This document shows, piece after piece, positions 1 to 46,102 of a stretch of DNA of 46,102 nt. The translations under genes were made by a program, and so were the position numbers. The notes under the pieces are model-generated. The model was not told the origin of the DNA. It saw nothing but the letters and a program-made list of their open reading frames with translations, and did not search any database. How positions within the stretch are numbered: position 1 is the stretch's first letter; the number at the start of each line of letters is the position of its first letter. This DNA comes from a virus: the IMG/VR virus record IMGVR_UViG_3300049893_001422, positions 1 through 46,102 of that record; one strand, 5' to 3'.

Positions 1-210
1 CCTCCTTGGCGTTTCATATACTGTTCTGTTGAGAGATGATGGGAAAATTCATGGAGTACACCATCAGTCCAGTGCCAGTGATGATAACGATTACGCAGAA
101 GTCGGATTGTCGATAGTCTATAAACATAGCTATCGCATCTTCCTCTTAGTTTCCATTCCAGCACTGGTGCAGAAACATGAAAGTGTTTAGCAAGTATGCG
201 CGTCATACGC
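1..210. repeat. Left copy of 210-bp terminal direct repeat
   Basis: Bases 1-210 match 45893-46102 except at position 109 (G here, A at 46001). The repeat lies inside a protein gene that continues correctly across the join. It is therefore either a true terminal redundancy or the overlap of a circular assembly. The mismatch changes one codon of the leftward gene (Thr here, Ile in the right copy). Confidence 0.95.
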
Positions 211-260
211 TTCGCGTCTCTCAGTACGCTATCAGGACATCCCGTTATTCGTCGCCTCAT
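1..260 (-). CDS. 5' part of junction-spanning HExxH protein (continues at 45892)
   Basis: This is the start of the gene whose remainder is at 45712-46102. The start codon is the ATG read leftward from 260. It is preceded by a good ribosome binding site (GGGGAGGA, complement of 271-278) at a 10-base spacing. The reading frame stays open to base 1 and is identical, apart from one Thr/Ile difference, to the copy at the other end. Joined across the end the protein is about 146 residues: 18 extra N-terminal residues plus the 128 visible at the right end. It contains the zinc-metallopeptidase-like motif HEFSH. The start in the unique left sequence and the stop in the unique right sequence are the best evidence that the two ends join. 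Confidence 0.7.
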   Translation of the reverse strand, partial: MRRRITGCPDSVLRDAKRMTRILAKHFHVSAPVLEWKLRGRCDSYVYRLSTIRLLRNRYHHWHWTDGVLHEFSHHLSTEQYMKRQG

Positions 261-341
261 TTGGGCTTACTCCTCCCCCTGGTTGCGCTTGGTTATTTCT
301 GAATCTTCAACCTACGGCCGGTAAAACACTCCTGGTCGCCT

Positions 342-566
342 TTATCGCGGATCTTTTGGTGCGAGCAATAGGTACTCCATCCCGATCAGCGTGGTGCGTC
401 CGTGGTGATTACGCACCAAGATGAGGTACTTATTGTTTTCGAGTGTAACGGCCTCGATGGTGCCAGGTTGTCCATCGAAAAACTGCACCCAATGGGGGCT
501 TGACGTTTCGAGTTCCGGCAGGAGCGATACTGAGCGATTAAGTAGTTGGTGTCCGCTGATTTTCAT
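342..566 (-). CDS. Hypothetical small phage protein
   Basis: A 74-residue protein of unknown function with no signal peptide or membrane segment. The sequence has a mixed beta-strand look, with a central FFDGQPGTIEAVTLE stretch suggestive of a small beta-barrel; this is only an impression. The start at 566 is supported by a strong leader (AAGGGGAGG followed by AATAGACC and ATG). The same kind of leader recurs before other genes of this leftward operon, for example at 45708. It lies between a small membrane protein gene and the junction-spanning HExxH gene, all in the same direction. Confidence 0.6.
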   Translation of the reverse strand: MKISGHQLLNRSVSLLPELETSSPHWVQFFDGQPGTIEAVTLENNKYLILVRNHHGRTTLIGMEYLLLAPKDPR

Positions 567-603
567 GGTCTATTCCTCCCCTTGGTTATTTTGCTTCCCG
601 CGT

Positions 604-786
604 TTACAGACAAAAGACGATCAGCCCAATTAGGCCCATTGTCGCCATTGCCGCGCACAGCACAGCCAGCAAATCTTCTCCGACTGCGTTTACCTCATCG
701 TCGACCATTGCGGCGAGCGCGTCACTTCGGCGCCGAAGCTGCATGGCGAGGATTAAGTCGGGGTGCATTTTTTTGTTTTGTCTCAT
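604..786 (-). CDS. Small membrane-anchored protein
   Basis: A 60-residue protein. The N-terminal half is basic and polar (MRQNKK at the start, then an RRRSD patch) and the last 20 or so residues are hydrophobic (LLAVLCAAMATMGLIGLIVFCL at the C-terminus), suggesting a C-tail membrane anchor. An upstream in-frame ATG at 816 exists. The ATG at 786 is preferred because it follows AAGGAGACGCACCC, a good ribosome binding site. The gene lies directly downstream of a perfect intrinsic terminator (820-847), so its expression must depend on read-through or an unseen promoter. Function is unknown. Confidence 0.55.
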   Translation of the reverse strand: MRQNKKMHPDLILAMQLRRRSDALAAMVDDEVNAVGEDLLAVLCAAMATMGLIGLIVFCL

Positions 787-819
787 GGGTGCGTCTCCTT
801 CCTGGTTTGATCTCAAAGC

Positions 820-847
820 AAAAAAGGGGGAGCCTTCCGGCTCCCCC
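820..847 (-). terminator. Intrinsic terminator after the DUF932 gene
   Basis: On the minus strand a perfect 9-bp stem (826-834 with 839-847, GGGGGAGCC/GGCTCCCCC) with a 4-base loop is followed by six T residues (complement of 820-825). This is a textbook rho-independent terminator. It sits 18 bases after the DUF932 stop and only 33 bases before the next leftward gene, so it may act as a partial terminator that sets the ratio of upstream to downstream expression. Confidence 0.85.
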
Positions 848-864
848 TTCCGGCTGCACTGTGG

Positions 865-1977
865 CTAGGCCACGGTCTGCATGAGTTTTCCGGCCAGCGA
901 TTCGATCTTTACACGCTCGTCTGTATGCTGGATGCTGCGAGCGTGGGCCGTCACTCCCTGCACGATATCCCACAAGCTCCGCGCTTGCCCCTCTTCGGCT
1001 TGCGCGGCGGCTACGGTAGATTTAGCCAGAGAATCGGTGAAGCCGCGTTTCTTAAGCCACGCGCCCCAGCCTTCCGTCTGCTTCTCGTTTGCCCTATCGG
1101 AAGCTGGCAATTCGTACGCTTGGGCTCTGGCGATCTGCTCGGTAAGGACTACGGTTGTTTCGTCAGCGTACCGGCTGAGGTAGCGAGCGCCTTCATGGGC
1201 AAACCTCTCCGGGGCTCCTCCGGTGTGGCGCACCTTGAGTTCTTGCACGTTCGTTGCGCCCCAAATAATCCGGTTGTCGCAAACGTAGCGGTAGAGAAAC
1301 GTCGCAAGGCCAAACGTGCAGGCCCCTACTTCAGAGTTCCATGTGTAGAACCCGCGATACAGTGTCTCCCCGCCTACCTCGATAGGGTTGCTCGGGTCTA
1401 CTAGAAAGATGAATACGTCACGGTCTGACGCATAAAGGGTAGTAGCACGTTTCGGATCTCTCGCCGCGTAGGAGGCTGACGGTATCTGCCAGCGTCCAGA
1501 CTGGTTCACGCGGTCAACTGCCGCTACCACGTCGGCATCCCAGATCCGGCCATAACTGGTCGAGGTCATAGCGCGGAGTCTGTGTTCTCCGTTCGATTGT
1601 GCCAGGCTGAGAACATTGTCCCTGACGGGCCGATGTTCCAGGCCCCATTGCAGATTGATTGCCGCAAGCTCGGCGGGGAGCTGCCGGAGATAGGCGCCGG
1701 GGGCCTGCGCGTACTGAGCGAGTTGGCCGAAGGCAAAGTTTGTCGGGGTCAATAATCGTTCGCCTTGGGCTCGGTCGTAAACTTTGACCGATAGCTTGTT
1801 GTCGGCGGCGGGGATAATCTCGATCTCTGAAGGTTCTCCTTGTACCGTCCATGACTCTCGGCGCCGTTGCCGCACAGCGTCGCCTAAAGACTCAAGGGAC
1901 AGATAGCGCTGGTCGTTCGGTCGAGAGCGCCATTCCTCCGAGGCCCTGGTGATATTCTGCGTCAATGATGTTTGCAT
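865..1977 (-). CDS. DUF932 family phage/plasmid-like protein
   Basis: A 370-residue protein with the character of the DUF932 (phage/plasmid-like, TIGR03299) family, which is common in phages and plasmids and has no settled biochemical role. Recognisable features are a central region reading RAMTSTSYGRIWDADVV, a following NPIEVGGETLYRGFYTWNSE segment, and a YRYVCDNRIIWG segment typical of the family. An earlier in-frame start at 2055 would put the start codon upstream of the promoter -10. The ATG at 1977 is chosen because it follows TAGGAGGGAGATCATC. It is the first gene of the leftward operon, behind the promoter at 2034-2062. In other genomes the family sits in early or accessory regions, which fits its position here. 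Confidence 0.8.
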   Translation of the reverse strand: MQTSLTQNITRASEEWRSRPNDQRYLSLESLGDAVRQRRRESWTVQGEPSEIEIIPAADNKLSVKVYDRAQGERLLTPTNFAFGQLAQYAQAPGAYLRQLPAELAAINLQWGLEHRPVRDNVLSLAQSNGEHRLRAMTSTSYGRIWDADVVAAVDRVNQSGRWQIPSASYAARDPKRATTLYASDRDVFIFLVDPSNPIEVGGETLYRGFYTWNSEVGACTFGLATFLYRYVCDNRIIWGATNVQELKVRHTGGAPERFAHEGARYLSRYADETTVVLTEQIARAQAYELPASDRANEKQTEGWGAWLKKRGFTDSLAKSTVAAAQAEEGQARSLWDIVQGVTAHARSIQHTDERVKIESLAGKLMQTVA

Positions 1978-2033
1978 GATGATCTCCCTCCTACATACAA
2001 GGCGTGTAGGTCGCGCTTCGGAATGTAAGATGG

Positions 2034-2062
2034 AGTATGCTCCTTTAGGGAGCAACTGTCAA
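2034..2062 (-). promoter_or_regulatory. Sigma70-like promoter with embedded inverted repeat
   Basis: Read on the minus strand: a perfect -35 (TTGACA, complement of 2057-2062), a 17-base spacer, and CATACT (complement of 2034-2039) as a 4/6 -10. The spacer carries an inverted repeat, TGCTCC-TTTAG-GGAGCA at 2038-2054, which could be an operator for a repressor. It would drive the DUF932 gene and the rest of the leftward operon. This is a motif match only. Confidence 0.65.
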
Positions 2063-2156
2063 GGGGGTCCACAAATATATTTCCGGTGGGGTTTGCGTTT
2101 TGGGGGGAGAGAGAGTAGAGAGATTCCGGAGAGCCCATATAGAGGGAATTGACGCT

Positions 2157-2669
2157 GTGGCTAAGAATAAAGATAACAACGGTACAAGGTCGGCTCGGGT
2201 GCTTGACCGTGAAGCGGCACTAAGAGATGCAAGGCGCGGGTTGCGGCCTGGTGAGATTGCCGCCAAGCAAGGGGTGCAACGCACTACAGTATGGCGGTTC
2301 CTTGTGGCAAACAAACATGAGATAGAACAACACGCAGACTTTGTGAGTCGGCGGGCCGACCTACTGGCAGGCATTCAGCGGCAAACCCTGAGGGTGCAGC
2401 AAAAGCTTGTGGAGCAGATAGAAAGGGATTTGGATAAGGGCGTTACAGGCGCACTGAAGCCTAGTCAAAAGGCGGTATTGCTCAATGCGCTTAACAATGT
2501 GCAAGGTACGGTTTACGATAAGGAGCGGCTGGAGCGCGGCAAGTCGACATCTAACGTTTCGGTTCTTTCTAGAATGATGGATCAGTCCGTCAAGTCTATT
2601 CACTCGCGTAACTCGCTGAAGAGATTAGAGCCTGGAGCTGCAGCAAGTGGCGAGTCTGCCAAAGACTAG
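2157..2669 (+). CDS. terS: Putative terminase small subunit
   Basis: A 170-residue protein encoded just upstream of the large terminase, as is usual for the DNA-recognition subunit of the packaging motor. An N-terminal helix-turn-helix is visible at about residues 27-48 (GLRPGEIAAKQGVQRTTVWR). A long helical, charged middle region, probably the oligomerisation core, follows (IQRQTLRVQQKLVEQIERDL). The start is taken as the GTG at 2157, behind GAGGG at a 10-base spacing; a TTG at 2100 gives a longer but less convincing N-terminus. Assignment rests on the domain plan and position, not on a specific family match. A transcriptional regulator is the main alternative. Confidence 0.65.
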   Translation: MAKNKDNNGTRSARVLDREAALRDARRGLRPGEIAAKQGVQRTTVWRFLVANKHEIEQHADFVSRRADLLAGIQRQTLRVQQKLVEQIERDLDKGVTGALKPSQKAVLLNALNNVQGTVYDKERLERGKSTSNVSVLSRMMDQSVKSIHSRNSLKRLEPGAAASGESAKD

Positions 2670-2724
2670 CCACTGTTACGCCTAACCGTTTCCTGTCCGG
2701 CAAGGGGGGAGGGTACGGGGGGCG

Positions 2725-3054
2725 ATGTCGGCTGGTGATGTTGTTCAGGTCCCGCGCACCGTGAACGAAAAACAAAATAATTTTTTTATTATAAAAAAAA
2801 GAGCGCAAGCGCGTCGGCGGTTTTTGCGATCGAAGGATTGTGTGATCGACAAAAACGGATTTGTCGGCAGTCATGGTATTTTGGTGGGGCGGTCGATGGG
2901 GTGTGTGAAGGACGGGTTTGACGGTTTGCCGTTTGTGATGCCGTTTGCCGGTGTGTGCGAGAGTGAGGCGTTGGTGTTGCAGTTTTTGTATAAAGACTAT
3001 GAATTGAGGATGGGGATGCGAAGCGCGTTACTGGAGTATATTTTTCGATGTTAA
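2725..3054 (+). CDS. Hypothetical protein between terminase genes
   Basis: A possible 109-residue protein without recognisable domains. Its stop overlaps the start of the large terminase gene (ATGTTAA at 3048-3054), the kind of coupling seen across this arm, which favours a real gene. Its first third is odd: a highly AT-rich tract (about 2767-2801, runs of T and A) encodes KQNNFFIIKKRAQARRRF, and G-rich runs lie just upstream (2704-2722). No clear purine-rich ribosome binding site is visible beyond the G runs. The region could instead be a packaging recognition site with an accidental open frame. Confidence 0.4.
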   Translation: MSAGDVVQVPRTVNEKQNNFFIIKKRAQARRRFLRSKDCVIDKNGFVGSHGILVGRSMGCVKDGFDGLPFVMPFAGVCESEALVLQFLYKDYELRMGMRSALLEYIFRC

Positions 3055-4646
3055 CGGCTGAGCAGCAAGCGGAAATGGATCGGTGGGTGTTGGAACCGCT
3101 GTACTGGGCGAAGCGGTTTGGCGGGAGCGACTTTGATCCGTGGTCCGGGCAAGAGGAATTGTGGGTGGAGTACGGGAAGTTGTTAAACGCGAAGCTGAAG
3201 CGGTATGAGGGGTGCGAGCTGACGCCTGAGGAGAAGGTGTACGCGGAGAAGATGGGCATTTCGGTGATGGCTGGTCAGGGGTTAGGGAAGGAGCGGTCGG
3301 TGGCGTTGATTGGGCTGCATTATTTGTTTTGCTTAAAGGCGTATCGCCCGAAGAGTGTGTGTACGGCTCCTGCTGGTCCGACGTTGTTTTCGACGTTGTG
3401 GCCTGAGTTCGGGAAGGTGATCGACGGGAGCGAGGAGTTATCGGAGTTATTTGCGAAGCAATCGAATCGTATTTACTTGAAGGAAGATGTGAAGTGCGGG
3501 GAGTTCATGCGGATTGAGCCTCGCACGATTCAGCCGAACGCGAAGGAAGAAGATCAGGGGGTGGTGCTGGCCGGGATTCATGCGTTAGGGGTGTTGTATT
3601 TGGTGACGGAAGCTTCTGGGGTGCCGGAGGCGGTGTTCAAGCCGATTGAGGGAGGGCTGACAGATCCGTTGTCGATGATAATTATGATTTTCAATCCTAC
3701 GCGGCGTGACGGGTTTGCGGTGCTGTCGCATACGACGTATCGGAAGTATTGGGTGTGTGTGCAATGGTCTGGGCGGAAGTTGAAGGCTGAGCGTCGGGCG
3801 AATCCTGGTCGGTTTACATGGTTTAACGAGAAGGCGCAGGATGCGCTGATTGAGAAGTACGGGGAGGATTCCGACACGGTTCGGATACGTGTGGACGGGA
3901 TGCCGCCTCGTCAGTCTGCGGATACGTTGATTCATTATGATTCGGTGGTGGCGGCGAGGGAGCGGAAGGTGGAGTTACATGAGTTAGACCCGTTGTGCTT
4001 GTTTTTGGACGTGGGTGGAGAGGGCGATGATCCGAGTATCCTGACGGTGATGCGTGGGCCGGTGGTATTGGAGCAGGTGGAGTATCAGCGGAAGGACGGG
4101 ACGGAGTTGAGTCTTGCGGTTGCCGGAAAGTTGCACGATCATTTGGCCGGGTTGCCGATGGATGTGCAGTTTGCGGTCGGGGTGGACATTATCGGGATCG
4201 GGAGGAGTGCATACGATCAGTTGGCGAACGTGCAGCGCGTGAGGAATTTGTATCGGCTGGACGTATCCGAGGAGCCGTATGATACGCGGCGGTTTCATCG
4301 GATGCGCGATCAGGTGTTGTGGGAGTTGCGTGAGGGGTTCATGGGTAGTCGGGAGGTGGTGTTGGCGTTGGAGCAGGCGATGGTGTCTGATGTCGACACG
4401 TTGTTTGCTGAATTGACGACGATTCGGTGGGCTGAAGTGAACGGAAAGATCAAGGTGCAGGGGAAGGGGTCGACATCGGGCATTCCTGGGGTCCGTCCGT
4501 TGTGGAAGAGTCCGAACCTGCTGGATTCGCTGACGGGTGCCTGGTGGCTGTATAAGCATTGCTGTTCGCGGTTGCCTGAGGGGGTGCGGCGGTCGAGGAA
4601 GCGGTTGTTGCGCCGTGAACGGTCGGTGAGCTGGAAGGCGATCTAG
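3048..4646 (+). CDS. terL: Terminase large subunit
   Basis: A 532-residue packaging ATPase/nuclease. The ATPase half has a P-loop at about residues 75-82 (AGQGLGKE), a Walker B-like strand ending in an acidic pair near residue 187 (VLYLVTEASG) and a coupling motif near 215 (IFNPTRRDG). The nuclease half starts with an acidic strand near residue 320 (CLFLDVGGEGDDPS), followed by VGVDIIGIGRSAYDQL and a C-terminal SLTGAWW. It packages concatemeric or circular DNA into the prohead through the portal encoded next. Oddity: the P-loop lysine is followed by Glu instead of the usual Ser/Thr. Length is normal for the family. The start overlaps the upstream frame; GGAG lies 12 bases upstream. Confidence 0.9.
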   Translation: MLTAEQQAEMDRWVLEPLYWAKRFGGSDFDPWSGQEELWVEYGKLLNAKLKRYEGCELTPEEKVYAEKMGISVMAGQGLGKERSVALIGLHYLFCLKAYRPKSVCTAPAGPTLFSTLWPEFGKVIDGSEELSELFAKQSNRIYLKEDVKCGEFMRIEPRTIQPNAKEEDQGVVLAGIHALGVLYLVTEASGVPEAVFKPIEGGLTDPLSMIIMIFNPTRRDGFAVLSHTTYRKYWVCVQWSGRKLKAERRANPGRFTWFNEKAQDALIEKYGEDSDTVRIRVDGMPPRQSADTLIHYDSVVAARERKVELHELDPLCLFLDVGGEGDDPSILTVMRGPVVLEQVEYQRKDGTELSLAVAGKLHDHLAGLPMDVQFAVGVDIIGIGRSAYDQLANVQRVRNLYRLDVSEEPYDTRRFHRMRDQVLWELREGFMGSREVVLALEQAMVSDVDTLFAELTTIRWAEVNGKIKVQGKGSTSGIPGVRPLWKSPNLLDSLTGAWWLYKHCCSRLPEGVRRSRKRLLRRERSVSWKAI

Positions 4647-4651
4647 AGAAA

Positions 4652-4734
4652 TTGACAGGGTGCGGTGATAGCCGTATATTTACGGAAAGTCTGAGGGGGT
4701 GAGGTGATAGCCGTATATTTATGGAAAATCTGGG
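4652..4734 (+). promoter_or_regulatory. Tandem 39-bp repeat carrying promoters
   Basis: The gap between terL and the portal gene holds two direct repeats (4658-4695 and 4697-4734, 39-bp period, differing at about five positions). The first copy is preceded by TTGACA (4652-4657) and has TATATT (4675-4680) after a 17-base spacer, an excellent sigma70-type promoter. The second copy keeps TATATT (4714-4719) but has only a weak -35 (CTGAGG). Both copies also contain a small hairpin, CCGTA-TATT-TACGG (672-685 region) and CCGTA-TATT-TATGG, where the change leaves a G-U pair. It probably feeds the portal, scaffold and capsid genes. Confidence 0.65.
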
Positions 4735-4746
4735 GGAGGTGAGCAT

Positions 4747-4782
4747 ATGGCGAAGCGCAAGTCCGGCAAGCGCAAATGCTGA
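4747..4782 (+). CDS. Possible 11-residue basic peptide
   Basis: A tiny frame, MAKRKSGKRKC, lies behind GGGGGAGGTGAGCAT, a very good ribosome binding site, and stops 11 bases before the portal start. Six of the 11 residues are Lys or Arg. It could be a leader peptide that couples ribosomes into the portal gene, or a genuine micro-protein. A second overlapping frame from 4721 lacks a ribosome binding site. Evidence is the leader and frame only. Confidence 0.35.
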   Translation: MAKRKSGKRKC

Positions 4783-4793
4783 GAGGATAATCT

Positions 4794-6926
4794 ATGCGGC
4801 TTGACAGTTCGCATAGTTTAGATTTTTTGGTCGCCTCGTTGCGGTCGAAGATGGAGACTGACGAGGCTGTATTGCGGCGCCTTCAGCGGTTTGCGTTGGA
4901 GGCGACCACCTCTCCGATTCGGCTGCAGTACGAGGCCGAGGCGTCGGTCAATTACCAGTACATCGAGAACGATTTTTATACGGATGAGGAGTTGGCTGAG
5001 TTTGCGGAGCGCGGCCAGCCTCCTACGAAGCGGAACGAGATCGCGCCGATTATTGAGCGTATTTCCGGTCAGTTCATTCAGACCCGCCAGATTGCCACAT
5101 TCCTAGGAAGAAACACGCCAGCCGACGATCAGACCGGGGCGATCGCACAAGACGTGCAGCGCTGGGTTGATCAGATCAATTTGTACGAGTTTAAGGAGCA
5201 GCGGCTCGCGTGGCATGGGCTTGTCGGCGGGGTGGGGTGGGTGAAGTCGTTTCTGAAGCGGAACGATCTTGGCGTACAGTATCAGTGCGATAAGCTGCTG
5301 AATCCCTTCCATGTGTTTCTCGACCCGTTTTCAGTTGAATACGATCCGAACGAGGACGCGAAGTATATCGCGGAGGGATCGTGGATGGACTTGGAGGACG
5401 CGATTGCGATGTGGCCTGACCAGGAGAAGGCGCTGGTCGACCAGGTGCAATCATGGGAAGGGCTGGGCAGTCTTGCGATGTCTGAAGTCTCGCGGTCATT
5501 GCAGAACGAGTCGCAGATCGGGACGACGATTTATTCAATTTCTGTTCAAGCCAGAGGGACGCGCAAGCGCGTCCGTCCGTTTGAGATTTGGTACAAGCGG
5601 AAAGTGCAAGTGTATCACTTGTTCACGCCTGACAATGTGCTGGCGTTGGCGATACCGCTTGACGCGAAAGAAGCGAGAGATGTGGTGAAGTCGCTGGGAA
5701 ATAAGGTTGTGGCGGTGCCGTCGTATCAGGATCGAATGTATGTGGGGGTATTCCTGGGCAATCTGCTGCTGCACCATGATGTGTCTCCGCATGAAACGAA
5801 TCTGTTCCCGTACACTCCGTTTTATTCAGATCGACGCATGAACGGTGCGCCATTGGCGCTGGCTGCGCGTTTGGTCCCGATTAACGAAGCGATCAATAAG
5901 CGCGAATCGAAATCGTTGGCGTTGCTGACGAATAAGCAGGTGATCGCGGAGAAGGGGGCGCTGGAGGACGAGGACGAATTTGCGTCTGAAATTGCGCGGC
6001 CTGACGGGGTGGCGGTTGTTAAGGACGGGGCGCTGAAGGATCAGAGGATTCTCGTTCGAGACAATTTGGATATTGGGCAGGCGCAGATGGCGCTGCTGCA
6101 AGAGGATAAGGACGCGATACGTCGAGTCAGTGGTCATGGGAACGAGTCGATGGGGATGCCGTCAGAGGTTCGATCTGGGACCGGCATTGCTCGAAAGCAG
6201 ATGATGAGCAATTTAATCGTCTTGCCGGTGCAGAACAATCTGCGGCTGACGAGACATCTGCGAGCGAGGCTGTCGTTTGCGTACCAGCGGCAGTATTTGA
6301 CGGAGGAGCAGACATTTCAGATTACCGACGACATGAACGCGGCGAAAACGGTTGCGATTACGTCGGGGTATTTGAACGGATTGAAGCAGCGCTTGTACGA
6401 CATCGTAATTACGGATGCCAAAGATTATGCGGTGCTGCGCGAACAACAGGTGGATATGCTGTTGTCTGCATTGCCGCAGCTCGCGCAGCATGGGGCATGG
6501 ATGGTGAAGCTGGGGATTCAGTTGAGCGATCTTCGGGAGAAGGAAGGGTTGCTTCAGATGATCGACGCGCAATCCCAGCCTCCTCCTGTGGTGCCGAAGG
6601 TCAATCTCACGATGTCATGGCCGGATTTGACTCCTGAGATTCAGGCATTTATGGCGATTGCGATTTGGCAAAATCCTGATTTAGCGGAAGCGATCATGCG
6701 GAAAGGCGACGATCCTGCGTTCCTGCAGAAGTTGAAGGCGACATTGATTGCGACACAAGTGAAGGAAGGGACGAGGGCGACGGTTGAACGCGGGAAGATG
6801 GATCTATCGGCGTTGCAGACTGCGGTAGAAGGCCGGTTGCAGTTACGTCAATTTTTGGAAAAATCCGTAGAACATGATATGAATGATGGCGATTCGCATG
6901 ACATGGGAATGGAGGAAATGGCATGA
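4794..6926 (+). CDS. Portal protein (P22-like)
   Basis: A 710-residue protein, the usual length for the P22-type portal (about 725), which forms the dodecameric DNA gate at one capsid vertex. Features are an N-terminal helical region, a conserved NEIAPIIERISGQFIQTR segment near residue 85, the wing region with LLNPFHVFLDPFSVEYDPNED, and VPINEAINKRESKSLALL in the middle. That last part leads into the helical crown, with a predicted coiled C-terminus rich in Asp, Met and His. The start ATG follows TGAGAGGATAATCT. The stop overlaps the scaffold start by four bases (ATGA). Position right after terL and before scaffold and capsid confirms the role. Confidence 0.9.
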   Translation: MRLDSSHSLDFLVASLRSKMETDEAVLRRLQRFALEATTSPIRLQYEAEASVNYQYIENDFYTDEELAEFAERGQPPTKRNEIAPIIERISGQFIQTRQIATFLGRNTPADDQTGAIAQDVQRWVDQINLYEFKEQRLAWHGLVGGVGWVKSFLKRNDLGVQYQCDKLLNPFHVFLDPFSVEYDPNEDAKYIAEGSWMDLEDAIAMWPDQEKALVDQVQSWEGLGSLAMSEVSRSLQNESQIGTTIYSISVQARGTRKRVRPFEIWYKRKVQVYHLFTPDNVLALAIPLDAKEARDVVKSLGNKVVAVPSYQDRMYVGVFLGNLLLHHDVSPHETNLFPYTPFYSDRRMNGAPLALAARLVPINEAINKRESKSLALLTNKQVIAEKGALEDEDEFASEIARPDGVAVVKDGALKDQRILVRDNLDIGQAQMALLQEDKDAIRRVSGHGNESMGMPSEVRSGTGIARKQMMSNLIVLPVQNNLRLTRHLRARLSFAYQRQYLTEEQTFQITDDMNAAKTVAITSGYLNGLKQRLYDIVITDAKDYAVLREQQVDMLLSALPQLAQHGAWMVKLGIQLSDLREKEGLLQMIDAQSQPPPVVPKVNLTMSWPDLTPEIQAFMAIAIWQNPDLAEAIMRKGDDPAFLQKLKATLIATQVKEGTRATVERGKMDLSALQTAVEGRLQLRQFLEKSVEHDMNDGDSHDMGMEEMA

Positions 6927-7771
6927 GCAAGGCAGTCATTGAACCGGAGACAAAGGGATCGGAAAAAGCCCCCGATAGCGCGGAATTCGCTTCCGCTTTC
7001 TACGGGAAGCCGTCTGAATCCTTGTCTCTCCCTGATGGGAAGCCTAACGAATCTTCCGCCGCGCCAAAAGCGCCTGCGGACTCCGTTAAGGCCGACCAAA
7101 AAGACCCTTCTCAGGACAAGGGGGAGAAGGCGCCGAGTCAGACCGACGATCGTTCTAAGTCTGACGATACGAAGTCGGACGACAAGAAGGAAGAATCGTC
7201 CGGACATGCAGTTGCCGCACGTCGTCTTGGCGTACAGGTAAAAGACCTGGAGGCCAAGTTGCGTGAAATCATGGATCAGAACAAGGTCTTGCAATCGAAG
7301 CTTGACGGGACGTACCAGGAGCCGCCCAAGCCGACAGAGGATCAGATCAAGGCGCAAGCGGAATTCCGTGGTCGAGAAACGGCGAGTCGCAAGATCGCGT
7401 TCGATCTGTACGGCAAAGAGAAGGTGACGGAGAGGATTTACAAGGACGGATCGGAGTATGAGGCGCTGATTAAGGAGAAACCGTGGGTGCAGTTGCGCGT
7501 GATGCGTAGCGATGAGCCTGCGGTTGAGGCATGGCGGATTCTGGAAGAAGAATCGTTCATGTCGAAATACGGCTCAAACCCTGAGGCGTGGCGAGAAAAG
7601 ATCGCTGCTGAAATCCGTCCGAAGATCGAAGAGGAAATTAAGGCGGCTCTAGCCAAAACGCCTACCGGCGGGGACGTGCCAAGCGTTACCAATGCTAGGG
7701 GGGATGGTGGGGCGCCGGAACGAGAGCGTTCATTGGAGGAAATGTTCTACGGGAAGCTGTCGAAGGCATGA
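6923..7771 (+). CDS. Putative capsid scaffolding protein
   Basis: A 282-residue, highly charged protein between portal and capsid genes. The first 95 residues are low-complexity and rich in Ser, Lys, Asp and Pro, looking unstructured. Residues about 96-125 form a coiled-coil candidate (VKDLEAKLREIMDQNKVLQS). The C-terminal third is helical and charged and ends LEEMFYGKLSKA. The tripeptide FYGK appears both near the N-terminus (AFYGKPSES) and at the end (MFYGKLSKA), perhaps a repeated capsid-binding element. Composition, length and place suit an internal scaffold that guides prohead assembly and is removed before packaging. The start overlaps the portal stop. Confidence 0.75.
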   Translation: MSKAVIEPETKGSEKAPDSAEFASAFYGKPSESLSLPDGKPNESSAAPKAPADSVKADQKDPSQDKGEKAPSQTDDRSKSDDTKSDDKKEESSGHAVAARRLGVQVKDLEAKLREIMDQNKVLQSKLDGTYQEPPKPTEDQIKAQAEFRGRETASRKIAFDLYGKEKVTERIYKDGSEYEALIKEKPWVQLRVMRSDEPAVEAWRILEEESFMSKYGSNPEAWREKIAAEIRPKIEEEIKAALAKTPTGGDVPSVTNARGDGGAPERERSLEEMFYGKLSKA

Positions 7772-7929
7772 CCGAAGAGGAGAAAGTCATTCACCATGTT
7801 ACGGAAATGGTGTCGCGTTTGACCGATGATCAGCGCGAACATTTTCTCCGTCATTTCAAGGGGGTGCTGACGGCCCTGGGAGGACTCACTGAACGATGCC
7901 TCTCGATTAAACCAATTCAACGCACATAA
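7768..7929 (+). CDS. Small hypothetical protein, scaffold-coupled
   Basis: A 53-residue frame (begins MTEEEKVIHHVTEMVSRL) that overlaps the scaffold stop by four bases (ATGA), the same coupling used by neighbouring genes. It is helical and charged, with an amphipathic N-terminal half (LTDDQREHFLRHFKGVLTAL). No family is recognised. The coupling and a protein-like composition support it. A role in head assembly is only guessed from position. Confidence 0.5.
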   Translation: MTEEEKVIHHVTEMVSRLTDDQREHFLRHFKGVLTALGGLTERCLSIKPIQRT

Positions 7930-7970
7930 AGATCGCTGCCCTGCCAGCTTCGCGTCTGCGCCGTTGGTTG

Positions 7971-7991
7971 CTCCTTTTGATCTAGAAGGAG
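7971..7991 (+). promoter_or_regulatory. Hairpin covering the capsid ribosome binding site
   Basis: CTCCTT (7971-7976) can pair with AAGGAG (7986-7991), which is the ribosome binding site of the major capsid gene starting at 7998; the loop is 9 bases. The 68-base gap before the capsid gene is otherwise featureless. The fold could limit or time capsid translation. This is inferred from complementarity only. Confidence 0.4.
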
Positions 7992-7997
7992 TCACAG

Positions 7998-9005
7998 ATG
8001 GCAACAATCAATACAACGGTCCTTTCGCTACTCGACCATGCCAAACGACGGGATGCGAGCGGCAAAACGGCGAAAATCGTCGAATTGCTTTCGCAAACCA
8101 ATTCAATCCTGCCCGATATTCCGTGGCTGGAAGGCAATTTGCCGACCGGACATCGGACGGTGATCAGAACGGGCCTCCCCAGCGTGGCCTGGAGACTGCT
8201 CAACTCAGGTGTGCCTCCCAGCAAGTCGCTGACAGCTCAGATCGACGAGCAATGCGGCATGTTGGAAGCGTATGCCGAAGTGGACGTTGACCTGTGTAAG
8301 CTCAACGGCGATGAAGCGTCGTTTCGCCTTTCTGAATCTTCGGCTTTTGTCGAAGCGATGAATCAGGAAATGGCGCAAACGGTGTTTTACGGGAATTCCG
8401 GTGTCGCGCCGGAAGAATTTACCGGCCTCTCGGCTCGGTATAGCGCGATTTCAGGCGCGACGAACGGCTCCAATGTGCTGAGCGGTTCAGGGTCAGGGTC
8501 CGACAACTCTTCAATCTGGCTGGTGGGCTGGGGGCCGAATACCTGCCACGGCATTTTCCCGAAAGGGTCGATGGCAGGGCTTCAGCACAAGAATCTCGGT
8601 GAAGTGACGATCGAGAGTGCAGCCGGTATGGGCAACGGGAACCGGATGCAGGCGTATCGAGATCATTGGCAATGGAAGTGCGGTATCGCGTTGCGCGATT
8701 GGCGCTACGTGGTACGCATTTGCAACATCGACATTTCAAACTTGGTCGCAAAATCATCGGCTGCTGATTTGATCGAGCTGATGATTAAGGCCATTCATCG
8801 GATTCCGTTCTTGGAGTCCTGTACGCCGCGCTTCTACATGAACCGAACGGTCTTTCAGATGCTCGACATCCAGCGCAGGGATGATGTGCAGACTGGAGGG
8901 CAGTTAGGGTATGTGGATGTTGACGGCAAGATGGTGAGGTCGTTCAGGGGCATTCCGATTCGCACCTGCGATGCCTTGCTGGAGACTGAGGCCACGGTTT
9001 CCTAA
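7998..9005 (+). CDS. Major capsid protein (Epsilon15 gp7-like)
   Basis: A 335-residue protein in the capsid position, following the scaffold and preceding a Bbp16-like protein. The sequence pattern is that of the Epsilon15/BPP-1-type HK97-fold capsid proteins. It has an N-terminal helix (TVLSLLDHAKRRD), then LLSQTNSILPDIPWLEGN, a P-loop-like GHRTVIRTGLPSVAWR stretch, and EQCGMLEAYAEVD. A long core contains FYMNRTVFQMLDIQRR, and the protein ends with FRGIPIRTCDALLETE, the usual capsid ending. The start follows AGAAGGAGTCACAG. It should form the icosahedral shell. The assignment is strong from both context and these features. Confidence 0.9.
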   Translation: MATINTTVLSLLDHAKRRDASGKTAKIVELLSQTNSILPDIPWLEGNLPTGHRTVIRTGLPSVAWRLLNSGVPPSKSLTAQIDEQCGMLEAYAEVDVDLCKLNGDEASFRLSESSAFVEAMNQEMAQTVFYGNSGVAPEEFTGLSARYSAISGATNGSNVLSGSGSGSDNSSIWLVGWGPNTCHGIFPKGSMAGLQHKNLGEVTIESAAGMGNGNRMQAYRDHWQWKCGIALRDWRYVVRICNIDISNLVAKSSAADLIELMIKAIHRIPFLESCTPRFYMNRTVFQMLDIQRRDDVQTGGQLGYVDVDGKMVRSFRGIPIRTCDALLETEATVS

Positions 9006-9045
9006 GAGTTACGCAATCACCTTCGCGTGAAGAAAGGGGTTCACT

Positions 9046-9489
9046 ATGTACGTAGACTCTCAAAATCTAATTTCGGATGCTCAGGCTGTGTCAGCCGATG
9101 CGGTGTCCACGAATACCATCGACCTTGGGAACGTGACACCGAAGAACGAGATCGGATCGGGTGAGCCGATGTGTTTTGCGGTGCAGGTCGATGTCGCCGC
9201 AGACGTTGCGAACGGAGACGAAACGTATGTGTTCGAGGTTATTCAGTCAGCGAACGCAAACTTGTCGTCACCTGACATTCTGATGCAACGTGAAATTGCC
9301 AGGGCGTCTCTGACGGCTGGCAGTATTCATTTCTTGCCGATTCCTCCAGGGTCGGTGACGAAGAGATACCTGGGGATGAATTACAATGTCGGAGGCACAA
9401 CGCCGTCAGTAACCGTGACGACGTTCCTGATTCCGATGAGTCAGATCGACACATTCAAGGCTTACGCAAAGGGTTACACGATTTCGTAA
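9046..9489 (+). CDS. Bbp16-like capsid-associated protein
   Basis: A 147-residue protein beginning MYVDSQNLISDAQAVSADA and continuing STNTIDLGNVTPKNEIGSGEP, the typical opening of the Bbp16 family named after phage BPP-1. That family is encoded directly after the capsid gene and is regarded as a structural or decoration protein. The rest is beta-rich, with ILMQREIARASLTAGSIHFLPIPPG and a C-terminal PMSQIDTFKAYAKGY. The leader GAAAGGGGTTCACT precedes the ATG. Together with the portal and capsid it ties the head module to Epsilon15/BPP-1-like podoviruses. Confidence 0.85.
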   Translation: MYVDSQNLISDAQAVSADAVSTNTIDLGNVTPKNEIGSGEPMCFAVQVDVAADVANGDETYVFEVIQSANANLSSPDILMQREIARASLTAGSIHFLPIPPGSVTKRYLGMNYNVGGTTPSVTVTTFLIPMSQIDTFKAYAKGYTIS

Positions 9490-9514
9490 CTCTTTCGTAG
9501 CGATTCATTTGTCC

Positions 9515-9546
9515 GTGCGCCAGACATCTTCGGATTTCTGGCGCAC
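9515..9546 (+). terminator. Strong hairpin with UUCG tetraloop after the capsid module
   Basis: GTGCGCCAGA (9515-9524) pairs perfectly with TCTGGCGCAC (9537-9546). Inside, ATC-TTCG-GAT adds three more pairs capped by a very stable UUCG tetraloop. No T-run follows (CTGCATAAAGG), so it may be a partial terminator, an RNA-stabilising 3' end or a processing site that separates highly expressed head genes from the next block. Confidence 0.6.
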
Positions 9547-9566
9547 CTGCATAAAGGAGAGGCGAT

Positions 9567-9815
9567 ATGGGTATCAAGGTTCGCGCATTTGGAGGATTCG
9601 CAGGAGAGAGAAAGTCGGTCGGGTATTACGATTTGAAGCGCCGGTATCCTGGAGATGAGTTTGAAATCCAGTCTGAATCTGAATTCAGCCCGAAGTGGAT
9701 GGAACGCTTAGACGGGCCTCCTGTCGGGCCAGCGGTTACGCAACTTGGGTCAGGAGATGAAACGGAAAAGACAGAAGAAAAGACCAGGAAAGTCTCAAGG
9801 GGAAAGCGAGGGTAA
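9567..9815 (+). CDS. Small hypothetical virion-arm protein
   Basis: An 82-residue protein, MGIKVRAFGGFAGER at the start and a strongly charged C-terminus (ETEKTEEKTRKVSRGKRG). Similar short proteins with the FEIQSESEFSPKWMERL type of segment occur after capsid genes in many phages, but no function is known. The ATG follows AAAGGAGAGGCGAT, a strong ribosome binding site. It ends four bases before the next gene. Confidence 0.7.
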   Translation: MGIKVRAFGGFAGERKSVGYYDLKRRYPGDEFEIQSESEFSPKWMERLDGPPVGPAVTQLGSGDETEKTEEKTRKVSRGKRG

Positions 9816-9819
9816 TGAC

Positions 9820-10176
9820 ATGAAAACGGTATTTTTTGCGGTTTTCGCATGTATCTTAGCGATGTGTTCGATCGCTTCCGCGATCGAGCCTCGCTTCTCG
9901 TACAGGGCGGTCTCGTCGGATACGCTGGTCGTATCAGGAGCAGGATTGCTGCATACCGTTGCGTGTAACAGCGATGCTGCGGCTACGGCAGGGTCGATTA
10001 TCCTCTACGACAACACAGCGGAGTCAGGGACCGTCCTATGGAGCTGGACGGTTTCGGCGGTTGAGTATCAACCGTTTTCAGTGATTCTCGATGCGGCCTT
10101 TGCGACCGGCCTCTATATCGGATATACGACAACGGCAGACGTGAATTGTACGGTGACGTTCAGAAAGAATAGTTAG
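9820..10176 (+). CDS. Exported phage structural-type protein
   Basis: A 118-residue protein. Residues 1-21 form a classical Sec signal peptide (MKTVFFAVFACILAMCSIASA, given here in outline: Lys at 2, hydrophobic core, Ala-x-Ala cleavage site before IEPRF). The mature part is beta-rich and includes SIILYDNTAESGTVLW and GLYIGYTTTADVNCTV, a pattern known from small phage virion or decoration proteins that normally lack a signal. A longer frame from 9745 is rejected because it overlaps the previous gene and would bury the signal. The mature protein should reach the periplasm or outside. It is the first member of a block of exported proteins. Confidence 0.7.
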   Translation: MKTVFFAVFACILAMCSIASAIEPRFSYRAVSSDTLVVSGAGLLHTVACNSDAAATAGSIILYDNTAESGTVLWSWTVSAVEYQPFSVILDAAFATGLYIGYTTTADVNCTVTFRKNS

Positions 10177-10185
10177 GGAGGGCTT

Positions 10186-10638
10186 ATGCCTGGATCGTTC
10201 ACAATAGATCAGATACGCGATGCAGCATCGGCGTTTCTTGATTCCGTTGATATGGTGATCGACGCGCAAAAGACGGCGAAGGAAGCAAAGGTAAATGCGG
10301 AGAACGCAAAGAGAGATGTCGAGGCTTGTGCCGAACGCTGCCAAAGGATGATGCGGGATGCGAAAGCGTGTGAGGATACGGCAGCGAAGGTCAAGAAAAA
10401 TGCCGAAGATATGGCGGTTGAAATCGAGGCTAAAGCCAAGGCGAAGCACGATCGCGTTATTCAGGAAGCGAACGCGGCGAAAAAGAAGGTCGACGAGCAG
10501 GTGGCTTCAGCGAAAGCTAATCTACTTGCGTTGAACGCGCAGATCGAGGCAGGGAAAGAGGAGCTTCATGCGTTGACCGAGAAGCTTAGCAAAGCCAGAG
10601 AGAACGTCCATCAATTATTCCTGGCTCACGCAGGGTAA
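10186..10638 (+). CDS. Coiled-coil protein
   Basis: A 150-residue protein, almost entirely helical from residue 25 on. It is rich in Ala, Lys and Glu with heptad-like spacing (KTAKEAKVNAENAKRDVEA, then EEIEAKAKAKHDRVIQEA-type segments). Such rods occur as virion spacer proteins, tail-fibre shafts or chaperones in phages; which applies here cannot be told. No signal peptide, unlike its neighbours on both sides. The ATG follows AGGGAGGGCTT. Confidence 0.65.
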   Translation: MPGSFTIDQIRDAASAFLDSVDMVIDAQKTAKEAKVNAENAKRDVEACAERCQRMMRDAKACEDTAAKVKKNAEDMAVEIEAKAKAKHDRVIQEANAAKKKVDEQVASAKANLLALNAQIEAGKEELHALTEKLSKARENVHQLFLAHAG

Positions 10639-10640
10639 TC

Positions 10641-11159
10641 GTGGCGCATATATCGTTTGACAGAAATGGGTTGCACCAATTTGTCAAGCCTAATGCCGGA
10701 GAAGCTTTGCCGGTACAGGTGTTTGGCGGCGGGGTGGCCGATGGGGCGATTGTCGATGGTGAGTCCTCGATAAAAGCCACGGTCAAGGATTACGCAAACT
10801 CGAACCCGCTTACGGTTGTTCTTGTCGATACGAACGGCGATCCATACGTAGCCTCCGGCAGCGTTTCTACTCCTCCAGCCACATCTACACGCTCGTCCGT
10901 CAATGATAGCGCTACTGCCGTATCATTGATTGCATCCAACTCTGGGCGCAAAGGTCTGATTATTACGAATGACAGTAGTGCGCGATTATTTGTCGGACTT
11001 GGGACAGTCGACCCAACGACTACAGATTATACGTTTGTGATTCATGGTGGTCAGACATGGGAAATGCGTCCCGATGCGGTGTTCACTGGTCAACTCAAAG
11101 GCATATGGGAGACAGATCCTAATGATGGCGCAGCGCGTATTACTGAGCTTACTGCTTAG
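10641..11159 (+). CDS. Phage virion-type beta protein
   Basis: A 172-residue protein beginning at a GTG two bases after the preceding stop (TAATCGTG), behind a weak GCAGGG. The first half is beta-rich with ALPVQVFGGGVADGAIVDG and a repeat-like VTV pattern. The second half, with NSGRKGLIITNDSSARLFVGLG and HGGQTWEMRPDAVFTGQLKGIW, matches the style of small phage virion proteins found in the capsid-to-tail region. No signal peptide. Its last 38 bases overlap the start of the next, exported, protein in another frame. Role unknown; virion decoration is likely. Confidence 0.6.
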   Translation: MAHISFDRNGLHQFVKPNAGEALPVQVFGGGVADGAIVDGESSIKATVKDYANSNPLTVVLVDTNGDPYVASGSVSTPPATSTRSSVNDSATAVSLIASNSGRKGLIITNDSSARLFVGLGTVDPTTTDYTFVIHGGQTWEMRPDAVFTGQLKGIWETDPNDGAARITELTA

Positions 11160-13212
11160 CGCGATTCTCTGTGGACATGCTTTCGCGCAAGGCGTAACAG
11201 CGGTTCATCCGGTCAAACCTAACGGCACGGCTCTCTTCCCTGCAGCTTTTGCTTCCGCCGACAATATCTCCAATCAGACCGCAACGGCAATCCACGGTTA
11301 CATGATGGTGTACGACGGTTCAGCGTGGGACCGATGGACCGGCGCGGTGACGCAAGGCGGAACGTGGAATATCGGAACGGTTACGACCCTGACAGGAATT
11401 ACTAATCCTGTGACGGTGACGGACGGAGCTGGGGCGCTCAATGTCATTGTGGATTCAGGCTCTGTAACCGCGAATGCCGGGACGAATCTGAATACTTCAG
11501 CCCTGCTAACGGCTGCTCAGCACGACGCCGCATTCGGTACGGCAGGAGCCGCAGACGCTCAAGTGCGTACAGTCCAAGGCATTGCCTCAATGACCCCGCT
11601 GCAAGTGCAGTCGAATAGCGCGAATCTTGCGACGGAAGCGACGTTAGGGAACGTCCTGACTTCATCTAACTTTGCTGCCGCGTTCGGGACTGCTGGAACG
11701 GCGGATTCTCAGGTGATGTCGGTGCAAGGCATTGCGTCCATGACGCCATTAACCGTTACGGCCACTAATCTAGATGTGCAAATCGGGGGTTCTGATTCCC
11801 TGACGATTGGGACCTTTCCTGATAACGAACCATTTAATGTCGCGCAATTCGGTGGATCTAATGTAGTGACCGGCGCTGGTGCAGGTGGCGCGGGCATACC
11901 CCGCGTGACGGTATCCAATGATTCTACGGTAACGGCCAATCAAGGGACCGCTGCTGCAACGACAGCAGGATGGCCGGTGATTAGTGGGACCGTGACACGA
12001 GGATCGGCGGCGTGGACTTCGGCGACGGGGGTGGATACCGCCGTTTCGGTTGCGGTCACGGGGTATGGTGCGGTGTTGGTGGTGTTAAATCAAACCACGA
12101 CTCTGACAGCGGGATCGATCAATTTCGAGTACAGCGATGATGGCGGAGCGACGTGGTATGCCGCACCGGGGATTCAACAGAACGGGCCTTTTCAGTTAAC
12201 TTCTTACGGATTTCAAGCAAACACGAAAGAGCAATTCCGTTTCAATGTGTCGGGAGCCACAAATTTTCGCGCTCGGTTGAATCCGGTTATTACAGGGTCA
12301 GGGACGGTCAATGTTGGCGTAAATGTTATGGCGATGCCATCAACAGAGCGTTCGATTGTTTCACAAGCTACGGCGTCAAATCTCAATGCTCAGGTTCAAG
12401 GGGCTGCGGCATCTGGGGCTACGAAATCCGGCAATCCAGTGCAGACTGGTGGTGTATTCAATACCACGCCTCCGACCGTGAGCAATGGACAAGCGGTGGA
12501 GGCGCAATATACGGCGCGTGGAGAAGCCCATACCGTGATTCGTGATGCCGCTGGAAACATTCGAGGGGTCAATGTCACGGCTGGCAACGCGCTGCAACAG
12601 GATGTGACCTCAATCGCGGGGACGGCGGTCGGGACTGCGGCGGCAGGCATTCAAAAAGTCGGGGTCGTTGGGAATGCGAACGGCGCGTTCGATGCCGCGA
12701 ACAATGCGGCAGCTCCTGCAAACGTGCTGGTCGAAGGATGGGAAACCGCCACACAAACGACAACGCAACCCACAGCGGCCACAGCAGGCAATGTGCGGCG
12801 GGGTGTGGCCCGCACCGATGGGGCTCTCTATGTCGTTCCCGGTGGGCCAGTGCAATGGCAATGTAATTTGGGGGGTATTGGGACGACGCTCACAGAATGC
12901 AAAGCGGCACCTGGTGCAAGTTTGCGATTGTACATTACCGATATTGTGGCTGTCTCAACGACCACCACATCCGGATTATTCACCTTGCGGTTTGGAACAG
13001 GGACGAATTGCGGAACTGGAACGGGCAATCTCTTTTTTGCTTCCGCGTCCGCCACGCTTCCGAACGCTCCGAATAACGCAACGGGAGGGCCAGGTGCGAC
13101 GATTATGAATTTTACGACCCCGATTGCTGTCACAGCGAACAACGCCGTCTGTGTACTTGGCGTGGCGACAAACACAACGAACATTCAAATTTCTGGCTAT
13201 ACGGCCCCATAA
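11122..13212 (+). CDS. Exported repetitive fibre-like protein
   Basis: A 696-residue protein. It starts at the ATG at 11122 (GGAG 10 bases upstream; frame open further upstream). The N-terminus is a Sec signal peptide: MMAQRVLL, a Leu-rich core, then CGHAFA before QGVTAV. The mature protein is low in charge and rich in Thr, Val, Ala, Gly and Asn. It contains two near-identical segments around residues 135-160 and 183-210 (AAFGTAGxADxQV...VQGIASMTPL, bases about 11524 and 11671). A central module (GYGAVLVVLNQTTTLTAGS, FEYSDDGGATWYA) is typical of phage-associated beta-sandwich domains. The C-terminal part has paired Cys and ends ISGYTAP. It looks like a secreted or virion surface fibre. Confidence 0.65.
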   Translation: MMAQRVLLSLLLSAILCGHAFAQGVTAVHPVKPNGTALFPAAFASADNISNQTATAIHGYMMVYDGSAWDRWTGAVTQGGTWNIGTVTTLTGITNPVTVTDGAGALNVIVDSGSVTANAGTNLNTSALLTAAQHDAAFGTAGAADAQVRTVQGIASMTPLQVQSNSANLATEATLGNVLTSSNFAAAFGTAGTADSQVMSVQGIASMTPLTVTATNLDVQIGGSDSLTIGTFPDNEPFNVAQFGGSNVVTGAGAGGAGIPRVTVSNDSTVTANQGTAAATTAGWPVISGTVTRGSAAWTSATGVDTAVSVAVTGYGAVLVVLNQTTTLTAGSINFEYSDDGGATWYAAPGIQQNGPFQLTSYGFQANTKEQFRFNVSGATNFRARLNPVITGSGTVNVGVNVMAMPSTERSIVSQATASNLNAQVQGAAASGATKSGNPVQTGGVFNTTPPTVSNGQAVEAQYTARGEAHTVIRDAAGNIRGVNVTAGNALQQDVTSIAGTAVGTAAAGIQKVGVVGNANGAFDAANNAAAPANVLVEGWETATQTTTQPTAATAGNVRRGVARTDGALYVVPGGPVQWQCNLGGIGTTLTECKAAPGASLRLYITDIVAVSTTTTSGLFTLRFGTGTNCGTGTGNLFFASASATLPNAPNNATGGPGATIMNFTTPIAVTANNAVCVLGVATNTTNIQISGYTAP

Positions 13213-13226
13213 AAGGAGCGTTACTC

Positions 13227-13982
13227 ATGTGGAGACTGATCATTGCGAGCTTAGTTAGCAGTTTAACCATCGTCACGGCGTTGAAGGTCATGGAACCGTC
13301 AATGGTGGAAGGTCAGTCGGTGCTGAATTGCAACCTCGTCCAAATCAACGGCGCGTCCGTCAACGGTTATAACGCGACACTGAAACTCAAGATGCTGGAC
13401 GTGCAGAACAACACCGGACCCGCGATTAAAGCGGTGGCGACCGGCCAAGATCAAGCCGGTATTTACGCACAAGGACATAGTAACGGGCATGGCATCCTAG
13501 CCCTTTCAGCGGGCGGCGCTGGCGTGGGGTCTGGGTTGTTTGTCCAGGGCAACGACAATGGCGGAGATGGCGCGAATTTTCAGGGACGTGGCATTGGAAC
13601 AGGGGCGCAATTTAACTCGCTCGGATCAGGGCCAGGTGCCTTCTTCCACGGAGCGGCAGGAGCCTCTGGGGTGGGCATTTATGGCGGCACGAATGGTCCG
13701 GGGCTCGACATTCTCGGCTCATTTGGGGGCGGCGATGCGATTGGGATGTTTGTCCGAGGCGGGGGAACCGGCACCGGCCTGGTCGTTAAAGGAGGCGATA
13801 GTGGCGGATCTGGACTCCATGCCGAAGGACGTGGGGCCGGACAAGGCATTGTCGCGTACTCGACCGGCTCGCACGGCGCGATGGTGTCCTCGTTCGGCGG
13901 GAACGGCACCGGCCTCGCCTTGAATGGGCATAATGGCAACGCGGCCATGATGTTGAACTGGCAACCGATGTTTGCACACTAG
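13227..13982 (+). CDS. Exported glycine-rich repeat protein
   Basis: A 251-residue protein starting MWRLIIASLVSSLTIVTALK, an uncleaved signal-anchor or signal peptide. The rest is about one quarter Gly and built of irregular 12-20-residue repeats with the pattern GxGLxVxGxGxGGxG (for example IGMFVRGGGTGTGLVVKGG and GLHAEGRGAGQGIVAYS), suggesting a beta-helix or polyglycine-type fibre. It ends NWQPMFAH. The ATG follows AAAAGGAGCGTTACTC. Neighbours are also exported. Function unknown; receptor binding, adhesion or virion decoration would all fit. Confidence 0.65.
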   Translation: MWRLIIASLVSSLTIVTALKVMEPSMVEGQSVLNCNLVQINGASVNGYNATLKLKMLDVQNNTGPAIKAVATGQDQAGIYAQGHSNGHGILALSAGGAGVGSGLFVQGNDNGGDGANFQGRGIGTGAQFNSLGSGPGAFFHGAAGASGVGIYGGTNGPGLDILGSFGGGDAIGMFVRGGGTGTGLVVKGGDSGGSGLHAEGRGAGQGIVAYSTGSHGAMVSSFGGNGTGLALNGHNGNAAMMLNWQPMFAH

Positions 13983-13990
13983 GAGACATT

Positions 13991-14383
13991 ATGAAAGCAT
14001 TTCTCATTCTACTGATTGCTGTGCTGGCTGGATGCACTACTGTTCACGATCTCGGTGGAGGCCGCTATATGGTCCCTCGCGTGGCGGAAGTGCGATCTCC
14101 ATTTGGAACTAATGCCGGTTTTGTGATGCTGGAAACCTGTGATGGCATTCCCCACGATGCGTCATGGACTGAACCCCTGGCTGGCGCCACGGAGTACCGG
14201 AACTGTCAACCGTATACGGCATGGATTCCGATTAGCTCACAAGGTCAAGGGGGGCAGATTCTATCAGGGATTCTTCAGGCGGGAGCCTTGGTCGGAGCTG
14301 GGGCATTGATACAAGGACCGTCAGCAGCGGCATCCGTTAGTCAATCTATCGTGGTCAATCCCGCAACGAAGGGGAAACACTAA
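13991..14383 (+). CDS. Small lipoprotein
   Basis: A 130-residue protein with a clear lipoprotein signal: MKAFLILLIAVLAGC, lipobox LAGC, predicted acylated Cys15. The mature part has two more Cys (at about residues 50 and 69) that might form a disulfide. It ends with an Ala/Gly-rich hydrophobic segment (SGILQAGALVGAGALIQG) resembling a Gly-zipper membrane segment. It probably resides at the cell envelope. Its stop overlaps the start of the giant protein gene (TAATG), implying translational coupling. Phage lipoproteins of this sort often act in exclusion or in lysis, but no specific family is recognised. Confidence 0.7.
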   Translation: MKAFLILLIAVLAGCTTVHDLGGGRYMVPRVAEVRSPFGTNAGFVMLETCDGIPHDASWTEPLAGATEYRNCQPYTAWIPISSQGQGGQILSGILQAGALVGAGALIQGPSAAASVSQSIVVNPATKGKH

Positions 14384-17300
14384 TGATCGTCCATCTACTG
14401 GTGCTGTTGTTGCTGCTGGTGGCGTCCCCGGCTTGGGCCACGGTGCTAGTCACGCAAGACTGGGACTCCATGCCTGGTGCCCCCTGGTCGTTCGGTGGAG
14501 CTTCGACCACTATTGACGCCAGCGCAGGGAGTCCTAGCGGCGGCGGTGCGCTCAAAATTACCTGCTTCCAACAGACATTGACCCAATTTTCAACGTCCTG
14601 TGGACGAGCTGAAATTCCGGTCCCTGGGGCTCTAGACGAAGTGTGGTTCGGCTCATGGTCGAAGTGGTCGACTAACTGGGCATGGCATCCGATTGCGACG
14701 AAGTACGACTACATTTTCCAACAGCCAGATCCGGTCTGCGGACACAATGACAATCTGTTGCTGGCTAACTATCCAGGTTCGATTGGTGGTCCGTCAGGCG
14801 GATTGTTGCCGACAGCTCAAATGGTCTGGAACCATAACAATCCCGGCAGTTGTGCCATTCCTGGTACGTACAATATGCCGATTGTGCAGAACTTCCAGTT
14901 TGTCCCTGGAAACTGGTACTGGATTCAGCACCATGTCAAGGCAGGGGGCGCCGGAGCCTGTAACGGCATCTATGAGCAGTTTGTCGGAACAGCATCGACG
15001 GGGGTGACCGTTCGGGTGGTGTACGAACCGAACCTCTGCTTACGGAGCCCAAACAGTGCGGCTGGGTGGTCGATCTTTCAGCATTCACTCGAATACGGGG
15101 GAAGTGGCCCAGCCACGATTCCTGCGGATCAGTACCAGTGGCGCGATCATTTCGTGATGGCGACGACCCAGGCGGAAACGAATATGCCTGGTGGCGCTCC
15201 TCCGACACCGGATACGACTCCGCCGACCCAAGTGACGGGGTTGACGGTCACAGCGGTTTCATCGACGCAGAATAACCTGGCATGGTCGGCATCGAGTGAT
15301 AATGTTGGCGTGATTGGTTATCAAGTGGAACGCTGTGCGGGGGCTGGATGTACGAACTTCTCTGCGCTGCAAAGCGTTCAAACGACAAGTTATCAAAATA
15401 CTATTCCAGCAGCAGATACCTCATCCTACTTTCATACTCAAGAGTGGGAAACGCGGCCTGGAGCGCCGTGGAGTCATACATCGCCATCTATACCAAGTGT
15501 GGCCTGTCCTCCTAGCGGTGGAGCCAGTCCTGCCGGTGGTTGTGCGCTAGTGATGAATTTAGCGGCTGGAACTTATGGGACAAGTCAAAGCGGAGGGATT
15601 TCAGAGTATGCGTTCTCTCCTGGCCTCACTGAATTTTACGCTGGGCATTGGGTCAAATTTTCAACGCCTTATAGCTGGAACCCTATCCATAACAAAATAG
15701 ACTACATCTTTGGTGACAATGGAGCAGGCGGTCTTTGCTCCACGTCCATAAAGCTAGGTTCTGGCGGCAGTCCGCTTGTGACGGAATCTACGTGCGATCC
15801 ATCATTGGTCAGCAATAATATGGGCACCCTAACGATTTCACCTGGCACATGGTATTGGTTGGAAATTCATGCCATTGCCAATACGCCAGGGGTGTCCAAT
15901 GGAACGCTGGAAATCTGGGTAGACGGTGCGCTGTATCTTCGCTATACCAATCGTCGTTTTCGTGAAACGAGTGCAGGATTTGTTAGTTTCAAGCATTCCC
16001 CAGAATGGGGCGGATCTGGCGGCACGATTGCCCAGAATCAGTTTATTGCTTTCGACCATACTATCTTATCTACGGCCAGGATCGGATCGCCGCAAGCATC
16101 GGCAACTCTCTATCGCTATCGCGTCCGTGCCGTGGATGCGGCTGGCAACCTTGGCCCGTATTCCCAGCCAGCCGATGTGACTACGCTTCCTGATGGTAGC
16201 GGTGGTGGTGGTGGAACGGGACCAATCACTTATAACGGTTTGCAATCCGCCGATTGCCTCTCGGCGTCGTCATGTAGCGCGTCCGTGACTGTGGCCTCAG
16301 GGAACAACCGTGTTCTCGCGGTGGTGGTCTATAGTCGCCACACGAACAACACCAATGCCTTTATCAATACCGTCTCGTATGGCGGGGTGAACCTCACGAA
16401 GATCAACGATGTCTCGGTCTGGAACGGGGTCGATACCAACATGCGGGCGAGCATTTGGCGGTTGATTGCCCCCACAGTGGGGACCGCCACGCTTGCCATT
16501 ACAGCTTCAGGTTCCAGTGAATACTTGGGCTTCTCAGCGTTACCCCTCTACGGGGTAGATCAAACCGTGCCGGTGGATGCCGATGCAACGGGGTCCTCGC
16601 TGGCAGGGGCGGCCCTGAGCGCGACCGTTACCACCCAAACAGCCCATGCCCTTATTTTGGACGGGGCGCTGGGGCGTGACGACCTCGGCCTTACGGTCGG
16701 GGCTGGTCAAACCATGCTCCGTGACATCATCGTGGCTCCTGGCGCTAATACGGACGGCTGGGGCGTCTCGGTGGTCGATGATAAGGCGACGCCTGGGGCT
16801 GAAGCGATGAACTGGACGCAGGCTGGGGCGGTGCCGTGGGTACTGACCACAGCAGCCTTCCGTCCGGTCAGTGCCACGCCGACTGGCCCACCGACAATTA
16901 CTGGCCTGACCCCTACTACGAAGGATGCGAGCCTCACGTTTGGGGCCGTCAAGCCAGACAAGGTTCGGTTCCAGACGGAGTTCGGCAGTGAAACAGTCTG
17001 GATCGCAGACTTGTTGACGAAAACAATAGTGGCCTCTGATTCATTAGATCGTGCCGATGGCGCAATCGGTGCGGACTACACCACGATCTCAGGATCAAGT
17101 GCAGTCCAGATCAGCTCACTGATGGCGCGGGTGCCTGCACTTGCAACGAATACAGGATCGGTACGAAACGATACTCTTGGGAACGATCAATGGGTGTCAA
17201 TGGGCGTCCGTCATTTTACGGGTACAGTCGATCAATACCTCGTCCCGCTTCTTCGGTTTGATCCGGCCACAACGTCGGGCTATGCCTGCGTGTGGGGACG

Positions 17301-19299
17301 ATACGGCGGCAATCCATATCTTGCGATCGAACGCTGGGATGGCGGTGTCCATACGGTCCTGGCGAGTCTCCCCTATACGAATCTGACGTATTTTTCTATT
17401 GGTATGACGTGTGAAGGTATCCAGCAGACGATCTATCTTAGGATTGACGGACGTGTGGTTTTGACAGCCACAGATTCCACCTATGCGTCCGGTAAGGCTG
17501 GTGTGTTTCTCTACGTGGATGTTGCCGGGAATGCGGCTGACTTGGAACTCCATGATCTTATATTCGGGTCACATAGCACGACCGGCACATATCATAAACC
17601 CCCAATCTCGGTGACGCGAGCCACCACGCTCAGTGATAATTTCAATCGGGCCAATGGGACGATTGGGGCCAATTACACATCGACTGGAGCCAGTTTTACG
17701 TCTACCGCCGCTGATCCATTTGAGATTAACGGGAATGGACTCCGGATGAATTCCTCGGCACATCCATTCTTTTTTTCTAATGCCATATCAACGACCCCCT
17801 TTACGGGGAATCGGTGGATGCAGTTGACGTTCACCAGTACAGGAAGCGCAGGTGATCGCTACTTTGCGTTGTGTGCCTTCTGTACAGCTAACTTCGGTGG
17901 TTATATGACAGGTGGTGGACGAGGAACCTATAACTATCAAGAAACCAGCCTTGTCGACGATTATTGGAACAACGCAGTCACGACCATCAATGGATATTAT
18001 CAAGTGCCTGCTGATCCGTTCACACTTCGGATGGAAGTGATCCGACCCTTCATTAGAACGTATGTCAATGATGTATTAGTCCATACGGCAACCGACGATA
18101 TACTTGACCCTGCCAGTTTCCCCTACGTGGGGTGGGCAGGATGGGTTGATCCTCCAGGTACGTCGGCGGACCTTCTAATGGACGATTTTTCTGCCGGAAC
18201 GTTCTCAGATATTCGTGTGTGGAACGCGAGTGAAACCTTCCTGTGTGCGTATCCGCAAGATTCGGCGGGGAATGAGAACCCAGATCCTACCGCCAGTCGA
18301 TGCAATACCCTTGTTGGATTACAAGTCACGGATACGACATCCCCTGGGATGAGCAACTTGTCTCCGACCGGCGAACTTGCCAGCAATATCACCACGGCAA
18401 CCTTGCTGGTGACAACGGACGAGTTTGCCACGGTACGAGCCGATACGGTGGATCAAGCCTACGGCACGATGTCGTTGCAACTGGATACCCTGGACGGATT
18501 GCATCATTTCAAGGATGTGTCGGTTTCTGCGGGGAACAGTTACACGTACTACTTCAGGGCCCGTGACGGCAATGTAGTCCCCGGGCCAAATATCAGCACA
18601 GTCTCGTCGAGTACGTCGTTCAGCGTGGCGGCGATTGGTGGGGATACCACTGCGCCCACCCCGCCTACCAATGTGACCTGTGTGCCGGTGTCGCCGTCAC
18701 AGGCCACCTGCACATGGGTCGCCGGAACCGACAATGTGGCGATTGGCGTCTACAATATCTGGATGTGTTCGCTGGTCGGATGCTCAAGTTACTCGCAGCT
18801 TTTCCAGACTGGGCCAGGAACCAGTTTGACGTTGCCGGGGCTGGCGTCTAGTACATTCTACTCACTGTATATTGTGAGTCAGGATTTGGCAGGGAATATC
18901 TCGACCAATTCCAATACGACCACGTTTACGACCCCCTCTAATACGGACCAGGAACCGCCGAGTGATGTATCTGGCTTTGCGGCTGCTACGCCGTTATGGA
19001 ATTCCATTAGCTTAAGCTGGACGATTGGCACTGACAATGTAAGCGTTGTCGGGACGATATTGGAACGATGCTCAGGAGCCGGATGCACGGATTTCATGCA
19101 CTATGTCACTACGCCGAACTCACAAGATTTTGTCGATACAAGCGTGTTGCCGTCTACTGCCTATCGCTATCGGGCTAAACATATTGACGGTGCTGGGAAT
19201 GTGTCTAGCAACTACAGCGTGACGATAACAGCAACTACGCCTAGTGTGCCTGCTGACGTAACGCGAGGAACGTGCTTATGCCGAAGGAACAACAGATAA
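14383..19299 (+). CDS. Giant exported multidomain adhesin/lectin-like protein
   Basis: A 1638-residue protein with a Sec signal peptide (MIVHLL, poly-Leu core, cleavage after SPAWA). Approximate order: (1) concanavalin/LamG-like domain, residues 20-270 (TQDWDSMPGAPW...YDYIF); (2) FN3 domain starting at 277 (DTTPPTQVTGLTV); (3) a second copy of the first domain, 348-571 (HTQEWETRPGAPW), inserted inside that FN3 domain, which resumes at 572 (LYRYRVRAVDAAGN); (4) Gly linker and a beta domain to about 830; (5) two paralogous domains (SLDRADGAIGADY, NFNRANGTIGANY), again inside an Ig-like flank; (6) two intact FN3 domains to the end. Many paired Cys suggest export to an oxidising place. It could bind surface polysaccharide or matrix. 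No catalytic site was recognised. Confidence 0.75.
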   Translation: MIVHLLVLLLLLVASPAWATVLVTQDWDSMPGAPWSFGGASTTIDASAGSPSGGGALKITCFQQTLTQFSTSCGRAEIPVPGALDEVWFGSWSKWSTNWAWHPIATKYDYIFQQPDPVCGHNDNLLLANYPGSIGGPSGGLLPTAQMVWNHNNPGSCAIPGTYNMPIVQNFQFVPGNWYWIQHHVKAGGAGACNGIYEQFVGTASTGVTVRVVYEPNLCLRSPNSAAGWSIFQHSLEYGGSGPATIPADQYQWRDHFVMATTQAETNMPGGAPPTPDTTPPTQVTGLTVTAVSSTQNNLAWSASSDNVGVIGYQVERCAGAGCTNFSALQSVQTTSYQNTIPAADTSSYFHTQEWETRPGAPWSHTSPSIPSVACPPSGGASPAGGCALVMNLAAGTYGTSQSGGISEYAFSPGLTEFYAGHWVKFSTPYSWNPIHNKIDYIFGDNGAGGLCSTSIKLGSGGSPLVTESTCDPSLVSNNMGTLTISPGTWYWLEIHAIANTPGVSNGTLEIWVDGALYLRYTNRRFRETSAGFVSFKHSPEWGGSGGTIAQNQFIAFDHTILSTARIGSPQASATLYRYRVRAVDAAGNLGPYSQPADVTTLPDGSGGGGGTGPITYNGLQSADCLSASSCSASVTVASGNNRVLAVVVYSRHTNNTNAFINTVSYGGVNLTKINDVSVWNGVDTNMRASIWRLIAPTVGTATLAITASGSSEYLGFSALPLYGVDQTVPVDADATGSSLAGAALSATVTTQTAHALILDGALGRDDLGLTVGAGQTMLRDIIVAPGANTDGWGVSVVDDKATPGAEAMNWTQAGAVPWVLTTAAFRPVSATPTGPPTITGLTPTTKDASLTFGAVKPDKVRFQTEFGSETVWIADLLTKTIVASDSLDRADGAIGADYTTISGSSAVQISSLMARVPALATNTGSVRNDTLGNDQWVSMGVRHFTGTVDQYLVPLLRFDPATTSGYACVWGRYGGNPYLAIERWDGGVHTVLASLPYTNLTYFSIGMTCEGIQQTIYLRIDGRVVLTATDSTYASGKAGVFLYVDVAGNAADLELHDLIFGSHSTTGTYHKPPISVTRATTLSDNFNRANGTIGANYTSTGASFTSTAADPFEINGNGLRMNSSAHPFFFSNAISTTPFTGNRWMQLTFTSTGSAGDRYFALCAFCTANFGGYMTGGGRGTYNYQETSLVDDYWNNAVTTINGYYQVPADPFTLRMEVIRPFIRTYVNDVLVHTATDDILDPASFPYVGWAGWVDPPGTSADLLMDDFSAGTFSDIRVWNASETFLCAYPQDSAGNENPDPTASRCNTLVGLQVTDTTSPGMSNLSPTGELASNITTATLLVTTDEFATVRADTVDQAYGTMSLQLDTLDGLHHFKDVSVSAGNSYTYYFRARDGNVVPGPNISTVSSSTSFSVAAIGGDTTAPTPPTNVTCVPVSPSQATCTWVAGTDNVAIGVYNIWMCSLVGCSSYSQLFQTGPGTSLTLPGLASSTFYSLYIVSQDLAGNISTNSNTTTFTTPSNTDQEPPSDVSGFAAATPLWNSISLSWTIGTDNVSVVGTILERCSGAGCTDFMHYVTTPNSQDFVDTSVLPSTAYRYRAKHIDGAGNVSSNYSVTITATTPSVPADVTRGTCLCRRNNR

Positions 19300-19451
19300 A
19301 TGGTCATGCGTGGAAGAGAAAATGCCCGATGTGCTATCGAAGTATAGTCAAGCCTACGCTTGCGGAACCGTGGATCTGTTCGTGTGGATGGTCAACAGAG
19401 GACCGGAATAGGTATGCAGTTAGACCTAATACGGACATGCAGCAGCGATAA
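19278..19451 (+). CDS. Small zinc-ribbon-like protein
   Basis: A 57-residue frame beginning MPKEQQINGHAWKRK. It has CPMC at residues 16-19 and CSC at 34-36, a compact four-Cys pattern typical of small zinc ribbons. It overlaps the end of the giant gene by 22 bases and the start of the DUF5675-type gene by 38 bases, both in other frames. The ATG has GCGAGGAACGTGCTT upstream, a moderate ribosome binding site. The overlaps on both sides resemble the coupling used throughout this arm. Function unknown. Confidence 0.45.
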   Translation: MPKEQQINGHAWKRKCPMCYRSIVKPTLAEPWICSCGWSTEDRNRYAVRPNTDMQQR

Positions 19452-19839
19452 GTTCGGAACATTCGGGATTATTCGATTGGATCAGGTGCCGTTTGCGCTC
19501 ACGCTTGAACCTCCGTGGGCCGACAATAAGCCGTTTGTCTCCTGCATTCCAACAGGAAGTTACGTTTGCAGAAGGGTGCTATCGAAGAGGTTTGGGGAGA
19601 CGTTTGAAGTGATGGATGTTCCAGGCAGAACACGTATTTTGTTTCATAAGGGGAATACGGCTCAAGACACTGAGGGGTGCATTATCCTAGGGAGGGGGCT
19701 ATCAGGATCTCCTCAATCGCCATCTATTTATTACAGTGATATAGCGATGTCGAATTTTTTGGAGCATTTGAAGGGCGAAGAATCATTTGTGCTTGCTATT
19801 TATGCTCCCCCTGCTACAACGGGAGGAGTTAAGGTCTGA
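19414..19839 (+). CDS. DUF5675-like protein, candidate endolysin
   Basis: A 141-residue protein resembling the DUF5675 family of phage and bacterial proteins. The core reads IPTGSYVCRR at about 45-54 and FHKGNTAQDTEGCIILG at 77-93. The His78 ... Thr86-Glu-Gly-Cys89 arrangement resembles the catalytic H...(S/T)xGC motif of YkuD-type L,D-transpeptidases, so a peptidoglycan-acting Cys enzyme is plausible. Its place, directly before two small membrane proteins and a spanin-like lipoprotein, supports a role as lysis enzyme, and no other endolysin is visible in the genome. The start at 19414 has GAGGA 10 bases upstream; an in-frame start at 19360 is less well supported. The stop overlaps the next start (TGATG). 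Confidence 0.65.
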   Translation: MQLDLIRTCSSDKFGTFGIIRLDQVPFALTLEPPWADNKPFVSCIPTGSYVCRRVLSKRFGETFEVMDVPGRTRILFHKGNTAQDTEGCIILGRGLSGSPQSPSIYYSDIAMSNFLEHLKGEESFVLAIYAPPATTGGVKV

Positions 19840-20045
19840 TGATGAACGATGAAGAATTCAAGGCCCATATGTGCAAGCATATGGATCAGCAAACAAATTT
19901 TCTGGAAACGATCGCCAGGATTGCTCAGACGTATGAGAAGCGCATTGAAGTTTTTGCCGGGGTTGCTAAGTTTCTCAAGTGGGCGGTCGGTGCTGTACTT
20001 GGAGGGCTAGGGATATTTGAATTCTTTATACGCGGCCACAAATAA
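19839..20045 (+). CDS. Small membrane protein, holin-like
   Basis: A 68-residue protein with a soluble, charged N-terminal half (NDEEFKAHMCKHMDQQTN) and one hydrophobic segment at about 46-64 (FLKWAVGAVLGGLGIFEFFI), ending RGHK. The single C-terminal segment fits a class III holin-like or signal-arrest type membrane protein. It is coupled to the candidate endolysin gene by a TGATG overlap and preceded by GGGAGG. A second holin candidate follows. Confidence 0.6.
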   Translation: MMNDEEFKAHMCKHMDQQTNFLETIARIAQTYEKRIEVFAGVAKFLKWAVGAVLGGLGIFEFFIRGHK

Positions 20046-20058
20046 CAAGGAGTGAACA

Positions 20059-20265
20059 ATGGACAATCAAGAGCAGGGGTTGCATGTCAAGGGATTGCTG
20101 AACTGGCTGGCGACAGGTGTTGGCGTTGGTATCACGACGTTCCTGACGCTGGCACTGTCTGATGGCATTCCTGACGGAGTGAAGCTGAAAGCTGCTGGCC
20201 TTGCTGCCGCAGCCTCGATGTGGAACCATCTGCGCCAGTCTCCGTGGGGAAAAAAGGTGGAGTGA
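20059..20265 (+). CDS. Putative holin
   Basis: A 68-residue protein with one strong hydrophobic segment (about residues 10-33, LLNWLATGVGVGITTFLTLAL) and a second weaker helix (KAAGLAAAASMWNHL), ending in basic residues (GKKVE). This is a common holin-like plan in phage lysis cassettes. The ATG follows AAGGAGTGAACA, a strong ribosome binding site. Together with the preceding small membrane protein it could form a holin/antiholin pair; which is which cannot be told from sequence. Confidence 0.6.
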   Translation: MDNQEQGLHVKGLLNWLATGVGVGITTFLTLALSDGIPDGVKLKAAGLAAAASMWNHLRQSPWGKKVE

Positions 20266-20274
20266 GTCAGTATC

Positions 20275-20499
20275 GTGACTATATCCGGCATCGTCGAAGC
20301 TTCCGTTAATGCGTTCATTAAGATATTCGACTGGGCGACTGGCGGGAGAACGAAAGACAACAATGCACAGCGCAAATCGGCAATGTATTGGAGCGATGAG
20401 TATGCGAAAGCGATCTCAGCTAATGACGTTGCTCGCGCTAACGAGTGTTTGCGTGAGCTTGAGCGGGTGCGCCGAGAAGCGAGGGCCAAGTCTCCCTGA
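20275..20499 (+). CDS. Small lysis-cassette protein overlapping the spanin-like lipoprotein
   Basis: A 74-residue protein starting at GTG (20275), with GTGGAGTGAGTC upstream. It is helical and charged (KSAMYWSDEYAKAISANDVAR, ELERVRREARAK at the end). The last 98 bases overlap the start of the lipoprotein gene in another frame, reminiscent of overlapping inner/outer spanin genes. However, it lacks the N-terminal membrane segment an inner spanin needs (only VNAFIKIFDWA is mildly hydrophobic), so this label is not used. Confidence 0.5.
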   Translation: MTISGIVEASVNAFIKIFDWATGGRTKDNNAQRKSAMYWSDEYAKAISANDVARANECLRELERVRREARAKSP

Positions 20500-20659
20500 C
20501 GGGAGAAGCTGCATCGTCGGCGTGATTGACGATAGCATGGCCGTGCAAGTAAGGCGCTGCCAGATAGATGCGAGGAGCGGAGATTTAATAGTCACAAGGG
20601 ATTGCCTGCAGAATCATGTCGATGAAGTCGTCAACGAAGTGTCTAGGCTAACGAGGTAA
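20402..20659 (+). CDS. Spanin-like outer-membrane lipoprotein
   Basis: An 85-residue protein beginning MRKRSQLMTLLALTSV with a lipoprotein signal ending LSGC (Cys about residue 22), followed by AEKRGPSLPDGRSC. It is short, as outer spanin subunits (Rz1-type) are, and lies in the lysis cassette, with its start inside the preceding gene. The start at 20402 is chosen because GGAG lies eight bases upstream; the frame is open to 20309. The mature protein has extra Cys and is not Pro-rich, unlike classical Rz1. Another envelope lipoprotein remains possible. Confidence 0.55.
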   Translation: MRKRSQLMTLLALTSVCVSLSGCAEKRGPSLPDGRSCIVGVIDDSMAVQVRRCQIDARSGDLIVTRDCLQNHVDEVVNEVSRLTR

Positions 20660-20661
20660 CT

Positions 20662-21798
20662 ATGAAACGATTGGCTCTATTCCTCGCGCTATTTGTCGCG
20701 GTCATATTATGCTCCCAAGAGTCGCTTGCATGTTCGGCGTACTACGGGGAAATCCACGACCGTAACGGTCGCGCAATTTCAGGAGTTTCAATCACGATCA
20801 CGAAAGCAGGGTCGTCAACCCCGGCAACGATTCACGATGCGTACCCTTGTACGAATCCTATTTCAAATCCGATGTCGTCGAATTCTGATGGTGCGTTCCT
20901 GTTTTATGCTGAGGACGGGCATTACGATTTTACCTATCAGAAGGATGGCGGCAGCATTGACCCTACGCTCAACGTGGCGATGTACGAACTGCCTCTCGGT
21001 GAGAACGTCATTTCCGTTTCAAGATTTCAGACAACCGACCTTACCGCTTCAACGGTCGGAGCTTTCGATCAAATAGGATCGAATGTTCGCACACTGATTA
21101 TTTCCAGGCCGGTTTTCGCGTTAAACAATGATGAATGCCCTACAAACATTACGCTGGTCTTTGTTGGGACCGGCTCTCTCGATGTGGCAAACGGAAAAAC
21201 GCTGGTTAGGAGTTGTCGGGCCGTCAATCTGACAGATCACGACGTATTTATCGGATCGGGCACGTATGACCATACGAACGGATCAGTGCGGAAAAGCGTT
21301 TGGATGGGAGCGAGTCAGCTATCCGTTGACGGGGTGCAATGCGCGAACCCGGCTCAGGTAACGCTGAATTCAGGGCCAAGAGTCCATACGATTATCTGCG
21401 CGGATAATGATGCGTCTACTATCTATGGAACGATGCGACTTCCGGCAAATTACGACGGCGGAAGTATTACGATGATCGCAACGTATGTGCAAACGGCTGC
21501 CGATACAAATGCGCTTCACGCCGATGTGTCGATGCAATGCAGGTCGAATACCGGAACGATAAACTCTTCATGGGGGTCGGAAGTTCCGATGGATATTTCG
21601 AGTGTGGCAGGCTCGAATGCGGTCAATGAGGTTCACAGCGGTCAGGTTACGCCTAACGGTGCATGTGGTGGAGGAGATATGTTGTGGTGGAGATGGCAGG
21701 TGGATGCAAGCGGGACGACTACGGCAATGGCAACCTTGCATGTCCTGGGGTTCACGATGCGCTACGGAGCATTTCCTAACTCTCCGTTTGTGGAGTAG
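20662..21798 (+). CDS. Exported protein with carboxypeptidase-regulatory-like N-domain
   Basis: A 378-residue protein with a Sec signal peptide (MKRLALFLALFVAVILCSQESLA, summarised: KR at 2-3, hydrophobic core, cleavage before CSAYYG). Residues about 25-105 look like a carboxypeptidase-regulatory/Ig-like fold (YGEIHDRNGRAISGVSITIT, then NSDGAFLFYAEDGHYDFTY). The remainder is beta-rich with several Cys (VLNNDECPTNITLVF-type segments, QCANPAQVTLNSG, QCRSNTGTINSSW). This layout is seen in phage tail-associated proteins but normally without a signal peptide. It starts two bases after the lipoprotein stop and ends two bases before the connector gene. Confidence 0.65.
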   Translation: MKRLALFLALFVAVILCSQESLACSAYYGEIHDRNGRAISGVSITITKAGSSTPATIHDAYPCTNPISNPMSSNSDGAFLFYAEDGHYDFTYQKDGGSIDPTLNVAMYELPLGENVISVSRFQTTDLTASTVGAFDQIGSNVRTLIISRPVFALNNDECPTNITLVFVGTGSLDVANGKTLVRSCRAVNLTDHDVFIGSGTYDHTNGSVRKSVWMGASQLSVDGVQCANPAQVTLNSGPRVHTIICADNDASTIYGTMRLPANYDGGSITMIATYVQTAADTNALHADVSMQCRSNTGTINSSWGSEVPMDISSVAGSNAVNEVHSGQVTPNGACGGGDMLWWRWQVDASGTTTAMATLHVLGFTMRYGAFPNSPFVE

Positions 21799-21800
21799 CT

Positions 21801-22706
21801 ATGCCTATTTGGAGTGCGGCAAACGATCTTCCTGGTGTCACTGGTGCGTCAGCCAACTTCACCTGCAATAGAGATAAGCTGATTCTGCTTGCCCACAAGC
21901 TCATTGGGGTGATTGAGGAAGGGCAGGCATTAAGCGGCGATCAGATTGACGACGGCATCAATCTGTTGGGCCTGATTGTTAGAGAGCAGGACGCTGCAGG
22001 AAGATGGAGATGGACGGTTGGAGAGGCAAAGCACTTATCTCTTGCGGCGAACGTCTGCCGGTATAGCGTGGACAACGGGCTACCGAGAAACATTGCTGAA
22101 TTGCTGGAGGTTCATTACCGGAATGCGTATGGCAAGGACACTCGCCTTAACATTCTGAAGGCTGAAAACTACGAACGAATTGAAGATAAGATGCAGGCCG
22201 GAGAGCCGTGCGCGGTGTATTTATCTGAGAATATGTCTCTGGCGAATCGCGTTCTCTTTGTCTGGCCTCTGTTGTCGTCAGTGGTTGCCGAATCAATCGT
22301 CGGAGGAGATGTCAACGGAATTTTTAAGTGCATCTATCCGCATACCGGGGCGACGGTGAATCGTCCGACGAATGGACCGAATTGGCCGATGATGTGGGAA
22401 GAGATCGAATCAGGCGCAAGCGTTTCATGGGTCAACGGGACGACCTACAGCTCCGCGCAGCAGTTACGGCTGGTCTATCGTCGTCCGATTGCTGACTTTG
22501 ATTCAGCGTCAGACATCCCTGACTTTCCGCTTGAATGGCCTCGTCAGATCCTTTATCGGCTGGCGTTTGACCTGGCCGATATGTACGGAATCCCAGGCGA
22601 AGAAAGACAGTTATTGATTCGGAAAGCGCAGGGAGCTGCCGACGATATTGCTCCGATGCAGAGGAACAAGAGCAATACCAAGCATAACAAGGCTCGTTAC
22701 TTCTAA
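21801..22706 (+). CDS. Head-tail connector / tail adaptor-like protein
   Basis: A 301-residue protein at the start of the tail-hub module. It has a helical N-terminal region (DKLILLAHKLIGVIEEGQALSG, DDGINLLGLIVREQDAAGRW), followed by a beta-rich middle and a C-terminal helix-rich tail (RQILYRLAFDLADMYGIPGEER). This is the plan of the P22 gp4-type adaptor that binds under the portal and connects to the gp10 hub, and the next gene is gp10-like, as in P22. GGAG lies seven bases before the ATG. The stop overlaps the hub gene start (TAATG). Confidence 0.7.
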   Translation: MPIWSAANDLPGVTGASANFTCNRDKLILLAHKLIGVIEEGQALSGDQIDDGINLLGLIVREQDAAGRWRWTVGEAKHLSLAANVCRYSVDNGLPRNIAELLEVHYRNAYGKDTRLNILKAENYERIEDKMQAGEPCAVYLSENMSLANRVLFVWPLLSSVVAESIVGGDVNGIFKCIYPHTGATVNRPTNGPNWPMMWEEIESGASVSWVNGTTYSSAQQLRLVYRRPIADFDSASDIPDFPLEWPRQILYRLAFDLADMYGIPGEERQLLIRKAQGAADDIAPMQRNKSNTKHNKARYF

Positions 22707-24133
22707 TGTCTGAATGGAAAGAAATTCCGCTGTTGGCTCCCCCGTATGAAAGCGCAGAAGAGGAGCAGTTAGATCAGTGGGCGGCTACGGCAGTCGATCT
22801 TATTCCTATGATGATCGAGAAGCGTTTACAGATGATTAAGCGGCCTGGATTGCTGGAGCTGTTCGATCTAAATACGAATCTTGGCATTGACGGTTTGTAC
22901 TGGTTTGACAAGCAAAACGTTGCCCTTGTTGTGAGTGCGGGGAGAGTGTGGAAAATTACAGATCCTACCGGATCTAGAACGGAATTGACCGGATCAACCG
23001 ACCTGCGTATCAGCTCCCCGGTTTCCTTTGCAAAAGACGCGACAAAAGTTGTCATGGCTAATGGCGGGAAGATGGTCCACACGAATCTTTCCACGCTGAC
23101 CACGATGGCCGATGTCGATGCGCCGACCGCTGTGACGCATGTGGCTGATCTTGACGGATATATCATTGCGAATGAGGCTGGGACCGGCAAGGCCAGGTTT
23201 TCTGCAATCAATGATATGACAGGATGGACGAACCTTGATTTCTTCTCAGCAGAGTCAGACCCTGACGATTTGCTGGCGATGAAGGTTGCATTCAGAGAAA
23301 TCATTGCAATCGGCAATGAGTCTGTAGAGTTTTGGGCCAATGACGGGGTATCCCCGTTTTCGAGGATACAAGGATCTGCGCAGCCGTATGGGATCAGTGC
23401 GCCATACAGTCTCGCGCAAGTCGGGAATAGCTGGATGTGGCTATCGGACAGGCGCAAACTGGTCACGATGGAGGGGCGGCAGGTTGTCGAAGTCTCGACG
23501 CCATATGATCGAGTGATTCACAGCTATCCGTCCGTCAGCGATGCGGTCGGATATACCGTAGCGATCGACGGATTGCCTATTTATGTTCTGAATTTCCAGT
23601 CGGCACGTCAAACGCTTGCATTCAATTACGTGACAAAAGAATGGCACAAGTGGGGATACTGGGATAGCCAGCGCGGTCACTATCAACGATACAGGGGATT
23701 GTCCTACTGTTATGCAAAAGCCTGGAACCTGCATCTTGTCGGAGACTACGCGACGGGGAAGGTGTATGTCTCTCGCAGAGGCATTTACAATGATGCGGGG
23801 AATCCGATTCGATCTCTCCTGCGTACCGGGCACTTATCTCATGGTGCATCGTTCTCTAAACGATCTGAAATCGTGCGGTTGCGATGCAAGCGTGGGCAGG
23901 GTCAGCCGAATCAGATTGTGCCTAACATCATGATGCGGCGCCGAGTGAACGGGAGCGGGGAATGGGGGCAGGAGCGATGGAGGAACCTTGGCGCGATCGG
24001 AGAACATGATCTTCATGTGGAATGGCGAAACAACGGTGTGTATAAGACGTGCCAGTACGAGTTTTCCCACAGTGACAATTCTGATCTCGTCTTAATCGAC
24101 GGGCAGGAGCGTTTAACGATTCTAGGTCGATAA
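22706..24133 (+). CDS. Packaged-DNA stabilization / tail hub protein (P22 gp10-like)
   Basis: A 475-residue protein matching the length and features of the P22 gp10 family (packaged DNA stabilization proteins). This family forms the tail hub below the adaptor and holds the tailspikes. Visible blade-like repeats include NTNLGIDGLYWFDKQNVALVV, TNLDFFSAESDPDDLLAM and FNYVTKEWHKWGYWDS, the last being characteristic of the family. The C-terminal domain includes RSEIVRLRCKRGQGQ and ends LVLIDGQERLTILGR. Overlaps of TAATG couple it to genes on both sides. Confidence 0.8.
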   Translation: MSEWKEIPLLAPPYESAEEEQLDQWAATAVDLIPMMIEKRLQMIKRPGLLELFDLNTNLGIDGLYWFDKQNVALVVSAGRVWKITDPTGSRTELTGSTDLRISSPVSFAKDATKVVMANGGKMVHTNLSTLTTMADVDAPTAVTHVADLDGYIIANEAGTGKARFSAINDMTGWTNLDFFSAESDPDDLLAMKVAFREIIAIGNESVEFWANDGVSPFSRIQGSAQPYGISAPYSLAQVGNSWMWLSDRRKLVTMEGRQVVEVSTPYDRVIHSYPSVSDAVGYTVAIDGLPIYVLNFQSARQTLAFNYVTKEWHKWGYWDSQRGHYQRYRGLSYCYAKAWNLHLVGDYATGKVYVSRRGIYNDAGNPIRSLLRTGHLSHGASFSKRSEIVRLRCKRGQGQPNQIVPNIMMRRRVNGSGEWGQERWRNLGAIGEHDLHVEWRNNGVYKTCQYEFSHSDNSDLVLIDGQERLTILGR

Positions 24134-24483
24134 TGTCACGCTCGCTTAGACAGCCTCCTTCAGTCTCAGAGCATTTAGACCCTCGCGCAAGGGAGTATTT
24201 CGAGAGGGACGTGTACGATTTTATGAGAATGGCTAAGGACACGGTAGTTGACATTGGATCGGTTGCTCCCGGTGCTATCGCCTCATTTAATGTTACGATT
24301 CGCGGGGCCGTTCCTGATGCCGGGCAATGTGTGATGGTCGGGCCTCCATCAACCTTTTCAGGACTGATTGTGCAGTCTGCTCTTGTGACGGCTGATGATA
24401 CGGTGACGATAACCGTGCGTAATCCGACAGGCGGAGGCATTGATCCTCCTGCTGGCCTGTGGGGAGTAAGGGTGATGCCATGA
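24133..24483 (+). CDS. Small beta-sandwich tail protein
   Basis: A 116-residue protein. The N-terminal 35 residues are helical and charged. The rest is a beta-sandwich-like domain (VDIGSVAPGAIASFNVTIRG, VMVGPP, DTVTITVRNPTGGGIDPP, LWGVRVM). The same pattern of strands recurs at the C-terminus of the tail-fibre-like gene at 31743 (LDIPITGLGFGDFVMVAAP, IRLQNESGVAVDLADGQW). It lies between the hub and the ejection proteins and is coupled to both by four-base overlaps. It is probably a minor tail component. Confidence 0.65.
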   Translation: MSRSLRQPPSVSEHLDPRAREYFERDVYDFMRMAKDTVVDIGSVAPGAIASFNVTIRGAVPDAGQCVMVGPPSTFSGLIVQSALVTADDTVTITVRNPTGGGIDPPAGLWGVRVMP

Positions 24484-25265
24484 TCTTTTTGAGAGAGCGA
24501 GTGTTCGGAAAGTCGTACTGTTCATTTGAGCCGTTTACCATGATGGCGGTCGGCGCCGGAGTCGGTGCAGCAGGAAACATTTTTTCATCTATCATGGGAT
24601 CGTCTGCGGCGAAGAAGCAGGCTGAAGCGATCAGGTACGCGGCAGATAAGGCCGCGCAAACCGCGCTTGAGGTCGACACTCGGCAGCGATCAGATCTTCA
24701 GCCGTACATGACGCAGGGGGCCGGGGCAGTCGATCTTGTCGGGCAGATTCTCCGTGGAGACAAAAACCTTGACGACGTACTCGGCAAAAGCTCGATTTTT
24801 AAGTGGCAGCAAAGTGAAGGAGAGCGTTCCATCAATCGTCAATTAGCGGCGAGAGGACATTACAATTCAGGTGTCGGGCTTGAAACGCTTGCGCGATTCA
24901 ATACGCAGCTTATGGGTGAAGAGGGCGAGCGATATTGGAGCAAGCTGTTCAATACCGCCACATTAGGGGGGAATGCGGCGGCGCGAGCTGCGACGAATAC
25001 GACGAGTATCGGATCTCAAAGCATCAATTCGATTATGCAGGGGGGCATTGCGGCGGCTCAATCGACGGGCGATCAGTATAGATCGCTTGCTACGCTGGGG
25101 CCGGGTATTGCCGGTCCTGTGGTGGGCGGATTGAATTCGCTGATGCAGTATCAGATGTTCCAGCCGCTGTTAGAGAGCTATCGAAGCGGGAGAGGAACCG
25201 GAACGCGAGGGGCACTGGACATGGATTTCGACGTGAAAGGTTTGGGGGCGTTTAGTAACGATTAG
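24480..25265 (+). CDS. Internal virion / DNA-transfer protein (small)
   Basis: A 261-residue protein with an N-terminal hydrophobic, Gly/Ala-rich segment at about 18-40 (MMAVGAGVGAAGNIFSSIMG), then a long Ala- and Gln-rich helical region (KKQAEAIRYAADKAAQTALE). This opening is typical of podovirus ejection proteins such as T7 gp14 and P22 gp7, which enter the host envelope with the DNA. An SINRQLAARGHYNSGVGLE segment, also common in that family, follows. The start at 24480 overlaps the previous stop (ATGA). It is the first of three consecutive ejection-type genes. Confidence 0.75.
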   Translation: MIFLRERVFGKSYCSFEPFTMMAVGAGVGAAGNIFSSIMGSSAAKKQAEAIRYAADKAAQTALEVDTRQRSDLQPYMTQGAGAVDLVGQILRGDKNLDDVLGKSSIFKWQQSEGERSINRQLAARGHYNSGVGLETLARFNTQLMGEEGERYWSKLFNTATLGGNAAARAATNTTSIGSQSINSIMQGGIAAAQSTGDQYRSLATLGPGIAGPVVGGLNSLMQYQMFQPLLESYRSGRGTGTRGALDMDFDVKGLGAFSND

Positions 25266-25279
25266 GATTGGGGGCGGCA

Positions 25280-27073
25280 ATGGCTGACAGCATTATGGAT
25301 TTCAGCAAAACGATGCAGGTGATGGCGTCGTTCGGGCAATTAGCTGAAGCTCGTCGTCGAAACGACATTGCCGAAGAAGGGTCGATTCTTGAGCTTGGGA
25401 GGCTGAAGGTTGCTCAGGAAAGAAACGCCCTTGATCAAACCAAAGTAAAATTCGATATGACGGCAAAAGCGTTCGATGAAATAGAAAAGCTTTCAAAGCA
25501 TCCGGCCTTTGCGTTGAACCCTGCACGTCAAATTGATCTGCGGTTTGCTCAAGCAAACCTTATTAAGCATGGGTTAAACGTCAACATGCCTATTCCCAGC
25601 AGGGAAGAATTGATCGGATCATACGAACAGTACGGCTCGCTGCTCAAGTCTATCCGTAGCGGAACGGCTGACGAGAGGCGCGATGCACTTGAGCAGATGC
25701 TTGTTGCAGCTCCTGAATTCGGGAAGAAGGTTCTTGACGAATTAAAGACGGCTGGAGAGCTTGACGCGCAAAGCGAGCAGTTAGCCATGAAGCTTGAGTT
25801 AGATAGGGTGAGGCTCAAGCAGATTAACTTGAAATCTGGGCAGCTCAAGCTCCAGCAGGGAATGCTGACGGAACATATAGGGGCGCTTTCTGAAACGCTT
25901 AACATCGGAGAGAAAACTGAATTCGAGAAGAACTATCGTGAAGTATCAATGCTTGAAAAGCCCAACGCTAGGGCCGCGTATTTGAATCTGCACCCTGAAT
26001 TTAAGAAAGCATTTAACGAGGCGATTACGGCACGGCAAACGCAGTCGCTTAACTCGCTTTCTGAACTAAGGGATGTCCTGGCCTCCAAAGAGGACGCAAT
26101 CAAGATCGCACAGGATCGGTACGGTCTGGCCCCTGATGAGCTTGTGGAAGAGACAAAAACTCTGCGAGCGGTTGTGCAAGCGAGAGATTCAGAGAGTAGA
26201 TACTTTCTTGACCCATACGACAAGAACAATCTCCGCGACGTGCAGAAGAATATGCAGGTGCTTCGTACGTTCTACGGTGTCGGAGAGAAGAAAATTGCAG
26301 GGATGGATCAGGAGAAACTGAACTTCATGCAATCGAAGTTCTCAGATCTTCAGAAAGAAAAACTTGCCACAAATTACGCTCAGGAGAAATTCCTTGAGTA
26401 TCTAGAGGGCGGCATGTCCGACAATCAGGCCGGACTCATTGCCATGAAAGATGCGTCGAAGAAATATCCTGGCGTGGCGATAGACTCCAAGGACATGAAA
26501 AATCTGAACAAGGTCGGGAAGCAGGAAATCGGCATTAAGATGGGGCAAGAGGACGTATCGAGAAACATGAAGGCAATCGAGTCGGCTCAGCACGTCATTG
26601 ATTACGCGCATGAATTGAAAGACCGTATCGAGAAGAATCCCTCCATTATCGGGAAGGGAGCGAATTTTGCGACTGCGCTTGCCGGATCGTTGCAGCAACT
26701 ACGGGCTGTTGCCGGAAGCGATCCGGCAGGAACGAAATTCCTGAATACGCAAACTAGAGATGAAGCAGAAGCATTTTACGAAATACTGGTCTATCTTCAG
26801 GCTCGTTCAATGGACCCCAGCGGAGCATTGGACTTAAAGGTTGTTGAACATGCGAGGAAAGTTCTCGGAGACATGAATTCGATTACGACTGGTCCTGCGC
26901 AGATGCTGAATAAATTGTCGACGGTAACGGGCGCGGCAGAGAAAAATATACGATCAGCAAGAAGAAATCTTCAGCTCGGCGTCAAGGCATATATGGAGGA
27001 CGATAACCGCAAAGCTTCGGAATTGACGGCAGAAGAGTTAATGAGGGCGCTAATGAAGGAAGTGGGTAAATGA
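25280..27073 (+). CDS. Internal virion / ejection protein (medium)
   Basis: A 597-residue, almost entirely helical protein rich in Glu, Lys, Gln and Leu, with several coiled-coil stretches (LDRVRLKQINLKSGQLKLQQ, VQKNMQVLRTFYGVGEKK-like). No signal peptide and no membrane segment. Size, helicity and place between the small and large ejection proteins suit the middle component of a podovirus DNA-ejection apparatus. The ATG at 25280 is preferred over the upstream TTG at 25268 because GGGGGCGG lies close upstream. The stop overlaps the next start by four bases. Confidence 0.65.
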   Translation: MADSIMDFSKTMQVMASFGQLAEARRRNDIAEEGSILELGRLKVAQERNALDQTKVKFDMTAKAFDEIEKLSKHPAFALNPARQIDLRFAQANLIKHGLNVNMPIPSREELIGSYEQYGSLLKSIRSGTADERRDALEQMLVAAPEFGKKVLDELKTAGELDAQSEQLAMKLELDRVRLKQINLKSGQLKLQQGMLTEHIGALSETLNIGEKTEFEKNYREVSMLEKPNARAAYLNLHPEFKKAFNEAITARQTQSLNSLSELRDVLASKEDAIKIAQDRYGLAPDELVEETKTLRAVVQARDSESRYFLDPYDKNNLRDVQKNMQVLRTFYGVGEKKIAGMDQEKLNFMQSKFSDLQKEKLATNYAQEKFLEYLEGGMSDNQAGLIAMKDASKKYPGVAIDSKDMKNLNKVGKQEIGIKMGQEDVSRNMKAIESAQHVIDYAHELKDRIEKNPSIIGKGANFATALAGSLQQLRAVAGSDPAGTKFLNTQTRDEAEAFYEILVYLQARSMDPSGALDLKVVEHARKVLGDMNSITTGPAQMLNKLSTVTGAAEKNIRSARRNLQLGVKAYMEDDNRKASELTAEELMRALMKEVGK

Positions 27074-30000
27074 CGATCTCTCGACAGGACGCCGTTAATG
27101 AATTAGAGCGGAGAGCGAAGGAAGGGCAACTTTCTGAGCGCGGGATGGAATTGTGGCAGGAAGTGAAGCGCCGACAATCGTTGCAGCCGACAGAGGATAC
27201 GTCAATTTCCAATGCGCGGCCTACGCCACAGGACGACAGTATCTTTAGACCTGTGGGCATTGCGGCGACTGGATTCAATAAGGGGCTCGGATCGTGGGTC
27301 GACATGCTCAATGAGGGGCTGAAAGCGATCGGATTACCCATGAACGACGAGCCGTTTATGGGTACGGCATTTGTGGACAAGTATTTCGGCGGTGCAGCAC
27401 TTAAGCCACAGAATACGTTTGAGGCGGTATTGGCTAGGGCAGGATTTGAAGTTGGAGCAAACGCGCCGTTACTTGCAGCGTCAACGACGGTTCAAGCGGC
27501 GGCGAAGGCCAAGCAGATCGCCGGATCAGCTCCATTACTGACAGCTCCAGAAACGGCTCGCGGCATGGTGAGTCTTGAGTCGATCAAGAATCTGCCTTCT
27601 GCCATTGCCCAGGAGCTTGCCAGCATTTCCCCGTCAAAACTTGCTGCGCTGGAATCGTCTTTGGCTGCTGGAGCAGGCGCCGGAGCGGAAATTGTGCGTG
27701 AAGTGTTTCCTGAAGGTGGAAAGATGGCTGAATTTGTCGGGGAGTTACTAGGGTCGTTTACTCCGTCTTTTGTATTGGGGCTGACAAGGAAAAGCATTGA
27801 GCTTGTGCATGGTGTGAGTCGATCGCTTCTAGGATTTGAGACTGAATCTGAAACCCGTAAGCGGCTTAGCGAAAAACTGAAACCGGCAGCAACGGAATCG
27901 CAGATCCGAGAGGGGATCGAACGCGCAGAGAGGCTTGAGGCAGAAATTCCAGGCGTCAAGCTCTCTGCAGGTGAGGCGACCAAGGGTGGCGTGGTGTCTG
28001 ATGTGCAGGGCGCATTTGAGCGAACAAGCGTTCCTGCAAGAGCCAAGGCCAGAGAGCAACGAGGCCAGAACATTGAAGCGGTGCGAAACTACTTCAATGC
28101 TACGGCCCCGGAAGGCAACACAACGCGATACGCTGAAGCGCTAGAGAAAGAGCGCCAGCAGAACCTGGACCTGTTGGAAATCGGCGTAGCAAGGACTCAA
28201 GCGCGTGTAGATGCGGTACGTGGAGACATTTCAAAGCGTTCCGCGAATCTATTGAACAATATGGAAGCTCGGATGTTTGCCGCAGATCAACGGATCGAAC
28301 AGCGGTTGCGTGTGATAGGCCCACAGCTCAGCAACGCGCAACGCGGAGAGGTCATTCGGTCGGCCTACAAAGATGAATTGGCAAAGTTCAGAGAACAGTA
28401 CAAGACGGAGTATCAAGAATTAGACAATCTTGGCGTGGCAGAGTTACCTGTCAGCGGCACTCTTTCAAAGCTTGCCGACATTAAGGCGCAATTTCCAGAG
28501 CAGTTCCAGATTATATCAAAACTTAATCCACGCGCAGGCAGGGTGCTGGAAAATCTTGGGAGAGATTGGGAGTTTTCGCAGCGGCTGGAGAAGGCCGCTG
28601 ATGATCTCTCGATTGTAGGGCCTAGCCTCGACCAGCGAGGCGGTTTTACTGTCACGCAAGAGGAATTAGGACGTGGATCAACAAAGTCAACGATAGGCGT
28701 TAAATCCGCCTATCCGAATTGGTACAAGTCTCTGGCTAACGAAAAAGTAGCGGGAACGGACAATGTTCTAGATCGTGAAACGATAGAGAATGCGATAGAC
28801 ACACTGAGAAACGGGACGCCTCATGGACTCCATCAAAAAACGCTCGACCATGTAGCTGCGGCGATAAAATCGGATTCAGAATTTAGAAATACTCCGTACT
28901 ATCATCCGGCGATGAGCGATCTAAGAGGAACCCCTTCTACCGACTTTAGGGTTCTGAGGCAGGTGCGGTCAGACATTCTTGCCCTTTCGCGTCAGGCTAG
29001 GGCCTCTAACCAGGGAGTGCAAGGGTACGTACTGAACGAAATCGCGTATGCGATAGATCAGGACATAGACAATCTGTTGCCTGGGGCGAGTCCGTTTGCC
29101 GATCACTTCCCAGATCATGCTCTCCGTTATCGAGATGTTTCACAGGGGTATCGGCAAGGAAAAGAAGTTTTGCTGATGGGAACGGCGAACAAGCTACGGC
29201 AGGTCAATAAGTACGGAGATCCCACTGTGGACGATGATTCAATCGCCGGACTCTTCTGGAAGAACGAAACTACCGTAGAGCATTTCCAGAAAGCGTTTCA
29301 GCATAGAGATGAAGCGAAGGCCGCATTGCGTGATTATGCTCTGGATAGGTTCATGCACTCAACGACGTATCGTACTCCTGACGGGAGATTGTCGGTCGAT
29401 ACGGCTGCGGCAGAAGAATGGATGAAGCAACACGCAGATAAACTAAAGATGTTTCCTGATTTGGAAAAAGTGTTTAAGGACACATCTAAAATTCAGGAAG
29501 AGGCTGATGTTTTGCGTACACAGGTCGAAGAATTTAGGCGAGGCAAGGCCGGAGAAGAGAGGCTAAGAAGGAGACTTGAAGCTGAACGCAAGCCTGGAGA
29601 TTTCACAGACAGGGATATTGCCGCTGAGGAATCAAAGGTCAGGCTGGCTCAAGACCTTTTAGATCGAACGAAACTCGACTGGCAAGCATCGAAGGCAAGT
29701 CTATTCTTAAAAGAGAAGGCTAGTGTGGCTGGCTATAGAATTGCGACAGCGACAGATCCTCTTGCGGAGTACGAAAAAGCAAGGGCATTAGTCAAGAATG
29801 ATCCTGATGCGGTCGCAGGGTTGAATAAGGCGATTTGGGAAGGCTTGACGGAAAAGCTGCAGCCGAAAATTATCAGCATGACAGGAGAAACGAATGTCGG
29901 TGTATTCCACAGGGAGTTACAGCGATGGATCGCCGGACATGGCAAAATCATGGAAAAGGTGCTTGGTACGGAAGGATTCAAACGTATCGAACACGTTTCT

Positions 30001-30369
30001 GACGCGCTTGAGGCGATTGCCAGGGGAGGAAAGGATAGATCTGATACAGCGATCAATTTGCAGGTCGGCTCAGCGTTGATATCGACGTGGATTTCAAGAG
30101 CGTTTGCAGTCGTCAGCGGAAGAGTCGGCCATGTGTTCGGTGTCACTGAACGTGCCGCGACATACCTCACTAAGACATTTGAACGTATGACGGCAAAGCA
30201 GCAGGAAGATATTCTGCTCGAATCGTTCTTTGACCCGAAGGTATATCAGACGCTGGTATATGCCGGGCAATACGGTCCTGACAATCAACTCGTTAAGCAT
30301 CAGCTCCGGTTGCATCTACTGAACCTTAGCGAGCAGAATTCGGAAGCACTCAATAAGGATAATCCATGA
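27070..30369 (+). CDS. Large internal virion / ejection protein
   Basis: A 1099-residue protein, last of the three ejection-type genes. An N-terminal region (1-60) with RRAKEGQLSERGMELWQEVK is followed by a hydrophobic Ala/Gly-rich zone at about 110-250 (APLLAASTTVQAAAKAKQIAG, ALESSLAAGAGAGAEIV). The rest consists of very long helical stretches with coiled-coil character (RLRRRLEAERKPGDFTDRD). This is the plan of large ejected proteins that extend the tail across the envelope during infection. No lytic-transglycosylase motif was recognised, so peptidoglycan cutting on entry must rely on another protein or another fold. Coupled by overlaps on both sides. Confidence 0.7.
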   Translation: MTISRQDAVNELERRAKEGQLSERGMELWQEVKRRQSLQPTEDTSISNARPTPQDDSIFRPVGIAATGFNKGLGSWVDMLNEGLKAIGLPMNDEPFMGTAFVDKYFGGAALKPQNTFEAVLARAGFEVGANAPLLAASTTVQAAAKAKQIAGSAPLLTAPETARGMVSLESIKNLPSAIAQELASISPSKLAALESSLAAGAGAGAEIVREVFPEGGKMAEFVGELLGSFTPSFVLGLTRKSIELVHGVSRSLLGFETESETRKRLSEKLKPAATESQIREGIERAERLEAEIPGVKLSAGEATKGGVVSDVQGAFERTSVPARAKAREQRGQNIEAVRNYFNATAPEGNTTRYAEALEKERQQNLDLLEIGVARTQARVDAVRGDISKRSANLLNNMEARMFAADQRIEQRLRVIGPQLSNAQRGEVIRSAYKDELAKFREQYKTEYQELDNLGVAELPVSGTLSKLADIKAQFPEQFQIISKLNPRAGRVLENLGRDWEFSQRLEKAADDLSIVGPSLDQRGGFTVTQEELGRGSTKSTIGVKSAYPNWYKSLANEKVAGTDNVLDRETIENAIDTLRNGTPHGLHQKTLDHVAAAIKSDSEFRNTPYYHPAMSDLRGTPSTDFRVLRQVRSDILALSRQARASNQGVQGYVLNEIAYAIDQDIDNLLPGASPFADHFPDHALRYRDVSQGYRQGKEVLLMGTANKLRQVNKYGDPTVDDDSIAGLFWKNETTVEHFQKAFQHRDEAKAALRDYALDRFMHSTTYRTPDGRLSVDTAAAEEWMKQHADKLKMFPDLEKVFKDTSKIQEEADVLRTQVEEFRRGKAGEERLRRRLEAERKPGDFTDRDIAAEESKVRLAQDLLDRTKLDWQASKASLFLKEKASVAGYRIATATDPLAEYEKARALVKNDPDAVAGLNKAIWEGLTEKLQPKIISMTGETNVGVFHRELQRWIAGHGKIMEKVLGTEGFKRIEHVSDALEAIARGGKDRSDTAINLQVGSALISTWISRAFAVVSGRVGHVFGVTERAATYLTKTFERMTAKQQEDILLESFFDPKVYQTLVYAGQYGPDNQLVKHQLRLHLLNLSEQNSEALNKDNP

Positions 30370-31739
30370 GCGTTCTTCAGCGAGGGCAATTAGGACCGTT
30401 CTTTTATCTTGGCGTGATCCAAGGCGGGGCAAAACTATGGCATTACGAGCCAGGAACGGCGAGCGATAAAAACCTCTGGCAAGATCGGGCAGCCACAAGC
30501 ACCTTACCGCAGCCTCTCGTAGCCGACGCAAACGGCATGTTTAATTTCTTCGCTGACGGGCTCTACAAGTTTGTCATTTGCCGCAATGATAGTTCAGGGC
30601 CATCGGATAAAGTTTTGTACACGCTGGACGACTGGCAGTTTGTCGACCCCACAGATACATTGTTCGCTGAAGGCGTCCCGCTGCCAACTTCTCATACCGT
30701 TGCTATCGGTCCTGAAATCATCGCGCATTGGACGGGATCGACGACCGTACACTTCCTGACAGGGGATATTCCGTTTCATTGGGCAATCGCTGACGGCAAC
30801 TTTACGTTAGTCGCCTCCAACTTACTACTGCTCCCTGCCGGAGAGAATGTATCAGTAGAATCGGGAGATGTTCTGTTCTGGCTGAATGACGGGGCAGGCG
30901 TGTGGCGACTAGGATCTCACTTTAAACGTGCCGGATCTGTTGTTGCCGTGTCGGACGGACGGACGAACACGGTCGCTGTTGCACAGGTCTTACGCGCAAC
31001 GACTACCAATACTCCAGCGGCAGGAATCGGAACGGGTCTTGATTTTGAGGCTGAATCCGCAGATGAGTCACCCTCTCCGTTTGGACGGATAGAGTTTGCT
31101 GCCTCTGATGTTACGACGGGGAGCGAAGATACCTACCTGCAAGTATTGGCTAGGGTGGCTGGAGCTGCACTAACGGCGATCTATCGTTTTGTGGCAACCG
31201 GCGCAAACAAGGCGATCTTTACTCACGCCAACTCGGCAGACCGTACCTATACGTTGCCGAACGCCAGTGATACCCTGGTCGGGCGTGATACGACGGATAC
31301 GCTGACCAATAAAACACTGACGAATCCGACCCTCAATGCGGCATCGGTCGGGACAGTCGGCGGTGCCTCCCCTGGAGCTAATATCTTGTATCGTGATAGT
31401 CTCATTAAGGGCTTCGCGGTCTTTCAAGTCGATGGGACATTGGATTTGGGGTTTAACGTGAGCAGCATCACCGATAACGGAGCCGGAGACTGGACGGTTA
31501 ACTGGGCCACGGCCTTCAGTACCGCTAACTATGTGGCGTGTGTGACCCTCGAAGGGGAATGGCACGCGAATTCGTATGATACGAATAACGATGCCGGGGA
31601 ATCCCTGACAATCAAAAGCAAGACGGCCTCAGCCCTGCGAATTAACAATGCGGCCTATGAATCAACGGGGCCATCCCGCACCTTGGCTGACCCGGCCAGC
31701 GGGTGCCGGATTCACGTCATTGCGATAGGACTCCAGTAA
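30366..31739 (+). CDS. Tail fibre / receptor-binding protein
   Basis: A 457-residue protein. Residues 1-100 form an N-terminal adaptor domain (RGQLGPFFYLGVIQGGAKLWHYE, QPLVADANGMFNFFADGLYKFV) shared with the next gene. Between about residues 190 and 340 comes a fibre-like region containing the classic shaft motif DTTDTLTNKTLTNPTL. The C-terminal 110 residues (FAVFQVDGTLDLGFNVSSIT, NYVACVTLEGEWHANSYD) look like a receptor-binding knob. It probably attaches to the tail hub and decides host range. The start overlaps the preceding stop. Confidence 0.75.
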   Translation: MSVLQRGQLGPFFYLGVIQGGAKLWHYEPGTASDKNLWQDRAATSTLPQPLVADANGMFNFFADGLYKFVICRNDSSGPSDKVLYTLDDWQFVDPTDTLFAEGVPLPTSHTVAIGPEIIAHWTGSTTVHFLTGDIPFHWAIADGNFTLVASNLLLLPAGENVSVESGDVLFWLNDGAGVWRLGSHFKRAGSVVAVSDGRTNTVAVAQVLRATTTNTPAAGIGTGLDFEAESADESPSPFGRIEFAASDVTTGSEDTYLQVLARVAGAALTAIYRFVATGANKAIFTHANSADRTYTLPNASDTLVGRDTTDTLTNKTLTNPTLNAASVGTVGGASPGANILYRDSLIKGFAVFQVDGTLDLGFNVSSITDNGAGDWTVNWATAFSTANYVACVTLEGEWHANSYDTNNDAGESLTIKSKTASALRINNAAYESTGPSRTLADPASGCRIHVIAIGLQ

Positions 31740-31742
31740 GAC

Positions 31743-32279
31743 ATGGGATCAACAGCGCAATTTCAGTCATTTGGTCCGTTTTTTCGCAACGGCGTCATAG
31801 TTACGGCTCCACGCCTCTTCCATTATGAGGCCGGGACATCGAACGCGAAAGACGCATTTCTCGACAGACACAAATTATCCACGGCGCCACAGCCTATCGT
31901 TGGCGATGCGAACGGCATTGTTTCTGGGCATTTCGACGGAGTGTATAAGATCGTTTTGACGCTGGCAGATGGAATCACGGTTATTTATATACGCGACAAT
32001 TTCTCCATTAGCGAATCGCCTCTTGTACTGGAAGGAACGCTTCAGTGGAATCCTGGCAATCTCGTCGACGGAGCAGGGGTCACTTCATTAGACATTCCAA
32101 TAACAGGGCTTGGATTCGGAGATTTCGTGATGGTCGCAGCCCCGTATGATCTGCAAGGGGTAATTGCAACAGCTTACGTTGCGGCCTCTGGAATCGCGCA
32201 CATACGCCTACAAAACGAGAGCGGAGTAGCTGTAGATTTGGCTGACGGGCAATGGTCGATTCGAGCATTTAAGGCTTAA
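31743..32279 (+). CDS. Short tail-fibre paralogue
   Basis: A 178-residue protein. Its first 95 residues (FQSFGPFFRNGVIVTAPRLFHYE, QPIVGDANGIVSGHFDGVYK) are clearly paralogous to the N-terminus of the previous gene. Instead of a fibre shaft it carries one compact beta domain (LQWNPGNLVDGAG, ITGLGFGDFVMVAAPYDLQG, IRLQNESGVAVDLADGQW), a common phage tail C-terminal domain. The two proteins may share an attachment site on the tail hub and give two kinds of tip. The stop overlaps the end of the convergent lipoprotein gene by four bases. Confidence 0.7.
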   Translation: MGSTAQFQSFGPFFRNGVIVTAPRLFHYEAGTSNAKDAFLDRHKLSTAPQPIVGDANGIVSGHFDGVYKIVLTLADGITVIYIRDNFSISESPLVLEGTLQWNPGNLVDGAGVTSLDIPITGLGFGDFVMVAAPYDLQGVIATAYVAASGIAHIRLQNESGVAVDLADGQWSIRAFKA

Positions 32280-32632
32280 TAGCATGAATAGTTTGCGACA
32301 TTTTCTCCCATGTACGCTGAGCAGAACGTCGGTCTGTATGGAATCGACTGTTGTGGCCGAAGAAGATAATTCGGCTGATTCGACAGACTCATAATCGCCA
32401 TCGTTCGCAGCATTATTTCATCTGCCGATTCTTTTCTATCCTGAACATCGTTAGCTCGCTGTTTGTTCTCATACGCGGCCAGAAACATCAATTCACTTGT
32501 TCCTAGCGTGAGCGGAAACAGGACGGCCCTTCCTGCAAACTCAGCTACATTCCCCATTGCCGTATCCTGGCTGAGCGGGGCGCATCCTGTGAATGACAGA
32601 ATAAGCAAAAGGCAAATGAGATTGGTACGCAT
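32276..32632 (-). CDS. Lipoprotein overlapping the integrase gene
   Basis: A 118-residue protein starting MRTNLICLLLILSFTGC, a clear lipoprotein signal (lipobox FTGC, Cys17), followed by APLSQDTAMGN. The mature part has a hydrophobic patch (AVLFPLTLGTSELMFLAAYENK) and three further Cys. The start (CAT at 32630-32632) lies inside the 3' end of the integrase gene, 92 bases before its stop, in another frame, and is preceded by AAAGGAGGATAGC. It is therefore probably co-expressed with the integrase, which is the pattern of lysogenic-conversion or exclusion lipoproteins. Function is not determined by sequence. Confidence 0.65.
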   Translation of the reverse strand: MRTNLICLLLILSFTGCAPLSQDTAMGNVAEFAGRAVLFPLTLGTSELMFLAAYENKQRANDVQDRKESADEIMLRTMAIMSLSNQPNYLLRPQQSIPYRPTFCSAYMGENVANYSCY

Positions 32633-33506
32633 GGCTATCCTCCTTTGTCCCGCAGATCCAGTCGGCATACGCTTGGACAATCCCTGCTAGATATTCATAG
32701 TTCAACCGCGTATAGATTGCGACCGGCCTGCCATCGTAGTGATTCAGAATCGCTTTTGCAGTTAAGTCGTCTGCCTTTACCTGTGAATACAGATAGCTCG
32801 ATAAGGTTCTCCTGAAGTCGAGTAATTGCACGTCTTGGCAATCAAGTGCTTGGCGAAAAGCGTTCCACTGTTTCCTGACAGACTTTGTTTGTATCGGTCT
32901 GTCTCCGTATCCCATAAAGAAGTATTTACCCTCGTTCGGCATGGCTCGCAACAGCCACGCGGCCTGAGAAGGAATATGCGTTTGCTGCGGTCTGCCGTTT
33001 TTCGTAACGCGCTTTATCCATTTTCCGTTAGCCAGGTCAACATCTTCTCGGCGCATGTTGCACAATTCAGTGATGCGGCACGGCACGATCAAGCGGCAGA
33101 GGAAGAACGTGCGATACTTCAACGGAAGCGATTCGATACCTGTCAACAATCGTGAAATTTCCGCATGAGTAAGAATCCGTTCCCTGGAGAGCATGGCGGG
33201 AGATTCGATCCCTTCAGCCGGATTTATTCCATCATAAAGGACAGATGTTGCCCCCGGCATAATTTCGTTTTTTGCCCACGTATAGGCTTGCGAAACGAGT
33301 CCAATGCCTTTCGCGCATTGTGATGGAGTCTTTATTGTGGAGGCTCTGAATTGCAACAGATGAATGCGGGTTACGCAATCAGCGGGTAGCGAAGCAAAAT
33401 CGGCCTTTTCAAAGTAGCAACGGTACACGCTAGCATATCGCTTGGCTGACGGTCGAGATTGAAGTGAGTCGATGTACCGCGTGATAATCTCTCTGAACGT
33501 AACCAT
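32541..33506 (-). CDS. int: Tyrosine recombinase / integrase
   Basis: A 321-residue protein with an N-terminal core-binding-like half (TFREIITRYIDSLQSRPSAKRY) and a C-terminal catalytic half. Catalytic residues seen are Arg144 (VPCRITELCNMRRED), Arg232 (LLDFRRTLSSYL) and the nucleophile Tyr265 (VAIYTRLNYEYL), with LNHYDGRP as the motif before it. Oddity: the His of the usual HxxR motif is Leu here (residue 229), which is rare and may lower activity. It should integrate the genome at a host attachment site. The start at 33506 is the first ATG after the leftward promoter. No attachment site was recognised nearby. Confidence 0.85.
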   Translation of the reverse strand: MVTFREIITRYIDSLQSRPSAKRYASVYRCYFEKADFASLPADCVTRIHLLQFRASTIKTPSQCAKGIGLVSQAYTWAKNEIMPGATSVLYDGINPAEGIESPAMLSRERILTHAEISRLLTGIESLPLKYRTFFLCRLIVPCRITELCNMRREDVDLANGKWIKRVTKNGRPQQTHIPSQAAWLLRAMPNEGKYFFMGYGDRPIQTKSVRKQWNAFRQALDCQDVQLLDFRRTLSSYLYSQVKADDLTAKAILNHYDGRPVAIYTRLNYEYLAGIVQAYADWICGTKEDSHAYQSHLPFAYSVIHRMRPAQPGYGNGECS

Positions 33507-33510
33507 GAAG

Positions 33511-33588
33511 GTATTGTAAAGGTACAATACTTTCATTGTCAACGCTATTGACAAGTGCAATTCGGTTCTATATCCTAGCGCTTGTCAA
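33511..33588. promoter_or_regulatory. Divergent promoters and operators between int and the early right arm
   Basis: Leftward: TTGACA (complement of 33537-33542), 18-base spacer, TACAAT (complement of 33513-33518). Rightward: TTGACA (33548-33553), 17-base spacer, TATCCT (33571-33576). A perfect 8-bp inverted repeat, GTATTGTA-AAGG-TACAATAC (33511-33530), covers the leftward -10. A second, TTGTCAA-CGCTA-TTGACAA (33536-33554), joins both -35 boxes, and TTGTCAA recurs at 33582-33588. The arrangement looks like a switch in which one repressor could control both directions. Confidence 0.65.
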
Positions 33589-33601
33589 ACGCGGAGGGTC
33601 C

Positions 33602-33787
33602 ATGCCGATCACCAATCCAATTGTGTCAGTCACAGTGGCAACCTATATTCCGCCATCTACAAAGCGACGCATGATTCGCATTCGCAGAAAGAACCCTCGC
33701 CTCACGTTGAGTAAGCAGATTCTTCAGTGCCTAGAGATTGCGTTGCCGAAACTTGAATTTAGAGTCGGGTTGAAGTTCCAGCGATAA
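33602..33787 (+). CDS. Small basic protein, first gene of the early right arm
   Basis: A 61-residue, strongly basic protein (SVTVATYIPPSTKRRMIRIRRK, LTLSKQILQCLEIALPKLEF). The middle RMIRIRRKNPRLTLSKQ could be a DNA-contacting segment, but no helix-turn-helix or ribbon family is evident. It is the first gene after the rightward promoter at 33548-33576, with CGGAGGGTCC just upstream of the ATG. That is the position where a phage often encodes a small regulator. A regulatory role is inference only. Confidence 0.55.
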   Translation: MPITNPIVSVTVATYIPPSTKRRMIRIRRKNPRLTLSKQILQCLEIALPKLEFRVGLKFQR

Positions 33788-33804
33788 TACTTGAAGGGTG
33801 CGCT

Positions 33805-35466
33805 TTGAGTATTCTTGTCTCTTGCTTCGATAAGCATATCGTCGTTCGCGCTCCATTTACGTTCAAGGATAGGTGCAAGAGCATTGCCGGGGCGCGATGG
33901 GATGCTTCCATCAGAGCGTGGACCTACCCGCGCACGGCATTTTCCGCAATCGCAATAAAGCAGGAATTCCCGCACAGTTCCATCGACGAAGAAACAAAAC
34001 AGCTCATTGCTTCTTATGCTCACGTTCTTGAGGCAGAGAAGTGCAAATCGGCAGATGATCTTGAGCCTATCCCGCTGACGAATCTCTCCCCCTGGAAGCA
34101 TCAGTTACGTGCCTACCATTTTGCCAAATCGCTATCAGCGGTCATGCTTGGCCTCGACATGGGAACGGGGAAAAGCAAGGTAGCGATTGATCTCATTGTC
34201 AATAGAAATCTTAGAGTCGTTTTAATCGTATGCCCCAAATCGGTTGTCTCTGTGTGGCCTCTTCAATTCTCTACTCATAGTCCGATCACCTTCACGGTCT
34301 GTGCGCTATCTGAAGGGAGAATCGAGGAGCGGAGAGAGCAGGCGAAGCAGGCGATTGCGCTTGCTGCCGCACGGAAAAGTCCTATTGCGATCGTCATGAA
34401 TTACGACGCGGCATGGACTCCTCACATGCGAGATTGGGTGCTAGGGCAACCTTGGGATGCCGTTGTACTGGATGAGTCGCACAGGATTAAACAGCCTGGA
34501 GGAAAAACTTCACTGTTCTTCAGTCGCCTTGGCGACGTGGCTCCTCTCCGTATCTGCCTAACCGGAACTCCAATGCCTCATAGCCCTCTCGATATTTATG
34601 GTCAATACCGCTTTCTCGACAAGGGAATCTTCGGAACATCGTTTTCGCTATTCAGGTCTAGATACGCGAGAACAATGCCGGTAGGCGGTGCGGCCTCACC
34701 ATACGCGCAAAAGATAATTGGATTTCAAAACCTGGATGAGCTGCACCGGAAAATGTATCAAATATGCTTTCGCGTGAAAGCTTCCGACGTGCAGGATCTC
34801 CCGCCCGTAATTGACACGGTTCGGCATGTGACCATCGGATCGAATGCCAGACGCATTTACAATAATCTCAAGAAAGAATTCGTTTCAGACTTAGGGCGCA
34901 AAATGATTACAGCTAGCAATGCACTTACGAGGCTGTTGCGATTGCAGCAAGTGGCTGCGGGGTATGCCAGAGAAGATGATGATGTTGTCACAGGCAGGGC
35001 CGGTGAGCTTGTGGAAGTAGACAGAGGGAAACATGAGGCCCTCATGGAAACACTTGAATCGCTGGCTGACGATGAGCCTGTCGTTGTGTTCTGTAGGTTC
35101 ATTGCCGATCTTGATACGGTTCATTCAGTGGCGAAACAGATAGGAAGGCGATCATTGGAGCTGTCGGGTCGGCGCAATGAACTGGCAGGCTGGCAGGGCG
35201 AAGAGGCTCCTATTCTTGCCGTGCAGATCAAAGCCGGTAGCGTTGGGATAGATCTTACTCGATCGCGCTATGCGATCTATTTCACGCTTGGATTTTCTCT
35301 TGGAGATTACCTTCAATCAAGAAAGAGATTGGATCGACCGGGGCAAACGCGCACAGTAACAAACATACATTTGATTGCTACCGATACCGTCGATCAGCAG
35401 ATTTATGATGCCCTTGAAAAACGGCAGGATGTTGTCGAGCAAATCTTAGAGCATGGACTCGTTTAA
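33805..35466 (+). CDS. SNF2-family DEAD/DEAH-type helicase
   Basis: A 553-residue SF2 helicase-like ATPase. The first 60 residues resemble a HARP-like accessory domain (SIAGARWDASIRAWTYP). Motif I is MGTGKS (119-124), motif II DESH (223-226), motif III LTGTPMPHS. The C-terminal half has VVFCRFIADLD, QIKAGSVGIDLTRS, the SRKRLDRPGQTRTV motif VI region and QIYDALEKRQDVVEQIL. SMARCAL1-like relatives anneal or remodel DNA forks; phage versions are thought to act in replication or recombination. The start is a TTG at 33805 behind GAAGGGTG. The stop overlaps the HNH gene start (TTTAATGG). Confidence 0.85.
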   Translation: MSILVSCFDKHIVVRAPFTFKDRCKSIAGARWDASIRAWTYPRTAFSAIAIKQEFPHSSIDEETKQLIASYAHVLEAEKCKSADDLEPIPLTNLSPWKHQLRAYHFAKSLSAVMLGLDMGTGKSKVAIDLIVNRNLRVVLIVCPKSVVSVWPLQFSTHSPITFTVCALSEGRIEERREQAKQAIALAAARKSPIAIVMNYDAAWTPHMRDWVLGQPWDAVVLDESHRIKQPGGKTSLFFSRLGDVAPLRICLTGTPMPHSPLDIYGQYRFLDKGIFGTSFSLFRSRYARTMPVGGAASPYAQKIIGFQNLDELHRKMYQICFRVKASDVQDLPPVIDTVRHVTIGSNARRIYNNLKKEFVSDLGRKMITASNALTRLLRLQQVAAGYAREDDDVVTGRAGELVEVDRGKHEALMETLESLADDEPVVVFCRFIADLDTVHSVAKQIGRRSLELSGRRNELAGWQGEEAPILAVQIKAGSVGIDLTRSRYAIYFTLGFSLGDYLQSRKRLDRPGQTRTVTNIHLIATDTVDQQIYDALEKRQDVVEQILEHGLV

Positions 35467-35756
35467 TGGCGAATCGGGCGAATCGGTACATCAAGCGCGT
35501 TCGAGAAGAGGAACGATTGAGGCGTGGAGGATACTGCCAAAACAACTCTTGTTCATTCAATGATTTTTACCTCACGTTTGCCCATTTGCGGCCTAACTCA
35601 GTGCGGGGTGAAGGTCGCGGCAGAAAGGAGAGAATTTTTCACGTTATCAATAATCCGCATGAGTATGCCATGTTGTGCTGGGAGTGCCACATGGGGTTTG
35701 ATCACAGGGGGGATGAATTGGTGCTGTGCATTAGAAGGGAGGCGACGCATGAGTAG
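35466..35756 (+). CDS. HNH-type nuclease-like protein
   Basis: A 96-residue protein with the pattern of small phage HNH proteins: CQNNSC (24-29), then FAHLRPNSVRG (His40), NPHEYAMLCWECHMGFDH (Cys71, Cys74, His75, His80). The zinc-knuckle Cys pairs and the AHLRP strand are visible. The third catalytic His/Asn could be NPHEY or H80. It starts four bases inside the SNF2 gene (TAATG) and its stop overlaps the next gene start, so all three are translated together. It may cut DNA intermediates in recombination or act in packaging. Confidence 0.65.
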   Translation: MANRANRYIKRVREEERLRRGGYCQNNSCSFNDFYLTFAHLRPNSVRGEGRGRKERIFHVINNPHEYAMLCWECHMGFDHRGDELVLCIRREATHE

Positions 35757-36222
35757 CGGATCATCTGGAGGAACCAGCACAAAGCTGCTACTTCAGAAAT
35801 TCATCAAGCTCGATCGCATCATTAAGCAGAAAGAAGGGGATCTTGAGTCTCTGAAAGAGGAGCGAATCCCGCTGGAACGTGAATTGATTTCAAGGTTTGA
35901 AAGTGCCGGACTAGCATCAATGAAGTCCGTCGGTGGCGTGACGGTCTATGTACGGAGAGACATTTGGGCGTCTAATGCGAACCCGGCAGATCATCAGCAT
36001 TTCATTGAGTGCATCAAGGCGCTAAGTGAAATGGCGAATCTTGTGCATGAAACAGTCAATGCACAAACCCTCTCGGCGGTTGTGCGTGAACACGCTAAGA
36101 GTGTGCTTGGAGAATCGCTGGCTACTGCTACGCCGGAGGAAATCGCGGCGACATTGCCGGAAGTGCTAAGGGGTGTCGTGAAAGTTACGGACAAGTTTTC
36201 TTTGAGGACTCGCAAGGGATAG
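35749..36222 (+). CDS. Recombination-arm coiled-coil protein
   Basis: A 157-residue protein with an N-terminal coiled coil (LDRIIKQKEGDLESLKEER) and a small C-terminal domain (MKSVGGVTVYVRRDIWASN; LVHETVNAQTLSAVVREH). Proteins of this design occur next to SSB, recombinase or primase genes in many phages but have no settled role. The start at 35749 lies eight bases before the HNH stop and follows GGGAGGCGACGC; the longer frame from 35524 would overlap most of the HNH gene and is rejected. No catalytic motif was seen. Confidence 0.6.
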   Translation: MSSGSSGGTSTKLLLQKFIKLDRIIKQKEGDLESLKEERIPLERELISRFESAGLASMKSVGGVTVYVRRDIWASNANPADHQHFIECIKALSEMANLVHETVNAQTLSAVVREHAKSVLGESLATATPEEIAATLPEVLRGVVKVTDKFSLRTRKG

Positions 36223-36248
36223 TCACTTACATAATGGAGGATTGCGCC

Positions 36249-37025
36249 ATGTCTATCGGTAAAGAAAAAACTGAAAAGTCGACTTCGCTTTCTACGGCAA
36301 AAACGGCTGAAGTTAATCCTAGCAGCTTTCGGGCGCTGTCAATGCCCACCAAGCAGATTGCGACGCTCATTAGGCAAAATATGGGAACGGCGGCGAACAT
36401 CTTTGACCTTGATCGCGTGAAAGTTCCAGCCGGAGGATCGCTTCAATGGACCGTGCCGACACTGAAGGGGCAGGTAGATGTCCCAGTGATTGAAGGTATC
36501 CTCCTGATGATGAAAGACAATAGATCGTACTGGGACAAGAAGTTTGGCACTGGAGGGAAACAGCCGCCGAATTGTTCTTCTACTGATATGCGTAGGGGCA
36601 TTGGTATGCCTGGTGGAGACTGTCAACGCTGTCCGTTTTCACAGTATGGGTCGGCTATCGGCATGGACGGAAAACCAGGGAGAGGGCAAGCCTGTAAACA
36701 TATCAGGATGGCGCTATTTCTTCGGCAAGAAGAAGTGCTGCCTATTGTGCTGCTCATTCCTCCCAGCAGCGTCAAGAATTCCATGAAGTATGGTCTACGA
36801 TTGGCGTCTGCCGGAGTGCCGTACTCGTCCGTTGTGACTCAGTTACGGCTTACAAGATCGCAAAACGCTGCCGGGATCGACTACTCAACAATAGACTTTG
36901 CAATGGCCCGAATTCTGGAGCCGGAGGAAATAGCTCGATCGCTGGAAATTGCGAAAGCGCTTAAGGACGCCTTTATGTCTGCAACAATCGACGCAGAGGC
37001 TGTACCAAACGAGGAAGTCGACTAA
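36249..37025 (+). CDS. Four-cysteine phage protein, possible ssDNA-binding factor
   Basis: A 258-residue protein. The first 30 residues are polar and low-complexity (EKSTSLSTAKTAEVN). A middle domain (DVPVIEGILLMMKDNRSYW) leads into a metal-site candidate: PPNCSS near residue 106, GGDCQRCPFSQYGS near 123-126, QACKHIRMALFL near 148. The C-terminal part is helical and ends DAEAVPNEEVD, acidic like the tail of ssDNA-binding proteins. It lies between recombination-type genes and the primase, where an SSB is expected, but no OB-fold match could be established by eye. The ATG at 36249 follows GGAGGATTGCGCC. Confidence 0.55.
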   Translation: MSIGKEKTEKSTSLSTAKTAEVNPSSFRALSMPTKQIATLIRQNMGTAANIFDLDRVKVPAGGSLQWTVPTLKGQVDVPVIEGILLMMKDNRSYWDKKFGTGGKQPPNCSSTDMRRGIGMPGGDCQRCPFSQYGSAIGMDGKPGRGQACKHIRMALFLRQEEVLPIVLLIPPSSVKNSMKYGLRLASAGVPYSSVVTQLRLTRSQNAAGIDYSTIDFAMARILEPEEIARSLEIAKALKDAFMSATIDAEAVPNEEVD

Positions 37026-37028
37026 ATC

Positions 37029-38660
37029 ATGCCGGAGAGTAGAGAGCAGCTAGAGTCTTTTCTCTCGACACTCTGGCCGTCAGGATCTATCGGGGGGCGA
37101 TGGCTTCTGTTTTGGGCTACGCCCTCCAAAGATTCTTTCTGGGTGCAGGAAGTTACCCCTGATGTTCTTGATCGTCTGGAGAAGTGGGGCTCAAAAGAAA
37201 ACGTGTATCTAGGATGCGCCTTGCGTACACAAAATTTCGGATCATCACTTCGCGGCGAACGAAAGGATTGCTGCGCGATTCCCGGCCTCTGGCTGGACAT
37301 TGATTACGGGACTGAACACAAAAAGAAGAATCTGCCGCAGACTGAAGCTGACGCTATGATGCTCATTGAATCATTGGGATTGGCGCCTACCATCATTGTT
37401 CATAGCGGTCGTGGCCTGCAAGCCTGGTGGAAATTCAAGGAACCGTGGGTTTTAGATACCGACAAAGAACGGAATACTGCAGAGGCGTTGACTAAGGGCT
37501 GGTGTTCTACCTTGCGTAAACGAGCCGCTTCGCATGGATGGGATGCCGACCAAGTAGGGGATCTTCCGCGTGTCATGCGGCTCCCTGGCCTATGGAACAG
37601 AAAAGGCGTCCCGAAGCGTACAAAGATCCTCTCGCTGGAACCTGAGCGAATATACAACCCAACGGAGTTCGACGATTATCTCTTAAATGAATCGTCTGAT
37701 GTTACGGAAGCTCCGAGTCTGAAATGGACGTTCTCTCTTGACCTGAAAGCAGACCCTCCCGCAGAAAAATTCGCGGCTCTGCTAGACCTAGACCACTTAT
37801 TTCGACTGTCCTGGCAACATGCAAGAACCGACCTGCAAGACCAGTCTGCTAGTGCGTATGATCTTGCCCTTGCTACGAGAGCTTTTGGAGCTGGCTGGGG
37901 TGAGCAGGAAGTTGTGAATCTATTAATTGCCCATAGGCGGAAGTATGGGGAAAACATCGAGAAGTCGATGCGTCGGGACTATCTAGAGCGAACACTTAAC
38001 AAGGCAATGAGCGGGAAGGATTCTGAGCTGAGAAGAGAGGCGATTGAAGCGTTGAAGGCCGGGGCTCAAACCGCAGACAGTAGCACTACTGATCCGGCTG
38101 AGACATTAAAAGTCCTGAGCGGAGCGATTGGGGTACGCCTTACGAGATTTGTTCGATTCCGTGGCGGGGATAATTCTTACTTGCTTGAAGCTGACGGCTG
38201 CAACATCGACATTCCTGACGTTGAAATGCTCGATAGTCAATGCAAATTCCGTCGCTTGATTCTAGACCATACCGATAAGCGTATGTCGCAGATGAAGGAG
38301 CAGAACTGGCACCAATTTATTACGCGCTTATTTTCCACAATCGAAAATGTGCAGGTGGCCTCAGACTCAACGAGAAAAGGGGCCTATGAGAACTGGATTG
38401 AGCTTTACCTATCTGAATCGGTGACGAAAGAAGAGGATTGGGAACGTGCGGCCAGCGACAATCAACCCTTCATTAAAGGCGGCAAGCGATACATTGTCGC
38501 TGAGGGTTTCCGCTTGTTCCTTTATTCCCGTTTCCAAGAACGTATCACTAGCCAGCAGCTTACGATCGATCTAACGAAGCTAGGCTATCAATATGAACGA
38601 CTGAACGTGCATAACCGCAGGAAACAACGGACAAAAAGAAGCGTTTGGTGCGTTGAATGA
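37029..38660 (+). CDS. Archaeo-eukaryotic-type primase (AEP)
   Basis: A 543-residue protein. The first 200 residues have the AEP motifs: WLDIDY with catalytic Asp90 and Asp92, VHSGRGLQAWW with His125, and DLPRVMRLPGLWNRKG (178-193), as in RepB/plasmid-type primases. The C-terminal 330 residues have no helicase Walker motifs, unlike the many phage primase-helicase fusions, and end in a basic winged-helix-like region (RITSQQLTIDLTKLGYQYER, RRKQRTKRSVW). It is followed directly by a candidate iteron origin and then a UvrD-like helicase, so it probably primes replication at that origin. Confidence 0.75.
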   Translation: MPESREQLESFLSTLWPSGSIGGRWLLFWATPSKDSFWVQEVTPDVLDRLEKWGSKENVYLGCALRTQNFGSSLRGERKDCCAIPGLWLDIDYGTEHKKKNLPQTEADAMMLIESLGLAPTIIVHSGRGLQAWWKFKEPWVLDTDKERNTAEALTKGWCSTLRKRAASHGWDADQVGDLPRVMRLPGLWNRKGVPKRTKILSLEPERIYNPTEFDDYLLNESSDVTEAPSLKWTFSLDLKADPPAEKFAALLDLDHLFRLSWQHARTDLQDQSASAYDLALATRAFGAGWGEQEVVNLLIAHRRKYGENIEKSMRRDYLERTLNKAMSGKDSELRREAIEALKAGAQTADSSTTDPAETLKVLSGAIGVRLTRFVRFRGGDNSYLLEADGCNIDIPDVEMLDSQCKFRRLILDHTDKRMSQMKEQNWHQFITRLFSTIENVQVASDSTRKGAYENWIELYLSESVTKEEDWERAASDNQPFIKGGKRYIVAEGFRLFLYSRFQERITSQQLTIDLTKLGYQYERLNVHNRRKQRTKRSVWCVE

Positions 38661-39018
38661 GCGGAGTCGGTGAGTCAAGGCGAGTCAAGGCTGAGTCAGG
38701 CTGTATTGCGGGTTAGGCTGTGATGTGCAGAAATATCATAACCCGTTGTTTTTACATATATGTGTTGCAAAATGATCGCATTAAGAAATCGTCAGCGAGT
38801 CTGGCGAGTCAGACATATATGTGCAAACTTTTTTGGTCCGAGACACACAAAAACTTTCTCTGACTACTTTGAAAAACACACTAAAACCCTCTCTGGGAGA
38901 GCGATTTATGCTGAGTCAGAATGGCGTTGTGGGTTTTAACATATTGATTTATTTGGCCCAAAAGTGAGTCAGTGTTCAAGTATCTGACTCACAGCATAAA
39001 ATAAGGGTATTTTCCAAG
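38661..39018. other. Candidate replication origin with GAGTCA iterons
   Basis: A 358-base gene-free stretch. GAGTCA occurs at 38672, 38682, 38693, 38806, 38913 and 38966, with near matches at 38664 and 38797, and in reverse as TGACTC at 38985. GTGAGTCA (38964-38971) and TGACTCAC (38985-38992) form an inverted repeat. ACATATATGTG appears twice (38754-38764, 38813-38823), each followed shortly by GCAAA. CGGGTTA...TAACCCG (38709-38715, 38739-38745) forms another hairpin. The region is AT-rich in its second half. Spaced direct repeats plus an AT-rich zone between primase and helicase genes are the standard look of an iteron origin. Confidence 0.6.
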
Positions 39019-40632
39019 GTGAATCTAAATGAATACAGGATTTTTGGCCCTCCTGGGTGTGGTAAAACTACCACGCTTAGCAGGATTATTACGGAAGTAT
39101 GCGAAAAAGAAGGGTCAGAAAGCATTATCGCTGCTTCGTTTACTAGGTCGGCTGCGCGTGAGTTAGTAAGCAGGCATTTGCCGATAGACGATCAAAGAAT
39201 CGGCACCCTACATGCGCTGTGTTACCGATCTCTGGATAGGCCGGAATTAATCAATAAAGACGATTTGGAGGCTTGGAACGGGTCACACCCTATCTGGCCC
39301 TTCGACAAGGGGAGAACGCACAACCTGGACGATCTGAGCGATGATATTGACGGCATTGGGAAGCTGGATGGTGACACCCTACTTGAAGAGGCTAATCGAC
39401 TAAGGGGGATGGAAATTCCGATAGAGAATTGGCCTATGAGGGCACAAGCCTTCTACGAGGCGTGGAAGCAATTTAAGTTCGATACCGGCCATATCGACTT
39501 CACAGACCTGATTGAGCGATGTGTCACAGAGAAAACGCCTATTCCGTATAGAGCCAGTACATTCATCTTGGATGAGGTTCAGGACTTCTCGCCGTTAGAG
39601 CTGACGTTAGCGCGGCACTGGGGGTCACAAGCTGATAGGTTTGTTTTGGCGGGTGATGATGAGCAATGCCTTTACACGTTCAAGGGCGCCAGTCCTGACG
39701 CCTTTCTGTATCCTCCGATTCCACAGGACCGGATTACGGTACTCGATCAGTCTTACCGTGTGCCTAGAGCTGTCCATGCGTCAGCATGTGAATGGTCGTC
39801 CAAGATCCAGAACAGAATGGTTAAAACATATAAGCCTAGGGATTATGACGGGATCGTAGACCAACTGCCTATTACCTACTTGTACGTCGACCCTCTTAGG
39901 GAATGGCTGGAAGAATGGATCATGCGCGGCAAGACCGTCGCCATCCTCGGCTCATGCTCATTTTTTCTTAATCACACCAAGCATAAATTGAGGGAATGGG
40001 GTTTCCCTTTTCATAATCCATACAGAAAGCATCGCGGAGATTGGAACCCGTTAAATGTACGGTCAGGCTCAACGTCTGCTGCTCAACGTCTGCTGGCATT
40101 CCTAAAAATGAAGGATACGCAATCGTGGTGGACGTATGCCGACCTATATGATTGGACGGCTATCTTAGAAAGTAAGGAAGTTTTTACGGCTGGAGCGAAA
40201 ACGGATATACGTCGTCACGCTGAGCAGTTCGGCGCCGATTTGGTGGACCCTCAAAAGCTTAGTGCCTGGATGCCTGGATCTAACATACGCGCAGCATGTG
40301 TGGAAGGGGATGTAGGCTGGCTGTGCGATCACACATTGAAGTCTTTTCTATCCCCGGTGTTGTACGCCAGTGAAATCATTCGTCAGCGTGGAGTAAGCGC
40401 GATTAAGGCTTCTCCGCAGATTATTCTCGGAACTATTCACAGCGTTAAGGGCGGGGAAGCAGACATTGTAATCCTGTTTCCTGATTTGTCTCCGGCAGGT
40501 ATGCGCGAATGGGCAACACCAGGAGATAGTGAGGACGCGATACGACGCTGTTTCTATGTCGGCATGACGAGAGCGAGAGAGGAATTGTATTGGGCACAGC
40601 CAAGCGGTCGATCTATTACGGGGTATCTATGA
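39019..40632 (+). CDS. UvrD/PcrA-like SF1 helicase
   Basis: A 537-residue protein with all main SF1A motifs: GPPGCGKT (10-17, motif I), SFTRSAARELV (Ia), GTLHALCYR, DEVQD (185-189, motif II), LAGDDEQCLYTFKGA (III), LDQSYRVPRAV (IV), TIHSVKGGEADIVIL (V) and RCFYVGMTRAREELY (VI). It is somewhat shorter than cellular UvrD. It is a 3'-5' DNA translocase by family and could serve as the replicative helicase here, since no DnaB-type helicase is seen. The start is a GTG directly after the candidate origin. An AAGGG lies about 11 bases upstream. Confidence 0.85.
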   Translation: MNLNEYRIFGPPGCGKTTTLSRIITEVCEKEGSESIIAASFTRSAARELVSRHLPIDDQRIGTLHALCYRSLDRPELINKDDLEAWNGSHPIWPFDKGRTHNLDDLSDDIDGIGKLDGDTLLEEANRLRGMEIPIENWPMRAQAFYEAWKQFKFDTGHIDFTDLIERCVTEKTPIPYRASTFILDEVQDFSPLELTLARHWGSQADRFVLAGDDEQCLYTFKGASPDAFLYPPIPQDRITVLDQSYRVPRAVHASACEWSSKIQNRMVKTYKPRDYDGIVDQLPITYLYVDPLREWLEEWIMRGKTVAILGSCSFFLNHTKHKLREWGFPFHNPYRKHRGDWNPLNVRSGSTSAAQRLLAFLKMKDTQSWWTYADLYDWTAILESKEVFTAGAKTDIRRHAEQFGADLVDPQKLSAWMPGSNIRAACVEGDVGWLCDHTLKSFLSPVLYASEIIRQRGVSAIKASPQIILGTIHSVKGGEADIVILFPDLSPAGMREWATPGDSEDAIRRCFYVGMTRAREELYWAQPSGRSITGYL

Positions 40633-40642
40633 AGGGGGATGT

Positions 40643-40861
40643 ATGCTGCTATTTTGGCTGATCGGGGCACTACTGATCGTGTTCGCGTGGGGATATGGTT
40701 TGTGGGAATTTGCATGGATCGTTCAGACACTATGGATCTTTCATACGATTGTGATGCTGGCAATCTATGGCGAGGCGCGGCTGTGGAGCGAGGAGATTCA
40801 ACCTGACGATGCCAGCAAGATGTATCGGCCTCCCGATAACAACCCGTACATTGGGGAGTGA
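40643..40861 (+). CDS. Small two-helix membrane protein
   Basis: A 72-residue protein with two hydrophobic segments at about 2-24 (LLFWLIGALLIVFAWGYGLW) and 27-45 (WIVQTLWIFHTIVMLAIYG), followed by an acidic and polar C-terminus (EEIQPDDASKMYRPPDNN). It is probably an inner-membrane protein with an N-terminal hairpin. It starts 10 bases after the helicase stop, with GAAGGGGG just upstream, and begins a run of nine or more small genes. Function unknown; superinfection exclusion would be one possibility for this plan. Confidence 0.6.
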   Translation: MLLFWLIGALLIVFAWGYGLWEFAWIVQTLWIFHTIVMLAIYGEARLWSEEIQPDDASKMYRPPDNNPYIGE

Positions 40862-40865
40862 CGCC

Positions 40866-41057
40866 ATGAGCCGGACGGACGAGCAAATGATGCGGGAGAT
40901 TGTTGCAATCATTCGGCGTTCTAAGCGCGAATATCAGCGCAACCTCGATGCGGGACGGGCAAAGGGTGTGCTGACGCTCACGTGGCTGAACATCGGCGCG
41001 ATCAATGCCTGCGATGATTTACTAACAGCGCTCAAGCGCAAAAAGGGAACGCCATGA
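40866..41057 (+). CDS. Small hypothetical protein
   Basis: A 63-residue helical, basic protein (MSRTDEQMMREIVAIIRR at the start, TALKRKKGTP at the end). The start follows GGGGAGTGACGCC, one of the recurring leaders of this block (…ACGCCATGAG). The ending KKGTP arises because the next gene's leader (AAAAAGGGAACGCC) is read as coding sequence; the stop overlaps the next start by four bases. No family recognised. Confidence 0.55.
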   Translation: MSRTDEQMMREIVAIIRRSKREYQRNLDAGRAKGVLTLTWLNIGAINACDDLLTALKRKKGTP

Positions 41058-41263
41058 GTGAATTTCGGCGAGAGCTTGAACGGTTACTGAATCGGTATTC
41101 GAGTGAGACGGATAGCCAGTCGCCCGATTTTTACATGGCGATGTATCTACGGGATTGCTTCGCGGCCTTCAATCGGGCTGTCGTCTTTCGGGATCAGTGG
41201 TATGGGTTGCATATAGAACCTCCTGGGAATACCTTGCCCCATCGGGGGAAAGGGACGCCATGA
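41054..41263 (+). CDS. Small hypothetical protein
   Basis: A 69-residue protein, helical N-terminal half (SEFRRELERLLNRYSSETD) and a middle YMAMYLRDCFAAFNRAVVF. It ends RGKGTP, where the leader of the next gene is read as codons. The start overlaps the previous stop (ATGA) and its leader is AAAAAGGGAACGCC. No domain recognised. Confidence 0.55.
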   Translation: MSEFRRELERLLNRYSSETDSQSPDFYMAMYLRDCFAAFNRAVVFRDQWYGLHIEPPGNTLPHRGKGTP

Positions 41264-41649
41264 GTCTGAAAACCTGGAAACGGATTCATCTCCCTGTTCC
41301 GGCCTCACGCATTAAAACCTGGCTGGGGGCATTGAATCATAGTCTCAGGAAATGGACAGGAGCGGAGGCCGCCAATATACGCAAACACCAGCTGTCACTC
41401 GGCGATAAGACGGTACTCGTCGAACGCATTTATACCGGAGGGGAGTGCGCGCTCTGCTTGTTGGCACCTGAGAATTGTTCAGGATGCCCGCTCTATGAAT
41501 CGCGTGGGAAGGTCCGGTGTGACATATCGATACAAGGGCAGTCTCCCTATAGTGCATGGATTTTCAACCATGACCCGCGCCCGATGATTGCGGCATTGAC
41601 CAAGGCAAAAGCCTGGTATCGACAGCAACGGAAACGCAAAAAGGGGTGA
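41260..41649 (+). CDS. Hypothetical protein with paired cysteines
   Basis: A 129-residue protein starting at 41260, behind GGGGGAAAGGGACGCC. It is basic at both ends (RIHLPVPASRIKTWLGAL, AWYRQQRKRKKG). Its middle carries ECALCLLAPENCSGCPLYESRGKVRC, that is CxxC, CxxC and one more Cys, a zinc-binding candidate often seen in small phage proteins with this CxLCxL-type signature. A longer frame from 41155 overlaps the previous gene and is rejected. Confidence 0.6.
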   Translation: MSLKTWKRIHLPVPASRIKTWLGALNHSLRKWTGAEAANIRKHQLSLGDKTVLVERIYTGGECALCLLAPENCSGCPLYESRGKVRCDISIQGQSPYSAWIFNHDPRPMIAALTKAKAWYRQQRKRKKG

Positions 41650-41653
41650 TGCC

Positions 41654-41902
41654 ATGAGTGAAAGCGAATTTCAACTGGGCGTAAGGCTGGGAATGAATTA
41701 TGAAGTATTTACACTCGAAAAAGGCCAAGCAGTCTTGCAATGGCCTGCCAACATGAGCAAGGAAAGCTATGAGGAGTTCAAGGCTTGGCTTGACCTTATT
41801 GCAATAAAGGTAAAACGCCATGCGGCCAAACGCCATGTACCCGACATAACCCACATGGGAGCGGCGGCGGCAACGGAAACGCAAAAAGGGGTGATGCCAT
41901 GA
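41654..41902 (+). CDS. Small hypothetical protein
   Basis: An 82-residue protein with an acidic N-terminal half (SESEFQLGVRLGMNYEVFTLEKG) and a helix (MSKESYEEFKAWLDLIAIKVKR) that looks like the C-terminal helix of small antitoxin-like or regulatory proteins. It ends ETQKGVMP, where the next leader is read through. The leader is AAAAAGGGGTGATGCC, nearly identical to that of the following gene at 41899. No confident family. Confidence 0.55.
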   Translation: MSESEFQLGVRLGMNYEVFTLEKGQAVLQWPANMSKESYEEFKAWLDLIAIKVKRHAAKRHVPDITHMGAAAATETQKGVMP

Positions 41903-42099
41903 GCCTAACGCGAGAGGACGTGAAACGACTCGCCTGTTTGGTGAGTGGTGCTGCCATGTCCGAGATCGTTGACCTCTCACTCAATCAGTGGCTCGACCAT
42001 GATGCTGCACAGCGGGAAACAATTACTGCGCTCGAAAAACAGATTCATGAATTCAGGGCGCAGATTGATGGCAATGATCGGGGCAAAGGAACGCCATGA
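41899..42099 (+). CDS. Small hypothetical coiled-coil protein
   Basis: A 66-residue protein, helical, with a C-terminal coiled-coil stretch (QRETITALEKQIHEFRAQID). Its leader is GCAAAAAGGGGTGATGCC, the same as before 41654, and the start overlaps the previous stop by four bases. It ends RGKGTP from the next leader. Function unknown. Confidence 0.55.
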   Translation: MSLTREDVKRLACLVSGAAMSEIVDLSLNQWLDHDAAQRETITALEKQIHEFRAQIDGNDRGKGTP

Positions 42100-42425
42100 G
42101 CAAACATCACTTGCTGGTCCGTCAACGTGCCAGACAGCAAATCGCTGGCGTGAAGGACATTACGCGCATCCACCTGGTGACTTATTGCATTGCCAGCGAC
42201 CAATGCTGGGCCTGTTTTGCTGTGCCACCAAATGACCCTCAGCGTGGGTACGAGATCCTTGAAAGCCGCAATGTGAGCGTCCATTTCTTTCGCGACGCGA
42301 CAAACCCGTGCGTGGTGGGCCAGTGGTACACGCTGGCCTATGTGGTCACGCAGTCGGAAGGATCATCGAGCGGCATGTGGTACGTCATTGATCTGTCTGA
42401 CAAACGCAGGCGCAAAAAGAGGTGA
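42096..42425 (+). CDS. Hypothetical protein
   Basis: A 109-residue protein with a mixed alpha/beta look (SKHHLLVRQRARQQIAG; VSVHFFRDATNPCVVGQWYT; SGMWYVIDLSDKRRRKKR at the end). The start overlaps the previous stop (ATGA) behind GGGGCAAAGGAACGCC. The basic C-terminus again comes from reading into the next leader (CGCAAAAAGAGGTGACGCC). No family recognised. Confidence 0.55.
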   Translation: MSKHHLLVRQRARQQIAGVKDITRIHLVTYCIASDQCWACFAVPPNDPQRGYEILESRNVSVHFFRDATNPCVVGQWYTLAYVVTQSEGSSSGMWYVIDLSDKRRRKKR

Positions 42426-42429
42426 CGCC

Positions 42430-42639
42430 ATGAGCCTGACAACCTGGACTACCGATAAACCGACCACACCTGGGTATTATTGGGCTCGAAATCCAAACGT
42501 ACAGGATTCCGTGATGGTGTTGTTTGTGTATGAGGATCGCGTGGGCCATGTGCTGATGGTCGAACTCCCGTATAGCGACGTGTGTCCATTAGCCTCGCTT
42601 GACAAAGAATGGCAGGGACCGATTACACCATACCCATAG
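42430..42639 (+). CDS. Small phage protein of the TPGYYWAR type
   Basis: A 69-residue protein opening SLTTWTTDKPTTPGYYWAR. Many phages encode short proteins with a similar KPTxPGWYW opening, and the style here (VLFVYEDRVGHVLMVELPY, then PLASLDKEWQGPI) matches them; they have no known function. The start at 42430 follows AAAAAGAGGTGACGCC; the longer frame from 42340 is rejected for overlap. Confidence 0.6.
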   Translation: MSLTTWTTDKPTTPGYYWARNPNVQDSVMVLFVYEDRVGHVLMVELPYSDVCPLASLDKEWQGPITPYP

Positions 42640-42653
42640 AGAGGATAACCGCC

Positions 42654-42701
42654 ATGCAACCGTATCGGAAAAAGCCAGTCGTGAAACGGTTGGTGGATTA
42701 G
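42654..42701 (+). CDS. Possible 15-residue leader peptide
   Basis: A mini-frame, MQPYRKKPVVKRLVD, starts behind AGAGAGGATAACCGCC, a leader very like that of the portal gene, and stops nine bases before the structured RNA at 42710-42862. It has five Lys/Arg residues in 15. It could be a leader peptide whose translation affects folding of the RNA, or the remnant of a gene broken by the RNA. Evidence is the leader and frame only. Confidence 0.3.
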   Translation: MQPYRKKPVVKRLVD

Positions 42702-42709
42702 ACCCACAT

Positions 42710-42862
42710 GGGAGAGGCGGCGTATACGCCGAAGGTGGATCATCGGAGGCACCATAACATCCTCCGTGCGGGGGTAGAGGTTCCCCCATGCCAGCGCGGG
42801 ACTTGTGCCCAAACGGGACGGCAGGACCAAAACCAAGCCGGTGCAAATCCGGCCCTCTCCCA
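42710..42862 (+). ncRNA. Structured RNA with tRNA-like acceptor/T-arm, unclassified
   Basis: Outer stem: GGGAGAGG (42710-42717) with CCTCTCCC (42854-42861), 8 perfect pairs, followed by A-CCG. Directly inside the 3' strand is a T-arm-like hairpin: GCCGG (42837-42841), loop TGCAAAT, CCGGC (42849-42853). The rest folds into CGGCG-TATA-CGCCG (42718-42731), CGGAGG/CCTCCG (42744-42749, 42761-42766), GGGGG/CCCCC (42770-42774, 42783-42787) and TGCC/GGCA (42789-42792, 42820-42823) closing an inner hairpin. A T-arm abutting an acceptor stem is the tRNA layout, but there is no normal anticodon arm and it is twice tRNA length. Cobalamin riboswitches share GGTGCAAATCC but their other boxes are missing. 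Confidence 0.6.
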
Positions 42863-42883
42863 CCGAAACGAAAGGGGGACGCC

Positions 42884-43096
42884 ATGAGCCTTAATCAGCG
42901 GGTTATTCGCTGGTTCCATCGTTGCTTCGATGCGAATTGGGTCCGGTGCAATAATTGTCTCTGCCGTCGTGAATATCTTAGGGCTGATGTCGACCTACTC
43001 CGAAAGTGTCCTGTGTGCGGGAAGTCGGTACGTGGATATATTGAGAGGATGAATTCGGCAGGCATATTCCGCGATGGAGAATGGATATTGCCATGA
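42884..43096 (+). CDS. Small zinc-finger-like protein
   Basis: A 70-residue protein starting at 42884 behind GAAAGGGGGACGCC. It has CNNC (about residues 19-22) and CPVC (44-47), plus an extra Cys between, the pattern of a small zinc ribbon such as those of phage DnaC/translation-related or com-like proteins. A longer frame from 42788 runs into the structured RNA and is rejected. The stop overlaps the next start (ATGA). Function unknown. Confidence 0.6.
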   Translation: MSLNQRVIRWFHRCFDANWVRCNNCLCRREYLRADVDLLRKCPVCGKSVRGYIERMNSAGIFRDGEWILP

Positions 43097-43425
43097 ATCC
43101 GTCAAGCTGGGGTGAATTATATGAACTCACTCATTGGGACTGGAGCGAACAATGGAAAAACGTGGCGAACGGGACGAGAGGGGAGCAACCCGTAGAACTC
43201 GTAGAACTCGTCTTGCAGATGGACTGCGCATACCATCGGAGCGATCGTCAAGCGTTTCTCTCACTCAGAACACAGCTAGAGAGTCAGCCGTCGTGGATAG
43301 GATTGTCGCGGCAATCCGTAGAACGCCAGGATCATACGTCAGAAAGATCCACGGAGGCGCCTTTACCGCAGGGCTCCCTGACCTTGTGGGATGCCATCGA
43401 GGGCGATTCTTTGCCGTCGAAGTGA
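43093..43425 (+). CDS. Hypothetical protein overlapping the VRR-NUC gene
   Basis: A possible 110-residue protein whose ATG overlaps the previous stop (ATGA), as with other genes here. The N-terminal half looks protein-like (NPSSWGELYELTHWDWSEQW, VELVELVLQMDCAYHRSDRQ). From 43152 onward it shares DNA, in another frame, with the VRR-NUC gene for 274 bases. Its C-terminal half is more Ser/Gln-rich and less ordered. Either both frames are used, or this frame was once shorter and has been extended. Confidence is moderate for the N-terminal part only. Confidence 0.4.
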   Translation: MNPSSWGELYELTHWDWSEQWKNVANGTRGEQPVELVELVLQMDCAYHRSDRQAFLSLRTQLESQPSWIGLSRQSVERQDHTSERSTEAPLPQGSLTLWDAIEGDSLPSK

Positions 43426-43562
43426 AGCGCAGCGGTCAACGTCCAAGTAAAATGCAAGTCATGGATTTACTGAAGTGGCGAGCTGCCGGAGGGTTCGCTG
43501 TCTGGACGGAAAGTTATGATGAATTCCTGTTTTGGTGGAACGCGGTCGTCCTGAGTCCGTGA
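43152..43562 (+). CDS. VRR-NUC domain nuclease
   Basis: A 136-residue protein. The first 45 residues are very basic (MEKRGERDERGATRRTRRTR). The rest is a VRR-NUC domain: IVAAIRRTPGSYVRKIHGG, GLPDLVG (74-80, catalytic Asp), FFAVEVKR (Glu90, Lys92), then PSKMQVMDLLKWRAAGG with Gln102. These match the (D/E)x(9-14)ExK nuclease core of the family, usually a structure-specific or nicking endonuclease in phage genomes. The start at 43152 follows GGAGCGAACA. The stop overlaps the end of the oppositely oriented Xre gene by 49 bases. Confidence 0.8.
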   Translation: MEKRGERDERGATRRTRRTRLADGLRIPSERSSSVSLTQNTARESAVVDRIVAAIRRTPGSYVRKIHGGAFTAGLPDLVGCHRGRFFAVEVKRSGQRPSKMQVMDLLKWRAAGGFAVWTESYDEFLFWWNAVVLSP

Positions 43563-43717
43563 AGCGATTCTACGGCAAGCTGAACGGTTCGAGGGATCGT
43601 CAGCAGTCCGATTTCGTATTTCGTAATCGTGTTCCTGCATAATCCCAGGGCGGCTCCGAGATCTTTTTGCGACCATTGCAGTTCAGCGCGGAGTTTCTTG
43701 AGTTTTTGCGGTGTCAT
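43514..43717 (-). CDS. Xre-family helix-turn-helix regulator
   Basis: A 67-residue protein made almost only of a Cro/C1-type DNA-binding domain: KLKKLRAELQWSQKDLGAALGLCRNTITKYEIG, followed by RTVQLAVESLHGL. The second and third helices (SQKDLGAALGL, RNTITKYE) are clear. The start at 43717 follows AAAGGATCTGCCA. Its upstream region carries a 44-bp repeat array with a perfect palindrome (43748-43848), likely its own operator. As the only clear repressor-type gene it may control lysogeny or the neighbouring leftward operon. It overlaps the VRR-NUC gene tail to tail. Confidence 0.8.
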   Translation of the reverse strand: MTPQKLKKLRAELQWSQKDLGAALGLCRNTITKYEIGLLTIPRTVQLAVESLHGLRTTAFHQNRNSS

Positions 43718-43747
43718 TGGCAGATCCTTTCGCGTGTGAAATTGGCC

Positions 43748-43848
43748 GGTTTTTTTGTAGGACGGCGCGCACAGTGCGCGATCATTGGCTTGGTTTTTTA
43801 GTAGGGCGCAACGCACAGTGTCGCTAATTTACCCGATTTTTGAGTAGG
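43748..43848. promoter_or_regulatory. Operator-like repeat array upstream of the Xre gene
   Basis: Three copies of a T-run element ending GTAGG lie at 43748-43761, 43792-43805 and 43835-43848 (periods 44 and 43). Between them CGCGCAC-A-GTGCGCG (43766-43780) is a perfect 7-bp palindrome, and a second, weaker copy centred on CACAGTG lies at 43814-43820, again 44 bases on. The whole looks like tandem operators for the dimeric regulator encoded just downstream on the minus strand. Confidence 0.6.
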
Positions 43849-43948
43849 ATGCCACGCGCTCTCTGCTCCGATGATGCGCGGCCCGTATGAACCTCCCGCA
43901 CAAGGTACATATGCGTCGTGAGAAATGGGAAAAACGGGGCGGGGAGCT

Positions 43949-43982
43949 GGCAGGGGGGGCGGATTACCGCCTTCCCCCTGCC
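43949..43982 (-). terminator. Terminator of the leftward radC operon
   Basis: GGCAGGGGG (43949-43957) pairs with CCCCCTGCC (43974-43982). GGCGG (43958-43962) pairs with CCGCC (43967-43971), around an ATTA loop and a TT bulge, giving 14 pairs. It lies eight bases after the radC stop on the minus strand. The T-tract (complement of 43930-43934) is 14 bases further on, so it is not a textbook terminator, but the stem is very strong. Confidence 0.65.
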
Positions 43983-43989
43983 TGGTCCG

Positions 43990-44427
43990 TTACAGCCTGC
44001 CTTGGTCTGCATAGCTATAAAAGCGCCCCTGTCCGATGATTACATGGTCTAGAACCTGTATCCCTACCAGTTTCCCTACCTCAACTAGTCGCGCAGTGAG
44101 GGCATTGTCTTCCTGGCTGGGCGTCGGATCTCCGCTAGGGTGATTGTGGGCCAGAATAATTGAGTGGGCCCCTGCGACAATAGCGGCCTTAAACGTCTCA
44201 CGTGGATGTACGAGGGATAGCGTCAGCGTTCCGATAGATACCGTGTGGATTCCTATTACTGCGTTTTTAGGGTTCATGAGCAAGCAAACGAATTCTTCCC
44301 TATCATGCCCGGCGTAGTATTCCGCCAGAAGGCGCCGCACGTCTGAGGATCGACTAACCTTTGGCAGAGATTCAGCACAAACCCCTTCTACCCTCACGAT
44401 GATTCTTGGAAGCTCAATAGCGTTCAT
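43990..44427 (-). CDS. radC: RadC-like JAB-domain protein
   Basis: A 145-residue protein with the JAB/JAMM metal motif HNHPSGDPTPSQED (residues 94-107: His94, His96, Asp100 plus Ser104). It is preceded by EEFVCLLMNPKNAVIGIHTVS and ends VLDHVIIGQGRFYSYADQG, the standard RadC-type (MPN+) domain. It lacks the N-terminal HhH domain of chromosomal RadC, as is normal for phage and plasmid versions. These have been linked to anti-restriction or DNA metabolism, though their biochemical activity is not settled. The start overlaps the previous stop by four bases and follows AAGGGGAGGCGACACC. Last gene of the leftward operon. Confidence 0.85.
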   Translation of the reverse strand: MNAIELPRIIVRVEGVCAESLPKVSRSSDVRRLLAEYYAGHDREEFVCLLMNPKNAVIGIHTVSIGTLTLSLVHPRETFKAAIVAGAHSIILAHNHPSGDPTPSQEDNALTARLVEVGKLVGIQVLDHVIIGQGRFYSYADQGRL

Positions 44428-44786
44428 GGTGTCGCCTCCCCTTCGGCCTTGGCAATAATGGTTCGATAGCTCTTTTCACGGTCCTGCAATACCTCTGCAA
44501 CAGCCTCCAGCCTTCTTGCACGAGCGACTTCGGCTCCTAGCTTTATATCGTCGCATGCGTCTTTAAGCGCCTTCAGCAAATCAGGAGCTGCTGCAAACAG
44601 GTGCGCATTGGTTTCTGCTGTGCCGCCATGTTCGGGGCACATGCTTGCTTCATGTATATCTGCCAGCACAGACCGCAACCCGTCGGGCGTCACCCGTTCG
44701 ATGGTGTACCGTTCGCAGAAGGCTGCTTTACTGGTCGTGGTATTACTTAGATTGCGAATGATGTATGGGCCTGGTGTGTATGTCAT
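44424..44786 (-). CDS. Phage protein of the TPGPY ... AAAPDLLKAL type
   Basis: A 120-residue protein. It begins MTYTPGPYIIRNLSN and has ETNAHLFAAAPDLLKALKDA in the middle, a signature shared by a very common group of phage hypothetical proteins. The C-terminal third is helical and charged. Its leader, TAAGGGGAGGCGACACT, is nearly identical to that of radC, and its stop overlaps radC by four bases. Function unknown. Confidence 0.7.
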   Translation of the reverse strand: MTYTPGPYIIRNLSNTTTSKAAFCERYTIERVTPDGLRSVLADIHEASMCPEHGGTAETNAHLFAAAPDLLKALKDACDDIKLGAEVARARRLEAVAEVLQDREKSYRTIIAKAEGEATP

Positions 44787-44805
44787 AGTGTCGCCTCCCC
44801 TTAGG

Positions 44806-45033
44806 CTAGAGATTGTTGACCAGTATCGTATTGTCGAAATTTCGCCGGCGCTGATTGCCTTTTATCTGCATGATGTGAGAGCGGTATCTTTCCGCCATGA
44901 CAAAAAGAAGTTCCCTCAATTCGTGTCCGTCCCAATCTTCAGGGATACGATTGCGCCTAAAATTCTCAAGTATTTCCTTTCTGAGATTGTCTGTCATTCC
45001 CCGCACGAATCGCTTTTGTTCGCGTCTAGTCAT
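44806..45033 (-). CDS. Small phage hypothetical protein
   Basis: A 75-residue basic, helical protein (TRREQKRFVRGMTDNLRKEI; RIPEDWDGHELRELLFVMAER). The IPEDWDGHELRELL stretch is familiar from small phage proteins near early operons, but no function is known. The start overlaps the stop of the preceding leftward gene by four bases and follows AAGGGGAGACATGAACC. Confidence 0.65.
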   Translation of the reverse strand: MTRREQKRFVRGMTDNLRKEILENFRRNRIPEDWDGHELRELLFVMAERYRSHIMQIKGNQRRRNFDNTILVNNL

Positions 45034-45275
45034 GGTTCATGTCTCCCCTTCTGGTTAGCTAGATTTTCAAACTGCCTTTCATAGAGTATGTTTGCCGCCG
45101 CTTGATCGTAGGCCACTACTAGTCGACCATCAGGGACTTTAAATAGGAGGTTTGTCGGCTTCCTTGTTACTGGGCATTGCTCAATGCTCACGGTATAGCC
45201 AGCAATTCCGTGCTGTCGGTCCGTTGGTGTTACTTGAGTGCTATACGATTTACAGTAGCCCGCTAACGTGGTCAT
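45030..45275 (-). CDS. Small hypothetical protein
   Basis: An 81-residue protein (MTTLAGYCKSYSTQVTPTD at the start; RLVVAYDQAAANILYERQF near the end). It has two Cys but no clear metal pattern. The leader AAGGAGACATGAACC matches that of the next gene, at 45033, almost exactly. No family recognised. Confidence 0.55.
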   Translation of the reverse strand: MTTLAGYCKSYSTQVTPTDRQHGIAGYTVSIEQCPVTRKPTNLLFKVPDGRLVVAYDQAAANILYERQFENLANQKGRHEP

Positions 45276-45295
45276 GGTTCATGTCTCCTTATAGG

Positions 45296-45496
45296 TCAAT
45301 CCAATGTGGCGCGGTACGCTAATGCTTGAGAGATTTCTCCATCCTTTGATAAGGCATCAAGCCAGTCGCGCCACGTAACACGGACATCCGTGGGGTACAT
45401 CGTTCCGTTCCCTGAATAATTCTGAATCTTTTTCCGAGGCAATTCAGGAAAGGTTTTCCAAAAGAGCCGCCGTAATTCTCGCTGAGTAGTAATCAT
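45296..45496 (-). CDS. Small hypothetical protein
   Basis: A 66-residue protein with an N-terminal helix (TTQRELRRLFWKTFPELPRK) and a C-terminal GEISQALAYRATLD. Short phage proteins that begin with this helical FWxxFPEL-type motif are frequent in early operons. The leader is CCAAGGAGGCAATGAACC. No function known. Confidence 0.6.
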   Translation of the reverse strand: MITTQRELRRLFWKTFPELPRKKIQNYSGNGTMYPTDVRVTWRDWLDALSKDGEISQALAYRATLD

Positions 45497-45525
45497 GGTT
45501 CATTGCCTCCTTGGTTACGGCCGTC

Positions 45526-45708
45526 TTAGTGAGATAAGAATAGGTCTATGTGCCTAACTTCAATTTTAACTTCACCCTTCACACCTCCAAGAGCGATATA
45601 GTTAGGGTAGATTGCTTGCGCCTTACGTTTGGAAGTTGCACATCCAATCATCCGCCACAAGCTATCGGGCGTTTCTCGGAGATATACGTCAAACATTGTC
45701 TTTCTCAT
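45526..45708 (-). CDS. Small hypothetical protein
   Basis: A 60-residue protein (MRKTMFDVYLRETPDSLWRM; CATSKRKAQAIYPNYIALGG), ending RHIDLFLSH. Its leader, AAGGGGAGGAATAGACT, is almost the same as that before the gene at 566. It starts three bases after the stop of the junction-spanning HExxH gene. Function unknown. Confidence 0.55.
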   Translation of the reverse strand: MRKTMFDVYLRETPDSLWRMIGCATSKRKAQAIYPNYIALGGVKGEVKIEVRHIDLFLSH

Positions 45709-45711
45709 AGT

Positions 45712-46102
45712 CTATTCCTCCCCTTCGGCTCTATCGTATTGCAGGAGTTGTGTTCGCACGCGTTGAACTGTGCGGTATTCCCACTGCCACGGATACTCAT
45801 GGGCTGCTGCAACGCCATACCAACAGCTGACTACTGCCCTTAGTGCGGCACAAAATTCCGCTCCATGAGGGGGCCGTGGAAAATACGCTGAACCTCCTTG
45901 GCGTTTCATATACTGTTCTGTTGAGAGATGATGGGAAAATTCATGGAGTACACCATCAGTCCAGTGCCAGTGATGATAACGATTACGCAGAAGTCGGATT
46001 ATCGATAGTCTATAAACATAGCTATCGCATCTTCCTCTTAGTTTCCATTCCAGCACTGGTGCAGAAACATGAAAGTGTTTAGCAAGTATGCGCGTCATAC
46101 GC
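45712..46102 (-). CDS. HExxH metallopeptidase-like protein, spanning the ends
   Basis: The 3' part of the gene that starts at 260 in the left end. Within the window the longest frame starts at 46098 and has 128 residues, but that ATG lacks a ribosome binding site. The joined version gains 18 residues (beginning MRRRITGCPDSV) and a GGGGAGGA site. The motif TDGVLHEFSHHLS (HExxH, His70-Glu71-His74 of the joined protein) is typical of small zinc-metallopeptidases, and a later PPHGAEFCAALRAVV could supply a third ligand (Glu). It is a member of the leftward operon. Anti-restriction or host-protein cleavage would be possible roles, not shown. Confidence 0.65.
   Translation of the reverse strand, partial: RMTRILAKHFHVSAPVLEWKLRGRCDSYVYRLSIIRLLRNRYHHWHWTDGVLHEFSHHLSTEQYMKRQGGSAYFPRPPHGAEFCAALRAVVSCWYGVAAAHEYPWQWEYRTVQRVRTQLLQYDRAEGEE
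45893..46102. repeat. Right copy of 210-bp terminal direct repeat
   Basis: Identical to bases 1-210 apart from A at 46001 (G at 109). Removing one copy gives a circle of 45,892 bp. It is within the HExxH gene and shows no nick, cos or pac features of its own. Confidence 0.95.

Follow-up and report, generated by a model that had tools for sequence, protein, structure and literature searches.

A candidate irregular tRNA-like RNA with a tRNA-Ser-like acceptor and T-arm in a phage genome

Irregular tRNA-like RNAs are known from soil and sediment sequences, including soil metatranscriptomes (Mukai et al. 2017, reviewed in PMC7609411). They have lengthened acceptor helices and extra stems, and five-stem junctions have been proposed; some cannot serve in translation, and in one case the RNA overlaps an ORF belonging to a mobile element (PMC7609411). 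The allo-tRNAs combine an 8/4 or 9/3 arrangement of acceptor and T stems with an anticodon. Phages also carry tRNA-Ser(gct) genes, which decode and have been discussed as not being targeted by tRNA-cutting nucleases (PMC10264068).

The element described here is about 150 nt in length and is located in a 46,102-base virus record, the whole of which was analysed and is referred to as the window. Phage genes in the window include a P22-like portal (Pfam E 5e-84), a terminase related to phrog_2, a primase, a UvrD-like helicase and a tyrosine-integrase-like ORF. A block of small co-directional genes is found on the 3' side of the helicase, and the element lies inside this block, flanked by a 15-codon frame and a zinc-ribbon-like gene. 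Because a helicase relative with 56% identity is present in a prophage contig of a Nitrospira metagenome-assembled genome (MAG), with a similar gene block, Nitrospira is probably the host of the phage, as judged from this one relative. The GC content of the element is 64%, as compared to 52% for the window. The features of the locus are as follows.

32541 to 33560: tyrosine-integrase-like ORF.
42654 to 42701, plus strand: 15-residue mini-frame MQPYRKKPVVKRLVD, read directly, just upstream of the element.
42708 to 42887, plus strand: 59-codon open frame that covers the element and terminates in the next gene's ATGA, with no recognised relative.
42709 to 42717, plus strand: 5' strand of the closing (acceptor-like) stem, TGGGAGAGG, from the sequence and pair probabilities.
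42718 to 42731, plus strand: hairpin CGGCG-TATA-CGCCG in the place of the D-arm, from the fold and the tRNA-Ser(GCT) alignment.
42737 to 42836, plus strand: enlarged centre replacing the anticodon and variable arms, with alternative hairpins at 42744-42766 and 42770-42787.
42837 to 42853, plus strand: T-arm-like hairpin GCCGG-TGCAAAT-CCGGC, abutting the 3' strand of the closing stem.
42854 to 42862, plus strand: 3' strand of the closing stem, CCTCTCCCA, with CCG next and no encoded CCA.
42884 to 43096, plus strand: next gene, 70 aa, zinc-ribbon-like (CxxC/CxxC), with a Pfam Zn_ribbon_20 match (E 0.024) below the cut-off.

The mini-frame seems to resemble the N-terminus of a common phage protein (YRKKPVVIEA...), and it may be a truncated gene.

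The two ends of the element form a perfect closing stem of 9 bp (42709-42717 with 42854-42862). The first-pass annotation had recognised this perfect stem, one pair too short at 8 bp. Each of the inner eight pairs has a probability of at least 0.98, and the outermost pair one of 0.54. As that annotation also stated, the 3' strand directly abuts a T-arm-like hairpin with a 5-bp stem and a 7-nt loop, TGCAAAT, for which the pair probability is 0.99. The acceptor stem and the T-arm make up a continuous helix of 14 pairs. Four further hairpins had been proposed for the interior. The first is well predicted, with probabilities of at least 0.95, and the rest are ill-defined: neither CGGAGG/CCTCCG nor GGGGG/CCCCC reaches a probability of 0.03, and forcing both costs 4.4 kcal/mol. 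Beyond the first hairpin, the centre of the element has no settled predicted fold. The minimum free energy of the whole is -71.5 kcal/mol (z -3.20), and 1 of 200 shuffled sequences folds as well. In these phages a closing stem by itself often arises by chance (26 seen, 22 expected), but for a stem of at least 9 bp with an abutting 5-bp hairpin carrying a T-loop-like loop, the expectation is only 0.017 per shuffled window.

The acceptor and T-arm go beyond the tRNA-like appearance noted earlier, as both match tRNA-Ser of the likely host. The ends of 41 distinct tRNAs from the Nitrospira MAG were compared with the window without gaps. The inner 7 nt on each side of the closing stem (42711-42717 and 42854-42860) are exactly the acceptor of the host tRNA-Ser, GGAGAGG/CCTCTCC, and only 0.24% of the 7-mers in the window are equal to any host acceptor strand. 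Residues 42837-42860 agree at 21 positions with the 24 nt of tRNA-Ser(GCT) that precede the discriminator. This is both the best of the 41 host tRNAs and the best place on the two strands, the maxima at unrelated places being 15-18, and the binomial expectation over all places and tRNAs is 0.0036. The T-arm of the host tRNA is GCGGG-TTCAAAT-CCCGC, and relative to it the third pair of the stem is changed on both sides in the element, from G-C to C-G. On the 5' side, an ungapped alignment pairs residues 42711-42736 with the first 26 nt of tRNA-Ser(GCT), and the stretch ends in GCCGAAGG as in tRNA-Ser. The best place for these 26 nt is 42711-42712, with 18 identities by automatic count and 19 once the first base, at the end of the contig, is restored; a score of 18 also arises by chance elsewhere with other tRNAs, so the weight lies on the agreement in location.

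A 3' match of this kind could also mark an attachment site, in which the 3' end of a host tRNA-Ser gene was copied into the phage for integration. The T-arm and acceptor of a tRNA are a usual attP core of tyrosine-integrase phages, and the window contains an integrase-like ORF. The longest exact run shared here with a host tRNA is 12 nt, however, no longer than chance runs elsewhere; there are three mismatches in 24, the integrase is about 9 kb away, and such a core needs no 5' acceptor strand. We consider this explanation extremely unlikely.

In an alignment of whole tRNAs with a cheap central gap, tRNA-Ser(GCT) has a z score of 7.2, while the next tRNA reaches 4.5 and the maximum over all tRNAs in 200 shuffles is 4.9. 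For a covariance model based on tRNA-Ser(GCT) from Nitrospira (12 sequences), the element is the best match in the window (21.9 bits, E 0.0057), and the next is at 9.8 bits. The similarity to tRNA-Ser is above that to other tRNAs and above chance, and comparison of the sequences suggests that the parent is most likely the GCT isoacceptor. We favour the reading that the element is an irregular tRNA-like RNA from a bacterial tRNA-Ser, cut out by RNase P and non-decoding, and give it an even chance.

Most of the tRNA-Ser signal is located in the acceptor and T-arm. With both ends fixed and the interior shuffled, 59 of 2000 sequences reach the score (z 2.05), and the interior taken as a whole is only weakly tRNA-Ser-like. 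When shuffling is restricted to the D-arm stretch (42718-42760), the count is 16 of 2000, which supports this stretch; for 42790-42836 alone it is 295 of 2000. The model aligns to the element in two ways, over 42711-42861 with a large central insert (23.6 bits) and over 42774-42861 with no insert (21.9 bits). On 50 other phage records, the same model produced two chance matches of 21-24 bits, in GC-rich DNA with no T-loop.

The differences from the host tRNA are unevenly distributed. Only 2 of the 24 paired bases in the acceptor and T-stem differ, both of them in one pair that is still paired, whereas 7 of the 19 bases in the D region do. At equal rates, two or fewer changes in 24 would have a probability of 0.0017, with the limit that the true ancestor may not be the host tRNA. 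This contrast suggests, at the level of sequence, that the acceptor/T half has been kept while the decoding half has not. Compared to tRNA-Ser(GCT), the D-loop GG (G18G19) is lost, position 55 of the T-loop is changed from U to G, and the G73 discriminator (serine) and the encoded CCA are gone. In addition, about 100 nt take the place of the anticodon and variable arms, and the acceptor helix is two pairs longer.

Losses of this type would also be found in a dead tRNA gene, that is, a phage-borne tRNA-Ser with an insertion or partial duplication that is decaying and has no product, its stem being perfect since the loss was recent. Such a pseudogene is the main rival to the favoured reading, possible at well below even chances. 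It would account for the loss or change of the anticodon arm, D-loop GG, U55, G73 and CCA, and for the absence of the element from related phages. A partial tandem duplication would agree with the presence at 42774 of another 5' acceptor-like strand, which is poorer than the first. On the other side are the small number of stem differences, which have left the pairs intact (again provided that the ancestor was like the host tRNA), and the fold z score. Descent from tRNA-Ser, which is common to the pseudogene and the favoured reading, is quite likely on these comparisons.

The element was also compared with the defining features of known tRNA classes. The 7-bp acceptor stem of canonical tRNAs is present and perfect within the 9-bp helix, and so is the abutting 5-bp/7-nt T-arm, both also found in the class II tRNA-Ser(GCU) of Nitrospira (copies L148/L184 and L233-L252), which is 93 nt in length. 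In contrast, the loop TGCAAAT departs from the canonical T-loop TTCRANY, and the TATA loop in the D-arm position has no GG. An anticodon-arm candidate near 42801-42818 is weak, its stem containing two G-U pairs and its loop 6 nt, and occurs in one model alignment. Of the features used by SerRS, the discriminator position following the 7-bp acceptor holds C (A on an 8-bp count), and a variable arm is not recognisable. The element resembles the allo- and irregular tRNAs in its serine-type acceptor, longer acceptor helix and extra stems (PMC7609411). It differs from the allo-tRNAs in having a 9/5 or 8/5 arrangement, no clear anticodon arm and a phage carrier. With the phage tRNA-Ser(gct) genes (PMC10264068) it shares the carrier and the tRNA-Ser(GCT) type, but it has no recognisable decoding arm. 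If it functions at all, it would do so in the manner of the irregular tRNAs. Because it lacks defining features of both canonical tRNAs and allo-tRNAs, it is filed as a variant of the broad irregular tRNA-like kind and not as a member of either. The earlier view that it fits no class needs rewording, as it is best explained as tRNA-derived and irregular tRNA-like RNAs have already been reported (PMC7609411).

With default settings, ARAGORN finds no tRNA or tmRNA gene in the element, which it calls only at a low threshold with introns allowed. Rfam gives no family at the gathering threshold, RF00005 included. A tmRNA was rejected on the silence of both programs and a cobalamin riboswitch on that of Rfam, and the first-pass annotation was correct that the element is neither of these nor a standard tRNA. 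The Twister-sister ribozyme (RF02681) was also rejected. It has a likeness in the hairpin GCCGGUGCAA..CCGGC, but the match (E 0.058) scores 20.3 bits against a gathering threshold of 34, the conserved GCAAGG is missing, and the match extends into the ribosome-binding site of the next gene.

The closing stem ends 21 bases before the start codon of the zinc-ribbon-like gene (42884), which places a closed multi-branched fold just 5' of the ribosome-binding site. This position would suit a structured leader or intercistronic RNA that is not tRNA-derived, for example one with riboswitch-like control of this gene, the tRNA-Ser match being coincidental. The similar hairpin in the weak Twister-sister match also points in this direction. 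So does GGUGCAAAUCC, a segment that also occurs in cobalamin riboswitches. An RNA of this origin is distinctly unlikely, given that the acceptor and the T-arm both correspond to a single, specific host tRNA and that Rfam, RF02681 included, stays below the gathering threshold.

The locus had been described as gene-free, which is partly right: the 59-codon frame is open throughout, yet searches of Pfam and PHROG gave no convincing relative for it. If the frame were a small gene, coupled to the next one through the ATGA overlap as in the neighbouring small genes, the folding would be incidental. However, there is no clear ribosome-binding site at 42708, the GC content by codon position (0.71/0.54/0.64) is above that of the neighbours, and the tRNA-Ser match would be left unexplained. 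We regard a protein-coding role as very unlikely.

At 42800-42826, there is a 25/27 match to the antisense strand of a queF-like gene found in several genomes of Nitrospira. It is probably due to chance (E ~3e-4 per genome over 175 genomes), and a role as antisense to host queF was set aside.

By DNA similarity, no homologue of the element beyond chance was found in phages, in 14 related viral records or in 175 Nitrospira-family genomes. An exact 24-mer search of viral contigs gave no match, and the related phages L005, L007 and G017 have no significant match to tRNA-Ser. Closed elements in L005 (2477-2566), L046 (6052-6128 and 6138-6237) and L007 (700-810) were considered as a family and rejected, as closing stems are as frequent as expected and none is convincing against host tRNAs. 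In L007, which is a relative by its terminase, the closed element lies within an endonuclease-like ORF and combines a 9-bp stem with a canonical T-arm; as a relative of the present element it was rejected, being within chance for the sequence searched (1.25 expected) and having no convincing tRNA match.

An element with the same plan was found by a T-arm pattern scan in L190, an unrelated 51.7-kb phage (2427-2525, minus strand, 99 nt). A 10-bp acceptor-type helix, AGGTGAGGGG/CCCCTCACCT, abuts the hairpin GCCGG-TTCGAAT-CCGGC. Default ARAGORN is silent, a tRNA being called only with a 23-nt insert in the anticodon loop (introns allowed), and the best match is to tRNA-Ser (z 7.5). The centre is enlarged in both elements, whereas the L190 element has a canonical T-loop and a second closed element next to it.

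That second element (2318-2402, minus strand) is cloverleaf-like. A 5-bp/7-nt hairpin with the loop GAAATAA abuts its 8-bp stem, and a UUGUCCA segment is complementary to UGGACAA of another loop. In a 96-kb phage contig, L186 (2640-3130; also in L187), there is a series of tandem tRNA-like units with T-arms such as GCCGGTTCGACTCCGGC and the repeated motifs GTAGTG..GGCTACT and TTGTTCTCG. Default ARAGORN and Rfam are silent on these units, which may form an irregular tRNA polycistron. The AT-rich phage L020 has a 72-nt tRNA-like stretch (575-646) with the T-loop TGCAAAT, on which default ARAGORN is also silent.

Several other structures were observed in these phages. The 10-bp closed element of L046 (6138-6237), a relative of the present phage, has a possible H-type pseudoknot (CGCCACGG..GCCCC..CCGTGGCG-GGGC) and adjoins another closed element. 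A 20-bp perfect inverted repeat surrounds 79 nt in an intergenic gap of L101 (5155-5273). The helicase homologue of L003 is interrupted by an intein-looking stretch (~11483-12301), and a small-protein frame of L005 (2274-2455; MWVLLLISMWPTGGNMSQAIG*FTSKDLC...) has an in-frame TAA after which the same frame continues.

RNase P recognises the acceptor/T-arm helix of tRNA. Under the favoured reading, the element would be co-transcribed with the neighbouring small genes, and RNase P would bind its acceptor/T-arm helix and cut on the 5' side. The released RNA would be stable, tRNA-like and non-decoding, and would lie just upstream of the ribosome-binding site of the zinc-ribbon gene. Alternatively, the cut might merely process the mRNA ahead of this gene. 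A possible benefit to the phage is that the RNA could serve as bait for a host protein that binds or cuts tRNAs.

The element may be an example of a domesticated tRNA. In this proposal, the acceptor/T-arm half of a serine tRNA would be retained by phages as a handle through which RNase P, EF-Tu or a defence protein that targets tRNAs is engaged, new folded domains would be added to it, and the elements here and in L190 would be independent examples of a class of non-decoding phage tRNA mimics. We put this forward tentatively, as a doubtful generalisation. With the two elements, irregular tRNA-like RNAs would be found in phages as well, in a form that escapes standard tRNA finders. Provided that the RNA is produced and is stable, it would offer a concrete system for testing whether non-decoding tRNA mimics are used by phages against host tRNA enzymes or nucleases.
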